This document shows positions 1 through 64,000 of a stretch of DNA of 64,000 bases, in pieces. A program made the position numbers and the translations under genes. Each line of letters opens with the position of its first letter. Position 1 is the stretch's first letter. The stretch spans positions 1,431,001 to 1,495,000 of the forward strand of contig NZ_CP059692.1 in assembly GCF_014058705.1 (NCBI RefSeq), given 5' to 3'. The notes beneath the pieces are model-generated. The model made no database searches. It had not been told where the DNA came from and saw only the letters and a program-made list of their open reading frames with translations. Source of the DNA: Aureimonas mangrovi (GTDB lineage Bacteria; Pseudomonadota; Alphaproteobacteria; Rhizobiales; Rhizobiaceae).

Positions 1-1
1 C

Positions 2-193
2 CGGGAACTGCCCGAATCCTTCCGTCGGAAAGCCGTCTGCGTGGTGCAGGGTGTCGTTCTCGGCCTCATGCTCCTGCCCTTTGTGCAGCCGCCCCTGTCC
101 GAGACGCTCGCCGCCTTTGCCTTCGCCACGTTGGCAGGCTCCTTCCTCGTGGATGTCGTCTGGCTCTGCCGGCATCGGCACGCGGCGCGGTGA
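2..193 (+). CDS. C-terminal fragment of a membrane protein, possibly a CDP-alcohol phosphatidyltransferase
   Basis: The window opens inside an open frame that ends in TGA at 191-193. The 63 visible residues hold two hydrophobic stretches (VVLGLMLLPFV and a second around LAAFAFATLAGSFLVDVVW) and a basic tail, so this is the end of a polytopic membrane protein. The pattern of a basic loop followed by two helices resembles the end of CDP-alcohol phosphatidyltransferases, but the catalytic motif of that family would lie upstream, so the family is only a guess. Its stop overlaps the GTG start of the next gene (GTGA), which suggests translational coupling. Confidence 0.4.
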   Translation, partial: RELPESFRRKAVCVVQGVVLGLMLLPFVQPPLSETLAAFAFATLAGSFLVDVVWLCRHRHAAR

Positions 194-975
194 CCGCGCT
201 TTCCGCCCGCCTCGGGCTCCTTCGGTCCATCGCGATGTATCATGGCCAGCCCTGGCGAAAGCGTGGGCTGAAAAAGCTCTACGCCTCGTTCCTGTGCCCC
301 GGCGACCTCATCTTCGACGTAGGCGCGCATGTCGGCAACCGCGCGCGCATCGCACAGAAGCTCGGCGCGCGCGTCGTGGCGCTGGAGCCGCAGCCCCTCT
401 TTGCCGCTTTCCTGCGTCGGGGGGCGCGGAACGGATTGGAGGTCGTCGAGAAGGCTGTCGGCGCGGCTGCGGGCCATGCAACCTTGCGGATTTCACGGCT
501 GCATCCGACGGTCTCGACGCTTTCGGCGGGATGGATCGGGACGGTCGGGGGAACGAAAGGCTTCTCGGCCGTAATCTGGGACGCCGAAGCCGAGGTCGAG
601 GTGACCACGCTCGACGCGCTGATCGTCGAATATGGCATGCCGGCCTTCTGCAAGATCGACGTGGAGGGCCTGGAGGCCGAGATTCTCGATGGGCTCTCGC
701 AGCCTGTCGAATTGGTCGCCTTCGAGTATCTGCCGGCCGCGCTCGATGTGGCGCAAGCGTGCCTCGATCGCCTGGCCGCGCTCGGCGACTACGAGTTCAA
801 CCGCGTGGAAGGCGAGGGCTGGCGGTTCCGGTCCGAGGAATGGCTCTCCCGCGAAGCGATGGCCCTCGAACTTTCCCTGCTGGACGAAACCGATCGCTCC
901 GGCGACATCTACGCCCGCTTACGGCGCAGCGCCAGAAGACCAGGCAGCGCGCCGGCGAGGCTGATCAGTCCGTAG
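190..975 (+). CDS. FkbM family SAM-dependent methyltransferase
   Basis: 261 aa. The SAM-binding motif I is seen as DVGAHVGN near residues 38-45, followed by an acidic residue at the end of strand 2 (VVALEPQP). The FkbM signature KIDVEGLEAEIL lies in the C-terminal half. FkbM enzymes O-methylate sugars, often of exopolysaccharides or glycolipids; the substrate here is unknown. GTG start at 190 overlaps the stop of the upstream membrane-protein gene, so the two are probably one operon. The last 67 bp overlap the convergent UPF0104 gene, which makes the final 22 residues (basic, low complexity) likely to be little constrained. Confidence 0.85.
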   Translation: MTALSARLGLLRSIAMYHGQPWRKRGLKKLYASFLCPGDLIFDVGAHVGNRARIAQKLGARVVALEPQPLFAAFLRRGARNGLEVVEKAVGAAAGHATLRISRLHPTVSTLSAGWIGTVGGTKGFSAVIWDAEAEVEVTTLDALIVEYGMPAFCKIDVEGLEAEILDGLSQPVELVAFEYLPAALDVAQACLDRLAALGDYEFNRVEGEGWRFRSEEWLSREAMALELSLLDETDRSGDIYARLRRSARRPGSAPARLISP

Positions 976-1910
976 AGAACGGCCGAGGCGACGCCGGCAG
1001 AGGACGGAAGAAGGATAAGCGGCCAGAGCGCGGCGGCAACCGCCTCGCGCAGGCCCCAGCCCGAGATCGAGACCGGCACGAGCATCGTCAGGAGGGCGAG
1101 CGGGATGACGGTGATCCATGCAACGGCTGGCACGGGCCGCCCGATGGCGAGCGCGGCCAGCGCGAAGATCCCGACATAGGTGAAGACGAGCGCGACGCTG
1201 AGCAGGCCCTGGATCAGCCATGCTCCGTCCTGCCAGTAGGCGCGTTTCAGGTCTGGGCCGAAGCTCTTGATGAAGGCGCGCACGCGGCCCGGCCCGAAGA
1301 ACGCGGCGAGCGCGGCGCTCAGCGCGAGGACGCCCACGAGGACGAGGCCGGATATCAGCACCTGCGTCGATTCGTCCGGTGCCCGGCGACCCACCACGAA
1401 GGGCCACGCGATGAGGCCTACCGCCGTGACGGCGAAGAATGCGATCTGGCCGGCGGCGCGCTCGAGTACGATCGCGCGAACCGTCAGTCCCCAGCGCGCC
1501 TTGCCCTTCTCGTCCCGCGTACGGTTGCGCGCGGCCCGCAGCGCATCGCCTCCCATGCCGCCAGGCACCACCTGGTTGACCAGCGTCGTCAGGTAGTATT
1601 CCCGATAGGCGATCTTGCGCGGAATGCGCTGGCCGAGCCGTGCTGCGGTGAAGCGCCAACGCTCAGCCGAGAGGAGGATCTGCACTTGCATCACCAGCAA
1701 TCCGCCGAGCACCGGCAGGATGTCGGCGCGCCGCAGAGCGGAAAGGGCGGCGTCGGCGTCGATCGCGATGAAGGTCAGCGACAGGATCAGGATCGGCGCG
1801 ACGATCCGCAGCACCGGCAGCCACGCGCGTGGACTGCGCGCGGCGCGCAGCAGCGAGCGCTTTCGGCGCGGCGCCGTCACGGTCGTCGTTTCCAGGGCGC
1901 GATCACTCAT
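909..1910 (-). CDS. UPF0104 / lysylphosphatidylglycerol-synthase-type transmembrane protein
   Basis: 333 aa with a basic N-terminus and about seven to eight hydrophobic segments. The family hallmarks are present: a first helix followed by the ALRRADILPVLGG region, then SAERWR, and the conserved NQVVPGGMGGDALRA stretch in the middle. It is the membrane half of MprF-like proteins without the aminoacyltransferase domain; such stand-alone proteins are thought to flip or move lipids. Next to an FkbM methyltransferase and a membrane sulfatase it may serve an envelope lipid or glycan pathway (inference). Convergent overlap of 67 bp with the FkbM gene; divergent from the sulfatase gene. Confidence 0.8.
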   Translation of the reverse strand: MSDRALETTTVTAPRRKRSLLRAARSPRAWLPVLRIVAPILILSLTFIAIDADAALSALRRADILPVLGGLLVMQVQILLSAERWRFTAARLGQRIPRKIAYREYYLTTLVNQVVPGGMGGDALRAARNRTRDEKGKARWGLTVRAIVLERAAGQIAFFAVTAVGLIAWPFVVGRRAPDESTQVLISGLVLVGVLALSAALAAFFGPGRVRAFIKSFGPDLKRAYWQDGAWLIQGLLSVALVFTYVGIFALAALAIGRPVPAVAWITVIPLALLTMLVPVSISGWGLREAVAAALWPLILLPSSAGVASAVLYGLISLAGALPGLLALRRKRA

Positions 1911-1969
1911 GCGGCGGGGCGTCCTTGAACGTTGAGGCGGCGCGGAGCGGTCGTGTCGCGCCGATCGCG

Positions 1970-3541
1970 ATGGGGGTGCGGATCGCCATCGGCATCCTCG
2001 TCCTCTTCTCCATCCTCGCCATGCCTGTGGATCTCGCGTCGATCCGGCAGCTGCCTTTCGCTCTGACGCCGGCCGAAGCCTTCTGCATCGTCGCGTTCAT
2101 TGCCATACTTCCACGATCTGCCGGTCGGTGGATGCTGCGCGTCGTCATGCTCCTCGCTGGCCTGATGCTTTTCGTCAAGCTTGCCGACCTCGGAACGCGC
2201 GCGGCCTTTGCGCGCGACTTCAACCCCGTGCTCGACCTCCATCTCCTCCGCTCCGGTTGGCATCTCCTCTCGGGGTCGGTCGGCCGGGTCGGCGCCATCG
2301 GTGCGATCGCCATCACGTCTGCCGCCTTCGCCGGCGTGCTCTGCCTGCTTGGCTGGGGGCTTGGCGGTATCGTGCATCTGCGGCGGAATGGGCGGATCGC
2401 GCTCGGGGCTCCAGCGCTCGCCGCCGCCATCCTGGTCGCGGTTTTCGCGGCCGATCCCGCGCCCGCCGCACGGCTCGTCGCCGAGCGAACGCAGTCAACC
2501 GCGCAGTCGCTGCGCGAGTTCGCCGCGTTCGACGCGCTGATCGGAGAGGATCCTCTGCGTAACATTGAGGCGGGTTCGCTCCTGTCCGGGCTGGCTGGCC
2601 GGGACGTCGTCCTCGCCTTCGTGGAATCCTACGGGCGAAGTGCCGTCGAGGATGCACCCTATGCGGAGGAAGTGCGCGCAAGGCTCGCCGCCGTCGAGGA
2701 TGGTATCGGGCGAGCGGGCTTTTCGGCGCGCAGCGGCTGGCTTACCGCGCCCACCGTCGGCGGGCAGAGCTGGCTTTCGCACGCGACGCTGCTTTCCGGA
2801 CTCTGGGTGGATGGCCAGCGGCGCTATGAGCGTCTTGTCGCAAGCCGGCGCGCCAGCCTCAACGCGCTGTTTCGGCAGGCTGGCTGGCGAAGTGCCGCGC
2901 TGATGCCGGCGATCACAATGGCGTGGCCTGAGGGCGACTGGTACGGCTACGACGCGATCCACGCGCGCGACGATCTCGGCTATCGCGGCGAGCCCTTCAA
3001 CTGGGTGACGATGCCCGACCAGTACACGCTGGCCGCGCTGCAACGGCTCGAACTCGGCACTGTCCGATCCCGCCCCTTGATGGCCGAACTGGCGCTGATT
3101 TCCAGCCACGCGCCCTGGACGCCGATCCCGCCACTCCTGCCGTGGGGCGACGTCGGAAACGGAACGATTTTCACGCCCTATGCCTCGGCCGGCGACCCCC
3201 CGGAAGTCGTCTGGCGCGACCCCGAGCGGGTGCGCCAGCAATACGCGTTGTCGATCGATTACGCCTTGGAGACGCTCGGCTCCTTCGTCGAGACCTATGG
3301 CGGCGATGATCAACTGTTCATCATTCTCGGGGATCATCAGCCCGCCCCGATCATCACGGGCGAGAGCGCGAGCCGCGACGTGCCGATCCACATACTTTCG
3401 CGCGACCGGGAACTGCTGGAGCGGCTGGACGAATGGGGCTGGACGCGCGGAATGGTGCCGTCCCGTGGCGCGCCGGTCTGGAGGATGGACGCGTTCCGCG
3501 AACGCTTCGTGCGCGCTTTCAGCGACGGAGCAGGGTCGTGA
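1970..3541 (+). CDS. membrane sulfatase / LTA-synthase-like phosphotransferase
   Basis: 523 aa from the ATG at 1970, chosen because a hydrophobic anchor follows at once (IAIGILVLFSILAM) and because it leaves a normal 59-bp gap to the divergent gene; upstream TTG starts are possible. About five membrane segments fill the first 170 residues, then a periplasmic alkaline-phosphatase-fold domain. Metal-site motifs are visible: FVESYGR with E219, and GDHQP with D455 and H456, as in LtaS and OpgB type enzymes. The segment GGQSWLSHATLLSG probably carries the nucleophile. Such enzymes move glycerophosphate or similar head groups onto glycans. Substrate not determinable from sequence. Confidence 0.75.
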   Translation: MGVRIAIGILVLFSILAMPVDLASIRQLPFALTPAEAFCIVAFIAILPRSAGRWMLRVVMLLAGLMLFVKLADLGTRAAFARDFNPVLDLHLLRSGWHLLSGSVGRVGAIGAIAITSAAFAGVLCLLGWGLGGIVHLRRNGRIALGAPALAAAILVAVFAADPAPAARLVAERTQSTAQSLREFAAFDALIGEDPLRNIEAGSLLSGLAGRDVVLAFVESYGRSAVEDAPYAEEVRARLAAVEDGIGRAGFSARSGWLTAPTVGGQSWLSHATLLSGLWVDGQRRYERLVASRRASLNALFRQAGWRSAALMPAITMAWPEGDWYGYDAIHARDDLGYRGEPFNWVTMPDQYTLAALQRLELGTVRSRPLMAELALISSHAPWTPIPPLLPWGDVGNGTIFTPYASAGDPPEVVWRDPERVRQQYALSIDYALETLGSFVETYGGDDQLFIILGDHQPAPIITGESASRDVPIHILSRDRELLERLDEWGWTRGMVPSRGAPVWRMDAFRERFVRAFSDGAGS

Positions 3542-3585
3542 GCGCCCGCAAGGCTCGCGACGGGCGAGGGGGATAGAGGCAAGAC

Positions 3586-4479
3586 ATGACGATCCAGCGC
3601 CTTTCTTCCGCCCGCTCGCGCTCCACGGTCCTGCTCGCGCTCGCCGCTACCTTGCTTCTGGCCGCCTGCCGCACCAGTGACGTCTATGCGCCCCCGGGCG
3701 GGGTGTCGGCCGCGATGCCGACGATGGCCTCCGTTTCGCCCATCGTCGGTGAGGCGGAATTCCGCGCGCCCGCCACCTACGTCGTCGATGCCACCAACGG
3801 CCACGTTCTTTATCAGGAGAACCCGGACGCGCTGCGCTTCCCGGCTTCGCTGACGAAGCTGATGACGCTCTATCTCGTATTCGAGGCCATCGACACCGGG
3901 CGGCTCTCGATCAGCGGCAGCTTCGCCGTTTCAGCCGAGGCCGCCTCGCGCCCGCCGGCCAAGATCGGCCTCGAGGCGGGCTCCACCATCCCCGTCCGCT
4001 CCGCGATCCAGGCCATCGCGATCCGCTCGGCCAACGATGTCGCCGCCGTGATCGCCGAGAACCTCGCCGGCTCGGAGGAGAACTTCGCCCGCGTCATGAC
4101 GGCTCGCGCACGCTCCCTCGGCATGCGCAACACGCAGTTCGTCAACGCATCCGGCCTGCCGGACGTGCGCCAGGTCAGCACGGCGCGCGACACGGCCGTC
4201 CTGGCACAGGCGATCCGCACGCGCTTTCCGAACTATCTGGCGGTCTTCCGCGCCAAGGAGTTCGACTATGACGGGCGCACTTTCCTTGCCACCAACAAGC
4301 TCATCGGCAAAGTTCCGGGCGTCGACGGCATGAAGACCGGCTATATCCGCGATGCCGGCTTTCACCTCGTCGCCACCGCCCAGCGCGGAAACCGCTCGAT
4401 CATCGTCGTCGTGATGGGCGGAAAGACGGGAGCCGAGCGCGACGCGCGCGTGACGGCGCTCATCGAAGAGTATCTTTGA
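3586..4479 (+). CDS. D-alanyl-D-alanine carboxypeptidase, S11 family, predicted lipoprotein
   Basis: 297 aa penicillin-binding protein of the PBP5/6 class that trims the terminal D-Ala of peptidoglycan pentapeptides. Catalytic motifs: S88-L-T-K91, S148-A-N150 and K250-T-G252. The N-terminus has a basic segment, a hydrophobic stretch and a lipobox LAAC with Cys28, so it is likely lipid-anchored in the periplasm. It is short: the beta-rich C-terminal domain and amphipathic membrane anchor of classical PBP5 are missing, which fits anchoring by the N-terminal lipid instead. It follows the sulfatase gene by 44 bp in the same direction. Confidence 0.88.
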   Translation: MTIQRLSSARSRSTVLLALAATLLLAACRTSDVYAPPGGVSAAMPTMASVSPIVGEAEFRAPATYVVDATNGHVLYQENPDALRFPASLTKLMTLYLVFEAIDTGRLSISGSFAVSAEAASRPPAKIGLEAGSTIPVRSAIQAIAIRSANDVAAVIAENLAGSEENFARVMTARARSLGMRNTQFVNASGLPDVRQVSTARDTAVLAQAIRTRFPNYLAVFRAKEFDYDGRTFLATNKLIGKVPGVDGMKTGYIRDAGFHLVATAQRGNRSIIVVVMGGKTGAERDARVTALIEEYL

Positions 4480-4503
4480 GGCCGAAGACCTGCCGGAGTT
4501 CGT

Positions 4504-5427
4504 ATGCTGCAAGACACGCCCATCGCCTGCATCGGAGAGTGCATGGTGGAGTTCCGCCAGGTCGAGGGCGGGCTTTTTGCGCCCGGCTTCGGCGGCGACA
4601 CGCTGAACACCGCCGCCTACCTCGCGCGCCTCGGGGCGAAGGTCGACTATATCACCGCGCTCGGCGACGACGTCTGGAGCGATGAGATGCTCGCTGCCTG
4701 GCAGGCGGAAGGCGTCGGAACGTGCGAGGTCCTGCGTGTCGAGGGCGCAAGCCCCGGCCTCTACGTCATTCAGGTGGATGCGCGGGGCGAGCGCCGCTTC
4801 TCCTACTGGCGCGACAGCGCGCCGGCGAGACGCCTCTTCGACCTGCCGCAGAGCGCACAACTGGCGAAGCGCCTCTCCGGCTACGGTTTGCTCTACTTCT
4901 CCGGTATCTCGCTCTCGCTCTATGGCAAGGGTGGGCGGATGCGGCTTTTCGAGACGCTTGCCGCAGCGCGCGAAGCCGGAGCCCGGATCGCGTTCGACAC
5001 CAATTTTCGTCCGCGCGGCTGGCCGGATCGAGGTGAAGCCGTCAGGGCCTTCCGCGAAGCGCTCTCGCTCTCCGACATCGTCTTCGCCTCGGTGGAGGAT
5101 CTGGTCCTCCTGTTCGGGGAGGATCATGCAGCCGTTCTCTTGGAGGCGGCTCCGCAGGCCGAGCGTGTCGTCAAGCATGACGACCTCGCGGTCGAGGTGA
5201 GTGCTGCCGGTGTGACGGAAACCGTTCGAGGCGCGCCGGCGGAGCGCGTCGTCGACACGACGGCTGCTGGCGACAGCTTCGCGGCCGCCTATCTGGCCGC
5301 GCGTCTTTCCGGCTCCGCTGCGGCCGAGGCCGCCGCGGCTGGGCATCGCCTGGCCGGCCGCGTCGTGGGATTTCCCGGCGCCCTGATGCCGAAAACGCCT
5401 CTGGACGACATTCTCGGGCACCCATAG
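4504..5427 (+). CDS. kdgK: PfkB family sugar kinase, probable 2-dehydro-3-deoxygluconokinase
   Basis: 307 aa ribokinase-fold kinase. The N-terminal PfkB signature GGDTLNTAAYLARLG is present, and the C-terminal signature DTTAAGDSFAAAYL carries the catalytic base D257. The start (IACIGECMVEF) and overall length resemble KDG kinases, which phosphorylate 2-keto-3-deoxygluconate for entry into the lower Entner-Doudoroff route. Starts 24 bp after the carboxypeptidase gene. A kinase for another sugar acid cannot be excluded. Confidence 0.8.
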   Translation: MLQDTPIACIGECMVEFRQVEGGLFAPGFGGDTLNTAAYLARLGAKVDYITALGDDVWSDEMLAAWQAEGVGTCEVLRVEGASPGLYVIQVDARGERRFSYWRDSAPARRLFDLPQSAQLAKRLSGYGLLYFSGISLSLYGKGGRMRLFETLAAAREAGARIAFDTNFRPRGWPDRGEAVRAFREALSLSDIVFASVEDLVLLFGEDHAAVLLEAAPQAERVVKHDDLAVEVSAAGVTETVRGAPAERVVDTTAAGDSFAAAYLAARLSGSAAAEAAAAGHRLAGRVVGFPGALMPKTPLDDILGHP

Positions 5428-5505
5428 ACCGATCCTTCACGGCGCCAGCCTTGCGTTGCCCGATGGGTTCGGCAAGGTAATCGGCGTCTGAAGAGGAGGA
5501 CGGGA

Positions 5506-7167
5506 ATGACCGGCATGACGACGGGCGCAAGACTTCTGACCGAGTGCCTGAGCGCCAATGGCGTCGATACGATCTTCGGCGTTCCCGGCGAAAGCTTCCT
5601 TGCGGTCCTCGATGCGTTGGTCGACCATCCCGAGATGCGCTTCATCACGACGCGCCACGAGGGCGGCGCCTCCTTCGCGGCAGAGGCGCATGGAAAACTG
5701 ACCGGCCGGCCGGGCATCTGCTTCGTGACGCGCGGGCCCGGCGCCACCAACGCCTCCATCGGCCTGCACACCGCCCAGCAGGATTCGACGCCGATGATCG
5801 TCTTCATCGGGCAGGTCGGCCGCTCGATGATGGAGCGCGAGGCGTTCCAGGAAGTCGACTATAAGGCTTACTTCGGCTCCATCGCCAAATGGGTCGCCCA
5901 GATCGACGATGCGCGGCGCATTCCAGAATTCGTCAGCCGCGCCTTCCACACCGCAATGAGCGGCCGGCCCGGTCCCGTGGTGCTGGCGCTGCCCGAGGAC
6001 ATGCTGTCCGGCGAGGCGCCGCAGCTGCCCGCTGCCCCCGCCGCCCATCCCGGCCAGCCCGCCCCGCGCCCCGCCGATATCGAGGACCTGCGAGAACGCC
6101 TCGGCAAGGCCGAGCGGCCGCTGGTCATCGCCGGCGGCGGCGGCTGGAGCGCGCGCTGCGCCGCGCTTCTCGCCGAATGGGCCAAGCGCGACGGTCTTCC
6201 CGTGGGCACCGAGCTTCGTTGCCAGGATTATCTCGACAACGAGCATCCGTCTTATGTCGGCGACGTCGGCATCGGCATCGCACCGGACCTTGCCGCGCGC
6301 ATCCGCGAAAGCGACTGTATCGTACTCCTCGGCGGGCGCATGGGCGAGATGCCGAGTTCGGGCTACACGCTCCTCGACATCCCGCGGCCGAAACAGCCGC
6401 TCGTCCACATCCACCCGGGCGCGGAGGAGCTGGGCCGCGTCTACGCCCCGACGCTCGCGATCCACTCGGCCTCTGAAGCGTTCCTCGAGGCGGTGCTGGC
6501 TGCATCCCCACTCGACGGCGGGCGCTGGGCCGAATGGACGAAGAGCGCGCGTGCGGAGTACGAGCGCGCCGCCGAGGGCCTGCCGCGGGCGCCGGGGGCC
6601 GTGGATCCCGGCGACATCGTGCGCACCGTGCGCCGTCTCGTTCCGGACGCGATCGTGACCAACGGTGCAGGCAACTACGCGACTTGGGTCCACAAGCTCT
6701 GGCGTCACCGCGCGTATCGCACGCAGCTTGCACCCACCAACGGTGCGATGGGCTACGGCGTGCCGGCCTCGCTCGCGGCGGCGCTTGCCCATCCCGAGAA
6801 GCAGGTCGTGTGCTTTGCCGGCGACGGCTGCTTCATGATGACGGGGCAGGAGCTGGCCACCGCCGTGCGCCACCGCCTGAAGATCCTGTTCCTCGTGATG
6901 AACAACAACATGCTCGGCACGATCCGCATGCATCAGGAGCGGCACTATCCCGCGCGCGTCAGCGCGACTGAGCTCACCAACCCGGACTTCGCGGCCTATG
7001 CGCGCGCCTTCGGCGCTTTCGGCGGCACGATCGAGGACGGCAAGGAGGCCGAGACGGTCCTGCGCGAGGCGCTGGCGGCCGATGGTCCGGCGCTGGTGGA
7101 GGTGAAGGTCGATCCGGAAGCGCTCAGCATCCGCAAGACGCTCAGCGAAATCCGCGCCGGGGCCTGA
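5506..7167 (+). CDS. thiamine-pyrophosphate-dependent enzyme of the acetolactate synthase family
   Basis: 553 aa with the full three-domain layout of the IlvB-like family. The TPP-activating glutamate is E52 in TTRHEGGASF. The TPP/Mg motif starts GDG at residues 439-441 and ends in the asparagine run NNN at about 466. A good ribosome site (GAGGAGG) lies about 6-10 bp before the ATG. True acetolactate synthase large subunits usually sit next to ilvH, which is absent here, so this is more likely a paralogue (an oxo-acid decarboxylase, carboligase or related enzyme). It follows the kdgK-like gene and may act in the same sugar-acid catabolism, but this is only context. Confidence 0.8.
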   Translation: MTGMTTGARLLTECLSANGVDTIFGVPGESFLAVLDALVDHPEMRFITTRHEGGASFAAEAHGKLTGRPGICFVTRGPGATNASIGLHTAQQDSTPMIVFIGQVGRSMMEREAFQEVDYKAYFGSIAKWVAQIDDARRIPEFVSRAFHTAMSGRPGPVVLALPEDMLSGEAPQLPAAPAAHPGQPAPRPADIEDLRERLGKAERPLVIAGGGGWSARCAALLAEWAKRDGLPVGTELRCQDYLDNEHPSYVGDVGIGIAPDLAARIRESDCIVLLGGRMGEMPSSGYTLLDIPRPKQPLVHIHPGAEELGRVYAPTLAIHSASEAFLEAVLAASPLDGGRWAEWTKSARAEYERAAEGLPRAPGAVDPGDIVRTVRRLVPDAIVTNGAGNYATWVHKLWRHRAYRTQLAPTNGAMGYGVPASLAAALAHPEKQVVCFAGDGCFMMTGQELATAVRHRLKILFLVMNNNMLGTIRMHQERHYPARVSATELTNPDFAAYARAFGAFGGTIEDGKEAETVLREALAADGPALVEVKVDPEALSIRKTLSEIRAGA

Positions 7168-7173
7168 TCGGCC

Positions 7174-8286
7174 CTAGTCGCCCGAGCCGAAGAAGTCTTC
7201 CGGCGAGGGCGGTGTGGCGTTGACGATCAGTTCCACCTCGGCATTGTGGCCGGCTTCGACGATTAGTTCGCGCTGGTAGACGCGCTCCCGGTTCTTGGCG
7301 ACCACGATGTACTCCCCCTCCGCCAGAACGACCGAGGAGAATGCACCGACGCTCTCGCGGATAATGTCGCCCTGCGAGGAGGAGATCGACCAGGCGGTGT
7401 CGGCGATGGCCTCGCCGCCCTCGTCACGCACGAGCTTCATCGTGAGCTCAGCCGCGCGATGCTGGAGGCGGGCATTGGTAATGCGTCCCTTCTCGACGCG
7501 AACATCCGCGCGGGCGACAGCATTGACGCCGCCATAGTTGGAAACGACGTGATAGGATCCGGCGTTGAGCCGCACCACAGCGTCGGCCGGCACGCCGGAA
7601 GCGATCAACTGGCGCTCGCGCTCCGGTGCTTCCTGTCGGAAGATATCGAAGGTCAGCTTGTCGGAGCGTATGGGATCGCTCGAGGATGGCGTCGAGGAAG
7701 CGGTCAGGCGCAGGCCGCCCGCGTCGAGCGTCACAACCTCGCTGGTACGCTCTCCCGAGAACTCGACACGCTTCGTGACCCCCGCGCGACCATAGCCGAC
7801 GTGCAGGAGATAGCCGCCAGGCGGCACGTCGAACTCGGCCTGACCGCCCTTGGCGACGCCGACGAGTTGCAGCTGGCCGTCGCGGTTGAGTGTCTCGGAG
7901 AACAAGCGCCAAACGAGCCCTTCGGGGATGAACTCGCCCTCGTCCTCCAGCCGCGCGTTGAGAACGAGCGCACGTTCGGAGCGAACGATCGTGGGGGAGG
8001 GCAGCATCTGCGGCACGAAGGCGGGAATGGTGGGAAGGTTCAGGTCAAGGGCCGCGTCCGGTCGCTCCGGCAGGGCGATCGGGTCCAGCCGTCGGTTCTC
8101 GATGCGCGGCAGGCCGAAGCGCTCGTCGATCGTGCCCTCGGGGATCGCGGACGGGGAGGCATAAGCGCCGGGCTGGTCATCCTCACCCCCTCCGGAGCGA
8201 GCGGTGGCGGCGGGCTGCGCGGCGGCCTGAAGCGCTCCCGCAGCGAGGACGAGAACGGACATGGTGATCAGGATTGCTCCCCGCAC
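7174..8286 (-). CDS. secreted protein with three internal beta-sandwich-like repeats, function unknown
   Basis: 370 aa from a GTG at 8286; an in-frame ATG at 8262 would shorten the signal peptide. Residues 1-24 form a signal sequence ending in AAAQP. After a Pro-rich linker (about 30-100) the protein holds three similar units, about 104-197, 192-282 and 279-356. Each ends in the pattern small/Gly-x-Tyr-x-Val, a basic or glycine turn, then a Val-rich strand and an acidic-Gly turn: PPGGYLLHVGYG, NAGSYHVVSNYG, AEGEYIVVAKN. This looks like tandem Ig-like or Cna-B-like beta domains, typical of envelope adhesion or scaffolding. No catalytic motif seen. Its stop lies 6 bp from the end of the convergent TPP-enzyme gene. 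Confidence 0.7.
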   Translation of the reverse strand: MRGAILITMSVLVLAAGALQAAAQPAATARSGGGEDDQPGAYASPSAIPEGTIDERFGLPRIENRRLDPIALPERPDAALDLNLPTIPAFVPQMLPSPTIVRSERALVLNARLEDEGEFIPEGLVWRLFSETLNRDGQLQLVGVAKGGQAEFDVPPGGYLLHVGYGRAGVTKRVEFSGERTSEVVTLDAGGLRLTASSTPSSSDPIRSDKLTFDIFRQEAPERERQLIASGVPADAVVRLNAGSYHVVSNYGGVNAVARADVRVEKGRITNARLQHRAAELTMKLVRDEGGEAIADTAWSISSSQGDIIRESVGAFSSVVLAEGEYIVVAKNRERVYQRELIVEAGHNAEVELIVNATPPSPEDFFGSGD

Positions 8287-8451
8287 TTTCGAATCCGTCC
8301 CCCTGTCACTCGCGCTGCGGCAGACTTGAAGCGAATTTGCTGGACCATTTCAAGGCAGGCTCGGTGCCGGTTGCGTGGCCGGCGGCGCAAAATCGGTTGG
8401 GATTCCGGCAGCGATGCTGTAGCCCGGGCCACGGATTTGCAGGAGCTTTCG

Positions 8452-9024
8452 ATGACGAACGTCAAGGACCATCTCGCCCAGCGCAGATCGATCGCGATCC
8501 CATCCCTGAAGGCGCCCGCGCCGACCGGCGACGAGTTGGACGCCATCCTGACGCTCGCGGTGCGGGTGCCCGATCACGGCAAGCTCGCCCCCTGGCGCTT
8601 CATCCTCATTCGAGACAAGGCGGCCGAAAGGCTCGGCGCGACGATGGCCGAGATCGCCGCGAGGAAGGACGGGGAACTCAGCGAGGGCCGCCGCAACTTC
8701 GAGCTCGATCGCTTCACCCGCGCGCCTCTCGTCGTCGCGGTGGTGTCGAGCGCACGGGAGCATTTCAAGATCCCGCAATGGGAGCAGGTGCTTTCGGCTG
8801 GAGCCGTGACAATGAACCTGATCCATGCCGTTCATGCGCACGGCTATGCCGCCAACTGGATCACGGAATGGCCTGCCTACGATGAGGAGGCCAAGGCCGC
8901 GCTCGGCATTCAGCCGGACGAGAAGGTGGCGGGGTTCGTCTATATCGGCACACCCGAGGTCGGGCCGACGGAGCGTCCGCGCCCGGCGCTCGCCGACATC
9001 GTCTCCGAAGCGAACGGCGCCTGA
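8452..9024 (+). CDS. nitroreductase family protein
   Basis: 190 aa from ATG 8452, preceded by AGGAGC. FMN-binding nitroreductase fold: the N-terminal RRSI segment contacts the FMN phosphate, VRVPDHGKLAPWRF matches the family's substrate loop, and the GAVTMNLIHAVHAHGY helix near residue 120 is conserved. It resembles the short YdjA-type subgroup. Such enzymes use NAD(P)H and FMN to reduce nitro groups, quinones or related compounds. Four bases separate it from the flavin-binding protein that follows, suggesting an operon in which the second product could supply reduced flavin. Confidence 0.85.
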   Translation: MTNVKDHLAQRRSIAIPSLKAPAPTGDELDAILTLAVRVPDHGKLAPWRFILIRDKAAERLGATMAEIAARKDGELSEGRRNFELDRFTRAPLVVAVVSSAREHFKIPQWEQVLSAGAVTMNLIHAVHAHGYAANWITEWPAYDEEAKAALGIQPDEKVAGFVYIGTPEVGPTERPRPALADIVSEANGA

Positions 9025-9027
9025 GCC

Positions 9028-9651
9028 ATGTTCTACGAGACCGCCGGCAACGCCCACGGCCTGCCGCACGACCCTTTCAAGGCGCTCGTCTCGCCACGTC
9101 CGATCGGCTGGATCTCGACGCGCTCGGTCTCGGGTGCGGTAAACCTTGCGCCCTATTCCTTCTTCAACGCGATCTCCGACGACCCCAAGCTCGTCATGTT
9201 CTCGTCGTCCGACGGGCACAAGGATTCCAGCACCTTTGCGACCGAGAGCGGGGAGTTCGCCGTCAACCTCGTGACTGAGGATCTGGTCGCCGCGATGAAC
9301 CGCAGTTCGGCCTCCGCGCCGCGCGGAACGAGCGAGTTCGCGCTCGCCGGGCTGACCGAGGCGCCCTCGCGCCTCATCGCGGCGCCGCATGTCGGCGAGG
9401 CGCTGGCCGTCCTCGAGTGCCGGGTGACCGAAAGCTTCTCGCCGAAGCGCCTTGACGGCTCGCTCTCCTCTTCGGTCATCGTGATCGGGCAAGTGGTCGG
9501 CATCCACATCGACGAGAGCGTGCTGCGTAAGGGGCGCGTTGCGATGGATCTTTATCGTCCGGTCTCCCGTCTCGGCTACCGCGACTATGCGACGATCATC
9601 GAGACCTTCGAGCTCAACCGCCCGCGAAAGCCGGACGGCTCCGACGTCTGA
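9028..9651 (+). CDS. flavin reductase family protein (FMN-binding split barrel)
   Basis: 207 aa. The first 90 residues carry the DIM6/NTAB-type pattern: VSPRPIGWISTRS, NLAPYSFFNAISDDP, and FAVNLV, which bind FMN in split-barrel flavin reductases. The C-terminal half (SRLGYRDYATI) also fits this subgroup. Probable role: flavoprotein of unknown specificity, co-transcribed with the upstream nitroreductase. No membrane segments or signal peptide. Confidence 0.85.
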   Translation: MFYETAGNAHGLPHDPFKALVSPRPIGWISTRSVSGAVNLAPYSFFNAISDDPKLVMFSSSDGHKDSSTFATESGEFAVNLVTEDLVAAMNRSSASAPRGTSEFALAGLTEAPSRLIAAPHVGEALAVLECRVTESFSPKRLDGSLSSSVIVIGQVVGIHIDESVLRKGRVAMDLYRPVSRLGYRDYATIIETFELNRPRKPDGSDV

Positions 9652-9723
9652 CGCTTATGGTGAATGCTTCCTTAACGATTGGCCGCGATAGTCGTCGCGG
9701 TCCATTTCGAGGAGGTGCGTTCG

Positions 9724-10851
9724 GTGCCGGTTTCCTTTGCAGCCTGGTGCGAGACGGTGAGCGTGGCCGAGCGCTGCAAGGTGCTCGAACTCTTCGCTCA
9801 CACACTCTTCGATGCGCGCTCCGGCCGCGCGGAAATCGAGAATTGCGAGGCGGCTCTCCTGATGCTCGCGCGTGACCCGTCGCCGCGCGTGCGCGCCACG
9901 CTTTCGGAGCGCATTGCCGGCGAGCCCACCGCGCCGCGCGCTGTCGTACAGATTCTGGCCGGCGACGTGGATTCGGTCGCGTTGCCTTTGGTCTGCCAGT
10001 CACGCGTCCTTTGCGAAGACGACCTCGCCGACCTCGCCGTGACGGGCAGCCTCGCGATCCGCAACGCGCTTGCCGGCCGGCGTCGGATCGGCGCACGGAT
10101 CACCGCCATCCTTGCCCGAGACGAGGAGACTGTGGTCGTCTTCCGCCTTCTTGCGAACCCATCGGCCTTGATCGCGCCGGCGACGCTCGCGCGTATCGCG
10201 GGAAATCGCGGCGGCGACCCCGAAGTCCGCGAGCTTCTGTTGCAGCGCGAGGATCTGCCCGCGCCGCTGCGCCACACGCTGATGCTGCGGGCGGGCGAGG
10301 CGCTCGCCTCGATGGACCTCGTGCGTGGCCTTCTCGGCGGGGCCGCGTCGATGCGTATCTGCGCGGAGGCCTGCGAGGCCGCGACCGGTACGCTCGCGGC
10401 CGATCTCGCTCCGGAGGCGCTGGCGGATTTCGTCACGCATCTACGTGCGAGCGGACAAGTGACGACGGCCTTTCTCTTGCGCGCGGCCTGCACTGGCAAT
10501 GTCGATGTCTTCGCCGCATGTGTCGCACATTTGTGCGACCGCCCCTACCGGCGCGTTCGCGCGGTCCTCGTCGAGGCAAGCGAACCGGCCTTCGGCGCGC
10601 TCTGCGCTTCGGCCGGCATCCCCGCTGCGGCCCGGCCGCTGCTGCTGGATGCCGTGCGAGCCTGGAAGGACGTCGCCCGGCGTGGCGAGGAGCGCGGTAC
10701 GCGCACGACGCTCGACGTGCTCGACCGCCTGACGGGAAGCATCGGAACGGGCGTGCTCGCCGAAGAACTCCGGACCCTCGTCGTGCGACTCGGTGCGCAG
10801 GCACGCCGGCAATATGCCGGCGAGAGTGCGCCGCTGCGCCTGGTAGCCTAG
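9724..10851 (+). CDS. DUF2336 domain-containing protein
   Basis: 375 aa using the GTG at 9724, chosen because a strong Shine-Dalgarno AGGAGGT (9710-9716) stands 7 bp upstream; a TTG at 9679 would add 15 residues. All-helical, alanine- and arginine-rich, with HEAT-like repeats (LARDPSPRVRATLSERIA is a clear unit). DUF2336 proteins are common in alphaproteobacteria and have no firmly assigned role. A CtrA-like half-matched site lies about 50 bp before the start. The stop TAG (10849-10851) is part of the left terminal repeat of a MITE-like element, so the last residues may be the result of that insertion. Confidence 0.8.
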   Translation: MPVSFAAWCETVSVAERCKVLELFAHTLFDARSGRAEIENCEAALLMLARDPSPRVRATLSERIAGEPTAPRAVVQILAGDVDSVALPLVCQSRVLCEDDLADLAVTGSLAIRNALAGRRRIGARITAILARDEETVVVFRLLANPSALIAPATLARIAGNRGGDPEVRELLLQREDLPAPLRHTLMLRAGEALASMDLVRGLLGGAASMRICAEACEAATGTLAADLAPEALADFVTHLRASGQVTTAFLLRAACTGNVDVFAACVAHLCDRPYRRVRAVLVEASEPAFGALCASAGIPAAARPLLLDAVRAWKDVARRGEERGTRTTLDVLDRLTGSIGTGVLAEELRTLVVRLGAQARRQYAGESAPLRLVA

Positions 10852-10881
10852 GGTCAGGGCCTGTTAATGCGATCGAAATGG
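10848..10881 (+). repeat. left terminal inverted repeat of the MITE-like element
   Basis: 34 bp beginning CTAGGGTCAGGGCC and ending GATCGAAATGG. It matches the reverse complement of 11082-11115 at 30 of 34 positions. It contains the TAG stop of the DUF2336 gene. Confidence 0.75.
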
Positions 10882-11081
10882 CACCTGAAACGGCAAGGAG
10901 ATGCGAGAAGAAGCGCGAAGGGCGGGGTGGCTCCCCGGTCGAGCGATTCGACGTGGCAGCTCGAAGCCGTTTCGGTGTCCTTCGGATGTGGTCCATCCAC
11001 CCGCCTGCTTCGTCGCGAGGGCTTGAAAGCCGAAAGGCTTCCCGCGCCCTCGCTCCTCGCATCCGAACGGATGGCCTCACA

Positions 11082-11115
11082 CCATTTCGACCGGATTAAT
11101 AGGTCCTGACCCTAG
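11082..11115 (-). repeat. right terminal inverted repeat of the MITE-like element
   Basis: Read on the minus strand it begins CTAGGGTCAGGACC and ends GGTCGAAATGG. It contains the TAG stop codon of the convergent aat gene at 11112-11114. Confidence 0.75.
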
Positions 11116-11699
11116 AACCGCGCCTCGCGCTCCAACGCGGCCGCCAGGAGCGAGCGATAGAGGTCGCGATCGATCTCCACCGCGCCGAAGGTCGCCAGAT
11201 GCTCGGTCAGGAACTGCGTGTCGAGAAGGGTGAATCCGCCAGCCATCAGGCGTTGCCACAGATGGACGAGCGCGACCTTCGAGGCATCCGTCTCGCGCGA
11301 GAACATCGATTCGCCGAAGAAGGCCGCGCCGAGCTTCACCCCGTAGAGCCCACCGACCAGTTTGCCTTCGCGCCACGTCTCGACGCTGTGCGCGTGGCCC
11401 ATGCGATGCAGATCGATATAGAGCTCCCGGATCGGCTCGTTGATCCAGGTTTGTTGCCGTCCGGGGGCGGGCGCCGCGCACTCGTCGAGGACTTGCGCAA
11501 AGGCGGTGTCGAAGCGCGCTTCGAAACGGTTCTGCCGCACGGTGCGCGCGAGGCGCCGCGGCACATGGAAGCCGCCGGGCAGGAGAACGCCCCGTCGCAT
11601 AGGATCCACCCAGTGGATCTCGTCGTCGCCGGCGCTCTCGGCCATCGGAAAGACGCCGCAGGCGTAGGCGCGCAGGAGGATGTCCGGCGTGATCTTCAT
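11112..11699 (-). CDS. aat: leucyl/phenylalanyl-tRNA--protein transferase
   Basis: 195 aa, a usual size for the alphaproteobacterial enzyme. It attaches Leu or Phe from aminoacyl-tRNA to proteins starting with Lys or Arg, marking them for ClpAP degradation by the N-degron route. Family motifs: [12 protein letters not shown] at the start, [30 protein letters not shown], and [19 protein letters not shown]. Downstream of accC by 35 bp in the same direction, as in many Rhizobiales. Its TAG stop is supplied by the MITE-like repeat, so the terminal ALEREARF may differ from relatives. Confidence 0.95.
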
Positions 11700-11734
11700 G
11701 CCGCCCGCCTCCTGCCTCGCTGGAACCTAGCGCC

Positions 11735-13084
11735 TCAAAGCGAGGCGCGCTCCTTCAAATAGTGCTCCAGCCAGTGGATGTCGTAATTGCCGGCCTGGAT
11801 GTCAGGGTTCTCGATGAGGTCCTGGAAGAGGGGAAGGGTCGTCTTCACGCCGTCGACGATGATCTCGTCGAGCGCGCGACGCAGGCGCATCATGCACTCC
11901 TGCCGCGTGCGGCCGTGGACGATCAGCTTGCCGATGAGCGAATCGTAGAAGGGCGGAATCGCATAGCCTTGATAGACGCCCGAATCGACGCGCACGCCGA
12001 GACCGCCCGGCGCGTGGTAGTAGCTGATCGTGCCCGGCGAGGGCACGAAGGTGCGCGGGTCCTCGGCGTTGATGCGGCACTCGATCGCGTGACCCGAGAA
12101 GGTGATCTCGGACTGGGTGCGTGACAGGCCCTGGCCGGACGCGACGCGGATCTGCTCGTGGACGAGGTCGAGGCCGGTGATGGCCTCCGTCACCGGATGC
12201 TCCACCTGCAGGCGGGTGTTCATCTCGATGAAATAGAACTCGCCGTTCTCGTACAGGAACTCGATCGTGCCTGCGCCTCGATACTTCATCTGTGCCATCG
12301 CATTGGCGCAGATCTCGCCGATACGTTGGCGCTGGGCGTCGTCGAGAGCAGGCGAGCGGGCCTCTTCCCAGACCTTCTGGTGGCGGCGCTGGAGCGAGCA
12401 GTCGCGCTCGCCGAGATGGATGGCGTTGCCTGCGCCGTCGCCGAAGACCTGAATTTCGATGTGGCGGGGGGTGGCGAGATACTTCTCGATATAGACCGAA
12501 TCGTCACCGAAGGCAGCGCCGGCCTCGGCGCGCGCCGTGGCGAGTGCCATCGACAGGTCCCTCTCGGTCTCCGCCACCTTCATGCCGCGCCCGCCGCCAC
12601 CCGAAGCCGCCTTGATCAGGACCGGGAAGCCGATGTCGCGCGCAATGCGCAGCGCCTCACTGTCGTCGGTCACGGCGCCCGGCGAGCCCGGCACGACGGG
12701 GATCCCGAGGCGCTCTGCCGTGCGCTTGGCCTCGATCTTGTCGCCCATCTGGCGGATGTGCTCGGCCGTCGGTCCGATGAAGGTGACGTTGTGCGCCTCG
12801 CAGATTTCCGCGAAGCGCGCGTTCTCGGACAGGAAACCGTAGCCGGGATGCACCGCATCGGCGCCCGAGATTTCGCATGCGGCGAGGATCTGCGGGATGT
12901 TGAGATAGCTGTCACGCGCCGGCGGCGGGCCGATGCACACGCTCTCGTCGGCCAGGCGCACATGCATGGCCGCGTTGTCGGCCGTGGAGTGGACGGCGAC
13001 AGTAGAGATGCCGAGCTCCTTGCAGGCGCGCAGCACGCGAAGCGCGATCTCGCCGCGATTGGCGATCAAAACCTTGTTCAACAT
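11735..13084 (-). CDS. accC: acetyl-CoA carboxylase, biotin carboxylase subunit
   Basis: 449 aa, the family's normal length. Starts [20 protein letters not shown]. The ATP-grasp glycine loop [12 protein letters not shown] and the biotin carboxylase motif [19 protein letters not shown] are present, as is the catalytic region [16 protein letters not shown]. It carboxylates the biotin on AccB using ATP and bicarbonate, the first step of fatty-acid synthesis. Lies 59 bp after accB, forming the usual accBC pair. Confidence 0.97.
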
Positions 13085-13143
13085 CGAAAACCTTCCCGCC
13101 GGATCGCAAAGGGGCCGGCTGCAAATCCCGTGACGGCGGCGCG

Positions 13144-13632
13144 TCAGCCGATGACGACGAGCGCTTCGCCGTATTCGACGGGCTGGGCGTTGTCGACGCA
13201 GATGCGCTTGACCGTGCCCGAGCGCGGTGCCGGGATCTGGTTCATCGTCTTCATCGCCTCGATGATGAGGAGCGTATCACCCTCGTTTACCTGCTGGCCG
13301 ACTTCCACGAAGTTGCGCGCGCCCGGCGCCGACGCGAGATAGACCGTGCCGACCATCGGGGAGGGGACGGAGCCGACCTCGGGGCCGCTGGCTGCGGCGG
13401 GCGCGGCCGCCGGTGCCTGCGCGGCTGGTGCGGGAAGGGACGGCGCCGGCTGCGGAGCGTAAGCACCCATCGGCATTGCCGCGCCGTATCCGACGATCTG
13501 GTCACGCTGGCGCGAAACGCGGATGCGCAGTTCGCCCTGCTCCAGTTCGATCTCGGTCAGGTCGGTGTCGTTCAGGATGTTCGCCAGTTCGCGAATGAGG
13601 GTCCCGTCGACCGGCTTGTCTTCTTTCGACAT
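13144..13632 (-). CDS. accB: acetyl-CoA carboxylase biotin carboxyl carrier protein
   Basis: 162 aa. An N-terminal helix domain (1-45) is joined by an Ala/Pro-rich linker (about 55-85) to the biotinyl domain. The biotinylated lysine is K128 in EAMKTM; the residue after the lysine is T rather than the M of many bacteria, a variant I recall as common in alphaproteobacteria. The domain carries the thumb-like [10 protein letters not shown] segment. First gene of accB-accC. Confidence 0.95.
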
Positions 13633-13741
13633 CGTTCTTCCTTGAGGGGCGCCGCAAGACCCCGGCTGGGCGGCCGGCGATCCTGCGCGAGTTCATGCGA
13701 TCAGGCCGCCCTATAACGCGCACGCCTGCGTGAGCAAAGGG

Positions 13742-14509
13742 TCAGCAGCTCGCGCTGCCGCATTCGCGCACGTTCGAGATATATTCGGAAAGCGTTTCGG
13801 CCCCGACGGCACCCGGCACCAGAAGGTCGCCAACGACATAGCTCGGTGTGCCGTTGATCTGGAGGAGCGAGGCGAGCCGGGCGCTTTCCTGGAGCGCGCC
13901 GGTCACGGCCGGACCCGCAAGAGCCTCACGGACGGCGGCCTCGTCGAGGCCCATGCCGGTGGCGATCCTGAGCGCCTCTGCCTCGTCGGCGGTGCTTTCG
14001 CTCGACAGGAGCGCGGACTGGAACTCTCCATAGCGCTGCGGCGCGATCTCGCGAACGGCGAGGCTGACGCGCGACGCCTCCTCGGACTGCGGCCCGAGAA
14101 CCGGGATTTCCTTCAGGACGACGCGCAACTGCGGATCGCCCTCGATGAGCGCGTTCATGTCGGCGTGGGCGCGTTTGCAGAAGCCGCAATTGTAGTCGAA
14201 GAACTCGACGAGCGTGACGTCACCGTCCGGATTGCCGAGCGCGGTACCGTCCGGCGTTGAGACGAGTTCGGCCTCGGCGCTCTCGATCGCCTCGCTCTGC
14301 GCGCTCTGCGTCTCGGCCGCGCGCTTGGCTTCCAGCGCGTCGAGCGCCTCCAGAAGCACCTCCGGCTCGCGGATCAGATAATCGCGGACGATGGCCTCGA
14401 TCGCCTCGCGGTCCTGGGCGGCCCCTTCCTGAGCGCTGGCGGGCGCTGCCGCGCCGAGCCCGAGGACGAGCGCGCTCATCGATCCGAGGAGAAGGGCCCT
14501 GAGTGTCAC
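13742..14509 (-). CDS. DsbA family thiol oxidoreductase (exported)
   Basis: 255 aa from the GTG at 14509, chosen because AAAGGTGG sits 5 bp before it and a good signal peptide follows (LLLGSMSALVLGLGAAAPASA); the ATG at 14479 is an alternative. After a charged helical N-terminal region (about 30-85) comes a thioredoxin fold with active site C108-G-F-C111 in YNCGFCK and the cis-proline segment NGTPSY. Likely a periplasmic oxidoreductase acting on disulfides, related to the BdbD/ScsC-like DsbA group. Two further C-terminal cysteines (ECGSASC) may form a structural disulfide. Downstream of the M48 protease in the same direction. Confidence 0.85.
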   Translation of the reverse strand: MTLRALLLGSMSALVLGLGAAAPASAQEGAAQDREAIEAIVRDYLIREPEVLLEALDALEAKRAAETQSAQSEAIESAEAELVSTPDGTALGNPDGDVTLVEFFDYNCGFCKRAHADMNALIEGDPQLRVVLKEIPVLGPQSEEASRVSLAVREIAPQRYGEFQSALLSSESTADEAEALRIATGMGLDEAAVREALAGPAVTGALQESARLASLLQINGTPSYVVGDLLVPGAVGAETLSEYISNVRECGSASC

Positions 14510-14583
14510 GTGATCCACCTTTGTCGATTCGTTCGGCGCGAGGGTAGGCCCTCGCGTGCTTCGTTGGAACGGGCGCTTCCGCG

Positions 14584-15954
14584 TCAGTTCGTGGTGATGA
14601 TGTCGTTGGCTTGCTGCCATTGCGGGGTGCCCGGCCGGAATTTCTGCTGCGCCCGCGCCGCGAAGACCTTGGCGTCGCGGAAGGCGCCGGCCTGCCAGTA
14701 GCCCTCGGCGGTGGCGAGTTCGGCCGAGCCGACCTCGCCGATCTGCCCGTAGGCCATGGCGAGGAAGCGGTAGGCGATGGAGTTGTTGGGATCGATCTCA
14801 AGGCCCCGCCGGATCTGGCGGATGGCATCCTGCATGCGCGCAGGGTTGCCACCGGTGACGATTGCCTGGCCGATGGCCGCACGAAGAATGCCGGAATTGC
14901 CGCCATCGAGATCGGCCGCGCGCGTGAAGGCGGCGGCGGCCTCCTCGGCCCTGCCGCCTTCCATCAACACCTCGCCGCGCACCTCATGGAAATAGGGGTT
15001 GCGCGGATTGGTGGCGATCAACGAGTCGATCTTCTGGAGAGCCTGTGCGGGCGAGCCGGACAGATGCGTCGCGATCGCATCCCCGTACTGCGCGGGCAGG
15101 GAATGGAGATCGCGTCCGAAGGTCTGGCGCACCAGCCCGGCACCGCCGTTGTAGGCGGCGATCTTCGCTCGCGCCAGGTCGTGGCGCTGCTGGAGCGCCG
15201 GCGGATCGGTGCGGTCGAAATAGGGGCTCTCGCGTGCCGCCGTCTGCAGGAAGCCGATACGGTCCTGCGGGGCGGGGTGCGAACTGACGTAACGGTCCGT
15301 GCGCCCGCCGGAGAGGAGGTTGTTGCGCATCAGGCCCTCGAAACTGTCGAGGAGCCCGCGAGGCGACTGGCCAGTCTGGCGCAGATAGGTGAGCGCCGAG
15401 CGATCGGCGGTGATCTCCTCCGTGCGCTGGTAGGCGAAGAGGCCGCGCTGGGCGATGCCGCCGCCGCTGGTCATGACGCCCGCTCCGGCCGAGGCGAGTC
15501 CGCCCTGGCCCGAGGCAGCGCCCGCGGCCGCAACGCCGGCGCCGAGAAGCCCGGCGACGACGGCGATGGTCTGCGCACGGGCGACCTGGTCGCGCAGGCG
15601 CTCCTGATGACCTCCGGCCAGATGGCCGATCTCGTGGGCGATGACGCCGATCGTCTCGTTCGGCGTCTCCGACTGGAGGATCGTGCCGGTGTTGATGAAG
15701 ATGCGCCGACCCGCCACGAAGGCGTTGAAGTTCAGGTCGTTGACGAGGATGATCTCGACGCGGCTCGCGGAAAGGCCCGCCGCCTGAAGCAACGGCCCGG
15801 AATACTCCTTCACGAGCTGCTCGATCTCGGCATCGCGCACGATCGGCAGGCGCTCGCGGCTCTGCGCGGCGGCTGGCTGGCTGGCGAGCGCCGTCGCCAT
15901 CACGGTCAGGCCTGCGATGAGGCTGCGGACGATGCCGCGATTGCCAGCTTTCAT
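14584..15954 (-). CDS. M48 family zinc metalloprotease with TPR repeats (BepA-like)
   Basis: 456 aa. Signal peptide about 1-30 (ending ASQPAAAQS). Zinc motif H107-E-I-G-H111 in VIAHEIGHLAGGH; the third ligand is probably the glutamate in EEITADRSAL. A glycine/alanine-rich hydrophobic helix pair follows the motif. The C-terminal 150 residues contain TPR-like repeats (GRAEEAAAAFTRAADLD and later). This layout matches periplasmic BepA/YfgC, which checks outer-membrane protein assembly. Followed by the DsbA-like gene, so both may act in envelope protein quality control. Confidence 0.9.
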   Translation of the reverse strand: MKAGNRGIVRSLIAGLTVMATALASQPAAAQSRERLPIVRDAEIEQLVKEYSGPLLQAAGLSASRVEIILVNDLNFNAFVAGRRIFINTGTILQSETPNETIGVIAHEIGHLAGGHQERLRDQVARAQTIAVVAGLLGAGVAAAGAASGQGGLASAGAGVMTSGGGIAQRGLFAYQRTEEITADRSALTYLRQTGQSPRGLLDSFEGLMRNNLLSGGRTDRYVSSHPAPQDRIGFLQTAARESPYFDRTDPPALQQRHDLARAKIAAYNGGAGLVRQTFGRDLHSLPAQYGDAIATHLSGSPAQALQKIDSLIATNPRNPYFHEVRGEVLMEGGRAEEAAAAFTRAADLDGGNSGILRAAIGQAIVTGGNPARMQDAIRQIRRGLEIDPNNSIAYRFLAMAYGQIGEVGSAELATAEGYWQAGAFRDAKVFAARAQQKFRPGTPQWQQANDIITTN

Positions 15955-16055
15955 GTTATCCCCTCCGTGTTGCGCTCGCGCGCATGTCCGCGCGCAGGTT
16001 GCACGACCGTCCGGTGTTCGGACACCCCAATCCGGCGATTATGAGGCTCCACCGC

Positions 16056-17222
16056 ATGCTCTCCCGTCACGTTCCCGCGCCTTCCGCGCGCTCGCAGGTC
16101 GATCCGTTCCGCGCGATGGATGTTCTCTCGCAGGCCAACCGGATGATCGCGAGCGGACAGGACGTGATCTCGCTGGCCGTCGGCCAGCCCTCGGCCCCCG
16201 CGCCGACCAGGGCGCTGGACGCCGCGCGCAGAATGCTGGATGCGGGGCGGGTCTCCTACACTGACGCGCTCGGCCGGGGCGACCTGCGCCGACGCATCGC
16301 GCGTCATTACGAGGAGACCTACGGCGTCACGCCTGGCCACGATCGTGTGATGGTGACGACGGGCTCTTCGGCGGGGTTCAACCTCGCCTTCCTCGCTGCT
16401 TTCGATCCGGGGGATCGTGTGGCCATCGCATCGCCGGGGTACCCGGCCTATCGCAACATACTGAGAGCGCTCGGGCTCGTTCCCGTCGAGATCGAGGTCG
16501 GCGTCGAGGACGGCTATCTCCTGATGGCAGATCATCTGGCCGCGGCGCACGAGAAATCACCGCTGAAAGGGGCGCTTGTCGCGAGCCCGGCCAACCCGAC
16601 GGGCACGGTGACGCCGCGCGAGACGCTGCGCGACCTCGTCGAGTTCTGCGATGCGGCGGGCATCTGGTTCATCTCCGACGAGATCTACCACGGCCTTGCT
16701 TACGGTGAGGCACCGGCTTCGGCGCTCGAGTTCTCCGACCAGCCGATCGTCGTCAACTCTTTCTCCAAGTACTACCTGATGACGGGCTGGCGCTGCGGGT
16801 GGATGGTGCTGCCCGAGAGCCTCACGCGCGTCGCCGAGCGCATCGGGCAGAGCCTCTACATCTCCGCGCCCGAGCTCAGCCAGGTGGCCGCGGCCGCCGC
16901 CTTCGACTGCCGGGACGAGCTGGAAGCGGTGAAGCGGGGCTACGAGGTCAATCGCGATCTTCTGATGCGCGCGCTTCCGGTGCTCGGCTTCTCTGAGATC
17001 GCGCCGATCGACGGCGCCTTCTACGCCTATGCCGCGATCCCGGAGCGCTTCGACAGCGCGAGCGCGCTCGCCGCCGAGCTCCTCCAGAGCTGCCAGGTTG
17101 CGATGACGCCGGGGCTCGACTTCGATCTCGCGCGCGGGGAGCGCTTCATGCGCCTGTCCTACGCCTGCGATCCGGCCTCGATGGCGCGCGCGGTCGAAAG
17201 GCTCGGGCAGGCGCTCGGCTGA
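16056..17222 (+). CDS. PLP-dependent class I/II aminotransferase
   Basis: 388 aa from ATG 16056, which has GAGG about 9 bp upstream and gives the usual family length; an ATG at 16041 is the alternative. Fold type I motifs: SPANPTGTV, SDEIYHGLAYG, and the Schiff-base lysine K238 in NSFSKYYLMTGWR. C-terminal arginine region RLSYACDP fits substrate carboxylate binding. Close to aspartate/aromatic aminotransferase-like enzymes; the exact amino acid is uncertain. Divergent from the M48 protease; ends in a terminator shared with rne. Confidence 0.88.
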   Translation: MLSRHVPAPSARSQVDPFRAMDVLSQANRMIASGQDVISLAVGQPSAPAPTRALDAARRMLDAGRVSYTDALGRGDLRRRIARHYEETYGVTPGHDRVMVTTGSSAGFNLAFLAAFDPGDRVAIASPGYPAYRNILRALGLVPVEIEVGVEDGYLLMADHLAAAHEKSPLKGALVASPANPTGTVTPRETLRDLVEFCDAAGIWFISDEIYHGLAYGEAPASALEFSDQPIVVNSFSKYYLMTGWRCGWMVLPESLTRVAERIGQSLYISAPELSQVAAAAAFDCRDELEAVKRGYEVNRDLLMRALPVLGFSEIAPIDGAFYAYAAIPERFDSASALAAELLQSCQVAMTPGLDFDLARGERFMRLSYACDPASMARAVERLGQALG

Positions 17223-17238
17223 ACGGTCTGAGAATGGA

Positions 17239-17272
17239 AAAGGCCGGGGCGCCTCGCGGAGCCCCGGCCTTT
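17239..17272. terminator. bidirectional intrinsic terminator between aminotransferase gene and rne
   Basis: GGCCGGGGC pairs with GCCCCGGCC around a 10-base loop, flanked by A-run and T-run on opposite sides, so it can work in both directions. It sits between the two convergent genes. Confidence 0.85.
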
Positions 17273-17293
17273 CTATGTCTTTGGAAGCGTCGC

Positions 17294-20053
17294 TCAGCTC
17301 CCCGAGCGCATCCGCGACCACCAGCCGCTCTTCTTCGGCTTGGCGGCGAGCTCTTCCTCGTCAGCCGGTGTGCCGTTGGCGATGAGGCGGGGACCGCGCG
17401 TCACCGGCTCGGGCTGATCCACCGCTGCCTCGATCTCGCTCTCGACGATCTTATCGGAAGCCTCGATGGTCTCGTCCGTCATCGGGAAGACCTCGTCGAG
17501 CGGGGCGTTGTCGTCGCGGCTGGCGCCGGCTTCGGCGCTGGCAGCCTCGACCTCGTTCTCGTCCGGCGGGGTCGCGGCCTGGTCCATCTCGGCCGCTTCG
17601 CCGTCGAGATCGCTGTCGTCGCCGACCTCGCCCGAAAGGACGGCCACAGCCGGCACGAACTCGGGCTCAGGAGACCGCTCGGCCGCTTCGCCATCGTCCT
17701 CGTCGCTGCCGTCGATCGGCTCGCTGCGCGAGCCCGCACCGCCCGCCGCATCCATGACCGGTATATCGTTGTCGCCATCGCGGTTGCGGCGCCCGCCGCG
17801 ACGCCCACGCCGGCGGCGCTTGCGCTCGCGGCCCTCTTCGTCACCATCGCCATCGGCCTGTGCGGTTTCGTCGGCGATAACCTCGGCGTCGTCCTCGTCG
17901 GTGTCGGTCGAAGCCTCCGCGCCATTGCCCTCATCGTCACCGCGTCGGCCACGGCCGCGCCCGCGCCGACGGCGACGCTTGTTGCGGCCGCCCTCTTCCC
18001 CGCTGCCCGCTTCCGGGCTTTCGGTGTCGGCGGCTTCCATTTCGGGCTCGGCGACGTCCTCGACCTCCTCGATCTCGACATCGACGGCCGCGAGCGGCTG
18101 CACCGGCTCGGGGCGCGGCTTGCGGGCAGCCTCGGCTCCGTTCTCGATCGAGATGTGCTGATGGCCGTCCTTCGTTTCGGAGGCCTGCAGCATGATGTGC
18201 AGCCCGTAATGGCGCTCGAGATCGGTGATCGTGGAGCGCTTCTCGTTGAGGACATAAAGCGCGGTCTGCGGCGGCACCTTGACGATGATGTCATGCGTGC
18301 CGTGCTTCTGCAGGTGCTCCTCGATGGAGCGCAGGACGTGCAGCGCGAGCGAGGACTCCGAGCGAATGTAGCCGTTGCCGGCGCAGACCGGGCAGGGCTG
18401 CATGGTCGATTCGAGCACGCTGGCGCGGATGCGCTGGCGGCTCATCTCCATGAGGCCGAAATGGGAGATGCGGCCCACCTGGATGCGCGCGCGGTCGTTC
18501 TTAAGGCAGTCCTTCAGCTTCTTCTCGACGGCGCGGTTGTTGCGCTTCTCGTCCATGTCGATGAAGTCGATGACGATCAGGCCGGCGAGATCGCGCAGGC
18601 GCAGCTGGCGCGCGACCTCCTCGGCCGCCTCGAGGTTGGTCTGGTAGGCCGTGTCCTCGATCGAGTGCTCGCGCGTCGAGCGCCCCGAGTTCACGTCGAT
18701 CGCGACGAGCGCCTCGGTCTGGTTGATGATGATGTAGCCGCCGGACTTCAGCGTCACGTTCGGCTGCAGCATCTTGTCGAGCTGGCCCTCGATGCCCTGG
18801 CGCGCGAAGATCGGCGTCGCGTCGCGGTAGGGCTGAACGACCTTCGCCTGGCTCGGCATCAGCATCCGCATGAAGTCCTTGGCTTCGCGGTAGCCGGCCT
18901 CACCGGAGACGAGGATCTGGTCGATGTCCTTGTTGTAGAGGTCGCGGATCGAGCGCTTGATCAGCGAGCCCTCCTCGTAGACGAGGGCGGGCGCGGTGGA
19001 GGACAGCGTGAGTTGGCGGACCATCTCCCACAGGCGCATCAGATACTCGTAGTCGCGCTTGACCTCGGCGCGGGTGCGGTTGGCGCCGGCCGTGCGCAGG
19101 ATGATGCCCATGCCCTTCGGCACCTCGAGGTCGCGCGCGACCTCCTTAAGGCGCTTGCGGTCGGCCGCGTTGGTGATCTTGCGCGAGATGCCGCCGCCAC
19201 GCGCCGTGTTCGGCATCAGGACCGAGTAGCGGCCGGCGAGCGAGAGATAGGTGGTGAGGGCCGCGCCCTTGTTGCCGCGCTCTTCCTTGACGACCTGCAC
19301 AAGCAGGATCTGGCGGCGCTTGATCACCTCTTGGATCTTGTACTGCTTGCGAGGCGTGCGGTTGCGAACCGGCACCTCTTCCATCGCGTCCTCGGAGCCG
19401 AGATCGTCGACCTCCTCGGCCTCGCTGTCCCCATCAGCCTCGGCGGCGGCCTCCTCGGCCGGCTCCTCGGAGCGGCGGCCGCGGCGGCGCGAACGCGAAC
19501 GGGTGCGCCCCTTGGGCCCCTCGCTCGCGGCCTCGTTGCTCTCGGGAGCGTCAGCGTCTTCGCCGTCGGCAGGATCAGCCTCGGACGTCGGGGCATCCGC
19601 CGACACCTCTTCGCCGGCCACAGCATCGCGGTCGGCGTCCTCGACGACCTCGGAGACGCTTTCGCTCTCCTCGCTCGCGGCGGCCTTGGCCGACTTGCGG
19701 CGCGTGCGGCCGCGTGCGGGCTTGGCGGCCGCCTTGCCGTCCTCGTGCTCTTCTTCCTCGGCAACCCGCGCGAGTTCCTCCTCGATGAGGGCCTGACGGT
19801 CCGCCATCGGGATCTGGTAGTAGTCAGGATGGATCTCGCCGAAGGCGAGGAAGCCGTGACGGTTGCCGCCGTATTCGACGAAGGCGGCCTGGAGCGAAGG
19901 CTCCACCCGCGTCACCTTCGCCAGATAGATGTTACCCTTGAGCTGCTTCTTGTGTTCGGATTCGAAGTCGAATTCCTCGATCCGGTTGCCTTTTACGACA
20001 ACGACGCGCGTCTCTTCGGGATGAGAGGCGTCGACCAGCATCTTGTTTGCCAT
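17294..20053 (-). CDS. rne: ribonuclease E
   Basis: 919 aa. Starts MANKMLVDASHPEETRVVVV. The S1 domain (about 35-80 onward) is interrupted by a long acidic insertion rich in Glu, Ala and Arg blocks (about residues 95-240), as in other alphaproteobacterial RNase E proteins. The DNase-I-like catalytic part carries AIDVNSGRSTREHS and VIDFIDMDEKRNNR, with the metal-binding aspartates, and the zinc-link CPVCAGNG. The C-terminal 300 residues are disordered: Arg-rich blocks (RRRRGRGRG) alternate with acidic stretches, a likely RNA-binding and degradosome scaffold. Essential endoribonuclease for mRNA turnover and rRNA processing. Confidence 0.96.
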   Translation of the reverse strand: MANKMLVDASHPEETRVVVVKGNRIEEFDFESEHKKQLKGNIYLAKVTRVEPSLQAAFVEYGGNRHGFLAFGEIHPDYYQIPMADRQALIEEELARVAEEEEHEDGKAAAKPARGRTRRKSAKAAASEESESVSEVVEDADRDAVAGEEVSADAPTSEADPADGEDADAPESNEAASEGPKGRTRSRSRRRGRRSEEPAEEAAAEADGDSEAEEVDDLGSEDAMEEVPVRNRTPRKQYKIQEVIKRRQILLVQVVKEERGNKGAALTTYLSLAGRYSVLMPNTARGGGISRKITNAADRKRLKEVARDLEVPKGMGIILRTAGANRTRAEVKRDYEYLMRLWEMVRQLTLSSTAPALVYEEGSLIKRSIRDLYNKDIDQILVSGEAGYREAKDFMRMLMPSQAKVVQPYRDATPIFARQGIEGQLDKMLQPNVTLKSGGYIIINQTEALVAIDVNSGRSTREHSIEDTAYQTNLEAAEEVARQLRLRDLAGLIVIDFIDMDEKRNNRAVEKKLKDCLKNDRARIQVGRISHFGLMEMSRQRIRASVLESTMQPCPVCAGNGYIRSESSLALHVLRSIEEHLQKHGTHDIIVKVPPQTALYVLNEKRSTITDLERHYGLHIMLQASETKDGHQHISIENGAEAARKPRPEPVQPLAAVDVEIEEVEDVAEPEMEAADTESPEAGSGEEGGRNKRRRRRGRGRGRRGDDEGNGAEASTDTDEDDAEVIADETAQADGDGDEEGRERKRRRRGRRGGRRNRDGDNDIPVMDAAGGAGSRSEPIDGSDEDDGEAAERSPEPEFVPAVAVLSGEVGDDSDLDGEAAEMDQAATPPDENEVEAASAEAGASRDDNAPLDEVFPMTDETIEASDKIVESEIEAAVDQPEPVTRGPRLIANGTPADEEELAAKPKKSGWWSRMRSGS

Positions 20054-20622
20054 GTGACCTGTACTCCCGGACCGGCGGGCCCCCGGCGCGGCCGGCTTGC
20101 GGCGACGGCGATGGCTGGGCTGGCGGGTCCGAATGGGCCGTTGCGGGGCGTTCCGTTCCGGCCCGAGGCGAGCAGCCGCGACCCTTGCGGGCGGAGGCAG
20201 GCCTGGGACGATGAACTGGAGAAAGCTGAAACCACGCAGGCGACCTGAAACAACAACGGTTGGTCGCGTTTATGCGACCGATGAAAGCCGCACGCAGGAA
20301 GATGGATTTTTGATCCGACCGACAGCATGCGGATGATCCGACCGGAACGGTGCGTCCGGTGGAAAAACTGTTCGAGACGGCCAGAGAAGCGGCTGCCGGG
20401 TGTCCTCTCGCGCATGGCGGTCCACCGGCCCTCACTGCCGAATGGTCCTGGGCCATGCTCCAAGGCCCGTGAGCCCGATCTGCATGTCTCACTTATGCTT
20501 TTATGATGCGCCAGCCTTGGAAACAAGTGTAAAGCCGAACGCGTGCGCAGCAGCGCCGAGGTCGAACGACGGTCCGTGCCGCGTTTCACCTTGCGGCTCT
20601 TTTTCTCACACCAAACGCCCAG
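20054..20622. promoter_or_regulatory. long divergent intergenic region (rne leader and amiC upstream region)
   Basis: 569 bp with no convincing gene. On the minus strand it would encode a long 5' leader of rne; RNase E mRNAs are known to carry long leaders used in autoregulation. Visible structure: a hairpin GGTCGC-gtttat-GCGACC at 20262-20279, and two 11-bp direct repeats TGATCCGACCG at 20311-20321 and 20334-20344. A possible minus-strand promoter (TTGTTT, about 17 bp, CATAAA-like) lies around 20495-20530. All of this is prediction from sequence only. Confidence 0.5.
20262..20279 (-). other. hairpin in the putative rne 5' leader
   Basis: A perfect 6-bp stem GGTCGC/GCGACC with a 6-base loop lies about 210 bases upstream of the rne start. 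It has no T-run, so it is not a terminator. It could be a structure for RNase E feedback, but this is inference. Confidence 0.4.
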
Positions 20623-21828
20623 ATGCCCGCTTTCATGACAATCGCGTCGCCTCACCGCCTTCTGGCCGTCTTCTTTGCCTTCTTCTGCGCCATCCTCGCG
20701 CAGCCGGCGGCCGCGACGTCGGTCGTTACCAGCTTCGAGCGCACGGCCGCCGAAAACGCGGAAACGGTGACGATCCGCGTCGACAGCGAGCCGGAAAGCG
20801 AGATCATCCTGCTTCGCAACCCGGATCGAATCGCCCTCGACCTCTCCGACACGCTCACAGCCGTGCGCCCTGAGCTGAGCGAGGTGGAGGAGGCGATCGT
20901 CTCCGGCGTACGCGACGGGCTGGTTTCGGCCGATCGCTACCGCATCATCTTCGAGCTGTCGCAGCCGGCGATCCCGCGCTTCACCTCGCGCGCCGACGGT
21001 CCGGACACCGTCCTGGAGCTCGTCTTCGAGCCCGTCGAGGCAGCGGCCTTCGTGCGGGCCGCGCGAGACCGGGCCGGCCGCACGGTCACGGCCAACACTC
21101 CGGAGGGGGAGGGCGGTACGCCGACGACCTTCACGGTTGTTCTCGATCCCGGCCACGGCGGTGCCGACAATGGCGCGGTGGGGCGGGGCGGCACGCAGGA
21201 AAAAGACTTGAACCTCGCCTTCGCCAAGGTGCTCCGCGATACGCTTGCCGAGCGGGACGAGGCACTCGATATCATCCTCACCCGCGAGGAGGACGAACTG
21301 ATTCCGCTCGCCGAGCGCTCCAATATCGCGCGGCGCGCCGGCGCCGACCTCTTCATTTCGATCCATGCCGATTCGATCCGCTATCGCGATCTGCGCGGTG
21401 CCACCGTCTACACGCTTTCGGCGCGCGCCTCGGATGCGCTCTCGAGCGAGATCGCAGAGCGCGAGAACGCCGCAGACCGCTTCGTCGGCAACGAATGGAC
21501 CCAGGACACGCCCGAGATCCACGACATCCTCGTCGATCTTGTGAAGCGCGAGACCGAGACGCTTTCGCAGCGCTTCGCCGACGAACTCGTGATCGAGCTT
21601 CGGCGCGCCGACGTGCGCCTCATCAACAACCCCAAGCGCTCTGCGGGTTTCCGCGTGCTGATGGCGCCCGACGTCCCCTCCGTCCTCCTCGAGATGGGCT
21701 ATCTGTCCAACGAGGATGACGAAGCGCTGATGCAGACGCGCGAGTGGCAGGAAGAGACGGCGGCCGTCGTCGCCGGTGCGATCGCGGACTTCGTGCGAGC
21801 GCGCGCGGTGCTCGCCGGGCAGCCATGA
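20623..21828 (+). CDS. amiC: N-acetylmuramoyl-L-alanine amidase with AMIN domain
   Basis: 401 aa. Signal peptide about 1-30 (LLAVFFAFFCAILAQPAAA). An AMIN domain (about 35-130) targets peptidoglycan or the septum. The catalytic Amidase_3 domain starts at FTVVLDPGHGGADNGAVG with the first zinc histidine, then SIHADS with another zinc ligand, and LLEMGYLSNEDDE with the catalytic glutamate. It cleaves between MurNAc and the peptide during daughter-cell separation. Next gene rightward is mrcA, a common Rhizobiales neighbour. Confidence 0.95.
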   Translation: MPAFMTIASPHRLLAVFFAFFCAILAQPAAATSVVTSFERTAAENAETVTIRVDSEPESEIILLRNPDRIALDLSDTLTAVRPELSEVEEAIVSGVRDGLVSADRYRIIFELSQPAIPRFTSRADGPDTVLELVFEPVEAAAFVRAARDRAGRTVTANTPEGEGGTPTTFTVVLDPGHGGADNGAVGRGGTQEKDLNLAFAKVLRDTLAERDEALDIILTREEDELIPLAERSNIARRAGADLFISIHADSIRYRDLRGATVYTLSARASDALSSEIAERENAADRFVGNEWTQDTPEIHDILVDLVKRETETLSQRFADELVIELRRADVRLINNPKRSAGFRVLMAPDVPSVLLEMGYLSNEDDEALMQTREWQEETAAVVAGAIADFVRARAVLAGQP

Positions 21829-21880
21829 CGGTCACGAGCGCAAGGTTGCAGGAAAACAACAGCTGCGTGGCCGTCGCCGG

Positions 21881-21909
21881 TCGCAACATGGCCGCGCCTT
21901 AATTATACT
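21881..21909 (+). promoter_or_regulatory. candidate sigma-70 promoter of mrcA
   Basis: In the 177-bp gap before mrcA an AT-rich patch holds TATACT (21904-21909) with TCGCAA 17 bp upstream (21881-21886). The -10 element is close to consensus and the -35 is weak. Start of transcription would be near 21916. Confidence 0.4.
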
Positions 21910-22005
21910 ACAACGCCAGTCACTTCGTTCGACGACCGCGCGGCGGGACACAGACCAGGCCATCGGCTGCGATCGCGGCGATGCGCTATTCGGGGGCACC
22001 AGATC

Positions 22006-24450
22006 ATGATCCGACTGCTCGGTTACTTTTTCGGTATCGGCACGGCGCTTGCGCTCGTCGCGGCAGGCGGCGTCGGGCTCTATGTCTCCGAGATGAGCAG
22101 CGATCTGCCGGACTACCAGGTGCTGGCAGACTACGAGCCGCCGGTGACGACGCGCATCCACGCGAGCGACGGCGAGATGATGGCCGAGTACGCCCGTGAG
22201 CGCCGCCTGTTCCTGCCGATCCAGACGATCCCGACGCTTCTCAAGGACGCCTTCCTCTCGGCTGAGGACAAGAACTTCTATGAGCATGCCGGCATCGACT
22301 ACGAGGGCGTCGCGCGCGCCGCGCTCGTGCTGGCACGCGGGGGACCGATGCAGGGCGGCTCGACCATCACGCAGCAGGTCGCCAAGAATTTCCTACTCAC
22401 CAACGAGCGTTCCGTGGAGCGCAAGGTGAAGGAGGCGATTCTTTCGCTGCGCATGGAACGCGCCTATTCGAAGGACGAGATCCTCGAGCTCTATCTCAAC
22501 GAGATCTATCTCGGCATGGGCTCCTACGGCGTGGCCGCCGCCTCGCTCGCCTATTTCGACAAGGCCGTGAGCGAGCTCGAAATCCACGAGGTCGCCTATC
22601 TGGCCGCGCTTCCCAAGGCGCCCGAGAACTACAATCCGTTCCGCAGCCCGGGCGAGGCGATCGGCCGGCGCAACTGGGTCATCGCGCGGATGCAGGAAAA
22701 CGGCGTCATCACGCCGGAGGAAGCTGCCGAGGCCGCCGCCCAGCCCCTCGACGTCAATCCGCGCCCCAGCGGTACGTATCTGCCGTCGGGTGAGTACTTC
22801 ACCGAGGAGGTGCGCCGCCAGATCATCGCGCGCTACGGTGTCGACGCGCTGTACGAAGGCGGCCTTTCGGTGCGAACGACGCTCGATCCGCGCACGCAGC
22901 TCGAGGCGCGTGCCGCGCTCCAGCGCGGGCTGGTCGCCTTTGACGAGGCTGAAGGCTATCGCGGCCCCGTCGAGACCGTGGACATCGGTGACGACTGGGG
23001 CGCTGCGGTGAGCGAGATCGCCGCGCTCTCCGACGTTCCGGAATGGCGCCTCGCTGTCGTTCTGGAGACGAGCGGGGACAGCGCCCGTCTCGGTCTGCAG
23101 CCGCGCCGTGAGATTTCCGGCGCGATCCGCGAGGAGCGTGAGACGACCGACCTGGCGCTGGCCGATATGCGCTGGGCGTTGCGCGTGCGCCGCGAGGGCG
23201 AGCGCCGGGACGCCTCGCGCGTGGATCAGGTGCTGGCGCCCGGCGACGTCGTCTACGTCCAGGAGAAGGGCGAAGGCGACACCGGCTATCGCCTGCGTCA
23301 GCCGCCCCGTGTGCAGGGCGCCCTCGTGGCAATGGACCCGCATACGGGCCGCGTTCACGCGCTTGTCGGCGGCTTCTCCTACGCGCAGTCGGAGTTCAAC
23401 CGCGCGACGCAGGCGCTCCGCCAGCCGGGCTCCTCGTTCAAGCCCTTCGTCTACGCGGCCGCTCTCGACAACGGCTATACGCCGGCCTCTGTCGTCATGG
23501 ACGGGCCGATCTCGATCTCGGACGGGCGGGGCAATGTCTGGTCGCCGACCAACTACGGTGGCGATGGCGCCGGTGCCGGCCCCTCGACGCTGCGCTCGGG
23601 CATCGAGCGCTCGCGAAACCTGATGACCGTGCGTCTCGCACAGGAAGTCGGCATGGATCTCGTCGGCGAATACGCCGAGAAGTTCGGCATCTACGATCAC
23701 ATGGGCCGGTACCTGCCGATGGCGCTGGGCTCGGGCGAGACCACGGTTCTCAAGCTGGTTTCGGCCTACTCGGTGCTAGCAAATGGCGGGCGCTCGATGG
23801 AGCCCTCGCTGATCGACCGCATCCAGGACCGTTACGGCCGGACCGTCTTCCGCCATGACCAGCGCGTCTGCGATGGCTGCAACGCGCAAGGATGGGGCCA
23901 TCAAGCCGAGCCGCAGCTTGTCGACAACCGCGAGCAGGTGCTGGACCCCATGACGGCCTACCAGATCACCTCGATGATGGAAGGCGTCGTCCAGCGCGGC
24001 ACCGCGACGTCCGTGCGCGAACTCGGCGTGCCGATCGCCGGCAAGACGGGCACCACCAACGAATCGAAGGACGTCTGGTTCGTCGGCTACACGCCCGACC
24101 TCGTGACTGGCGTCTTCATCGGCTACGACAATCCAGCGCCGCTGGGCCCGCGCGCCACGGGCGGCGGCCTCGCCGCGCCGATCTTCATCGACTTCATGCG
24201 CCAGGCGCTCGAGGGCAAGCCTCCCGTCGATTTCCGCATCCCGGACGGTATGACGCAGATCATGGTCGACCGGCGTACCGGCATGGAGGCGCCGGCCGGC
24301 GGCGAGGGCACGATCCTCGAAGCGTTCAAGCCCGGCACCGGCCCGTCGGACGTCTACGAGGTCATCGGCATGGATTCGATGGCGGCGGCGCCTGCCCCCT
24401 CCGAGCAGGTCGAGCGGGCGATCATGTCGGGAGCCGGCGGCCTGTTCTGA
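22006..24450 (+). CDS. mrcA: penicillin-binding protein 1A, bifunctional transglycosylase/transpeptidase
   Basis: 814 aa. One N-terminal membrane helix (about 7-27). GT51 glycosyltransferase domain: AEDKNFYEHAGID with catalytic E87, and GGSTITQQVAKN. An OB-like insertion lies in the middle. Transpeptidase motifs: S476-S-F-K479 in RQPGSSFKPF, SRN in IERSRNLM, and K680-T-G-T in AGKTGTTNE. It polymerises glycan strands and cross-links peptides in the periplasm. Located between amiC and prfB. Confidence 0.96.
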   Translation: MIRLLGYFFGIGTALALVAAGGVGLYVSEMSSDLPDYQVLADYEPPVTTRIHASDGEMMAEYARERRLFLPIQTIPTLLKDAFLSAEDKNFYEHAGIDYEGVARAALVLARGGPMQGGSTITQQVAKNFLLTNERSVERKVKEAILSLRMERAYSKDEILELYLNEIYLGMGSYGVAAASLAYFDKAVSELEIHEVAYLAALPKAPENYNPFRSPGEAIGRRNWVIARMQENGVITPEEAAEAAAQPLDVNPRPSGTYLPSGEYFTEEVRRQIIARYGVDALYEGGLSVRTTLDPRTQLEARAALQRGLVAFDEAEGYRGPVETVDIGDDWGAAVSEIAALSDVPEWRLAVVLETSGDSARLGLQPRREISGAIREERETTDLALADMRWALRVRREGERRDASRVDQVLAPGDVVYVQEKGEGDTGYRLRQPPRVQGALVAMDPHTGRVHALVGGFSYAQSEFNRATQALRQPGSSFKPFVYAAALDNGYTPASVVMDGPISISDGRGNVWSPTNYGGDGAGAGPSTLRSGIERSRNLMTVRLAQEVGMDLVGEYAEKFGIYDHMGRYLPMALGSGETTVLKLVSAYSVLANGGRSMEPSLIDRIQDRYGRTVFRHDQRVCDGCNAQGWGHQAEPQLVDNREQVLDPMTAYQITSMMEGVVQRGTATSVRELGVPIAGKTGTTNESKDVWFVGYTPDLVTGVFIGYDNPAPLGPRATGGGLAAPIFIDFMRQALEGKPPVDFRIPDGMTQIMVDRRTGMEAPAGGEGTILEAFKPGTGPSDVYEVIGMDSMAAAPAPSEQVERAIMSGAGGLF

Positions 24451-24537
24451 TTTCGGCCTTCGGGTTTACAGCTTGCGGGGCGGCCACTATGGTCCGCCCC
24501 GTTTTCCTTTCAGCGCGAGCATAGAGGGTAGCGGCAT

Positions 24538-25666
24538 ATGCGTGCCGAGATCGAAACGATCGTCGACGAAATCAAGCAGGCCGTAAGCCTGCTGAGGAGG
24601 CATCTTTGACTGGGATCACTCGGTCAAGGAACTCGAAAGACTGAACGCTCGTGCGGAGGACCCCTCGATCTGGGATGATCCGCAGGAAGCGCAGAAACTG
24701 ATGAAGGAGCGCCAGCGGCTCGATGAGACGATCGCGGGAATCCGCGCGCTCGAGCAGTCGCTGTCGGATTCCATCGAACTCATCGCCATGGGCGAGGACG
24801 AGGGGGACGCCTCCATCGTGCAGGAGGCGGAGACCACCATCCGCGGGCTCCAGAAGGAAGTCGCGCAGCGCCAGATCGATACGCTTCTGTCGGGCGAGGC
24901 GGACGCCAACGATACTTACCTCGAGGTGCATTCAGGCGCCGGCGGAACCGAGAGCCAGGACTGGGCCTCGATGCTGCTGCGCATGTACATGCGGTGGGGC
25001 GAGCGGGCGAAGATGAAGGTCGAGGTGCTAGAGTCGAACTCGGGCGAGGAGGCGGGGATCAAGTCCGCCACCATTCTCCTCAAGGGGCACAACGCCTACG
25101 GCCGGATGAAGGTGGAATCGGGCGTGCATCGTCTCGTGCGCATCAGCCCGTACGATTCGGCTGCGCGGCGGCATACCTCCTTCGCTTCGGTCTGGGTCTA
25201 TCCGGTGGTGGACGATTCGATCGAGATCGACGTCTCGGAAGGGGATGTTCGCATCGACACTTACCGTGCATCGGGCGCGGGCGGCCAGCACGTCAACACC
25301 ACGGATTCGGCCGTGCGCATCACGCATCTGGCGACGGGTATCGTTGTGCAGTGCCAGTCCGAGCGCTCGCAGCACAAGAACCGGGCAACCGCCTGGAACA
25401 TGCTGCGCGCCCGCCTCTACGAGGAGGAACTGAAGAAGCGCGAAGAGGCAGCGAACGCACAGGCCGCGTCGAAGACCGACATCGGCTGGGGCCACCAGAT
25501 CCGCTCCTACGTGCTGCAGCCCTATCAGCTCGTGAAGGACCTTCGCACGGGCGTGGAGCACACGACCCCGCAGGATGTTCTGGACGGCGATCTCGACGAG
25601 TTCATCGAGGCCGCGCTCGCCCATCGCGTGCACGGCGGCGATCTTCAGGTCGAAGACGTCGACTGA
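24538..25666 (+). CDS. prfB: peptide chain release factor 2 with programmed +1 frameshift
   Basis: The gene starts at ATG 24538. After 23 codons the zero frame meets TGA at 24607; slipping +1 at CTT (24604-24606) continues in the frame that runs to 25666, giving 375 aa. So the coding sequence is join(24538..24606,24608..25666). An internal Shine-Dalgarno AGGAGG (24595-24600) stands 3 bases before CTT, as in the classic RF2 autoregulatory site. The product recognises UGA and UAA. Hydrolysis motif GAGGQHVN is present. The codon-recognition tripeptide reads SPY in [12 protein letters not shown], where E. coli RF2 has SPF. Lies 87 bp after mrcA. Confidence 0.95.
24595..24610 (+). promoter_or_regulatory. 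RF2 programmed frameshift site
   Basis: AGGAGG-CAT-CTT-TGA-C: an internal ribosome-binding sequence, 3-base spacer, slippery CUU and a UGA stop followed by C. When RF2 is scarce, the ribosome pauses at UGA and slips +1. The layout is the same as the E. coli prfB site (AGGGGG-TAT-CTT-TGA-C). Confidence 0.95.
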
Positions 25667-25687
25667 CCGCCTCGGATCGTTTGGATC

Positions 25688-25723
25688 GCAAAAGGCGGTG
25701 GGCGCAAGCCTGCCGCCTTTTGC
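25688..25723. terminator. bidirectional intrinsic terminator between prfB and the LOV kinase gene
   Basis: An 11-bp perfect stem GCAAAAGGCGG / CCGCCTTTTGC encloses a 14-base loop. A-rich on one arm and T-rich on the other, between two convergent genes. Confidence 0.85.
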
Positions 25724-25730
25724 GTAAGAG

Positions 25731-27197
25731 CTACTCGGTGAGGCTCGACAACGGGCTCTCGAAGGCGAAGCGCAGGCCCTCGCGGGCGTAGTCGATCTTC
25801 ATTTCCTCGCCGATCTCGGCGGCGAGCGAGCGCTCGATCATCCGGCTGCCGAAACCACGGCGTGTGGGTGCCTCGTTGATCGGCGGACCGCCCATCTCGC
25901 GCCATTCGAAGGCGAGGCGACGTTCGCCATCGACGTCGAAGGTCCGCCAGGAAACGTCAATGCGGCCGGTTTCGTTGGAGAGCGCGCCATACTTGACGGC
26001 GTTGGTCGCCAGCTCGTGCAGCGCGAGAGACAATGCCGTCGCGACCTTCGGCAGAAGGCGAACGCGCGGGCCTCTTTCGCTGACACGCCCGTCCTCGCCG
26101 CGGAACGGGTCGAGCGACCGCGCGACGACCTCTCCAAAGAGCGCGCCCGCCCAGCCTTCACGGGTCAGAACGTCGTGCGTGGCGGCGAGCGCCTGCATGC
26201 GACCCGCCATCGTCTCCTGCGCCTGGTCCAGGCTGTGGGCGTTGCGCAGCGTCTGCGAGAAGATCGACTGCACCGTCGCCAGCACGTTCTTGACGCGGTG
26301 GTCGAGCTCGCGCGTGAGGAGCTCGCGATGCAGTTCGGCGCGCTTGCGCTCGGTGATGTCCGCGCAGACGCCGGAGAGCAAAATCGGATCGCCTTGCGCG
26401 TCGAAGGATGTCTGGCCGCGCAACTCGATCCAGAGCTCTTCATCGTCTTCCTTGAGGATGCGGCTCTCGATCTCCAACTCACCCGAGCCCGACATCGCGG
26501 CCCTCATCTCCGCGCGCCAGAGCAAACGGTCGGCCGGGTGGAGAGCCGATTCGAGGTCCTGCTGTGTGACGCTGTCCGCCACCTCCAACCCGAACATATG
26601 CCGGAAACGCTGCGAGGCGACGACCCGTCCGCCTTTCAGGTCGATCGCCCACGCGCCGAGCCGCCCGGCGTCCAGCGTGAAGCGCAGGCGCTCCTCGGTC
26701 CGGGACAAATCCGCGATGCGCCGCTCCAGCTCCTGTTCCAGCGAGGAGCGATCGGTCTTGAGGCGCGCCAGACGATTGATCTCGGCCGTCACGTCGAACT
26801 GCGAGGCGAAGAAATACATGAGGTCGCCGTCGGCCGCGAAGACCGGCGAGATGAGAAGGCGGTTCCAGAAGGTGGTGCCGTCCTTGCGATAGTTCAGGAG
26901 ATCGATCTCGATCGGAACCCGGTTGGCGACGGCGTCACGGACGCGCCCGACGTCGTCGCGATTCGTCGCCGGCCCCTGGAGGAAACGGCAGTTGCGATTC
27001 AGCGTCTCGTCGCGGGAGTAGCCGGTGAGACGACCGAAGGCGTCGTTGACGAAGACAATCGGATTGTCGGGCTGCCGCGGATCGGTGATGAGCATCGGCA
27101 TGCGGGTGGTGCGCACGGCCGAGGCGAACGGATCGGTCCCGTTATCGACACGATGGAGCTCGTGCTCGATCCGGCTTTCCTCACGCCTGTCTACCAA
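25731..27197 (-). CDS. LOV-PAS sensor histidine kinase of the HWE/HisKA_2 type (blue-light receptor)
   Basis: 488 aa from the TTG at 27197, the most upstream start; GTG 27114 or ATG 27099 are alternatives that would trim the LOV N-cap. Residues about 33-140 form a LOV domain: N69-C70-R-F-L-Q carries the cysteine that bonds flavin after blue light, and Q133 in FFASQFDVT is the conserved flipping glutamine. A coiled linker (about 141-170), a second PAS domain (about 170-285), then the kinase: ELDHRVKN with phospho-acceptor H300 and the ATP-binding HELATNAVKYGALS. HWE kinases of this layout signal general stress in Brucella and other Rhizobiales. The response-regulator partner is not in the window. 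Confidence 0.92.
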   Translation of the reverse strand: MVDRREESRIEHELHRVDNGTDPFASAVRTTRMPMLITDPRQPDNPIVFVNDAFGRLTGYSRDETLNRNCRFLQGPATNRDDVGRVRDAVANRVPIEIDLLNYRKDGTTFWNRLLISPVFAADGDLMYFFASQFDVTAEINRLARLKTDRSSLEQELERRIADLSRTEERLRFTLDAGRLGAWAIDLKGGRVVASQRFRHMFGLEVADSVTQQDLESALHPADRLLWRAEMRAAMSGSGELEIESRILKEDDEELWIELRGQTSFDAQGDPILLSGVCADITERKRAELHRELLTRELDHRVKNVLATVQSIFSQTLRNAHSLDQAQETMAGRMQALAATHDVLTREGWAGALFGEVVARSLDPFRGEDGRVSERGPRVRLLPKVATALSLALHELATNAVKYGALSNETGRIDVSWRTFDVDGERRLAFEWREMGGPPINEAPTRRGFGSRMIERSLAAEIGEEMKIDYAREGLRFAFESPLSSLTE

Positions 27198-27275
27198 ATG
27201 CCTGCCCCACAGCCCCCGGACGGCGAAAGCGCCGTCATGTCGGGATCGTATCCATATCGTCCGTCGTTATGAAGC

Positions 27276-27599
27276 ATGGCAGTTCGTCTCGTCTACGCTT
27301 CCAAGCTCGCGTCCGGCGTCAAATCGTCCGACATCGACGCTATCGCCGCGACCTCCGCAGACCGCAACGCCCGTCGAGGCATAACCGGGATACTCGCGCT
27401 TGACGGTGATCATGTGTGTCAAATCCTCGAGGGGCCGGACGCCGACGTATCCAGCCTGTTCGACACAATCATCAAGGATCGGCGACATGAAGGCGTCGTG
27501 GAACTTCATCGCACGCCCATCGACAGGCCGCGCTTTGCCGGGTGGGGCATGGCGCGGCGGCCGATGATCGACGTGGTGATGATGGCCTACGCCGACTGA
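27276..27599 (+). CDS. BLUF domain protein (FAD blue-light sensor)
   Basis: 107 aa, just one BLUF domain with no output domain. Key residues are in place: Y7 (RLVYAS), N31 (RNARRGITGIL), Q49 (CQILEGP), W90 and M92 (GWGM). These bind FAD and shift hydrogen bonds on blue light. Short BLUF proteins of this kind work by binding partner proteins. It starts 78 bp from the divergent LOV kinase gene, so the two photoreceptors probably share a regulatory region. The position before Q is V-C rather than the more usual F-L. Confidence 0.9.
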   Translation: MAVRLVYASKLASGVKSSDIDAIAATSADRNARRGITGILALDGDHVCQILEGPDADVSSLFDTIIKDRRHEGVVELHRTPIDRPRFAGWGMARRPMIDVVMMAYAD

Positions 27600-27621
27600 C
27601 GCGCGGTTGGGTCCTGAAACG

Positions 27622-27649
27622 AAAAACACCGCCCGAGGGCGGTGTTTCG
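27622..27649. terminator. bidirectional intrinsic terminator between BLUF gene and rpmG
   Basis: AAACACCGCCC-GA-GGGCGGTGTTT: a long perfect stem with A-run before and T-run after, between convergent genes. Confidence 0.9.
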
Positions 27650-27674
27650 ATCCGTCGTACGGCTGGCGAGAAGA

Positions 27675-27842
27675 TTACTTGATCTTCGCCTCACGGAACT
27701 CGACGTGCTTGCGCGCGATCGGGTCGTACTTCGTCTTCGTCATCTTGTCGGTCATGGTGCGGCTGTTCTTCGTTGTCACGTAGAAGAAGCCGGTGTCCGC
27801 CGTCGAGAGAAGCTTGATCTTGATGGTCGTTGCCTTGGCCAT
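27675..27842 (-). CDS. rpmG: 50S ribosomal protein L33
   Basis: 55 aa from ATG 27842 ([23 protein letters not shown] region). The longer open frame upstream is not conserved-looking. Sequence, basic charge and the C-terminal [17 protein letters not shown] (split here for length: YDPIARKH, then VEFREAKIK) are those of the cysteine-free L33 of alphaproteobacteria. Located in the large ribosomal subunit near the exit site. A terminator follows at once. Confidence 0.95.
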
Positions 27843-28007
27843 GTCCTGTCCATCCGCCTTGCGATAGGTGCCTCTCGACATCCCCCTTGCGGGCTGACGG
27901 CGCTGGAGCGAGGCGTCTGTATCGGTTGTTCGTCTTGAAGCATCGCCCGGCTGGCCGGACAAGCCGCCGCTGGACCATTCGAGTGGACCCGCAGCATTCG
28001 AGCGCGG

Positions 28008-28035
28008 ACACTAGCCAAAGACGCGCCGAAGTCAA
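28008..28035 (-). promoter_or_regulatory. candidate rpmG promoter
   Basis: On the minus strand TTGACT (28035-28030), a 16-bp spacer and TAGTGT (28013-28008) stand about 165 bp before the rpmG start. The -35 matches five of six consensus positions and the -10 three of six. Confidence 0.4.
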
Positions 28036-28049
28036 GCTGCCGCGTTCTT

Positions 28050-28796
28050 CTACACGAACTCGCGCTGAAACTTCGCACCCTTGCGGCGATAGAAGGGCAT
28101 CGGAACATCAGCGTCGCGAAGATCGCCTCGTTCGAGGCGCCGCGAAAGATCGCCGAGCACCTGCCGAGTGATGGGTGCCAGGTCCTCTCCGAGCATCTCG
28201 TCGACGGTGATCCAGCGCACGAGGTCGAATTCGTTCGTCGGCCGTTCCTCGAAAGGAACCTGCCGCGCGATCGAGGAAACGGGCACCGCGAAGAAGCGCG
28301 TGTCGTAGCGGCGCACGCGCTGAGGAGGGGTGATGGCGCGGGCGAAGGGAATCAGCACCTCGGGTTCCGGCGATATCCCGCACTTTGCGAAATCGCTCCA
28401 GAAGGGCGCATTGCTCACGAAGGCTACGCCGGCACGGCCGAGCATGATGCCGGTCTCTTCGAAGGTTTCGCGAATCGCAGCGAGCGCCAGGGCGCAGGCG
28501 CGCTTTTCGTCGAAGCGGCCTCCCACGCGTGCCATCAGCCGTGCTTCGGCCGGTCCTTCGATCGAGAAGGAGGGGGCGAGGGCGAGGTCGGACCGGTCGA
28601 TCCGGCCGCCGGGGAAGACGAGCTTGCCGGCCATGAAGACGTGCGCGTCGGCTCGCCGCCCGACGAGGATGCGCGGCGGCTCGGACGTGTCGTCGATGAT
28701 CACGACGCTCGCCGCGTCGCGCACCCGCACGCGCTTCGCATCGACGCGCGGAGCGGGCCGGCTCAGCGCCTCCCGCGCCGGCCCCGCCTCGATCAA
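28050..28796 (-). CDS. NUDIX hydrolase
   Basis: 248 aa starting at the TTG at 28796, which overlaps the TGA of the DUF983 gene (TTGA) and has a GAGGGGG ribosome site about 7 bp upstream; the long upstream extension of this frame is antisense-like and was not used. NUDIX pattern: VFPGGRIDRSD early, and the box AAIRETFEETGIML. It resembles the larger RppH/NUDT19-like group that hydrolyses nucleoside-diphosphate-linked compounds such as CoA derivatives; substrate unknown. Coupled to DUF983 and rnr. Confidence 0.85.
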   Translation of the reverse strand: MIEAGPAREALSRPAPRVDAKRVRVRDAASVVIIDDTSEPPRILVGRRADAHVFMAGKLVFPGGRIDRSDLALAPSFSIEGPAEARLMARVGGRFDEKRACALALAAIRETFEETGIMLGRAGVAFVSNAPFWSDFAKCGISPEPEVLIPFARAITPPQRVRRYDTRFFAVPVSSIARQVPFEERPTNEFDLVRWITVDEMLGEDLAPITRQVLGDLSRRLERGDLRDADVPMPFYRRKGAKFQREFV

Positions 28797-29188
28797 TGCC
28801 CAGCCCCCTCTTCGCCTCCCGCAAAACCATGCATCCGCATGGCCCATTGCAACCCGATCGTCGCGCCCTTGAGCGGCTTGAGAAGAACGAGCGACAGAAG
28901 CGTCGTCACCGGAATCCAGATCGCCAGATGCGCGACGAGCGAAAGCTCGGCCATCTGTTCGGCCGCCATGAACAGCGCCACCACGATATGGCCGACGATG
29001 AAGACGGTCAGATAGGGCGGCAGGTCGTCGGCCCGATGATGGTGGAAGACTTCGCCGCACTCGGCACAGGCGTCGACACTGGTCAGGAAGCCTTTGAACA
29101 GCCGCCCCTTGTCGCAGTTCGGGCAACGCAGGCAGAACCCACGCCACATCGCCTGCGCGACCGGTCTGGTTGAATGATCGATGCTCAT
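28793..29188 (-). CDS. DUF983 membrane protein
   Basis: 131 aa. Two CxxC pairs near the start (CLRCPNC and CAECGEVF) suggest a small zinc ribbon. Two membrane helices follow (LTVFIVGHIVVALFM and IWIPVTTLLSLVLL). Function unknown; the family is widespread in alphaproteobacteria and often sits, as here, directly after rnr. Its ATG overlaps the rnr stop by 4 bp (ATGA). Confidence 0.9.
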   Translation of the reverse strand: MSIDHSTRPVAQAMWRGFCLRCPNCDKGRLFKGFLTSVDACAECGEVFHHHRADDLPPYLTVFIVGHIVVALFMAAEQMAELSLVAHLAIWIPVTTLLSLVLLKPLKGATIGLQWAMRMHGFAGGEEGAGH

Positions 29189-31461
29189 CGTCTTTTCCCC
29201 GCGCGGTTGCGCGCCCGGCCCGGCACGCTTGAGGCTCCACGCTGGAAGCGCTTGCCCGCCTTGTGGAAAGAGGCGTTGGAACGCGGCAGTTCGCGCGCCT
29301 CGCTCAGCATCTCGAAGCGCATGGCACCGGCCAGCGGCGCTGCCTCGACAAGCCGGACGTCGACCATATCGCCGAGGCGGAAACCGTGCCGGCTGCGCTC
29401 GCCGACGAGGCTGTGCGCGGCTTCGTCGTAATGGAAATACTCGTTGCCGAGTGTGGAGATCGGCACGAAACCGTCGGCGCCATAGTCCGGCAGCCTGACG
29501 AAAAGGCCCGCTTTGGTCACGCCCGTCACGCGGCCGGTGAAGTCCGCCCCGACTCGGTCGACGAGGTGATGGGCGATGAGGCGATCCACCGTGTCGCGCT
29601 CGGCAGCCATCGCACGCCGCTCGGCCTGGCTGATCTCGTCGGCCGTCTGGTCCAGCCGCTCCTCATCCTCGCGCGAAAGCCCGCCCGGTCCGAGCCCGAG
29701 AGCGGTGACGAGCGCGCGGTGGACGAGAAGGTCCGCATAGCGCCGGATGGGCGAGGTGAAATGCGCGTAGCGAGACAGGTTCAGGCCGAAATGGCCGACA
29801 TTCTCGCGCTGGTAAAGCGCCTGGCTCTGCGAGCGCAGCACCACCTCGTTGACAAGGCTCTCATGCTCCGTGTCCTTCACGCGGGCGAGGATGCCGTTGA
29901 AATGCGCCGGGCGCAGGTTGCCACTCTTGGCCAGTGGCATGTCAAGCGTCTTCAGGAAGTCCCGCAGCGATTCGAGCTTGGTCATCGAGGGGGTGTCGTG
30001 TGCGCGGTAGAGAAGCGCCTGGCGCTTGGCCTCCAGCGTCTCGGCCGCCGCGACATTGGCCTGGATCATGAACTCCTCGATCAGCCGGTGGGCATCCAGG
30101 CGGGCGGGCACGACCACACGCTCGACACGCCCTTGGCTGTCGAGGAGGATCTTGCGCTCGGGCAGATCGAGATCAAGCGGCTGGCGCTTCTCGCGTGCGA
30201 TCTTGAGCGCGGCGTATGCGGCCCAGAGCGGGCGCAGCACTTCAGAGACGATCGCCGGATCCGCGTCACCCTCGACGCCGTCGATAGCCACCTGCGCCAT
30301 CTCGTAGGCGAGCTTGGCATGGCTGCGCATCATGATGCGGTGGAAGCTGTGACGCCGCTTTTCGCCCTCGGCCGAGAAGACCATGCGCACGGCGAGCGCC
30401 GGGCGGTCCACAGCCTCGCGCAGCGAGCAGAGGTCGTTGGAGATCCGTTCGGGCAGCATCGGCACCACGCGATCCGGGAAATAGACGGAATTGCCGCGCA
30501 ATCGCGCCTCGGCGTCGAGCTTCGAGCCGGGGCGGACATGAAACGAGACGTCGGCGATCGCGACCGTCACGATGTGGCCGCCGGGGTTGGCTGGATCCTC
30601 GTCGGGCGCGGCGAAAACCGCGTCGTCATGGTCCTTGGCGTCGCGCGGGTCGATGGTGACGAGAGGGAGGGCGCGCCAGTCCTCGCGCGATTCCATTGTG
30701 GCAGCGCCGGCCTTCTCGGCCTCTTCCAGCACGGCCTTGGGGAAGACATGCGGAATCGAATGAGCGTGCAGGGCGATGGTGGAAATGGCGCGCTCGGACG
30801 CCATCGACCCGACGATGCGGGTGACGCGCCCACGCGGGAAGCCTGCGCGCGGACGCGAAAGCGCCTCGACTTCCACGAGATCGCCGCCCTTGGCCTCGCC
30901 GGCGTCCTCGGCGGAAACGGCATATTCCAGCCCGCGCCGTTCCACCGGCTCGACACGCCCGCCGCCGCCCGGCATGGGACGAAAGACACCGAGCGCAATC
31001 GACCGGTCGGCCTCCAGAACGCGGATCACCCGCGCCGTCGGTCCGTCCTCGGCCTCGTAGTTCAGGTTGCAGAGTGCGCGGTCGCCGACACCGGCCGTGC
31101 GCGCATCCCGGCTCTGCTTGAGACGGAAGCGCGGCGCCTCGTCCTCGCCTTCCCAGGAGACCGGCTCTGCGAGAAGTCCGCCTTCGTCGTCGCGGCCGGT
31201 GACGCGCAGCACGGCGACGGAGGGCAGGGCGCCCGGCCGCGTGTAGCGCTTGCGGCCACCTTCCACGACGCCTTCGGCCTGCAGGTCAGCCAGAATGTCT
31301 TTCAGCAGAACGCGCTCGTCGCCCTTCACGCCGAAAGCCTTGGCCAGATCGCGCTTGGTGGCGCGCTGTGGATTCTCGGCGATGAAGCGCAGGACCGCTT
31401 CGCGGTCGAGCGTCGGGGCGTTGCCGTTACCGGGTCGTTGGCCCGCGCGCTTTTTCTGCAA
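29185..31461 (-). CDS. rnr: ribonuclease R
   Basis: 758 aa 3'-5' exoribonuclease. Layout: N-terminal winged helix (about 20-90), cold-shock domains, the RNB catalytic domain with TIDPRDAKDHDDAV carrying the metal-binding aspartates, an S1 domain near 640-720 and a basic tail ending RARNRAGKRR. Degrades structured RNA and takes part in rRNA and tmRNA quality control. First of the rnr-DUF983-nudix operon (ATGA and TTGA overlaps). Nine bases after the small secreted-protein gene. Confidence 0.96.
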   Translation of the reverse strand: MQKKRAGQRPGNGNAPTLDREAVLRFIAENPQRATKRDLAKAFGVKGDERVLLKDILADLQAEGVVEGGRKRYTRPGALPSVAVLRVTGRDDEGGLLAEPVSWEGEDEAPRFRLKQSRDARTAGVGDRALCNLNYEAEDGPTARVIRVLEADRSIALGVFRPMPGGGGRVEPVERRGLEYAVSAEDAGEAKGGDLVEVEALSRPRAGFPRGRVTRIVGSMASERAISTIALHAHSIPHVFPKAVLEEAEKAGAATMESREDWRALPLVTIDPRDAKDHDDAVFAAPDEDPANPGGHIVTVAIADVSFHVRPGSKLDAEARLRGNSVYFPDRVVPMLPERISNDLCSLREAVDRPALAVRMVFSAEGEKRRHSFHRIMMRSHAKLAYEMAQVAIDGVEGDADPAIVSEVLRPLWAAYAALKIAREKRQPLDLDLPERKILLDSQGRVERVVVPARLDAHRLIEEFMIQANVAAAETLEAKRQALLYRAHDTPSMTKLESLRDFLKTLDMPLAKSGNLRPAHFNGILARVKDTEHESLVNEVVLRSQSQALYQRENVGHFGLNLSRYAHFTSPIRRYADLLVHRALVTALGLGPGGLSREDEERLDQTADEISQAERRAMAAERDTVDRLIAHHLVDRVGADFTGRVTGVTKAGLFVRLPDYGADGFVPISTLGNEYFHYDEAAHSLVGERSRHGFRLGDMVDVRLVEAAPLAGAMRFEMLSEARELPRSNASFHKAGKRFQRGASSVPGRARNRAGKRR

Positions 31462-31469
31462 GATCGATC

Positions 31470-31940
31470 CTATCGATTGAACGTCTCCAGGGAGAGTACA
31501 GCATCGCAGTAGCTCCCGTCATGCGTCCCGACCCAGATATCGAGCCATCCGTTCGCGGGGCGCGTCAGGTTGATCTTCGCATCGAGATTGCCGGCGTCGT
31601 CATCGTCATAGAACCAGTTCTCGGACGCCGTGTTGATGAGGAGGACGCTGTCGCATTCGCTCTTGACGGAAACCGTAAGCGTATAACCGCTCATCCCGCT
31701 GAGGTTGAAGGAGAAATCCGGCTTGCTCATGACGTAGCCCTGCCCATCGTCCGTGCCGGGGGCGACGTTCTTGCAGCGCTGGATGCTCGTGTCGCCGCCC
31801 GCCCGCACGCGGAAGGTCTTCTCAGAATAGAGTTCGGAGCCGGAGAAACGGTGCGTCGATCCGTACTGGCTGGGATCGGGGCAGGCGAAGGCCGCCGCAG
31901 GCAGGACAAGGAGAAAGAATGCTGCAATCAGGAGGCGCAT
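31470..31940 (-). CDS. small secreted protein with a pre-peptidase-C-like domain, function unknown
   Basis: 156 aa. Signal peptide 1-19 (LLIAAFFLLVLPAAAFA). Mature protein has four cysteines (C20, C56, C96, C145), probably two disulfides. The C-terminal pattern NWFYDDDDAGNLDAKI followed by GWLDIWVGTHDG resembles the PPC (bacterial pre-peptidase C-terminal) beta-sandwich found in secreted proteins. No catalytic motif. It is between topA and rnr and in their orientation; the 8-bp gap to rnr suggests co-transcription. Confidence 0.7.
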   Translation of the reverse strand: MRLLIAAFFLLVLPAAAFACPDPSQYGSTHRFSGSELYSEKTFRVRAGGDTSIQRCKNVAPGTDDGQGYVMSKPDFSFNLSGMSGYTLTVSVKSECDSVLLINTASENWFYDDDDAGNLDAKINLTRPANGWLDIWVGTHDGSYCDAVLSLETFNR

Positions 31941-32048
31941 GATCAGGGCCTTTGGCGTGGAAGGAATGTGTCCACACTAAGGCAGCTTGATTGTCATATG
32001 CAATGACGTTGCGGAAGGTGGCGGACGATCTACGTCCGCCGCCGACGC

Positions 32049-34712
32049 TCAGTCTTTTGCCGCTGCCTTCTTGGGCGCTGCCGTCTTGGCCGTGGACTTC
32101 GAGGCGGCGCTCTTCTTCGTCGCAGACTTCTTGGCAGCCGCCTTCTTCGGTGCGGCCTTCGGCTTCCCCTTGCCGGTCTTCTCGGCGCGTTCCGTCAGAA
32201 GCTGGATCGCCTCCTCCAGCGTCACGGAGGCGGGGTCCTTGCCCTTCGGCAGCGTCGCGTTGACCTTGCCCGTGTTGACGTAGGGGCCGAAGCGTCCCTC
32301 GCGAACCGTGATCGATCCGCCGAGCGTCGGATGCTCGCCGAGCGTCGCGATGGCGGCCGGCGTGCCGCGCCCGCGCCCGCCGCGCTCCTTCTTCTCGGCG
32401 ATGACCGTGACGGCGCGGTTGAGGCCGACGGTGAACACGTCCTCGACCGTCTCCAAATTGGCATAGGCGCCGTCATGCTGGAGGAAAGGGCCGTAACGGC
32501 CGAGACCGGCCAGAATCGGCTTGCCGCTTTCCGGGTGCAGGCCCACCTCGCGCGGCAGCGCCAGAAGCTGCAGGGCCTTGGTTAGGTCCATCTCCGCGAC
32601 TTCCCAGCCCTTCGGCAAGGAAGAGCGCTTGGCCTCCTTGCCTTCGCCGCGCTGGACGTAGGGCCCGAAGCGGCCCGAGCGCAGCGTGACGCCCTCGCCG
32701 GTATCGGGATCGGTGCCGAGCTCCTTCGGGCCGTCGAGCCCGCCATCGTCGGCGCCTTCGGCCGAAAGCGAGGTGCCGAGCTGCTTGGTGTAGTTGCACT
32801 CGGGATAGTTCGAGCAGCCCACGAAGGCGCCGAACTTGCCGAGCTTGAGCGACAGGCGGCCGTTGCCGCAGCGCGGGCAGGCGCGCGGGTCCGATCCGTC
32901 GCCCTTCGGCGGGAAGACGAGGGGGCCGAGCTCTTCGTTCAGCGCGTCGAGGACGTCGGAGACGCGGAGTTCCTTGGTGCCGTCGACATGTGCGGAAAAG
33001 TCCTTCCAGAAGTCGCGCAGGACCTCCTTCCAGGACAACTCACCGGCCGAGATGAGATCGAGCTTCTCCTCGAGGCCTGCCGTGAAGTCGTATTCGACGT
33101 ACTTTTCGAAGAAATTGTGCAGGAAGGCCGTCACGAGACGGCCCTTGGAATCGGGCAGGAGCTTGCGCTTCTCCTGCACGATGTAGTCGCGGTCCTGCAG
33201 TGTCTGGAGCGTCGCGGCGTAGGTCGAGGGACGCCCGATACCGAGCTCCTCCATCTTCTTGATCAGCGAGGCTTCCGAATAGCGCGGCGGGGGCTCGGTA
33301 AAGTGCTGCGTCGGCTCGACGGACCGCTTCTTCAGCGTCTCGTCGGCGCCGATCTGCGGCAGCCGGGCCGAATCGTCGTCCTCCTCCGCCTGATCGGCCT
33401 GGGATTTCGAATCGTCGCGATGGTCCTGATAGGCGCCGATGAAGCCATCGAAGCGGATGACGGACCCCGTCGCGCGCAATTGGGCCTTGCGGCCTGCGTT
33501 CTCGGCGAGGATCTCAACCGTGGTGCGCTCGATCTCGGCCGACGCCATCTGCGAGGCGATGGCGCGCTTCCAGATGAGGTCGTAGAGGCGCGCCTGATCG
33601 CGGTCGAGGAAACGCTCCATGTCCTTCGGCAGACGATCGAAGGAGGTAGGGCGGATCGCCTCGTGCGCTTCCTGCGCGTTCTTGGCTTTGGTCGAGTAAT
33701 AGCGCGGCTTCTCCGGCACGTAGCGTTCGCCGAAGGTCTTCCCGATGGCCTTGCGCGCGTCCGCGATCGCCTCCGGCGCCATCTGCACGCCGTCGGTACG
33801 CATGTAGGTGATCAGACCGACCGTCTCGCCGCCGATGTCCATGCCCTCGTAGAGGCGCTGCGCCACCTGCATGGTGCGCGAGGCGCCGAAGCCGAGCTTG
33901 GCCGAGGCCGCCTGCTGCAGCGAGGAGGTCGTGAAGGGCGGCGAGGGGTTGCGCCTGGTCGGCTTGGCCTCGACGCCGAGCGCTCGGAAGGACGCGCCCT
34001 CCAGCATGTCGCGGATCTCGAAGGCACGCGCCTGGTTGCCGATCGACAGGCGCTGAAGCTTCTCGCCTTCATAGGCGGTGAGGCGCGCCACGAAGTCCTC
34101 GTCGCGCGGCGTGCCTAGCTTTGCGACGATCTGCCAGTATTCGTCGGTCTTGAATCGCTCGATCTCCGCTTCGCGGTCGCAGACGAGGCGCAGCGCGACG
34201 GACTGGACACGGCCGGCCGAGCGCGCGCCCGGCAGCTTCCGCCACAGGACGGGAGAGAGGGTAAAGCCCACGAGATAGTCGAGCGCGCGGCGCGCCAGGT
34301 AGGCGTCCACCAGCGGCTCGTCGATCTGGCGCGGATTGGCCATCGCGTCGAGGACGGCCTTCTTGGTGATGGCGTTGAATACGACGCGGCTGACCGGCTT
34401 GTCCTTCAGCGCTTTCTTCTGACGCAGGACCTCCAGCACATGCCAGGAGATGGCTTCGCCTTCGCGATCCGGATCGGTTGCGAGGACGAGGGCATCCGCG
34501 CCCTTCATGGCCTGGGCGATCTCGTTCAGGCGCTTCTGCGAGGGCTTGTCGACCTCCCAGTCCATCGAGAAGTCGTCTTCCGGGCGCACCGAGCCGTTCT
34601 TGGCCGGCAGATCGCGCACATGGCCGAAGGAAGCGAGAACCTTGTAGTTCGAGCCCAGATATTTGTTGATCGTCTTCGCTTTGGCGGGCGATTCGACGAT
34701 GACGACGTCCAT
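32049..34712 (-). CDS. topA: DNA topoisomerase I
   Basis: 887 aa type IA topoisomerase. N-terminal Toprim (MDVVIVESPAKAKTINKYLG), catalytic tyrosine Y303 in GLITYMRTDG, one four-cysteine zinc finger (CPRCGNG and CSNYPEC) and three further Topo-C repeats without cysteines (GRFGPYVQRG, GRYGPFLQHDG, GRFGPYVNTG). The last 45 residues are a Lys/Ala tail (KPKAAPKKAAAKKSATKK type) resembling histone H1. Relaxes negative supercoils. Follows dprA, as in other Rhizobiales. Confidence 0.97.
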   Translation of the reverse strand: MDVVIVESPAKAKTINKYLGSNYKVLASFGHVRDLPAKNGSVRPEDDFSMDWEVDKPSQKRLNEIAQAMKGADALVLATDPDREGEAISWHVLEVLRQKKALKDKPVSRVVFNAITKKAVLDAMANPRQIDEPLVDAYLARRALDYLVGFTLSPVLWRKLPGARSAGRVQSVALRLVCDREAEIERFKTDEYWQIVAKLGTPRDEDFVARLTAYEGEKLQRLSIGNQARAFEIRDMLEGASFRALGVEAKPTRRNPSPPFTTSSLQQAASAKLGFGASRTMQVAQRLYEGMDIGGETVGLITYMRTDGVQMAPEAIADARKAIGKTFGERYVPEKPRYYSTKAKNAQEAHEAIRPTSFDRLPKDMERFLDRDQARLYDLIWKRAIASQMASAEIERTTVEILAENAGRKAQLRATGSVIRFDGFIGAYQDHRDDSKSQADQAEEDDDSARLPQIGADETLKKRSVEPTQHFTEPPPRYSEASLIKKMEELGIGRPSTYAATLQTLQDRDYIVQEKRKLLPDSKGRLVTAFLHNFFEKYVEYDFTAGLEEKLDLISAGELSWKEVLRDFWKDFSAHVDGTKELRVSDVLDALNEELGPLVFPPKGDGSDPRACPRCGNGRLSLKLGKFGAFVGCSNYPECNYTKQLGTSLSAEGADDGGLDGPKELGTDPDTGEGVTLRSGRFGPYVQRGEGKEAKRSSLPKGWEVAEMDLTKALQLLALPREVGLHPESGKPILAGLGRYGPFLQHDGAYANLETVEDVFTVGLNRAVTVIAEKKERGGRGRGTPAAIATLGEHPTLGGSITVREGRFGPYVNTGKVNATLPKGKDPASVTLEEAIQLLTERAEKTGKGKPKAAPKKAAAKKSATKKSAASKSTAKTAAPKKAAAKD

Positions 34713-34829
34713 GCGCTGGCGATCCCGGAGAGTTCTGGGGAAAAGCCGTCGTGGCTTCCCGATGTTGCACCGCTCACATGGACAGCGCGGAAAGCGCGGT
34801 CAACCCCGGCTTGCAGGAGGGTGTGTCCG

Positions 34830-35960
34830 TCACACCCCATCCGGCAGCGAGACCGCGCCACCGGGATGGCGCTCGAGGCGGCCCGCGAGGTCAAGTTCGA
34901 GGAGCACGAGCTGGACGGCGCCGGGGGAGAGGCCGAGATGCGCGACAAGGTCGTCCAACGTGACGGGAACCGGGCCCAGCGCCGAGATGATCGCGCCGCG
35001 TTCGGACGCATCGGCGGGCCCCTGCGGGGCGGACGCTTCGGGGCCCGGCTCGCGAAGCGCGGGGCGCGCCACGCCGCTCATGCGCGAATCGAGCGGGCGC
35101 AGCGCGTCGATGACGTCCGCCGCTTCGGTGACGAGTATCGCGCCGTCCTTGATCAGGCGGTTGGTGCCGGCCGCGCGCGGATCGACCGGCGAGCCGGGCA
35201 CGGCGAAGACGAGGCGCCCGAGCTCGCCGGCCATGCGGGCCGAGATGAGCGAGCCCGAGCGCAGCGCCGCCTCGACCACGAGCACACCGAGCGAGAGGGC
35301 GACGACGACGCGGTTTCGGCGCGGGAAGTCCACCGCGCGGGGCGTCCAGCCGAAGGGCATCTCGGTCACCAGGCAGCCGCCGCCGTCGACGATGCGCCGC
35401 ATCAGCGGCTTGTTCTCCGGCGGATAGGGCTTGTCGAGGCCGCCGGCGAAGACACCCGTGGTTCCGGTCGAGAGGCCTGCCTCGTGGCCAGCCGTGTCGA
35501 TGCCGCGCGCAAGACCGGAGACGATCGCGTAGCCTGCCTCGCCGGCCTCCATCGCCAGCGTGCGCGCCATCTTCATTCCCGCGGTGGACGCGTTTCGCGA
35601 CCCGACAACAGCCAGCGCCGGGCGATCGAGCAGGGCGGGATCGCCCATCACGGAAAGCACGGGCGCTGCGGAATCCTCGCTCGCCAGGATCGCGGGATAC
35701 TCGAGCTCACCGCGGAAGAGAAAGCGCGCGCCGAGACGTTCGGCTCGCGCCATCTCGGCCTGCGCGTCGTCGAGATCGGCGACCTTGATGCGGCGTGCCG
35801 AGCCGCCACGTGCGGCGAGATCGGGCAACGCCTCAAGCGCGGCCGACGCGTTGCCGAAGCGCTCGACGAGCGCGTTGAAGGTGACCGGGCCGACATTCTC
35901 GCTGCGGATGAGGGCGAGGCGTGCGAGGCGCTCTTCCTGCGAGAAGGCTGCCGCGTTCAT
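34830..35960 (-). CDS. dprA: DNA-processing protein DprA
   Basis: 376 aa. Rossmann-like core with [31 protein letters not shown], and the [17 protein letters not shown] stretch. N-terminal helical SAM-like region and a C-terminal winged helix ([18 protein letters not shown]). Loads RecA onto incoming single-stranded DNA. Its ATG overlaps the plsY stop by 4 bp (ATGA). Confidence 0.95.
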
Positions 35961-36571
35961 CCGCTTTTCGCGCCGATCTTGCCTTCGGTGCCTGCCATCA
36001 GGCGCCGGATGTTGGCGTGGTGCTTGGCGTAGACGATGACAGTGAGGAGCGCGGAGAGCCCGGCGGCCGGCAGGTTTCCAACGACGAGAAAGACAAGTGG
36101 CACCACGGCCGTGGCGACGAGCGCGGCCAGCGAGGAGTAGCGGAAGAGATAGGCGACGGCGAGCCAGTTGACCGCGAAGACTGCGACGCCGAGCGGTGCG
36201 AAACCAAGCAGCACGCCGATATAGGTCGCGACGCCCTTGCCGCCTTTGAAGCCGAGCCAGACCGGGAAGAGATGGCCGAGAAAGGCGCCGAGACCCGCAA
36301 GCGCGGCCGCCGGCTCGCCCCAGCGCCAGGCGATCAGAACCGGCACCGTGCCCTTCAACAGATCACCGAGTAGGGTAAGCGCGGCGACGAGCTTGTTTCC
36401 GGTGCGCAGGACGTTGGTCGCGCCGATATTGCCTGAGCCGATCTTGCGCACATCCCCGAGGCCGAAGAGGCGCGCGAGGATCAGGCCGAATGGGATCGAG
36501 CCGCAGAGATAACCGAGCGCAAGCGACAGGACGAGGAACGCCGACGCGCTCTGGTAGAGGAAATCGCTCAT
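35957..36571 (-). CDS. plsY: glycerol-3-phosphate acyltransferase PlsY
   Basis: 204 aa integral membrane enzyme with about five helices. Conserved loops: [29 protein letters not shown] and [13 protein letters not shown]. It transfers an acyl group from acyl-phosphate to glycerol-3-phosphate, the first step of phospholipid synthesis. ATGA overlaps on both sides (with the dihydroorotase-like gene and dprA) show tight coupling. Confidence 0.96.
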
Positions 36572-37872
36572 CCAAGCTCGCTCTCGGCTTCGAAGACGGT
36601 CTTGCCGGCAACGATGGTGCGCGTGACCCGGCCCTGGAAGCGGGCGTTCTCGAAAGCCGTGTTCTTGGAGCGCGAGCGCATGGCCGGCTTCGAGAAGACG
36701 AAGGGGGCGTCGAGGTCGACGAGGGTGATGTCGGCCGGGCGGCCGGGCTGGAGCGTGCCGCGATCGAGCTTCAGGAGGCGCGCCGGAGCGGACGTCAGCG
36801 CCTCGGCGATGCGCATCAGCGGCACGGCGCCGGAATGGTGAAGGCGAAGGGCGGCCGGCAGTAGGCTTTCGAGCCCCGCCGCGCCCGCTTCCGCCTCGGC
36901 GAAGGGGCGTCGCTTGCCGTCCGCATCCTGCGGGTCGTGCGAGGAGACGATGATGTCGATCGTGCCGTCAGCCAACGCCTCGATCATCGCCTGCCGGTCG
37001 TTCTCGTGGCGCAGCGGCGGGGCGAGGCGGAAGAAGGTGCGATACTCGCCGATGTCGTTCTCGTTGAGCGACAGGTGATGAATGGAGACGCCGCCGCTTG
37101 CCTGAACGCCGGCCGCTTTGGCGCGGCGCAGGGCCTCGGCCGAGGGCGCGACGGAGAGCTGCGCGGCATGGTAGCGGCAGCGCGTGAGCGCGGCGAGGCG
37201 CAGATCGCGCTCCAGCGGGATCAGCTCTGCCTCGCGGGGCACCCCGGCAAGCCCCAGCCAGGAGGCGAGCAGCCCCTCGTTCATCACGCCCGTGCCGGTC
37301 AGGTCGGCGTCCTGCGTCTCGTGGAAGACCAGTGCATCGAAGTCCCGCGCATAGGTCATGATCCGGCGAATGAGCGCCGGGTTGGAGAGCGTGTGCCGCC
37401 CTTCCGTGAAGGCGGTGACGCCGGCCGAGGAGAGGAGGCCGATCTCGGTCATCTCGCGCCCGAGGAGCCCCTTGGTCATCGCGGCCGAGGGAAAGACATT
37501 GACCGGACAGGTCTCGCGGGCCGTGCGCATCACGAACTCGGCGAGCGCGACATCGTCGATGACGGGGTTGGTGTCCGGCATCGTCAGGATGGAGGTAACG
37601 CCGCCGGCCGCGGCAGCCCGACCTGCCGAGCGGATCGTTTCGCGATGCTCGTAGCCGGGCTCGCCGATGAAGACCCGCGCGTCGACGAGGCCGGGAAGGG
37701 CGAGGAGGCCGCTCGCGTCGATGATCTCGGCGCCCTCGGGGCGGCCTTGGTTCAGCGCGTCGGCGCCGGCGGACAGGATGCGACCGTCCTCGACGAGGAT
37801 CGTGCCGATCTCGTCCAGCCGGCGCGAGGGGTCGAGGATGCGAGCGTTCTCGATGACAAGGGAGCGGGTCAT
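36568..37872 (-). CDS. dihydroorotase-like protein, probably catalytically inactive (PyrC-prime type)
   Basis: 434 aa from ATG 37872, which overlaps the pyrB stop (ATGA); a start 21 bp upstream is possible. Clear class I dihydroorotase fold, but the metal ligands are missing. The D-x-H-x-H motif reads D64-A-R66-V-F68, the later catalytic TDHAPH equivalent reads SSHDPQ, and a middle zinc histidine is replaced in YHAAQLSV. In Pseudomonas an inactive homologue (PyrC-prime) beside pyrB is needed to build active aspartate transcarbamoylase; I infer the same role here. The working dihydroorotase should be elsewhere in the genome. Confidence 0.85.
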
Positions 37873-38816
37873 GCGTTGCCCCCCGTCATCCATTCCATGA
37901 CGGCCATGCGCACGGCGACGCCCATCTCCACCTGTTCCTCGATGACGCTCTGCGGGCCGTCGGCGATGTCGGAGGCGATCTCGACGCCCCGGTTCATAGG
38001 GCCGGGATGCATAACCAGCGCGTCAGGTGCGGCAAGGTCGAGCTTCTGTGCGTCGAGCCCGTAGAAGCGGAAATATTCGCGGATCGAGGGCACGAACGAG
38101 CCTTCCATGCGCTCGCGCTGGAGGCGCAGCATCATGACGACGTCCGCACCCTTCAGGCCGTCCTCCATGTTGCGGAAGACCTCGACTCCCATCTCCTCGA
38201 TGCCGGCCGGCAGGAGGGTGGAGGGGCCGACGACGCGCACGCGGGCGCCAAGCGCGTTGAGGAGGAGGATGTTGGAGCGCGCGACGCGGCTGTGCAGGAC
38301 GTCGCCGCAAAGGGCGACGGTCAGGCCTGCGACGTCGCCCTTGCGACGCTTGATCGTCAGTGCGTCGAGCAGCGCCTGCGTCGGATGCTCGTGGGCGCCG
38401 TCGCCCGCGTTCACGACCGAGCAGGCCACCTTCTGCGCCAGCAGCGCGACCGCCCCGGCGGCGTGATGGCGTACGACCAGGATGTCCGGACGCATGGCGT
38501 TCAGCGTCATCGCGGTGTCGATGAGCGTCTCGCCCTTCTTCACCGAGGAATTGGCGACCGACATGTTCATGACGTCGGCGCCCAGGCGCTTGCCCGCGAG
38601 CTCGAAGGAAGCCTGCGTGCGCGTCGAGGCCTCGAAGAAGAGGTTGATCTGCGTCAGCCCCTTCAACGCGCTCTTCTTCTTGTCGCGCGAGAGCGAGACA
38701 GCCACCTCGCGCTCTGCAAGCTCCAGAAGCGTATGGATCTCGTGAACGGAAAGCTGCGCGATGCCGAGAAGGTGGCGGCGGGCAGCGGCGGACGAGGTGG
38801 GGGGCTGAGCGCTCAT
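37869..38816 (-). CDS. pyrB: aspartate carbamoyltransferase catalytic subunit
   Basis: 315 aa from ATG 38816; ATG 38831 (320 aa) is equally possible and neither has a strong ribosome site. Carbamoyl-phosphate site FFEASTRT, then [14 protein letters not shown], and aspartate-site [11 protein letters not shown]. Forms N-carbamoyl-aspartate in pyrimidine synthesis. Coupled by ATGA to the dihydroorotase-like gene, likely its partner in a class A transcarbamoylase complex. No pyrI-type regulatory subunit seen. Confidence 0.95.
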
Positions 38817-38964
38817 CTGAAAGCCGCTCATAGGCAAAAGAGGGCAAGGCGGCAAGCGCGTCGGTGTCGCGCCGTTAAGGTTAACAAAGCCTTTCGATTG
38901 CGCTGGGCGAACGCGAAGGCGCACACATCGTTAATGTGCCATCAACCATGACGGAGCCGGGCCC

Positions 38965-39474
38965 GTGCGCAACGTCCTACCCATTGCGGCGACCGCCGCC
39001 TTCGCTGGATACCAGGCGGTGTGGGCGTGGGGGCTGGCCACGGGCGCACTCAACGCATCCCCCGGTGTTTCCCAGACGGGCCTTTTCCTGCCGTCGGCCG
39101 GCGAGATGTCGTCGCTCCCGGCGCTGTTTCTGTCGGCCTCGCATCTGGCGGCGGCGGTCCTCTTCGCCTTCTCCTGCGCGGCCTATGGTGCCGGCCGGCA
39201 CCATAGGCACGCGGAGGCAGCGGGACTCGTCGCCGTCCTCGTGAGCGCCGCTCTGTTTCTCGCGCACGGCATCGCCGGCGCGGCGCCGCTCTCGCTCGGC
39301 GGGGAGGGGATGGCGCTGGCAGCGCTCGCCTTCGCGCTCCTGATGGGTCGGCTCGACGAGGAGGGCGAGAGCGACGACGAGGCCGACCATGCGGCCTTCA
39401 TGCGCCTTGCGGCCGAACTCGGCGCTGCGTCCAGCCCGCACCGTGCCGACACGGCGCGGGATCTGCGCGGCTGA
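38965..39474 (+). CDS. conserved small membrane protein, function unknown
   Basis: 169 aa from GTG 38965 with GGAG 9 bp upstream. About four hydrophobic segments (near 5-25, 45-70, 80-100, 108-122) then an acidic tail (DEEGESDDEADHAAFM). No known motif recognised. Contains a perfect 28-bp DNA palindrome at 39181-39208, coding for the AYGAGRHH region. Its TGA overlaps the next ATG (TGATG), so the two genes are coupled. Confidence 0.6.
   Translation: MRNVLPIAATAAFAGYQAVWAWGLATGALNASPGVSQTGLFLPSAGEMSSLPALFLSASHLAAAVLFAFSCAAYGAGRHHRHAEAAGLVAVLVSAALFLAHGIAGAAPLSLGGEGMALAALAFALLMGRLDEEGESDDEADHAAFMRLAAELGAASSPHRADTARDLRG
39181..39208. repeat. 28-bp perfect palindrome inside a coding sequence
   Basis: GCCTATGGTGCCGG is followed directly by its exact reverse complement, with no spacer. 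It lies in the membrane-protein gene. Could form a cruciform or bind a dimeric protein. Confidence 0.9.
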
Positions 39475-39923
39475 TGCGCAAGTTCCTCGTCCTGTGGGTG
39501 GCGCCGATTTCGTTCCTGATCGGCTGGTATCTGCTGGCATCGAACGACATCAGCTTCGGGATGTGGTTCTTCTCCCGCGAGATGCACGACCTCACCTTCT
39601 CGCTGTACGGCGAGACGCTCGGCATCGACCCCGAATCGATCCCGCCGCTGGTCGCCCGTGCGCTGGTCATCGACACCGCGCTGGTCCTGGCCATCTTCGC
39701 TTTCCGCCGCCGCAAGGCGATCGCTCGCTGGTGGCGCGAGCGCTCAATCCGCCGCGGCGGCCATACGGTCGAGCGCGCCTTGCAGGATGAAGGCGGCCGC
39801 GGCCGAATCAATGCGGTTGGCGCGCTTGGCGCGCGAGACGTCGGCCTCGATCAGCCCGCGTTCGGCCGCAACGGTCGACAGCCGCTCGTCCCAGAAGGCC
39901 AGCGGCCGGTCGTCAAGGCGTAG
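39474..39923 (+). CDS. DUF6105-like small membrane protein with an extended C-terminus
   Basis: 149 aa. The first 90 residues look genuine: two membrane helices ([19 protein letters not shown] and [17 protein letters not shown]) around a conserved-looking loop with [14 protein letters not shown] and [12 protein letters not shown] relate this to the DUF6105 family of Rhizobiales with modest confidence. Residues 91-149 are Gly/Arg-rich and are encoded antisense to ruvX, a 180-bp convergent overlap, so the family's usual stop seems to be lost. Coupled to the upstream membrane-protein gene. Confidence 0.6.
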
Positions 39924-40214
39924 GAAGTTCCGTACGAAGGCGCGGGTGGACTGGGCGCGCGGCCCCTCCGTTCCGTCCATGTTCACAGGCAGGCCGATCA
40001 CGATCGCGCCGCAGCGCTCGGCGTCGAGCGCCTTCGTCAAAGCCTGCGCATCGGCGGTGAATTTCGCGCGGCGGATGACGGTGCGTGGCGTGGCGAAGCT
40101 CAGGCCGAGATCGGACACGGCGAAGCCGATCGTCTTCGTCCCGAGATCGAGCCCGGCCACGACCTTGCCCTGCGGCAGGAGCGCGGCGAGTTTAGTGATG
40201 TCGACGATCGCCAT
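39744..40214 (-). CDS. ruvX: putative pre-16S rRNA nuclease / Holliday junction resolvase-like YqgF
   Basis: 156 aa RNase H-like fold. N-terminal motif [16 protein letters not shown] carries the first catalytic aspartate, [15 protein letters not shown] the glutamine/asparagine loop, and [13 protein letters not shown] the later catalytic residues. Processes the 5' end of 16S rRNA in E. coli. Next leftward gene in this orientation is pyrB, its usual Rhizobiales neighbour. Confidence 0.92.
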
Positions 40215-40302
40215 TCAGGCTCCTTGATTGCGGCGCGGCGGCTTGATTAAGGCGAGCCCGCGCCAAGTTACCGGGCCAACCGCGAGAGAAGGGAACGGCT
40301 AG

Positions 40303-41004
40303 ATGAAGATCACCTATTTCGGGCATTCCGCGTTCAAGATCGAGACGGGCGCCTCCGTTGTCCTCATCGATCCTTTCCTGACGGGCAACCCGCATTTCAA
40401 GGGAGACGTCGCGGCCGCGACCGAAGGCACGACGCATATCGCGCTGAGCCACGGCCATTTCGACCATGTCGGAGATACGGTGGAGATCGCCAGGCGCACC
40501 GGCGCGAAGGTGATCGGCACCTTCGAACTCGTCTCCTGGCTGAACAAGAAGGGCGTCGAGAACATCGAGCCCGGGAATACCGGCGGTACGGTGAAGTTCG
40601 ACGACTTCTCCGTCACGCTGACGCAGGCCTTCCACTCTTCCGGCAACGTGGAGGAGAACGGCACCGTGACGTATCTCGGCATGCCGAACGGCCTCGTCTT
40701 CCACTTCTCACAGGGGCCGAGCGTCTATCACATGGGCGACACGGACATCTTTGCCGACATGGCGCTGATCGAGGAACTGCATCACCCGAAGATCGGCCTC
40801 GTGCCGGTCGGCGACCGGCTGACGATGGGAGCGGCCGTCGCCGCGCTCGCCTGCCGCCGCTACTTCAATTTCGAGAAGATCGTGCCGATGCACTGGGGCA
40901 CCCTGCCGATCCTCGACCAGAGCCCGGACCGCTTTTCACAGGCGATGGAGAGCGAGGCGGGCCGCGTCGTCAATCCGACCGTCGGCGAGCCGTTCGAGGT
41001 CTGA
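40303..41004 (+). CDS. UPF0173 metal-dependent hydrolase (metallo-beta-lactamase fold)
   Basis: 233 aa. Starts [16 protein letters not shown]. The metal motif is H50-G-H52-F-D54-H55, followed by further ligands in [11 protein letters not shown] and [12 protein letters not shown]. Compact UlaG-like subgroup; substrate unknown. Soluble. Sits 93 bp before gatC and may share its transcript. Confidence 0.9.
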
Positions 41005-41096
41005 CGCCGCACCCGCGTCGGCCGCCGGGCGTTGTCTGCGCGCGGCGGCCTCGCTATAGCCGGGGAAATCTGCAGGATCTCTCCGGGAAGCTCGCC

Positions 41097-41384
41097 TTGT
41101 CCGTCGACCAGAACACCGTCCGCCGCGTCGCAAAGCTCGCGCGCATCGCCGTCAACGACGAAGACGTCGCTGCCATGCAGGGCGAACTCAACGCCATCCT
41201 GGGCTTCGTCGAGCAACTCGGGGAAGTGGACGTCACGGGCGTGGAACCGATGACCTCAGTCATCCCGATGGAGATGAAGAAGCGCCAGGACGTCGTGACC
41301 GACGGCAACAAGGCCGACGACATCGTCGCCAACGCCCCGGCCACCGAGGACCATTTCTTCGTGGTCCCGAAGGTCGTCGAATGA
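41097..41384 (+). CDS. gatC: Asp-tRNA(Asn)/Glu-tRNA(Gln) amidotransferase subunit C
   Basis: 95 aa starting at TTG 41097 ([19 protein letters not shown]). Conserved GatC features: helix with [16 protein letters not shown] and the stretch VEPMTSVIP, ending [11 protein letters not shown]. Holds GatA and GatB together. Its TGA overlaps the ATG of the GNAT gene that separates it from gatA. Confidence 0.93.
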
Positions 41385-41854
41385 TCGAGGGCCTTTCGAT
41401 CGCGGCCGAGAGCCCGCTGCAGGACGACGTGCGCGCGATGGTCGCCGCGCTCAATGCGCATATGCAACCGCTGAGCCCGCCCGAGTTCCAGTTCCAGCTC
41501 ACCGTCGAGCAGATGGCCGGGGAGGGCGTCACGGTGTACGTGGCGCGCGACGCGTCCGGCCAGGCCGTCGGCATGGCGTCGCTGAAGGAGCATGGCGAGG
41601 GCTTGGGCGAGGTCAAGCGCATGTTCACCACGCCCGCCGTGCGCGGTAAGCGCGTCGGCTCTCAGCTCCTCCGGCGCGTGGAAACTCTTGCGGCTGAACG
41701 CGGCATCTCGAGGCTCGTCCTCGAGACGGGAGAGGCGCCCGGCTTCGAGCCCGCATGGCGGGTCTACGAGCGCGGCGGCTACACCGTCTGCGGCGCCGTC
41801 CTCGACTATCCCGATTCCGGCTGGTCCCGGTTCTACGAGAAGACGCTATCATGA
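41381..41854 (+). CDS. GNAT family N-acetyltransferase (between gatC and gatA)
   Basis: 157 aa. Acetyl-CoA site [15 protein letters not shown] (R/Q-x-x-G-x-G/A type) near residues 85-100, with preceding strand [12 protein letters not shown]. Overlaps gatC (ATGA at 41381) and gatA (ATGA at 41851), so it is translated as part of the gatC-gatA unit. Substrate not evident. Confidence 0.88.
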
Positions 41855-43332
41855 CCGATCTCACCGCCCTGACCATCGCCGAAGCGCGCGAGAAGCTCGC
41901 CGCGAAGCAGTTCTCAGCGCGTGAGCTGACCGACGCCTATCTCACCGCCATCGAGGCGGCGAACCCGGCGCTGAATGCCTATGTCGCCGTGACGGGAAGC
42001 CGCGCCACGGAAATGGCGGCGGCTTCGGACGAGCGCATCGCCAGGGGCGAGGCGGGCGCGCTGGAAGGCATTCCGCTCGGCATCAAGGATCTGTTCGCGA
42101 CAGAGGGCGTCCACACGCAGGCCGCCTCGCACATCCTCGACAAGTTCGAGCCGCGCTACGAATCGACCGTCACCGCCAATCTGTGGGCGGACGGGGCGGT
42201 GATGCTGGGCAAACTCAACATGGACGAGTTCGCAATGGGCTCTTCCAACGAGACCAGCCATTACGGCCCGGTCGTCAGCCCCTGGCGGCGTACGGGTTCC
42301 GATCTCGACCTCGTGCCGGGCGGCTCGTCCGGCGGTTCGGCGGCGGCCGTGGCCGCGCAGCTGTGCGCAGGCGCCACCGCCACCGATACGGGCGGCTCGA
42401 TCCGCCAGCCGGCCGCCTTCACCGGCACGGTCGGCATCAAGCCGACCTACGGGCGCTGCTCGCGCTGGGGAACGGTGGCCTTCGCGTCCTCGCTCGACCA
42501 GGCCGGGCCGATCGCGCGGGACGTGCGCGACGCGGCGATCCTTCTGAAGTCGATGGCCTCGGTGGATGATAAGGACACGACCTCGGTCGATCGCGCGGTG
42601 CCGGACTACGAGGCCGCTGTCGGCCGCTCGGTGAAGGGATTGCGGATCGGCATTCCGAAGGAATACCGCGTCGAGGGCATGCCCGCCGAGATCGAGACGC
42701 TCTGGCAACAGGGCATCGAGTGGCTTCGCGAGGCTGGCGCGGAGATCGTCGAGGTTTCGCTGCCGCACACGAAATACGCGCTGCCGGCCTATTACATCGT
42801 CGCGCCGGCGGAGGCCTCGTCCAACCTCGCCCGCTACGACGGCGTGCGCTACGGGCTTCGGGTGCCCGGCAAGGACATTGCCGAGATGTACGAGAACACC
42901 CGCGCGGCCGGCTTCGGCCGCGAGGTGAAGCGCCGCATCATGATCGGCACCTACGTGCTTTCGGCTGGTTATTACGACGCCTATTATCTGCAGGCGCAGA
43001 AAGTCCGCACCCTCATCAAGCGAGACTTCGAGACCGTCTTCGCGGACGGCGTCGATGCGCTGCTCACACCCGCCACGCCATCGGCCGCCTTCGGCGTCGC
43101 CGATCAGGAGATGAACTCCGATCCGGTGAAGATGTACCTGAACGACGTCTTCACCGTCACGGTGAACATGGCCGGACTGCCGGGCATCGCCGTGCCGGCG
43201 GGCCTGTCGGGCGAGGGCACGCCGCTCGGCCTGCAGCTCATCGGCCGCCCCTTCGACGAGGAGACGCTGTTCGCGACCGCCTCTGTCGTGGAGAAGGCAG
43301 CCGGGCGCTTCAGCCCGGCAAAGTGGTGGTAA
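41851..43332 (+). CDS. gatA: Asp-tRNA(Asn)/Glu-tRNA(Gln) amidotransferase subunit A
   Basis: 493 aa amidase from ATG 41851 ([17 protein letters not shown]). Catalytic triad visible: K79 in GIKDLF, cis-Ser S159 in GGSSGGSA and nucleophile S183 in DTGGSIRQP. Releases ammonia from glutamine and passes it to GatB. Start overlaps the GNAT stop by 4 bp. Confidence 0.97.
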
Positions 43333-43351
43333 GGCGAGAAAGAACGAGACC

Positions 43352-44848
43352 ATGATCATCGTCGATACCCGCACGCCCGACCCGAAGAAGTTCATCCCCG
43401 GCGCCACCGGCGACTGGGAGATCATTGTGGGCATGGAAGTCCATGCGCAGGTGCTGTCGGACGCCAAGCTCTTCTCCGGCGCCTCCACGCAGTTCGGCAA
43501 GGGCCCGAACGAGAACGTCAGCCTCGTCGACGCGGCGATGCCCGGCATGCTGCCCGTGATCAACGAGGAGTGCGTGCGCCAGGCCGTGCGCACCGGCATC
43601 GGACTGAAGGCGCAGATCAACAACCGCTCGGTCTTCGACCGGAAGAACTACTTCTACCCGGACCTGCCGCAGGGCTACCAGATCTCGCAGTTCGCGCACC
43701 CGATCGTCGGCGAGGGGATCGTGAAGGTCTCCGTCGGCCCCGATTCCAAGGGCGGTTTCGAGGAGATCGAGATCGGCATCGAGCGGCTGCATCTCGAGCA
43801 GGACGCCGGCAAGTCGATGCACGACCAGCATCCGTCCATGTCGTTCGTCGATCTCAACCGTTCGGGCGTCGCGCTGATGGAGATCGTCTCCAAGCCGGAC
43901 ATTCGCTCGGCCGAGGAAGCGCGCGCCTATCTCACCAAGCTGCGCACGATCCTGCGTTATCTGGGCACCTGCGACGGCAACATGGACGAGGGCTCCATGC
44001 GGGCCGACGTCAACGTGTCGGTGCGCAAGCCCGGTGGAGAATTCGGCACGCGCTGCGAGATCAAGAACGTCAACTCGATCCGCTTCGTCGGCCAGGCGGT
44101 CGAGGCCGAGGCTCGGCGCCAGATCGCCGTGATCGAGGACGGCGGGACGATCGACCAGGAGACGCGCCTGTTCGATCCGGTGAAGGGCGAGACGCGCTCG
44201 ATGCGCTCCAAGGAGGATGCGCACGACTATCGCTACTTCCCCGATCCCGACCTCCTGCCGCTGGAGTTCGACGATGCCTTCGTGGCGGCGCTTGCCGAGA
44301 ACCTGCCCGAGCTGCCGGACGACAAGCGCGCGCGGCTGATAGACTCCGGCCTGTCGGCCTATGACGCCTCGATCCTCGTCTCGGAAAAGGCGATCGCCGA
44401 CTTCTACGAGAAGGTCGCGGAAGGCCGCGAGGGCAAGCAGGCGGCCAACTGGGTGATCAACGATCTTCTCGGCGCGCTCAACAAGAGCGGCAAGGACATC
44501 GAGGAGACGCCGGTCTCGGCCGATCAATTGGGCGCGATCCTCGATCTCGTGCGCGAGGGCACCATCTCCGGCAAGATCGCCAAGGACCTGTTCGAGATGG
44601 TCTGGGCGGAGGGCGGAGACCCGCGCGAACTCGTCGAAAGCCGCGGCATGAAGCAGGTCACCGACACCGGCGCCATCGAGAAGGCGGTGGATGAGGTGAT
44701 CGCCTCCAACCCGGAGAAGGTCGAGCAGGCCAAGGCCAAGCCGACGCTCGCCGGCTGGTTCGTCGGCCAGGTCATGAAGGCGACAGGCGGGAAGGCCAAC
44801 CCGCAGGCCGTGAACGACCTGGTGAAGGCCAAGCTCGGGATCGAATGA
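43352..44848 (+). CDS. gatB: Asp-tRNA(Asn)/Glu-tRNA(Gln) amidotransferase subunit B
   Basis: 498 aa. Conserved kinase/transamidase motifs [37 protein letters not shown], and the C-terminal tail domain with YqeY-like helices ([11 protein letters not shown]). It activates Glu or Asp on the mischarged tRNA and amidates it. Presence of gatCAB means Gln-tRNA or Asn-tRNA is made indirectly. Nineteen bases after gatA; its stop overlaps the following GNAT gene. Confidence 0.97.
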
Positions 44849-45345
44849 ACCGCTTCTTCGTCAGAACGGCCGGGCCCGGCGACCTGAAGGCGATCAGCAC
44901 GCTCCTCACGGAGACGTGGCAGGCGACCTACGATCGCATCTACGGCCCGGATCGCGTGCGCGAGATCAACGCGTCATGGCATGGCGAGGACACGCTGCGT
45001 CCGCGCCTCGAGCGGCCGGACTCGGAGTTCCTCGTCGCCGACGACAGTGTGGAAATCGCCGGCATGGCCTTCGCCGCGCTGCCTCTGGCTTCGGAAGGCA
45101 AGGCGCGAGACTGCGTCTTCCTCCACCAGCTTTACGTTCACCCGGCGCACCAGCGTTCGGGGATCGGCGGCGATCTCTTCGCCGAAATCGAGAGCTCCTT
45201 CTTCGAGGCGCGCCGCATCCGTGTAGAGGTCGAGGCCGCGAACGATGGCGCCATCGCCTTCTGGCGCCGGGTCGGCTTCTCGCCGACGGCCGGCGAGGGG
45301 GAGGGCTCGGTTCTTGTGATGGAAAAGGCGCTGGCCGTCGACTGA
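44845..45345 (+). CDS. GNAT family N-acetyltransferase (downstream of gatB)
   Basis: 166 aa. N-terminal [20 protein letters not shown] is typical of GNATs; the acetyl-CoA loop is [18 protein letters not shown], and the C-terminal [12 protein letters not shown] motif is present. ATGA overlap with gatB. Different sequence from the GNAT between gatC and gatA, so not a recent duplicate. Confidence 0.88.
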
Positions 45346-45417
45346 CGGCTCACGAAGAGACGAATGGACTTTTCGCGCATGCGGGACGATAAGCGCGGGA
45401 CGGAACGAGGAATGCCC

Positions 45418-45807
45418 ATGTCGAAGACCATGGAATGGCTGACGCAGATCTTCACCTGGTGGAACGGCCAGACGATCGGCACGCGCTTCTACACCTGGCG
45501 CTTCGGCGAGCGGGTCGGCGAGGATGAGCGCGGCAACGTCTTCTATCGTACCGCCGACGGCAAGCGCCGCTGGGTGATCTACAACGGTCCCGCCGAGGCG
45601 AGCGCCATCGGTGCCGGCTGGCACGGCTGGATGCATCACCGCACCGACGTTGCCCCGCCGCAGGAGAACTACGTCGCGCGCGAGTGGGAGAAGCCGCATC
45701 AGGAGAACCTGACCGGCACCGGCCGCGCCTACCGCCCGAAGGGCTCGATCCTCAACACGAGCGAGCGCCCGCGCGTGACAGGCGACTACGACGCCTGGCA
45801 GCCTTGA
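45418..45807 (+). CDS. NDUFA12-family accessory subunit of NADH:ubiquinone oxidoreductase
   Basis: 129 aa from ATG 45418, chosen because ACGAGG stands 7 bp upstream. Motifs: IFTWWNGQTIGTRFYTWRFG, GNVFYRTADGKRRWVIYNG, and WHGWMHHRTDVAPP. This is the bacterial homologue of mitochondrial complex I subunit B17.2, found in alphaproteobacteria. Commonly followed by a DUF2155 gene, as here. Confidence 0.94.
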   Translation: MSKTMEWLTQIFTWWNGQTIGTRFYTWRFGERVGEDERGNVFYRTADGKRRWVIYNGPAEASAIGAGWHGWMHHRTDVAPPQENYVAREWEKPHQENLTGTGRAYRPKGSILNTSERPRVTGDYDAWQP

Positions 45808-45833
45808 GCGCCGGCAAGTCTTCGGCTCGATCG

Positions 45834-46316
45834 ATGATGCGAAGCTTCCGCCTGCTCGGCACCCTCGCGGCCCTTCTTCTCATCTCGCCGGTCTACGCGC
45901 AGGACATCCAGCCGCAGACAGGCTTCGAGCTGCCTATGGACCTCGACACGCCGCGTGAGGCCGCGCCGCCGCCGGAAGCGCTGCGCGTCGAAAACCCCGT
46001 CGCGGTCTTCTCCGGGCTCGACAAGATCACCGGCCGCATCACGTCCTTCGATGTCTATGTGAATGAGACGGTGCAGTTCGGCGCGCTGCAGGTGACGCCG
46101 CGTGTCTGCTATTCGGCCGCGCCCGAAGCTTCGCCGCGCACGGACGCCTTCATCGAGGTGGACGAGATCACGCTCGACCGCGAGATCCGGCGCATCTTCA
46201 CCGGATGGATGTTCGCCGATTCGCCCGGCCTCAATGCCGTGGAGCACCCGATCTACGACGTCTGGCTCCAGGACTGCCGCGCCGAATCCTCTGTCCCGGC
46301 CCCGCCGAGCAACTGA
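45834..46316 (+). CDS. DUF2155 domain-containing exported protein
   Basis: 160 aa from ATG 45834 (next codon is also ATG). Signal peptide about 1-24 (LLGTLAALLLISPVYAQ). The DUF2155 core follows: GLDKITGRITSFDVYV, FGALQVTPRVCYS, RRIFTGWMFADSPGLNA, YDVWLQDC; two cysteines probably form a disulfide. Function unknown, likely periplasmic. Lies 26 bp after the NDUFA12 gene. Confidence 0.9.
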   Translation: MMRSFRLLGTLAALLLISPVYAQDIQPQTGFELPMDLDTPREAAPPPEALRVENPVAVFSGLDKITGRITSFDVYVNETVQFGALQVTPRVCYSAAPEASPRTDAFIEVDEITLDREIRRIFTGWMFADSPGLNAVEHPIYDVWLQDCRAESSVPAPPSN

Positions 46317-46323
46317 CTGCTCG

Positions 46324-47097
46324 TCAGTAGCGGAACTGCTCGGCAATGATCCGCTCGTCCCAGGAGTGATCCGGGTCGAAGAGGATCACGGAGCGGGCGC
46401 TGCGCAGCTCGCGCACCCGCACGCGCCGCACCGATTTCACCTCCTGATGGTCAGCCACCGCGTTCACCGGCCGCTTGTCCGGGTCCAGCACCTCGAACTC
46501 AACCACCTGCCGGTTCGGCAGGAGCGCTCCGCGCCAGCGCCGGGGGCGGAAGGGGCTGACAGGGGTAAGCGCAAGAAGCGGCGCGTCGATCGGGATGATC
46601 GGCCCCTGCGCCGAAAGATTGTAGGCGGTCGAGCCCGTGGGCGTCGCAACCATCACGCCGTCGCAGGCCAGCTCCTCGAGCCGCACCTTGTCGTCGATCG
46701 AGATGCGCAGCCGGGCGATCTGGTAAGATTGGCGAAACAGCGCGACCTCGTTGATCGCCAGCGCCTCGTGGGCGACGCCGTCGCTGTCGATCGCCTCCAT
46801 TGCCAGCGGGTGGATCTGCGAGCGAGAGGCGCGCGCCAGACGCTCGGGCAGACCGTGTTCGCTGTAGGTGTTCATCAGGAAGCCGACGGTACCCCGGTTC
46901 ATCCCGTAGATCGGCTTGCCCGTGTTCATGAAGCGGTGCAGCGTCTGAAGCATGACGCCGTCGCCGCCCAGAACGACGATAGCGTCCGCGGCTTCGGGCT
47001 CGCAGCTTCCGTAGAGCGCGGTCAGGCGGCTCGCGGCCTCCTGCGCGTCCGGCGTTTCGCCGGCAAGGATCGCGAAGGAAGGAATGGGACCTCGCAC
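46324..47097 (-). CDS. nadK: NAD kinase
   Basis: 257 aa from GTG 47097. GGDG motif at residues 44-47 ([14 protein letters not shown]) and the conserved [10 protein letters not shown] and [22 protein letters not shown]. Makes NADP from NAD with ATP. Convergent with the DUF2155 gene, stop codons 7 bp apart. Confidence 0.95.
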
Positions 47098-47275
47098 CGG
47101 TTGGTTGGCAAGGGCCCGTGCTTATCATCTCACCGGTTAACGCGCGACATAGGGTTGTGGCCATCGCGCGCGGTCCTTAACGCCCACACCGGAATTTGAT
47201 CGCAACCTGCAATGGAATCGCAACACAATCGTGCCACATTATAGCCATCGTCGCTCTGATGGTTGGGTGGAAGCC

Positions 47276-47374
47276 GTGCGTGTCGAGACCTTCGTTGCCG
47301 TCCTGGTGAATCTCTTTGGGCTCTCCATCCTGGCGGGCGCTCTTATGCTCGCCGTGACCATCCTGTTCCCGTAG
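47276..47374 (+). CDS. possible 32-aa single-pass membrane protein
   Basis: A small open frame from GTG 47276 to TAG 47372-47374 encodes a peptide that is almost one membrane helix (VETFVAVLVNLFGLSILAG onward). GGTGGA lies about 5 bp upstream. Too short for family recognition; a GTG at 47267 is an alternative start. Real coding status uncertain. Confidence 0.35.
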   Translation: MRVETFVAVLVNLFGLSILAGALMLAVTILFP

Positions 47375-47661
47375 CATCAGCCGCTGCTGCCGCGGTCCTC
47401 CCTCTCGGAGGCGCGACGTTGCGAGGCGGCCACGGCTTTGAACCATTTGGAACGAATGCGCTGGAAAACCGTGCGATGTGGAGGGGTGTTGCGCGGTTGC
47501 GATAGCGCGCGCCATCGCATGGTGGCATGTGCTCGCCGCGAACCGGAGGCGTAATTTTCTCGAGCGAGGCGGCAACCGAACTCGCCCAGCGGCATTACAC
47601 CGACAACTGATACGCGCGGCTGGAAAATGGCGCGAAAATTTACGCGGATGAAACAACTGCC
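47375..47661. other. intergenic region without a convincing gene
   Basis: 287 bp between two possible small genes. Contains a short inverted repeat CCTCC-ctctc-GGAGG near 47396-47411. No promoter, RNA gene or conserved-looking frame could be supported. Confidence 0.4.
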
Positions 47662-47832
47662 ATGAACAATACCGAGCTCCAGAGCAACGCGGGCGGGTTC
47701 TCTATGCGTCGTACCTTTCTCACGCTTCTCGGCGGCATGGCTGCGTTCGGTATCCTGACGGCCAGCTACGCCACGGCTGATCTGCCCGCGCCGGAGATGC
47801 AGCCGACCCAGCAGACCGTGATCGTCGACTGA
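47662..47832 (+). CDS. small exported protein (56 aa), function unknown
   Basis: Open frame from ATG 47662 to TGA 47832. After 14 polar residues comes MRRTFLTLLGGMAAFGILTA, a signal-like segment with paired arginines, then a Pro/Gln-rich tail (DLPAPEMQPTQQT). An internal ATG at 47704 would give a 42-aa product starting at the signal. A strong terminator follows 21 bp after the stop, which supports a real, separately transcribed gene. Confidence 0.55.
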   Translation: MNNTELQSNAGGFSMRRTFLTLLGGMAAFGILTASYATADLPAPEMQPTQQTVIVD

Positions 47833-47852
47833 CGATCCCTCACGCCTTCGAA

Positions 47853-47877
47853 CAAAAGGGCCGCGAGGCCCTTTTTT
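47853..47877 (+). terminator. intrinsic terminator after the small exported-protein gene
   Basis: AAAAGGGCC-GCGA-GGCCCTTTTTT: GC stem with short loop and six Ts. Confidence 0.9.
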
Positions 47878-47934
47878 CGTGCCAGCTTTCCGATACGAAG
47901 CGCGTCTGACGACGCGGCGGAGAAAGCGGCCTTC

Positions 47935-49386
<1,452 letters not shown>

Positions 49387-49390
49387 CGGG

Positions 49391-50731
49391 ATGAGCGACC
49401 TTTTCGGCGACCCACCCGCGCCTGCCGACCGGCGTTCCGAGCCCGCCCCGGCGGCGGATCGCTCGCGGCCGCTCGCGGACCGGATGCGGCCGGAAAGCCT
49501 GTCGCAGGTCGTCGGCCAGGAGCATTTGACCGGGCCGGACGGGATCCTCTCGCGGATGCTGGACGCCGGCTCTCTCGGGTCGATCATCCTCTGGGGGCCG
49601 CCCGGCACCGGCAAGACGACGGTCGCGCGGCTTCTGGCGCGCGAGGTCGATTTCGCCTTCGAGCAGATTTCAGCCATCTTCTCAGGCGTCGCGGATCTCA
49701 AGAAGGTGTTCGAGGCCGCGCGCCTTCGCCGCCGCAACGGACGGCAGACGCTGCTCTTCGTGGACGAGATCCACCGGTTCAACCGCGCGCAGCAGGACAG
49801 TTTCCTGCCGGTGATGGAGGACGGCACGATCGTCCTCGTCGGCGCGACGACCGAAAACCCGTCCTTCGAGCTGAACGCCGCGCTCCTCTCTCGCGCGCGC
49901 GTCCTGACCTTCCACCCGCACGATGCCGACAGCCTGTCGCAGCTTCTGGCGCGGGCCGAGGGAATGGAGGGGCGCACGCTGCCGGTGGACGACGAGGCGA
50001 GGGCGGTGCTCCTGCGCATGGCCGACGGGGACGGGCGTGCTATCCTGACGCTGGCTGAGGAGGTGTGGCGCGCCGCGCGAGAGGGCGAGACCTTCGACGC
50101 CGACACCGTTCAACGCGTGGTGCAGCGGCGCGCGCCTGTCTACGACAAGAGCCAGGACGGCCATTACAACCTGATCTCGGCCCTGCACAAATCGGTGCGC
50201 GGCTCGGACCCGGACGCCGCGCTCTACTATCTCTGCCGGATGCTCGATGCCGGCGAGGAGCCGCTCTATCTCGGCCGCCGGCTGGTGCGCATGGCCGTCG
50301 AGGATATCGGTCTTGCCGATCCGAACGCGCTCGTCGTGGCAAACGCCGCCAAGGATGCTTACGACTATCTCGGCTCGCCCGAAGGCGAACTCGCGCTCGC
50401 GCAGGCGGCCGTCTATCTGGCCGCGGCGCCGAAATCGAACGCGCTCTACACCGCCTACAAGGGCGCGATGCGCGCCGTGAAGGAGAACGGCTCGCTCCTG
50501 CCGCCCAAGCACATCCTGAACGCCCCCACCAAGCTGATGAAGGGTGAGGGCTACGGTTCGGGCTATCTCTACGACCATGACCAGCCGGACGCCTTCTCGG
50601 GCCAGAACTACTTCCCCGAGGAGATGGGGCGGCAGAGCTTCTACCGGCCCACCGATCGCGGTGTGGAGCAGAGGATCGGCGAGCGGATGGCGCGCTGGGC
50701 TGCGCTGCGCCGGGAGCGGGGCGAGCCGTGA
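49391..50731 (+). CDS. rarA: replication-associated recombination protein A (AAA+ ATPase)
   Basis: 446 aa. Walker A GPPGTGKT at residues 69-76, Walker B LLFVDEIHRF, and sensor segment GATTENPSFELN. C-terminal tetramerisation part with LPPKHILNAPTKLMK (split: LPPKHILNA, PTKLMK). Member of the MgsA/WRNIP1 family that acts at stalled forks. Its TGA overlaps the GTG of crcB. Confidence 0.95.
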   Translation: MSDLFGDPPAPADRRSEPAPAADRSRPLADRMRPESLSQVVGQEHLTGPDGILSRMLDAGSLGSIILWGPPGTGKTTVARLLAREVDFAFEQISAIFSGVADLKKVFEAARLRRRNGRQTLLFVDEIHRFNRAQQDSFLPVMEDGTIVLVGATTENPSFELNAALLSRARVLTFHPHDADSLSQLLARAEGMEGRTLPVDDEARAVLLRMADGDGRAILTLAEEVWRAAREGETFDADTVQRVVQRRAPVYDKSQDGHYNLISALHKSVRGSDPDAALYYLCRMLDAGEEPLYLGRRLVRMAVEDIGLADPNALVVANAAKDAYDYLGSPEGELALAQAAVYLAAAPKSNALYTAYKGAMRAVKENGSLLPPKHILNAPTKLMKGEGYGSGYLYDHDQPDAFSGQNYFPEEMGRQSFYRPTDRGVEQRIGERMARWAALRRERGEP

Positions 50732-51102
50732 ACGTGCTTCTCGTCGCCCTCGGCGGGGCGCTCGGCTCGGTCCTGCGCTATGGCGCCGGCGTCCTTTCCT
50801 TACGCCTGTTCGGGCCGGCCTGGCCGGTCGGAACGCTCTTCGTCAACGTGACAGGCTCGTTCCTGATGGGGCTGCTGGTGGAGGCGATCGCGCGCCGTCT
50901 CGGAGCATCGGCGGAACTGCGGCTGTTCCTTACGACAGGCCTTCTGGGTGGCTACACGACCTTCTCCGCCTTCTCGCTGGACGCGCTTGCACTCTACGAA
51001 CGAGGTGAGGTCGCAAGCGCCGCGTTGTATGTCGGCGCCTCGGTTCTTCTCGGCCTCGCGGCTATCGCCGCCGGGCTCGCACTGGGGCGTCAGATCTTCT
51101 GA
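50728..51102 (+). CDS. crcB: fluoride ion channel CrcB/FluC
   Basis: 124 aa with four membrane helices. Motifs GGALGSVLRYGAG, GTLFVNVTGSFLMG and GGYTTFSAFSLD, including the phenylalanine/threonine pore region. Exports fluoride. GTG start overlaps the rarA stop (GTGA); no room for a fluoride riboswitch directly upstream. Confidence 0.94.
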   Translation: MNVLLVALGGALGSVLRYGAGVLSLRLFGPAWPVGTLFVNVTGSFLMGLLVEAIARRLGASAELRLFLTTGLLGGYTTFSAFSLDALALYERGEVASAALYVGASVLLGLAAIAAGLALGRQIF

Positions 51103-51163
51103 AGGTTTCGATCCGCCGCGACTTGCGCTATCGGGAGGCACAAACTTCAAGGAACGTAGCGCC

Positions 51164-52153
51164 ATGTCCGCCGTCGAGCAGGTCAGAGTCGAGACGGACG
51201 AGCAGGGGCTTCGGCTCGATCGCTGGTTCAAGATCCATTATCCGGGCCTCGGCTTCGGCCATCTTCAGAAGCTTCTGCGCTCCGGCCAGATCCGGCTCGA
51301 CGGCGGCCGCGCCAAGGCGGACACGCGGCTTGCGCCCGGCCAACTCGTGCGCGTGCCGCCGCTCGGCATCGACCGGGCCGACGTGAAGGCGAGGCCGCTC
51401 ACCGCCAACACGATGCGCGATCGGCATGACGGGGACGTCCTTTCGCAGATGCTGCTATACGAGGACGAGAAGGTCTTCGTCTTCAACAAGCCCGCCGGCC
51501 TTGCCGTGCAGGGCGGCTCGGGCGTGTCTCGCCATGTCGATGCCATGCTGGAAGCCTGGCGTTCCAAGAAGGGCGAGAAGCCGCGCCTCGTCCACCGCCT
51601 CGACCGCGACACCTCCGGCGTCCTCGTCGTCGCCCGCACGCGCGGCGCGGCCGTCGAGCTGACCAGGGCCTTCCGCGAGCGCGATACCAAGAAGACCTAC
51701 TGGGCGATCGTGAAGGGCGTGCCCGCCCCGCATGACGGGCGCATCTCGACCTATCTCGTCAAGGAACAGACGCCGGACGGCGACCGGATGCGCGTCGCCC
51801 GGCACGGGGAGGAGGGCGCCGACCACGCGCTGTCGCACTATCGCGTGCTCGATCAGGTGGCGCAAAATTTCGCCTGGCTGGAGATGGAGCCCTACACCGG
51901 CCGCACCCACCAGCTTCGCGTCCACGCCGCCCATATCGGCCACCCGATTCTGGGCGATCCGAAATATTTCGAGCACGACACCAACTGGGACTTTCCCGGC
52001 GGTGTGCAGAACCGGCTGCACCTCCACGCCCGGCGCATCGTCATCCCGCACCCCGCCGGCAAGGGTGTGATCGACCAGATGGCCCCGCTGCCGCAGCACA
52101 TGGTGCAGACGTTCAACCTCTTCGGCTTCGACGAAGCCCTGATGGGCGATTGA
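51164..52153 (+). CDS. rluC: 23S rRNA pseudouridine synthase, RluC/RluD family
   Basis: 329 aa from ATG 51164. N-terminal S4 RNA-binding domain (RLDRWFKIHYPGLGFGHLQ), then the catalytic domain with D147 in HRLDRDTSG and the GRTHQLRVHAAHIGHPI motif. Stop overlaps the next start (TGATG). Probable RluC by length and context. Confidence 0.92.
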   Translation: MSAVEQVRVETDEQGLRLDRWFKIHYPGLGFGHLQKLLRSGQIRLDGGRAKADTRLAPGQLVRVPPLGIDRADVKARPLTANTMRDRHDGDVLSQMLLYEDEKVFVFNKPAGLAVQGGSGVSRHVDAMLEAWRSKKGEKPRLVHRLDRDTSGVLVVARTRGAAVELTRAFRERDTKKTYWAIVKGVPAPHDGRISTYLVKEQTPDGDRMRVARHGEEGADHALSHYRVLDQVAQNFAWLEMEPYTGRTHQLRVHAAHIGHPILGDPKYFEHDTNWDFPGGVQNRLHLHARRIVIPHPAGKGVIDQMAPLPQHMVQTFNLFGFDEALMGD

Positions 52154-52845
52154 TGAAGGCGATCCTCTTCGACTGTGACGGCACACTCGCCGACAGCTTC
52201 GGCACGATCGTCTCCGCGATGGCCGAGACGTTCCGCCACCACGGGCGTTCGGTGCCGGCCGCCACCGACGTCCACGGCGTGATCGGGCTTTCGCTGGAGC
52301 ATGCCATCGCCGACCTCCTGCCGGTGCCCGAAAGGGCGGAAGCCGGAGTCATGGCGGGCACTTACCGGGCGGTCTTCCACGAAATGCGCAACGACCCCAG
52401 GCATCGCGAGATGCTGTTCGAGGGCGTCGCCGAAATGCTGGCCGACCTCGCCGGGCGCGACGACGTGCTTCTCGGCATTGTCACCGGCAAGTCTCGCCGG
52501 GGTGTCGCGGCAATCGTCGCGGCGCACGGGCTCGACGGCGTCTTCACAGCGGTTCGCACGGCCGATGACTGCCCCTCCAAGCCGCATCCGGCGATGGTGC
52601 TCGAATGCTGCGGCGCGTTCGGCCTCGACCCGGCAGACGCCGTTGTCGTCGGAGACGCGGTCTTCGACATGCAGATGGCACGTGCTGCGGGTTCTCGAGG
52701 GATCGGCGTCGCATGGGGCGCGGGCTCGGCGAACGCGCTGGAGGAGGCCGGCGCCACGCTCGTCGCGCGCGAGGTCGCCGAACTGCGCCTTCTGCTCGAC
52801 GGCTTCATCGAGACGGGCGCGCTTCCGCAACTGGCGAGAGCGTGA
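52153..52845 (+). CDS. HAD family hydrolase (phosphoglycolate phosphatase-like)
   Basis: 230 aa. HAD motif I FDCDGTLADS with D7 and D9, motif II IVTGKSRRG, and motif III/IV region VVGDAVFDMQMARAAG. Cap domain after motif I. Substrate unknown. Coupled on both sides by TGATG overlaps with rluC and the ATP12 gene. Confidence 0.9.
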   Translation: MKAILFDCDGTLADSFGTIVSAMAETFRHHGRSVPAATDVHGVIGLSLEHAIADLLPVPERAEAGVMAGTYRAVFHEMRNDPRHREMLFEGVAEMLADLAGRDDVLLGIVTGKSRRGVAAIVAAHGLDGVFTAVRTADDCPSKPHPAMVLECCGAFGLDPADAVVVGDAVFDMQMARAAGSRGIGVAWGAGSANALEEAGATLVAREVAELRLLLDGFIETGALPQLARA

Positions 52846-53561
52846 TGATCGAGAACACGAGTCTCCCCAAGCGCTTCTACAAAACGGTTTCGGTGCAGCC
52901 TGAAGGCGAGGCCCATGCCGTGCTGCTCGACGGGCGCCCGCTGAAGACGCCCGGACGGCGCTCGCTCACCCTGCCATCCGCCGCCGCCGCTGAGGCGGTT
53001 GCCGAGGAATGGCGCGGGCAAGGCGAGCGCATCGATCCCGCGACGATGCCGGTCACGCGGCTTGCCAACACCATCGTGGACGCCATCGCGGACGACCCCT
53101 CCGCCGTGCGCGAGGACCTGAAGCGCTACGCCGAGACCGACCTCCTGTTCTACCGGGCCGATGGACCGGAGCGCCTCGTCGAGCGCCAGAGCCGCGAGTG
53201 GGACCCGGTCCTGCGCTGGGCCGAGGAGCGCGTCGGCGCCCTCTTCCTGACGGGCGCCGGCGTGATGCACATCGCGCAGCCGCCGGAGAGCGTCGCGGCC
53301 GTGGCGGCTCTCCTCGAAGCGCGCACGAGCGGCTTCGAGATTGCGGCGCTCCATCAAATGACGACGCTGACCGGCTCGCTGATCCTCTCGCTGGCGGTGA
53401 TCGAGGCGCGCCTGGACGATGTCGAGGCCTGGCGGCTCGCTCATCTCGACGAGGACTGGAACATCGAGCAATGGGGCGAGGATGCCGAGGCGAGCGCCCG
53501 GCGCGCGGCGCGCTTCGCCGACATGCGGGCGGCCGCGCTCATCGCCGCACGGGCACGATGA
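52845..53561 (+). CDS. ATP12 family chaperone protein
   Basis: 238 aa from ATG 52845. Matches the F1-ATPase assembly chaperone ATP12: KRFYKTVSV, LLDGRPLKTPGRRSLTLP, EEWRGQGERIDPATMP, YAETDLLFYRA. In mitochondria ATP12 helps fold the F1 alpha subunit; alphaproteobacterial homologues are assumed to do similar work. Last gene of the crcB-rluC-HAD-ATP12 run. Confidence 0.93.
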   Translation: MIENTSLPKRFYKTVSVQPEGEAHAVLLDGRPLKTPGRRSLTLPSAAAAEAVAEEWRGQGERIDPATMPVTRLANTIVDAIADDPSAVREDLKRYAETDLLFYRADGPERLVERQSREWDPVLRWAEERVGALFLTGAGVMHIAQPPESVAAVAALLEARTSGFEIAALHQMTTLTGSLILSLAVIEARLDDVEAWRLAHLDEDWNIEQWGEDAEASARRAARFADMRAAALIAARAR

Positions 53562-53617
53562 GGTAAACGCCGTCTTTGCAAACGGCCTTACGATTTTCTT
53601 GCTTTGGCCATAGTGCC

Positions 53618-53633
53618 TTAACCACCGCTTAAC
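53618..53633 (+). promoter_or_regulatory. perfect CtrA-type binding site upstream of ddlB
   Basis: TTAA-CCACCGC-TTAAC fits the full CtrA consensus TTAA-N7-TTAAC with no mismatch. It lies 45-60 bp before the ddlB start, in the only gap upstream of the division genes, so cell-cycle control of ddlB-ftsQ-ftsA-ftsZ by CtrA is likely (inference). Confidence 0.75.
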
Positions 53634-53677
53634 CATCGCGAGGCGATGAATGTTCTCCGGCCTGATGGCTATGGGGA

Positions 53678-54613
53678 ATGAGCGGATTCATGACGACGCA
53701 TGTCGCAATGCTGATGGGTGGTTTCTCGTCCGAAAGGCCGGTCAGCCTCTCTTCGGGCAATGCCTGCGCCGATGCTCTCGAGGCCGAGGGCTTCCGCGTC
53801 ACCCGCATCGATGTCGCCCGCGACGTGGCGTCCGTCCTGCGTGAACTGAAGCCGGATGTCGCTTTCAATGCCCTTCACGGGCCGTTCGGCGAGGACGGGA
53901 CGATCCAGGGCATCCTGGAGTTCCTGACGATCCCCTACACGCATTCGGGCGTTCTCGCCTCGGCACTGGCTATGAACAAGGAGAAGGCGAAGATCGTCGC
54001 CAAAGCGGCCGGCATTCCGCTGGCCGAATCCCGTCTCGTCGACCGCCGAGAGGCTGGGCGCGCGCATGTGATGACCCCGCCCTACGTCGTGAAGCCCGTC
54101 GCGGAAGGTTCGTCCTTCGGCGTCCTCATCGTGCGTGAGGATCACGCCCATCCGCCGCAGGAGCTGACGGGCGCCGAGTGGGCCTTCGGCGAGACGGTGA
54201 TGATCGAGCGCTATGTCCACGGGCGCGAACTGACCTGCGCTGTGATGGGCGACGTCGCGCTCGGCGTCTGCGAGATCAAGTCGAACGACCACGCGTTCTA
54301 CGATTACGAATCCAAATATTCGCCAGGCGGCTCGACGCACATCGTGCCGGCCGACCTGCCGGCGCACGTCACCGCGAAGGTGCAGGAACATTCCCTGGCC
54401 GCGCATCGCGCGCTCGGCTGCAGGGGCGTGACGCGTTCCGACTTTCGCTACGACGACCGCTTCGGCGAGGGCGGAGAACTCGCCTGGCTGGAGATCAACA
54501 CGCAGCCCGGCATGACGCCGACATCGCTCGTGCCGGACATCGCGCGCGCGGCCGGCCACTCCTTCGGCGAGCTCTTGAGCTGGATGGTGGGAGATGCCTC
54601 GTGCGCGCGCTGA
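53678..54613 (+). CDS. ddlB: D-alanine--D-alanine ligase
   Basis: 311 aa from ATG 53678; an in-frame ATG at 53690 is possible. ATP-grasp enzyme with [44 protein letters not shown], and [15 protein letters not shown]. Makes the D-Ala-D-Ala dipeptide of peptidoglycan. In most Rhizobiales murB precedes it; here the preceding gene is ATP12. End overlaps ftsQ by 13 bp. Confidence 0.96.
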
Positions 54614-55500
54614 CCCACAGGGCCTCGCCCGAGGAGCGCATGGAGCGGCTGGCGCTGCGTGCCGGCATTGCCATGAAGCGCATCAACGGCTACGCGCATC
54701 GTCTGCAGCGCCTGCCGCTGCCGCGCTTCTGGATGATGGCGAGCGTCGTCCTCTCGTCTTCCGCGCTCTACGGCACGGCACTCGGCGGCCATGCGCCCGT
54801 CGTCCTCGATACGATCAGCGCGCCCTTCGGCTTCTCGATCGATCGCGTCGACGTCTCCGGCAATTCGGAGACCTCGCAGATCGACATCCTGCAGACGCTC
54901 TACATGACCGGCGCGCAGACAGTCGCCGGGCTCGATGTCGAGGCGACCCGCGAGGCCATCGAGGCCATGCCGTGGATCGACCAGGCGAGCATCACCAAGG
55001 TCTATCCCGACCGCGTCGCCGTCGAGGTGGTGGAGCGCGCGCCCTACGCCGTGTGGCAGCGCGGGCGCGAGCTCATGGTCATCGATCGCGATGGAAACGA
55101 GATCGTCCCCTACGCGACGACCCGCTTCACCGATCTGCCCTTCGTGGTGGGGGCGGGGGCGGAGCGCGACGCCGCCGAGCTGCTCGACCGGATCGAGGTG
55201 ATCCCGGAGCTGACGCCGCGGATTCGCGCCTATGTGCGCGTCGCCCACCGGCGATGGGATCTGCATCTCGACAACGGGGTGATCGTGAAGCTGCCGGAGA
55301 TCGACCCGATCGAGGCCGCGGCCGAAGTGGTCCGCATGGACCGCGACACCGGTCTCCTGTCGCGCGACATCGTCTCGGTCGACATGCGCGTCGACGACCG
55401 GATGACCGTCAAACTGACGCCCGAAGCGAAGGAGCGGCGCGAGGCCGCGCTTGCGGAACGGGCGCGTCTTGCCAAGGCCCGCAGGGAGAACCCCGTATGA
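54601..55500 (+). CDS. ftsQ: cell division protein FtsQ
   Basis: 299 aa from GTG 54601, supported by GGGAG 8 bp upstream. Short cytoplasmic N-terminus, one membrane helix (about 45-65, [13 protein letters not shown]), then a POTRA domain ([20 protein letters not shown]) and the FtsQ domain. Charged C-terminal tail. Joins FtsB and FtsL in the divisome. Stop overlaps the ftsA start (ATGA). Confidence 0.94.
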
Positions 55501-56825
55501 GCCTCTTCGCGTCCCGAGCCGGCGCGCTGCCCCGTGTCCCCCGTCTCTCGCAGCGGCGCGCCAGCGTCGTCTCCGTGCTCGACGTCGGATCGTCCAAGGT
55601 CACGTGCCTGATCGCCCGGCTGAAGCCGCGCGCCCACGGCGAGGTGCTGCCGACGCGCACCCACCTCGTCGAAGTGATCGGCGTCGGCCATCACCGCTCG
55701 CGCGGCATCAAGTCCGGCGTCGTGGTGGATCTGGCTGCGGCCGAGACCTCGATCCGCGCCTGCGTCGATGCGGCCGAGCGTATGGCGGGGCTGACGGTGG
55801 AGTCGCTTGTCGTCTCGATCAGTGCCGGGCGCCTGAAAAGCTCGCGCGGCCATGCCGAGCTCACCATCGCCGGCAACGAGACCTCGCAGAGCGATCTCAA
55901 GCGCGTCCTTAACAACGCTTCGCGTGCCCAGATCGAGACAGGCCGCCTGCCGCTGCATTCGATACCCTTCGACCTTTCCCTCGACGGCGAGGGCGGCTTG
56001 GAGGATCCGGTCGGCATGACCGGCGAGACGCTGGGCGCCGAGCTGCACGTCCTTTCGGCGGAAGAGACGCCGCTGCGCAATCTCGAGATGGCGGTCAACC
56101 GCGCCCAGCTCGTGGTCGAGGCCTTCGTCGCCAGCCCGTATGCCAGCGGCCTCGCGACCCTCGTCGAGGACGAGGCGCAGATGGGCTCGGCCTGCATCGA
56201 CATGGGCGCGGGCACGACGACGATCTCGATCTTCAACAACGGTCGTTTCGCCTATGCCGACGCGGTGGCGCTCGGCGGCCAGCACATCACGATGGATCTG
56301 GCGCGCGGCCTTTCGATCCGCACCGAGCAGGCCGAGCGGCTGAAGGTCATGCACGGCAACGCCATGACCGAGCTTCTCGAAGACGGCGAGACGATCACGG
56401 TCGCTCCCTTGGGCTGCGACGGCGTCGACGAGCCGATGAGCGTGTCGCGCTCTCTCATCGCGCGCATCATCCGTCCGCGCGTCGAGGAAACGCTGGAGGC
56501 CATCCGCGACCGGCTGGCGGCCTCCGGGCTCGGCCATGTCATCGGCAAGCGCGTCGTCCTGACGGGCGGGGCGAGCCAGCTCGCCGGCTTGCCGGACGTG
56601 TGCCGGGACATCCTCCAGCGCAACGTGCGCCTCGGCCGGCCCGTCGGCATCGCAGGCCTGTCGGCGTCCAACAAGGGCCCGGCCTTCGCCACCGCTGCCG
56701 GCCTCCTGATCTACCCGCAGGTGGCGCTGCATGAGTTCGTGCCGGAGAGCTCTCCGATCGACTTCGCCTTCGACGAGGCGACGCGCATCGGCCGGGTCGG
56801 CTCCTGGCTCCGGAGAAGTTTCTGA
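55497..56825 (+). CDS. ftsA: cell division protein FtsA
   Basis: 442 aa actin-like ATPase. Phosphate loop VLDVGSSKVTCLIAR near residue 25, SHS2-type 1C region (about 95-175), and ACIDMGAGTTTISIFNNG. The last residues GSWLRRSF form the amphipathic membrane-targeting helix. Tethers FtsZ to the membrane. Confidence 0.96.
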   Translation: MSLFASRAGALPRVPRLSQRRASVVSVLDVGSSKVTCLIARLKPRAHGEVLPTRTHLVEVIGVGHHRSRGIKSGVVVDLAAAETSIRACVDAAERMAGLTVESLVVSISAGRLKSSRGHAELTIAGNETSQSDLKRVLNNASRAQIETGRLPLHSIPFDLSLDGEGGLEDPVGMTGETLGAELHVLSAEETPLRNLEMAVNRAQLVVEAFVASPYASGLATLVEDEAQMGSACIDMGAGTTTISIFNNGRFAYADAVALGGQHITMDLARGLSIRTEQAERLKVMHGNAMTELLEDGETITVAPLGCDGVDEPMSVSRSLIARIIRPRVEETLEAIRDRLAASGLGHVIGKRVVLTGGASQLAGLPDVCRDILQRNVRLGRPVGIAGLSASNKGPAFATAAGLLIYPQVALHEFVPESSPIDFAFDEATRIGRVGSWLRRSF

Positions 56826-56955
56826 GAAGTGAACGGCGCAAGCTTCGAGCTTGCCCCGGCGTTTACGGTGCCAGCCACGCACTGGCGGAACAAATCTTGA
56901 GACGATCAGCGGCCGGCGCGGCGAGACGGCCCACTGCGAAAGGAAATTCGAGGTC

Positions 56956-58500
<1,545 letters not shown>

Positions 58501-58530
58501 CGCGTTCACGAAACTCACTTCGTAACAGTG

Positions 58531-58559
58531 AAGCCCGCTTCCACCGGAAGCGGGCTTTT
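58531..58559 (+). terminator. intrinsic terminator after ftsZ
   Basis: AAGCCCGCTTCC-ACC-GGAAGCGGGCTTTT: 10+ bp stem, short loop, T-run. It closes the ddlB-ftsQ-ftsA-ftsZ transcript before lpxC. Confidence 0.9.
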
Positions 58560-58584
58560 CGTTTAAGGCTTTGTTTTCGCTGTC

Positions 58585-58600
58585 GTTAACGAGCGCTTAA
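58585..58600 (-). promoter_or_regulatory. perfect CtrA-type binding site between ftsZ and lpxC
   Basis: On the minus strand TTAA-GCGCTCG-TTAAC matches the CtrA consensus fully. It is after the ftsZ terminator and about 185 bp before lpxC, inside an AT-rich patch that probably holds the lpxC promoter. Confidence 0.65.
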
Positions 58601-58783
58601 TTCGACGAATGGTAATAAGAAGTAAGAAACCGTGATTTGGTTTCAGGCATCGCATTCCACTACCTAGAGGCCATACGGCGCGCATGTTTCGCGCTGAATT
58701 GAAATGGCGTTGAGCGGTGTCGGGATGGTTGCTGTCTTCCTCGTCCGAACGACCCGCGATTTCGCGTCAGGGGAAATGCCAGA

Positions 58784-59731
58784 GTGACTCAGCATCAACA
58801 GACCATCGGCGCCCGCATCGGCTTCAACGGGGTGGGCGTGCATAGCGGTGCTGCGGTGGAAATGGCGATTCATCCTGCCGACGCCGATACTGGTATCGTC
58901 TTCCATATCTTCGAGCCCTCGGGCCTGATCCGCGAGATCGCGGCCGTTTCCACCAATGTCTCCGTCAACGACCTCTCCACCGTGGTCGGCGACATGGCCG
59001 GCGTGCATGTCGCGACGGTCGAGCACCTGATGGCCGCGCTTTACGCGATGGGGATCGACAACGCCGTCGTCGAGATCGACGGCCGCGAAGTGCCGATCAT
59101 GGAAGGCGATTCCCGCGCCTTTGTCGAGGCGATCGAGGGCGCCGGCATCGTACGCCAGCGGGCCCGCCGCCGCTTCATCCGCGTGTTGAAGCCCGTCAGC
59201 GTCGAGATGAAGGGCGCGACGGCGCAGTACCTGCCCTACGAGGGCACGCGCTTCGAGATCGAGATCGATTTCGCGACGGCCGCGATCGGGCGCCAGCGCT
59301 TTGCCGCGGACCTGACGCCGGAAACCTTCCGCAACGAGCTCTCCCGCGCGCGCACCTTCGGCTTCATGAAGGACGTCGAGCGGCTTTGGGCTTCAGGCCA
59401 TGCGCTCGGCTCCTCGCTCGACAATTCCGTAGTCATCGGAGACGACGATCGCGTGATCAATCCGGGCGGCCTGCGCTACCCGGACGAGTTCGTGCGGCAC
59501 AAGACGCTGGACGCGATCGGCGATCAGGCGATGGCGGGCGTGCGCATCCTCGGCTGCTATCGTTCCTACCGCGGCGGGCATCGGCTGAACGCCCTGGCGC
59601 TGCGTGCGCTTCTGGCCGACCGGACCGCCTACGAGGTCGTGGAAATGCCGGCCCGCGTGGCCGCGCGCGGCGGCAAGGCTGCGCCGCTGGCCGCGGTCGC
59701 GGCTTCGGCCTACGGCCCGCAGGTGCTCTGA
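58784..59731 (+). CDS. lpxC: UDP-3-O-acyl-N-acetylglucosamine deacetylase
   Basis: 315 aa from GTG 58784. Zinc and catalytic residues seen: H81 in VEHLMAAL, H239 and D243 in HKTLDAIGD, and a catalytic histidine in YRGGHRLN. Commits UDP-GlcNAc acyl intermediate to lipid A. Own promoter region of 220 bp after the ftsZ terminator. Confidence 0.96.
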   Translation: MTQHQQTIGARIGFNGVGVHSGAAVEMAIHPADADTGIVFHIFEPSGLIREIAAVSTNVSVNDLSTVVGDMAGVHVATVEHLMAALYAMGIDNAVVEIDGREVPIMEGDSRAFVEAIEGAGIVRQRARRRFIRVLKPVSVEMKGATAQYLPYEGTRFEIEIDFATAAIGRQRFAADLTPETFRNELSRARTFGFMKDVERLWASGHALGSSLDNSVVIGDDDRVINPGGLRYPDEFVRHKTLDAIGDQAMAGVRILGCYRSYRGGHRLNALALRALLADRTAYEVVEMPARVAARGGKAAPLAAVAASAYGPQVL

Positions 59732-59879
59732 GGCATCTGCGCGGCAGACCGCACGCGCCTCAAAAAAGGCGCCTTGGCGCGGCTTGAAGCGTTGTCGGCC
59801 TGCCGTCTTCTGATCTAAGAGCGGTGCGAAGGCCTCGATGATACGCATGCCAGGGGCGAGGGGAGCAGAGGATTTGACG

Positions 59880-60812
59880 ATGATGCGCCATTCTTCGAAC
59901 GGACGGTCTGCGATCGGGCGGGCCTCGCTCGGCATGGCGCTCGCGGCCTCGCTGATTTCGCTGTCGGCCTGCATGGGCGGCGGGGACGACAATTTCGACG
60001 CGCTCGCCCTCGCGTCGCAGACCGAACCGGCAGACGTCCTTTACAATCAGGGCCTGGCCAATCTCGACGCCGGCAATCTCGGCGAAGCGCAGGCGAAGTT
60101 CCAGGCGATCGACCGCCAGCATCCCTACTCCGAATATGCGCGACGAGCGCTCATCATGCGCTCCTTCGCCGCCTATCGCGCGGCCGATTACGATGAGGCG
60201 GTTTCCTCGGCGCGTCGCTACGTGTCGCTCTATCCGGGTTCGGATGAAGCGGCCTACGCTCAGTACATCACCGGCATGTCCTACTTCCGGCAGATGCCCG
60301 ACGTGACGCGCGATCAGGCCCAGACGGCACGCGCCGCCGCTGCCATGCAGGAGGTGATCGACCGCTATCCAGAGTCCGAGTACGTGGCGGATGCCGAGGC
60401 GAAACTTCGCCAGACGCGCGACCAGCTCGCGGGCAAGGAAATGCAGGTCGGCCGCTACTATCTCGAGCGGCGTGAATACGTCGCCGCCATCAACCGCTTC
60501 AAGAACGTCGTCGATACCTATCCGCGCACCCGCCATGTCGAGGAGGCGCTGGCGCGCCTGACTGAGGCCTACATGGCGATGGGCCTGCGGCAGGAAGCAC
60601 AGGCTTCGGCCTCGGTGCTCGGCCAGAACTTCCCCGATTCTCAGTGGTACAACGACAGCTACGCGCTTCTTCAGAACGACGGGCTTCGCCCGCAGGAGGC
60701 AGGCCCGACCTCCTGGTTCTCGAGCGCGACGCGTCTTATCACCGGCGGCCAGCGCGAAGCAGCACCTGCCGCCACCGCAGAGCCCGTCGTCGGGCCGCCG
60801 CCGGTTTCCTGA
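59880..60812 (+). CDS. bamD: outer membrane protein assembly factor BamD
   Basis: 310 aa from ATG 59880, with GAGG 8 bp upstream; an ATG follows directly. Lipoprotein signal with lipobox SLSAC at about residue 31. Five TPR-like repeats follow (for example [19 protein letters not shown] and [14 protein letters not shown]). Part of the BAM complex that inserts outer-membrane beta-barrels. Pro/Ala-rich tail. Confidence 0.95.
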
Positions 60813-60831
60813 TCCGGTAAGCTATCGCGAG

Positions 60832-60860
60832 AAAAGGCCGGCCAGAGCGCCGGCCTTTTT
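60832..60860 (+). terminator. intrinsic terminator after bamD
   Basis: AAGGCCGGC-cagagc-GCCGGCCTT with a T-run; separates bamD from recN. Confidence 0.88.
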
Positions 60861-61023
60861 CTTGACCGGGTGACAGCGCCGTAGAACCAATCGCGGGAGC
60901 GGCCGTGGGGCGTTCGAAAAGACGCACGTCGCCGCACGGGGCTTTGCCCCGGGGCCGTGAGCGCCTATCTTCGCGCGTCGCTGCCAGATGAGCAGCTCCA
61001 GGCGAAACCGCTTCGACCCCTTC

Positions 61024-62697
61024 ATGCTCGTCCATCTCTCGATCCGCGACATCGTTCTCATCGAAAGGCTCGACCTCTCGTTGAAGAACGGCCTTTCCGT
61101 GCTGACGGGCGAGACCGGCGCGGGCAAGTCCATCCTCCTCGACGCCCTCTCGCTGGCGCTCGGGGGGCGCGGCGACGGCTCGCTCGTGCGCCACGGCGCC
61201 AAGCAGGGCGAGATCAGCGCGGTCTTCGACTTGCCGGCGGGCCACCGCGCGCGCGACCTCCTGCGCGAGAACGGTTTCGAAGACGACGGCGATCTCGTCC
61301 TGCGCCGCGTGCAGGGTGCGGACGGGCGCACGCGCGTCTTCGTCAACGATCGCCCGGCCAGCGTTGCCATGATGCGCGATCTCGGCGTCGGCCTCGTCGA
61401 GATCCACGGCCAGCACGACGACCGCGCACTCGTCGATCCCGAGGCGCATCGCGCGCTTCTGGACGCCTTCGGCGGACATCAGGTCGAGGCGCAGGCGGTT
61501 TCGGCCGCCTTCATGAAGTGGCGCGCAGCGCAGGCCGAACTCTCCCGGCACCGCGTGCGCGTCGAGGAAGCGGCGCGCGAGGCGGACTATCTGCGCGCCT
61601 GCGTCGACGAATTGTCGGAGCTCCAGCCGCTGCCCGGCGAGGAGGAGGAACTGGCCGACAAGCGACAGACGATGATGCGCTCGGAGAAGATCGCGAGCGA
61701 CGTCAACGACGCGCATGAGGAACTGTCCGGTCCGGCGTCTCCCATTCCGGCTCTCGCCGGGCTTCTTCGCCGGCTAGACCGGCGCAAGGACGAGCTTCCC
61801 GGCCTTCTCGACGAGGCGTTGAGCCGTCTCGATGCGGCACTGGATTCGCTCTCGGACGCGCAGATGAGCCTGCAGGGCGCGCTGCGTTCGCTGGAGTTCG
61901 ATCCGCGCGCGCTGGAGACCACCGAAGAGCGGCTGTTCGCGCTGCGTGCGGCGGGGCGCAAGTTCAACCGGCCGGTCGACGATCTGCCTGCGCTCGCGGA
62001 GAAGATGATCGCCGATCTCGCCGAACTCGATGCCGGCGAGGAGCGTGTTGCCGTCCTCGAGCGCGAGGTGGCCGAGCGGCGCGAGCACTTCCATGCGCTG
62101 GCAGCCAGTTTGTCCGCCAGACGTCACGAGGCGGCTCGTCTCCTGGAAGCCGCCGTCATGGCGGAGCTGCCGGACCTCAAACTCGAGCGCGCCCAGTTCA
62201 TCGTTGAAATGGTGAGCGATCCCGAGCGGGCGAACGAGGCCGGCATCGACACGGCTGAATTCTACGTGCGCACCAATCCCGGCACGCGTGCGGGACCGAT
62301 GATGAAGGTCGCATCGGGCGGTGAACTCTCGCGGTTTCTCCTGGCGCTGAAGGTGGCTCTGGCCGATCGTGGCTCAGCCCCGACCCTCGTCTTCGACGAG
62401 ATCGACACCGGGGTCGGCGGCGCGGTGGCGGATGCGATCGGGCGCCGCCTCAAGCGCCTGGCCGAGCGCGTGCAGGTTCTGTCCGTCACCCACGCGCCGC
62501 AGGTGGCGGCGCGCGCGGCCAATCATCTCCTGATCTCCAAGAGCGGAGCGGCCGGGGCCGAGGAGCGCGTGGCAACGCGGGTGGCCGAGATGGACCTAGT
62601 CGCCCGAAGGGAGGAAATCGCCCGCATGCTGGCGGGCGAACACGTGACGGAGGAGGCGCGGGCCGCGGCCTCCCGGTTGATAGGACAGGAGGCCTGA
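61024..62697 (+). CDS. recN: DNA repair protein RecN
   Basis: 557 aa from ATG 61024 (MLVHLSIRDIVLIERLDL), the family's usual start and length; ATG 60988 would add 12 residues. Walker A GETGAGKS at 29-36, long coiled-coil centre, ABC signature VASGGELSRFLLALK and Walker B TLVFDEIDTGVGG. SMC-like ATPase for double-strand break repair. Confidence 0.95.
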   Translation: MLVHLSIRDIVLIERLDLSLKNGLSVLTGETGAGKSILLDALSLALGGRGDGSLVRHGAKQGEISAVFDLPAGHRARDLLRENGFEDDGDLVLRRVQGADGRTRVFVNDRPASVAMMRDLGVGLVEIHGQHDDRALVDPEAHRALLDAFGGHQVEAQAVSAAFMKWRAAQAELSRHRVRVEEAAREADYLRACVDELSELQPLPGEEEELADKRQTMMRSEKIASDVNDAHEELSGPASPIPALAGLLRRLDRRKDELPGLLDEALSRLDAALDSLSDAQMSLQGALRSLEFDPRALETTEERLFALRAAGRKFNRPVDDLPALAEKMIADLAELDAGEERVAVLEREVAERREHFHALAASLSARRHEAARLLEAAVMAELPDLKLERAQFIVEMVSDPERANEAGIDTAEFYVRTNPGTRAGPMMKVASGGELSRFLLALKVALADRGSAPTLVFDEIDTGVGGAVADAIGRRLKRLAERVQVLSVTHAPQVAARAANHLLISKSGAAGAEERVATRVAEMDLVARREEIARMLAGEHVTEEARAAASRLIGQEA

Positions 62698-62701
62698 TGC
62701 G

Positions 62702-63808
62702 ATGGACCGCACCGTTTCGATCCTGATCGCCGGTGCTGGTCCAACGGGGCTCGCCGCCGCCGTCGAGCTGAAGCGATACGGTTTCTCGCCGCGCATCGTC
62801 GACCGCGACGACGGGCCGACGCCGCCGGATCAATCCCGCGCGCTGGGCATCCTTCCGCCGACGCTTCGCGTTCTGGAGGCGAGCGGGCTCACGGAACGGC
62901 TCCTCGCCGAAGGCCAGCGCGTCCAGCGCCTCACCATCCATCTCGACGGGCGGGCGCTCGCCACGATGCGCACACAATGGGCTCGCGAGACGCGCTATCC
63001 TTTCATGCTCACTTTGCCGCAGGGCAGCACCGAGCGGGCGATGCTCGACTGGCTGGAAGGGCAGGGCGTTTCCGTGGAATGGAACAATCCCGTGACGTGG
63101 CTTCGCTCAGGGCCGGGCGGGGCAGAGGTCGAACTTGCGAGCGGCGAAAGGATACGGGCCGACATCGTCTTCGGCGCGGATGGCGCCCGCTCGATCGTAC
63201 GGCGCGATGCCGGGATCGAATGGGGCGGGGAGGACTATCCAGCACGGTTCGCGCTGGCCGACCTGCGCCTGTCGAAGCCGATCGACCCGACCGAGCTTCA
63301 CGGCCTGCTGCGCTCGGAAGGCGGCGCGACGGCTCTGTTCCCGCTGCGGGCCGATCTTCTGCGCGTCGTTGGCTTCGATGTCTCGACGCGGGACGTTATC
63401 GATAAGACGCCGAATGTCGCGAAGATCGTCTGGGAATCGGACTTCACAGTCACTTTCCGCCATGCCGGACGCATGCAGGCCGGGCGCGTTTTTCTGGCTG
63501 GAGACGCGGCGCATGTCCATTCGCCCGTCGGCGCGCGGGGCATGAACCTCGGCATCCACGATGCGGCGACTTTCGCTTTTCTGCTCTCGCAGGGCCGTGA
63601 AGGCGAGTACGAGGGCGAGAGGCTGCCGGTGGCGCGGCGCGTGGTCGCCTCCACGCGGCGGATGACGGACTTCGTGCGCAGGCGTCCGGCCATTGCCAGC
63701 CGCGCCCTGCCCATCGCCCTGCCGCTTGCCGCCCGAACGCCTTTCCTTCGTCGGCGCATCGTCGAGAACGTTCTCGGGCTTGACCTGACGCCATCCTGGC
63801 TTCGATAG
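62702..63808 (+). CDS. FAD-dependent monooxygenase (PheA/TfdB-like)
   Basis: 368 aa. Dinucleotide motif AGAGPTGLAAAVEL at 10-23, the DG motif FGADGARSIVRR, and the second FAD motif FLAGDAAHVHSPVGARGMN. Aromatic-hydroxylase type flavoprotein; substrate unknown. Inserted between recN and ligA, which usually adjoin, and only 4 bp after recN, so it probably rides on the recN transcript. Confidence 0.88.
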   Translation: MDRTVSILIAGAGPTGLAAAVELKRYGFSPRIVDRDDGPTPPDQSRALGILPPTLRVLEASGLTERLLAEGQRVQRLTIHLDGRALATMRTQWARETRYPFMLTLPQGSTERAMLDWLEGQGVSVEWNNPVTWLRSGPGGAEVELASGERIRADIVFGADGARSIVRRDAGIEWGGEDYPARFALADLRLSKPIDPTELHGLLRSEGGATALFPLRADLLRVVGFDVSTRDVIDKTPNVAKIVWESDFTVTFRHAGRMQAGRVFLAGDAAHVHSPVGARGMNLGIHDAATFAFLLSQGREGEYEGERLPVARRVVASTRRMTDFVRRRPAIASRALPIALPLAARTPFLRRRIVENVLGLDLTPSWLR

Positions 63809-63835
63809 CTCCAAGCGTTATCGATCCGAACGGGC

Positions 63836-64000
63836 ATGCCAGATATGAGCCGCGAAACCGCCGTCGAAGCCCTCTCGCGCGAACAGGCCGAGGCCGAACT
63901 GGCGGCACTCGCCGGCGAGATCGCGGCGGCTGATGAGCGCTATTACGCGGACGACGCGCCGGAGATCACCGACGCGCAGTATGACGAACTGCGTCGGCGC
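63836..64000 (+). CDS. ligA: NAD-dependent DNA ligase, N-terminal fragment
   Basis: The first 55 codons from ATG 63836 (or 63845) run off the window end. The adenylation-domain start is recognisable: ELAALAGEIAAADERYY then ITDAQYDELRRR, the NMN-binding Ia domain of LigA. Follows recN as expected for this cluster. Truncated by the window, not by mutation. Confidence 0.9.
   Translation, partial: MPDMSRETAVEALSREQAEAELAALAGEIAAADERYYADDAPEITDAQYDELRRR

Follow-up and report, generated by a model that had tools for sequence, protein, structure and literature searches.

A divergent gene pair in Aureimonas mangrovi encodes a LOV-PAS-HWE histidine kinase and a minimal BLUF protein and may form a blue-light unit

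In Aureimonas mangrovi, the genes for two flavin photoreceptors of different chemistry, a LOV histidine kinase and a stand-alone BLUF protein, lie head to head, raising the question of whether the two proteins act together or are merely neighbours. Work on the LOV kinases that act in the general stress response has mostly treated them as single sensors. In Caulobacter, the LOV kinase gene lovK has a small signalling gene, the receiver lovR, alongside; the pair studied here likewise joins a LOV kinase gene to a small neighbour, which encodes a BLUF protein and not a receiver. A 2014 review counts Aureimonas ureilytica, which has two short BLUFs in addition to two LOV kinases, among bacteria rich in LOV and BLUF proteins and, one exception apart, sees presently no hints of how such LOV/BLUF networks work (PMC4844311). 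No published account of a BLUF/LOV-kinase gene pair was found in the literature searched, a body of work that mostly did not extend to subscription papers. We analysed a 64-kb stretch of the single-contig genome (3,485,124 bp), hereafter the window, and compared its gene pair with those of other genomes; the features of the pair and its flanks are collected in Table 1.

Table 1 Features of the divergent kinase/BLUF pair and its flanks (window positions).
Feature	Position	Strand	Basis
Likely bidirectional terminator at the convergent prfB/kinase ends: 17-nt inverted repeat, 88% complementary	25687..25724		fold z -5.1
LOV-PAS-HWE sensor histidine kinase gene	25731..27197	-	488 aa, TTG start; Pfam and PDB-sequence matches
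HWE dimerisation/phosphoacceptor region, kinase residues 297-377	26067..26309	-	HWE_HK 97 bits, cut-off 22.8
His300 codon of kinase	26298-26300	-	H300 in RELDHRVKN
Second PAS domain, kinase residues 192-277	26367..26624	-	Pfam PAS_3, 71 bits
LOV domain, kinase residues 42-138	26784..27074	-	Pfam PAS_9 match, NCRFLQ motif
Photo-active Cys70 codon of kinase	26988-26990	-	C70 in NCRFLQ
Divergent intergenic region, 78 bp	27198..27275		sequence
Possible operator: perfect 7-bp inverted repeat GACGGCG-aaag-CGCCGTC	27219..27236		repeat scan
Stand-alone minimal BLUF gene	27276..27599	+	107 aa; Pfam BLUF 92 bits, cut-off 25
Likely bidirectional terminator at the convergent BLUF/rpmG ends: 11-nt perfect inverted repeat	27624..27647		fold z -1.1

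A preliminary description of the locus had assigned the kinase a photo-active C70 in NCRFLQ, a second PAS domain and the H300 of an HWE kinase, all of which were confirmed by a check of the residues and by Pfam. Ahead of the conserved TDPF (residues 21-24), the TTG at 27197 is the only ATG, GTG or TTG codon. In a search against PDB sequences, residues 19-483 matched the LOV-HK of Brucella abortus (PDB 6ph4) with 366 bits, and H300 aligned with the histidine of that protein. The two kinases share the LOV-PAS-HWE order and the corresponding Cys and His, and PhyR, NepR and EcfG are encoded in the Aureimonas genome as well; the Aureimonas kinase differs in that it adjoins a BLUF gene and reaches 318 bits, in two stretches, with the NCBIfam equivalog model "blue-light-activated histidine kinase", whose curated cut-off is 450 bits. 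This 334-position model appears to describe a short form of the kinase that lacks the second PAS domain. With the adduct-forming Cys in NCRFLQ, the HWE core with its His and the central second PAS all present, we class the kinase by its architecture as a Brucella-type LOV-HK, although it falls below the threshold of the model. It is the only LOV match in the source genome at E<=1e-25. That either gene of the pair is a pseudogene was rejected, both frames being open and the key residues kept; judged by sequence, both proteins are members of known families, and both are predicted to bind flavin.

The BLUF protein, described earlier as a lone BLUF domain with all of its flavin contacts, indeed carries Y7, N31, Q49, W90 and M92 (a Tyr/Gln/Asn/Trp/Met correspondence that we take from AppA numbering), as a residue check and Pfam agree. 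What that description overlooked is the absence of a C-terminal region: the protein ends 17 residues past W90 and 5 past the end of the Pfam profile, and its best matches to solved BLUF structures span residues 3-93. PixD/Slr1694, BlrB, PapB and BlsA, which we group, in part by assumption, as short BLUF proteins, are similarly stand-alone and conserve the flavin-site residues, but a canonical short BLUF continues for about 40 or more residues past the BLUF core as a C-terminal helical region, which the window protein lacks. An AlphaFold model built from two sequences (mean pLDDT 54, pTM 0.48) places residues 2-80 in a BLUF-like order of strands and helices, its tail being unusable.

This minimal form is not peculiar to the window. 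With broken or cut sequences excluded and identical tails counted once, 18 complete BLUFs end at most 8 residues past the profile, all of them in the family group of the window genome, and the BLUF on the AU20 plasmid, annotated at 342 bp, agrees with these lengths. The 30 BLUF loci fetched order-wide, which were the best-scoring ones, all continue for 40 residues or more past the profile. Since these were the best-scoring loci, and since one genome elsewhere in the order (G307) has a BLUF open frame of only 108 codons, confinement of minimal BLUFs to the family is not proven.

How so short a BLUF could signal bears directly on whether it acts with the kinase. The Synechocystis BLUF protein PixD is reported to act through light-dependent binding of the receiver-like PixE and to require its C-terminal region for a stable dimer and for PixE binding (PMC5899715), and minimal BLUFs must therefore signal differently or not at all. 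The idea of a BLUF that binds a two-component-like protein in a light-dependent way carries over from PixD-PixE to Aureimonas, where a second BLUF adjoins a single-domain receiver; the first, in contrast, adjoins a photoreceptor kinase and lacks the region that PixD needs for its dimer and for PixE, which counts against a joint unit working by the PixD route. The very small BLUF would for the same reason test whether output requires the C-terminal region that PixD uses for signalling.

Candidate partners of both proteins were sought across the genome. The preliminary description had found no response regulator nearby, and none of the 33 receiver-domain matches in the genome (E<=1e-5) lies within 138 kb of the kinase. 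The genome carries one NepR, the locus of which also holds PhyR, EcfG and a PAS-HWE kinase. Brucella abortus LOV-HK is reported to bind and phosphorylate PhyR, with phosphorylated PhyR rising in vivo with light (PMC8092228), and the Rubellimicrobium LOV kinase RT-HK likewise signals to a PhyR (PMC12148442). Because these two LOV kinases act on PhyR, PhyR is the likeliest candidate receiver of the window kinase. Also overlooked earlier was the second of the two BLUFs of this genome (G000:C1:1943619, ~50% identical to the first), a minimal BLUF divergent from the gene of a 128-aa single-domain receiver (L197:6824-7943; G000:C1 ~1942.8-1943.9 kb). In NCBIfam this receiver best matches the PhyR family, with a score of 85 bits that falls far short of the 240-bit cut-off.

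We tentatively propose, with confidence that stops somewhat short of an even chance, that the two genes form a blue-light unit in which the kinase feeds PhyR and the BLUF protein, its gene lying next to that of its target, acts as a soluble partner in a light-dependent way. Light would produce a cysteinyl-flavin adduct in the LOV domain of the kinase, which would phosphorylate a distant receiver, most likely the PhyR of the single NepR-bearing PhyR-NepR-EcfG locus; phosphorylated PhyR would then lead to release of EcfG and switch on the general stress response. The BLUF protein, without a C-terminal region, would be such a partner, most likely binding directly to the kinase or to its receiver and so tuning it, and would add a second flavin sensor of different photochemistry. 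Phosphotransfer from the kinase to PhyR is predicted from the studied Brucella homologue, and a role of the BLUF protein in this route is suggested by gene neighbourhood together with BLUF precedents. If the two proteins are coupled, the pair would provide a naturally occurring example of one output served by two flavin photochemistries, and it would help to ask how bacteria read the dose and duration of blue light.

The proposal gains from recurrence of the pairing within the genus. The 21 Aureimonas genomes contain 41 LOV places and 36 BLUF places, each set spread over 19 genomes; the BLUF search used the window BLUF as its query, which distant BLUFs can escape, and 2 of the 21 genomes gave no match to it at E<=1e-3. 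Of the 21, 7 have a BLUF no more than 2 kb from a LOV domain, and three arrangements occur among them: the divergent window pair; a divergent pair in one syntenic gene order shared by five species (G079, G201, G205, G208 and G214); and the pair of A. frigidaquae (L076/L208), which is convergent. In G205, the syntenic block runs G6PD, PepSY-TM, PCuAC, superoxide dismutase, BLUF, LOV-HWE kinase, M20 peptidase, HU, Lon, ClpX, ClpP; G211 has the same block with the kinase and no BLUF among its listed matches. The paired kinases of the block are short LOV-HWE forms without a second PAS domain (e.g. that of G205). Synteny between the window pair and the other divergent pairs was rejected, as their gene surroundings differ. 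The LOV-BLUF centre distances are nearly equal (485 bp in the window, 493-511 bp in the others).

Uniform placement would yield 0.066 such pairs, giving P(>=3) = 4.5e-5; if the window pair, selected precisely for being one, is left out, the two further arrangements give P(>=2) of about 0.002. These statistics are post hoc and come from a model that ignores the general clustering of functionally related genes, and they use 36 of the 37 BLUF rows, a second fragment of the G204:C14 place having been removed. Pairing by pure chance is unlikely. Two further observations concern other Aureimonas genomes. BLUF matches with stops or split frames (G204:C14:17363-17669 and G199:C1:2064458-2064757) are possibly decaying copies, and one locus (L188:2-3021, in G214:C76) has tandem LOV-HWE kinases, the first without a second PAS domain and clipped by the locus edge, the next of LOV-PAS-HWE form.

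Beyond Aureimonas, the pairing is nearly absent from what was sampled. Among 80 named LOV-kinase loci, 13 of which are under 10 kb with clipped flanks, two hold a BLUF: that of A. frigidaquae and that of Paracoccus benzoatiresistens, in which the BLUF (L071:1201-1757) lies upstream of a LOV-PAS-HWE kinase and looks broken, with its N-terminal part in another frame. Within the family sample, a LOV domain occurs within 1.5 kb of the BLUF at only two of 30 BLUF loci, the window and G079, and at none of the 30 loci fetched order-wide. Across 297 genomes of the order, none of the 32 other listed LOV places is less than 5 kb from a BLUF among the matches listed, on a comparison of the listed rows by eye, and the nearest LOV-BLUF distances there are about 21 and 30 kb. 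A general LOV/BLUF linkage across the order, considered as a candidate, was thus seen neither in the order-wide sample nor in the named loci. No plasmid-borne pair appeared in the plasmid regions inspected (5 of the 22 records for LOV kinases, taken with flanks of 3 kb, and the best of 213 BLUF records), whose gene tables are incomplete. On a Paracoccus aestuarii plasmid (L338:3088-4962), downstream of a kinase gene whose product matches the window kinase over 99% of its length lies a response regulator gene in convergent orientation, which may encode the cognate partner. Taken together, the combined light-sensing module suggested in the preliminary description is partly supported: recurrence of the pairing in 7 of 21 genomes and three arrangements, and a kinase tree test (below), speak for it, and absence of the pairing from the remaining 14 genomes and from nearly everything else sampled speaks against it.

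The explanation that competes best holds that the genes are neighbours without a joint mechanism, each protein acting on its own partner and light-related genes having been inserted at one spot and kept as useful in sunlight. We consider this quite possible, if doubtful. It draws on the apparently recent insertion of the window pair: the neighbourhood of prfB, to a distance of about 1.5 kb, shows no LOV or BLUF match in the 20 other Aureimonas genomes, G206, which prfB places nearest, lacks any LOV match at E<=1e-25, and the genus offers no close orthologue of either protein (best identity 55% for the kinase and 53% for the BLUF), all of which make the window copy probably an insertion. It must also account for three BLUF/LOV-kinase arrangements in one genus, more than random placement allows, and for one syntenic divergent pair kept in five species.

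The company kept by minimal BLUFs elsewhere is mixed, and unrelated or metabolic neighbours again favour the absence of a joint mechanism. In a survey of annotated loci that left out G204 and G212, minimal BLUFs adjoin genes for mannitol dehydrogenase and ROK (G209 chromosome), mannitol dehydrogenase (G216), MarR (G215), an M24 peptidase and GntR (G206), gyrA and MarC (G059), phosphoketolase (G151) and a sugar transferase (G023). Others have divergent signalling neighbours: LOV kinases in the window and the five species, the receiver in the window's own genome, and GGDEF-EAL genes in G207 (L220:6115-8632) and G210 (L221:5649-8194). A BLUF of the AU20 plasmid (L340:302-4318) likewise has an annotated diguanylate cyclase/phosphodiesterase gene less than 2 kb away, with small genes between. 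These neighbourhoods are compatible with the minimal BLUF being a plug-in regulator and do not prove it. A wider and rather improbable reading is that the capless minimal BLUFs of Aureimonas are interchangeable light-driven regulators, repeatedly placed divergently beside the transducer they control, be it a LOV-HWE kinase, a PhyR-like receiver or a GGDEF-EAL protein, with the window pair gating the general stress response by blue light through two flavins. If so, the window kinase would be a photoreceptor that is itself under the control of a second, chemically different photoreceptor.

How much weight recurrence lends to the two-gene unit depends on whether the pairs arose once. From 101 kinase sequences, nine (repeats, or without the LOV motif) were removed, and in the resulting 92-row tree the window kinase sits within the LOV-PAS-HWE forms and is separated from the short ones (99/78); its branch is long, and the tree program marks its position as unsure. 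We ran AU tests on 36 and 28 of these rows, with groups named after the first tree was seen; the block kinases were those of G079, G201, G205 and G208, which are paired, and of G211, with no BLUF listed, the near-copy in G214 being omitted. Forcing the window and block kinases together was rejected for LOV plus HWE (p 0.0005, 36 rows) and for the HWE part alone (p 0.0014, 28 rows), and was not rejected for the LOV part alone (p 0.086, 28 rows). Because the kinase test rejects this grouping, the sequences suggest either that BLUF came to lie beside LOV kinases on more than one occasion or that it was kept through a change of kinase, and repeated pairing or a kinase swap beside BLUF in turn favours a functional link.

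The alternative is a single ancestral BLUF/LOV-kinase pair, of which the window copy moved while its kinase gained the second PAS domain (or the others lost it), so that the recurrence counts once. We think this unlikely given the kinase trees and the differing gene surroundings of window pair and block, but several observations speak for it: the same divergent layout with nearly equal spacing, the LOV result just given, and a window LOV domain most similar to that of G205 (80%). The window and block BLUFs also share one clade (99/92) of a 56-row tree that has few columns and an unsettled bootstrap; within this clade, the window BLUF groups with unpaired BLUFs (91/89). In a 24-row subset of these sequences, the place of the window BLUF was unresolved and its grouping with the block BLUFs was not rejected (AU p 0.11).

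Coupling could also be transcriptional. The 78 bp between divergent start codons reported earlier agree with the sequence, and of the earlier statement that the genes share one promoter region the divergent geometry holds, while no sigma-70-like promoter was called by scan in the 78 bp. A match to the EcfG promoter, for which we scored with what we take to be its consensus (GGATC-N17-CGTT), occurs at 27243-27268 with one mismatch and was dropped; it is weak, and we do not claim it as a site because the 64-kb window contains 17 such matches and the five related divergent pairs contain none. A promoter shared by the kinase and BLUF genes is thus possible, with nothing beyond the geometry in its support. 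That the BLUF protein is a light-dependent antirepressor or co-regulator of the kinase gene, with the divergent region as operator in the manner of AppA-PpsR or BluF-BluR, is very unlikely: the geometry and the perfect inverted repeat, the only exact match to its pattern in the window, invite it, but the pair encodes no DNA-binding protein, the region has no sigma-70-like promoter, and near-matches to the palindrome are common (11 with at most two mismatches, against 3.8 expected).

At its outer end, each gene of the pair meets a terminator-like repeat, so that prfB and rpmG enclose what looks like a self-contained divergent unit. A simple terminator scan called neither repeat, and the fold of the one on the rpmG side is not clearly above those of shuffled sequences. 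The neighbouring prfB (24538-24609 onward, + strand) has an apparent autoregulatory frameshift start of the classic kind, in which a 23-codon leader ends in CTT TGA (24604-24609) with AGGAGG before it.
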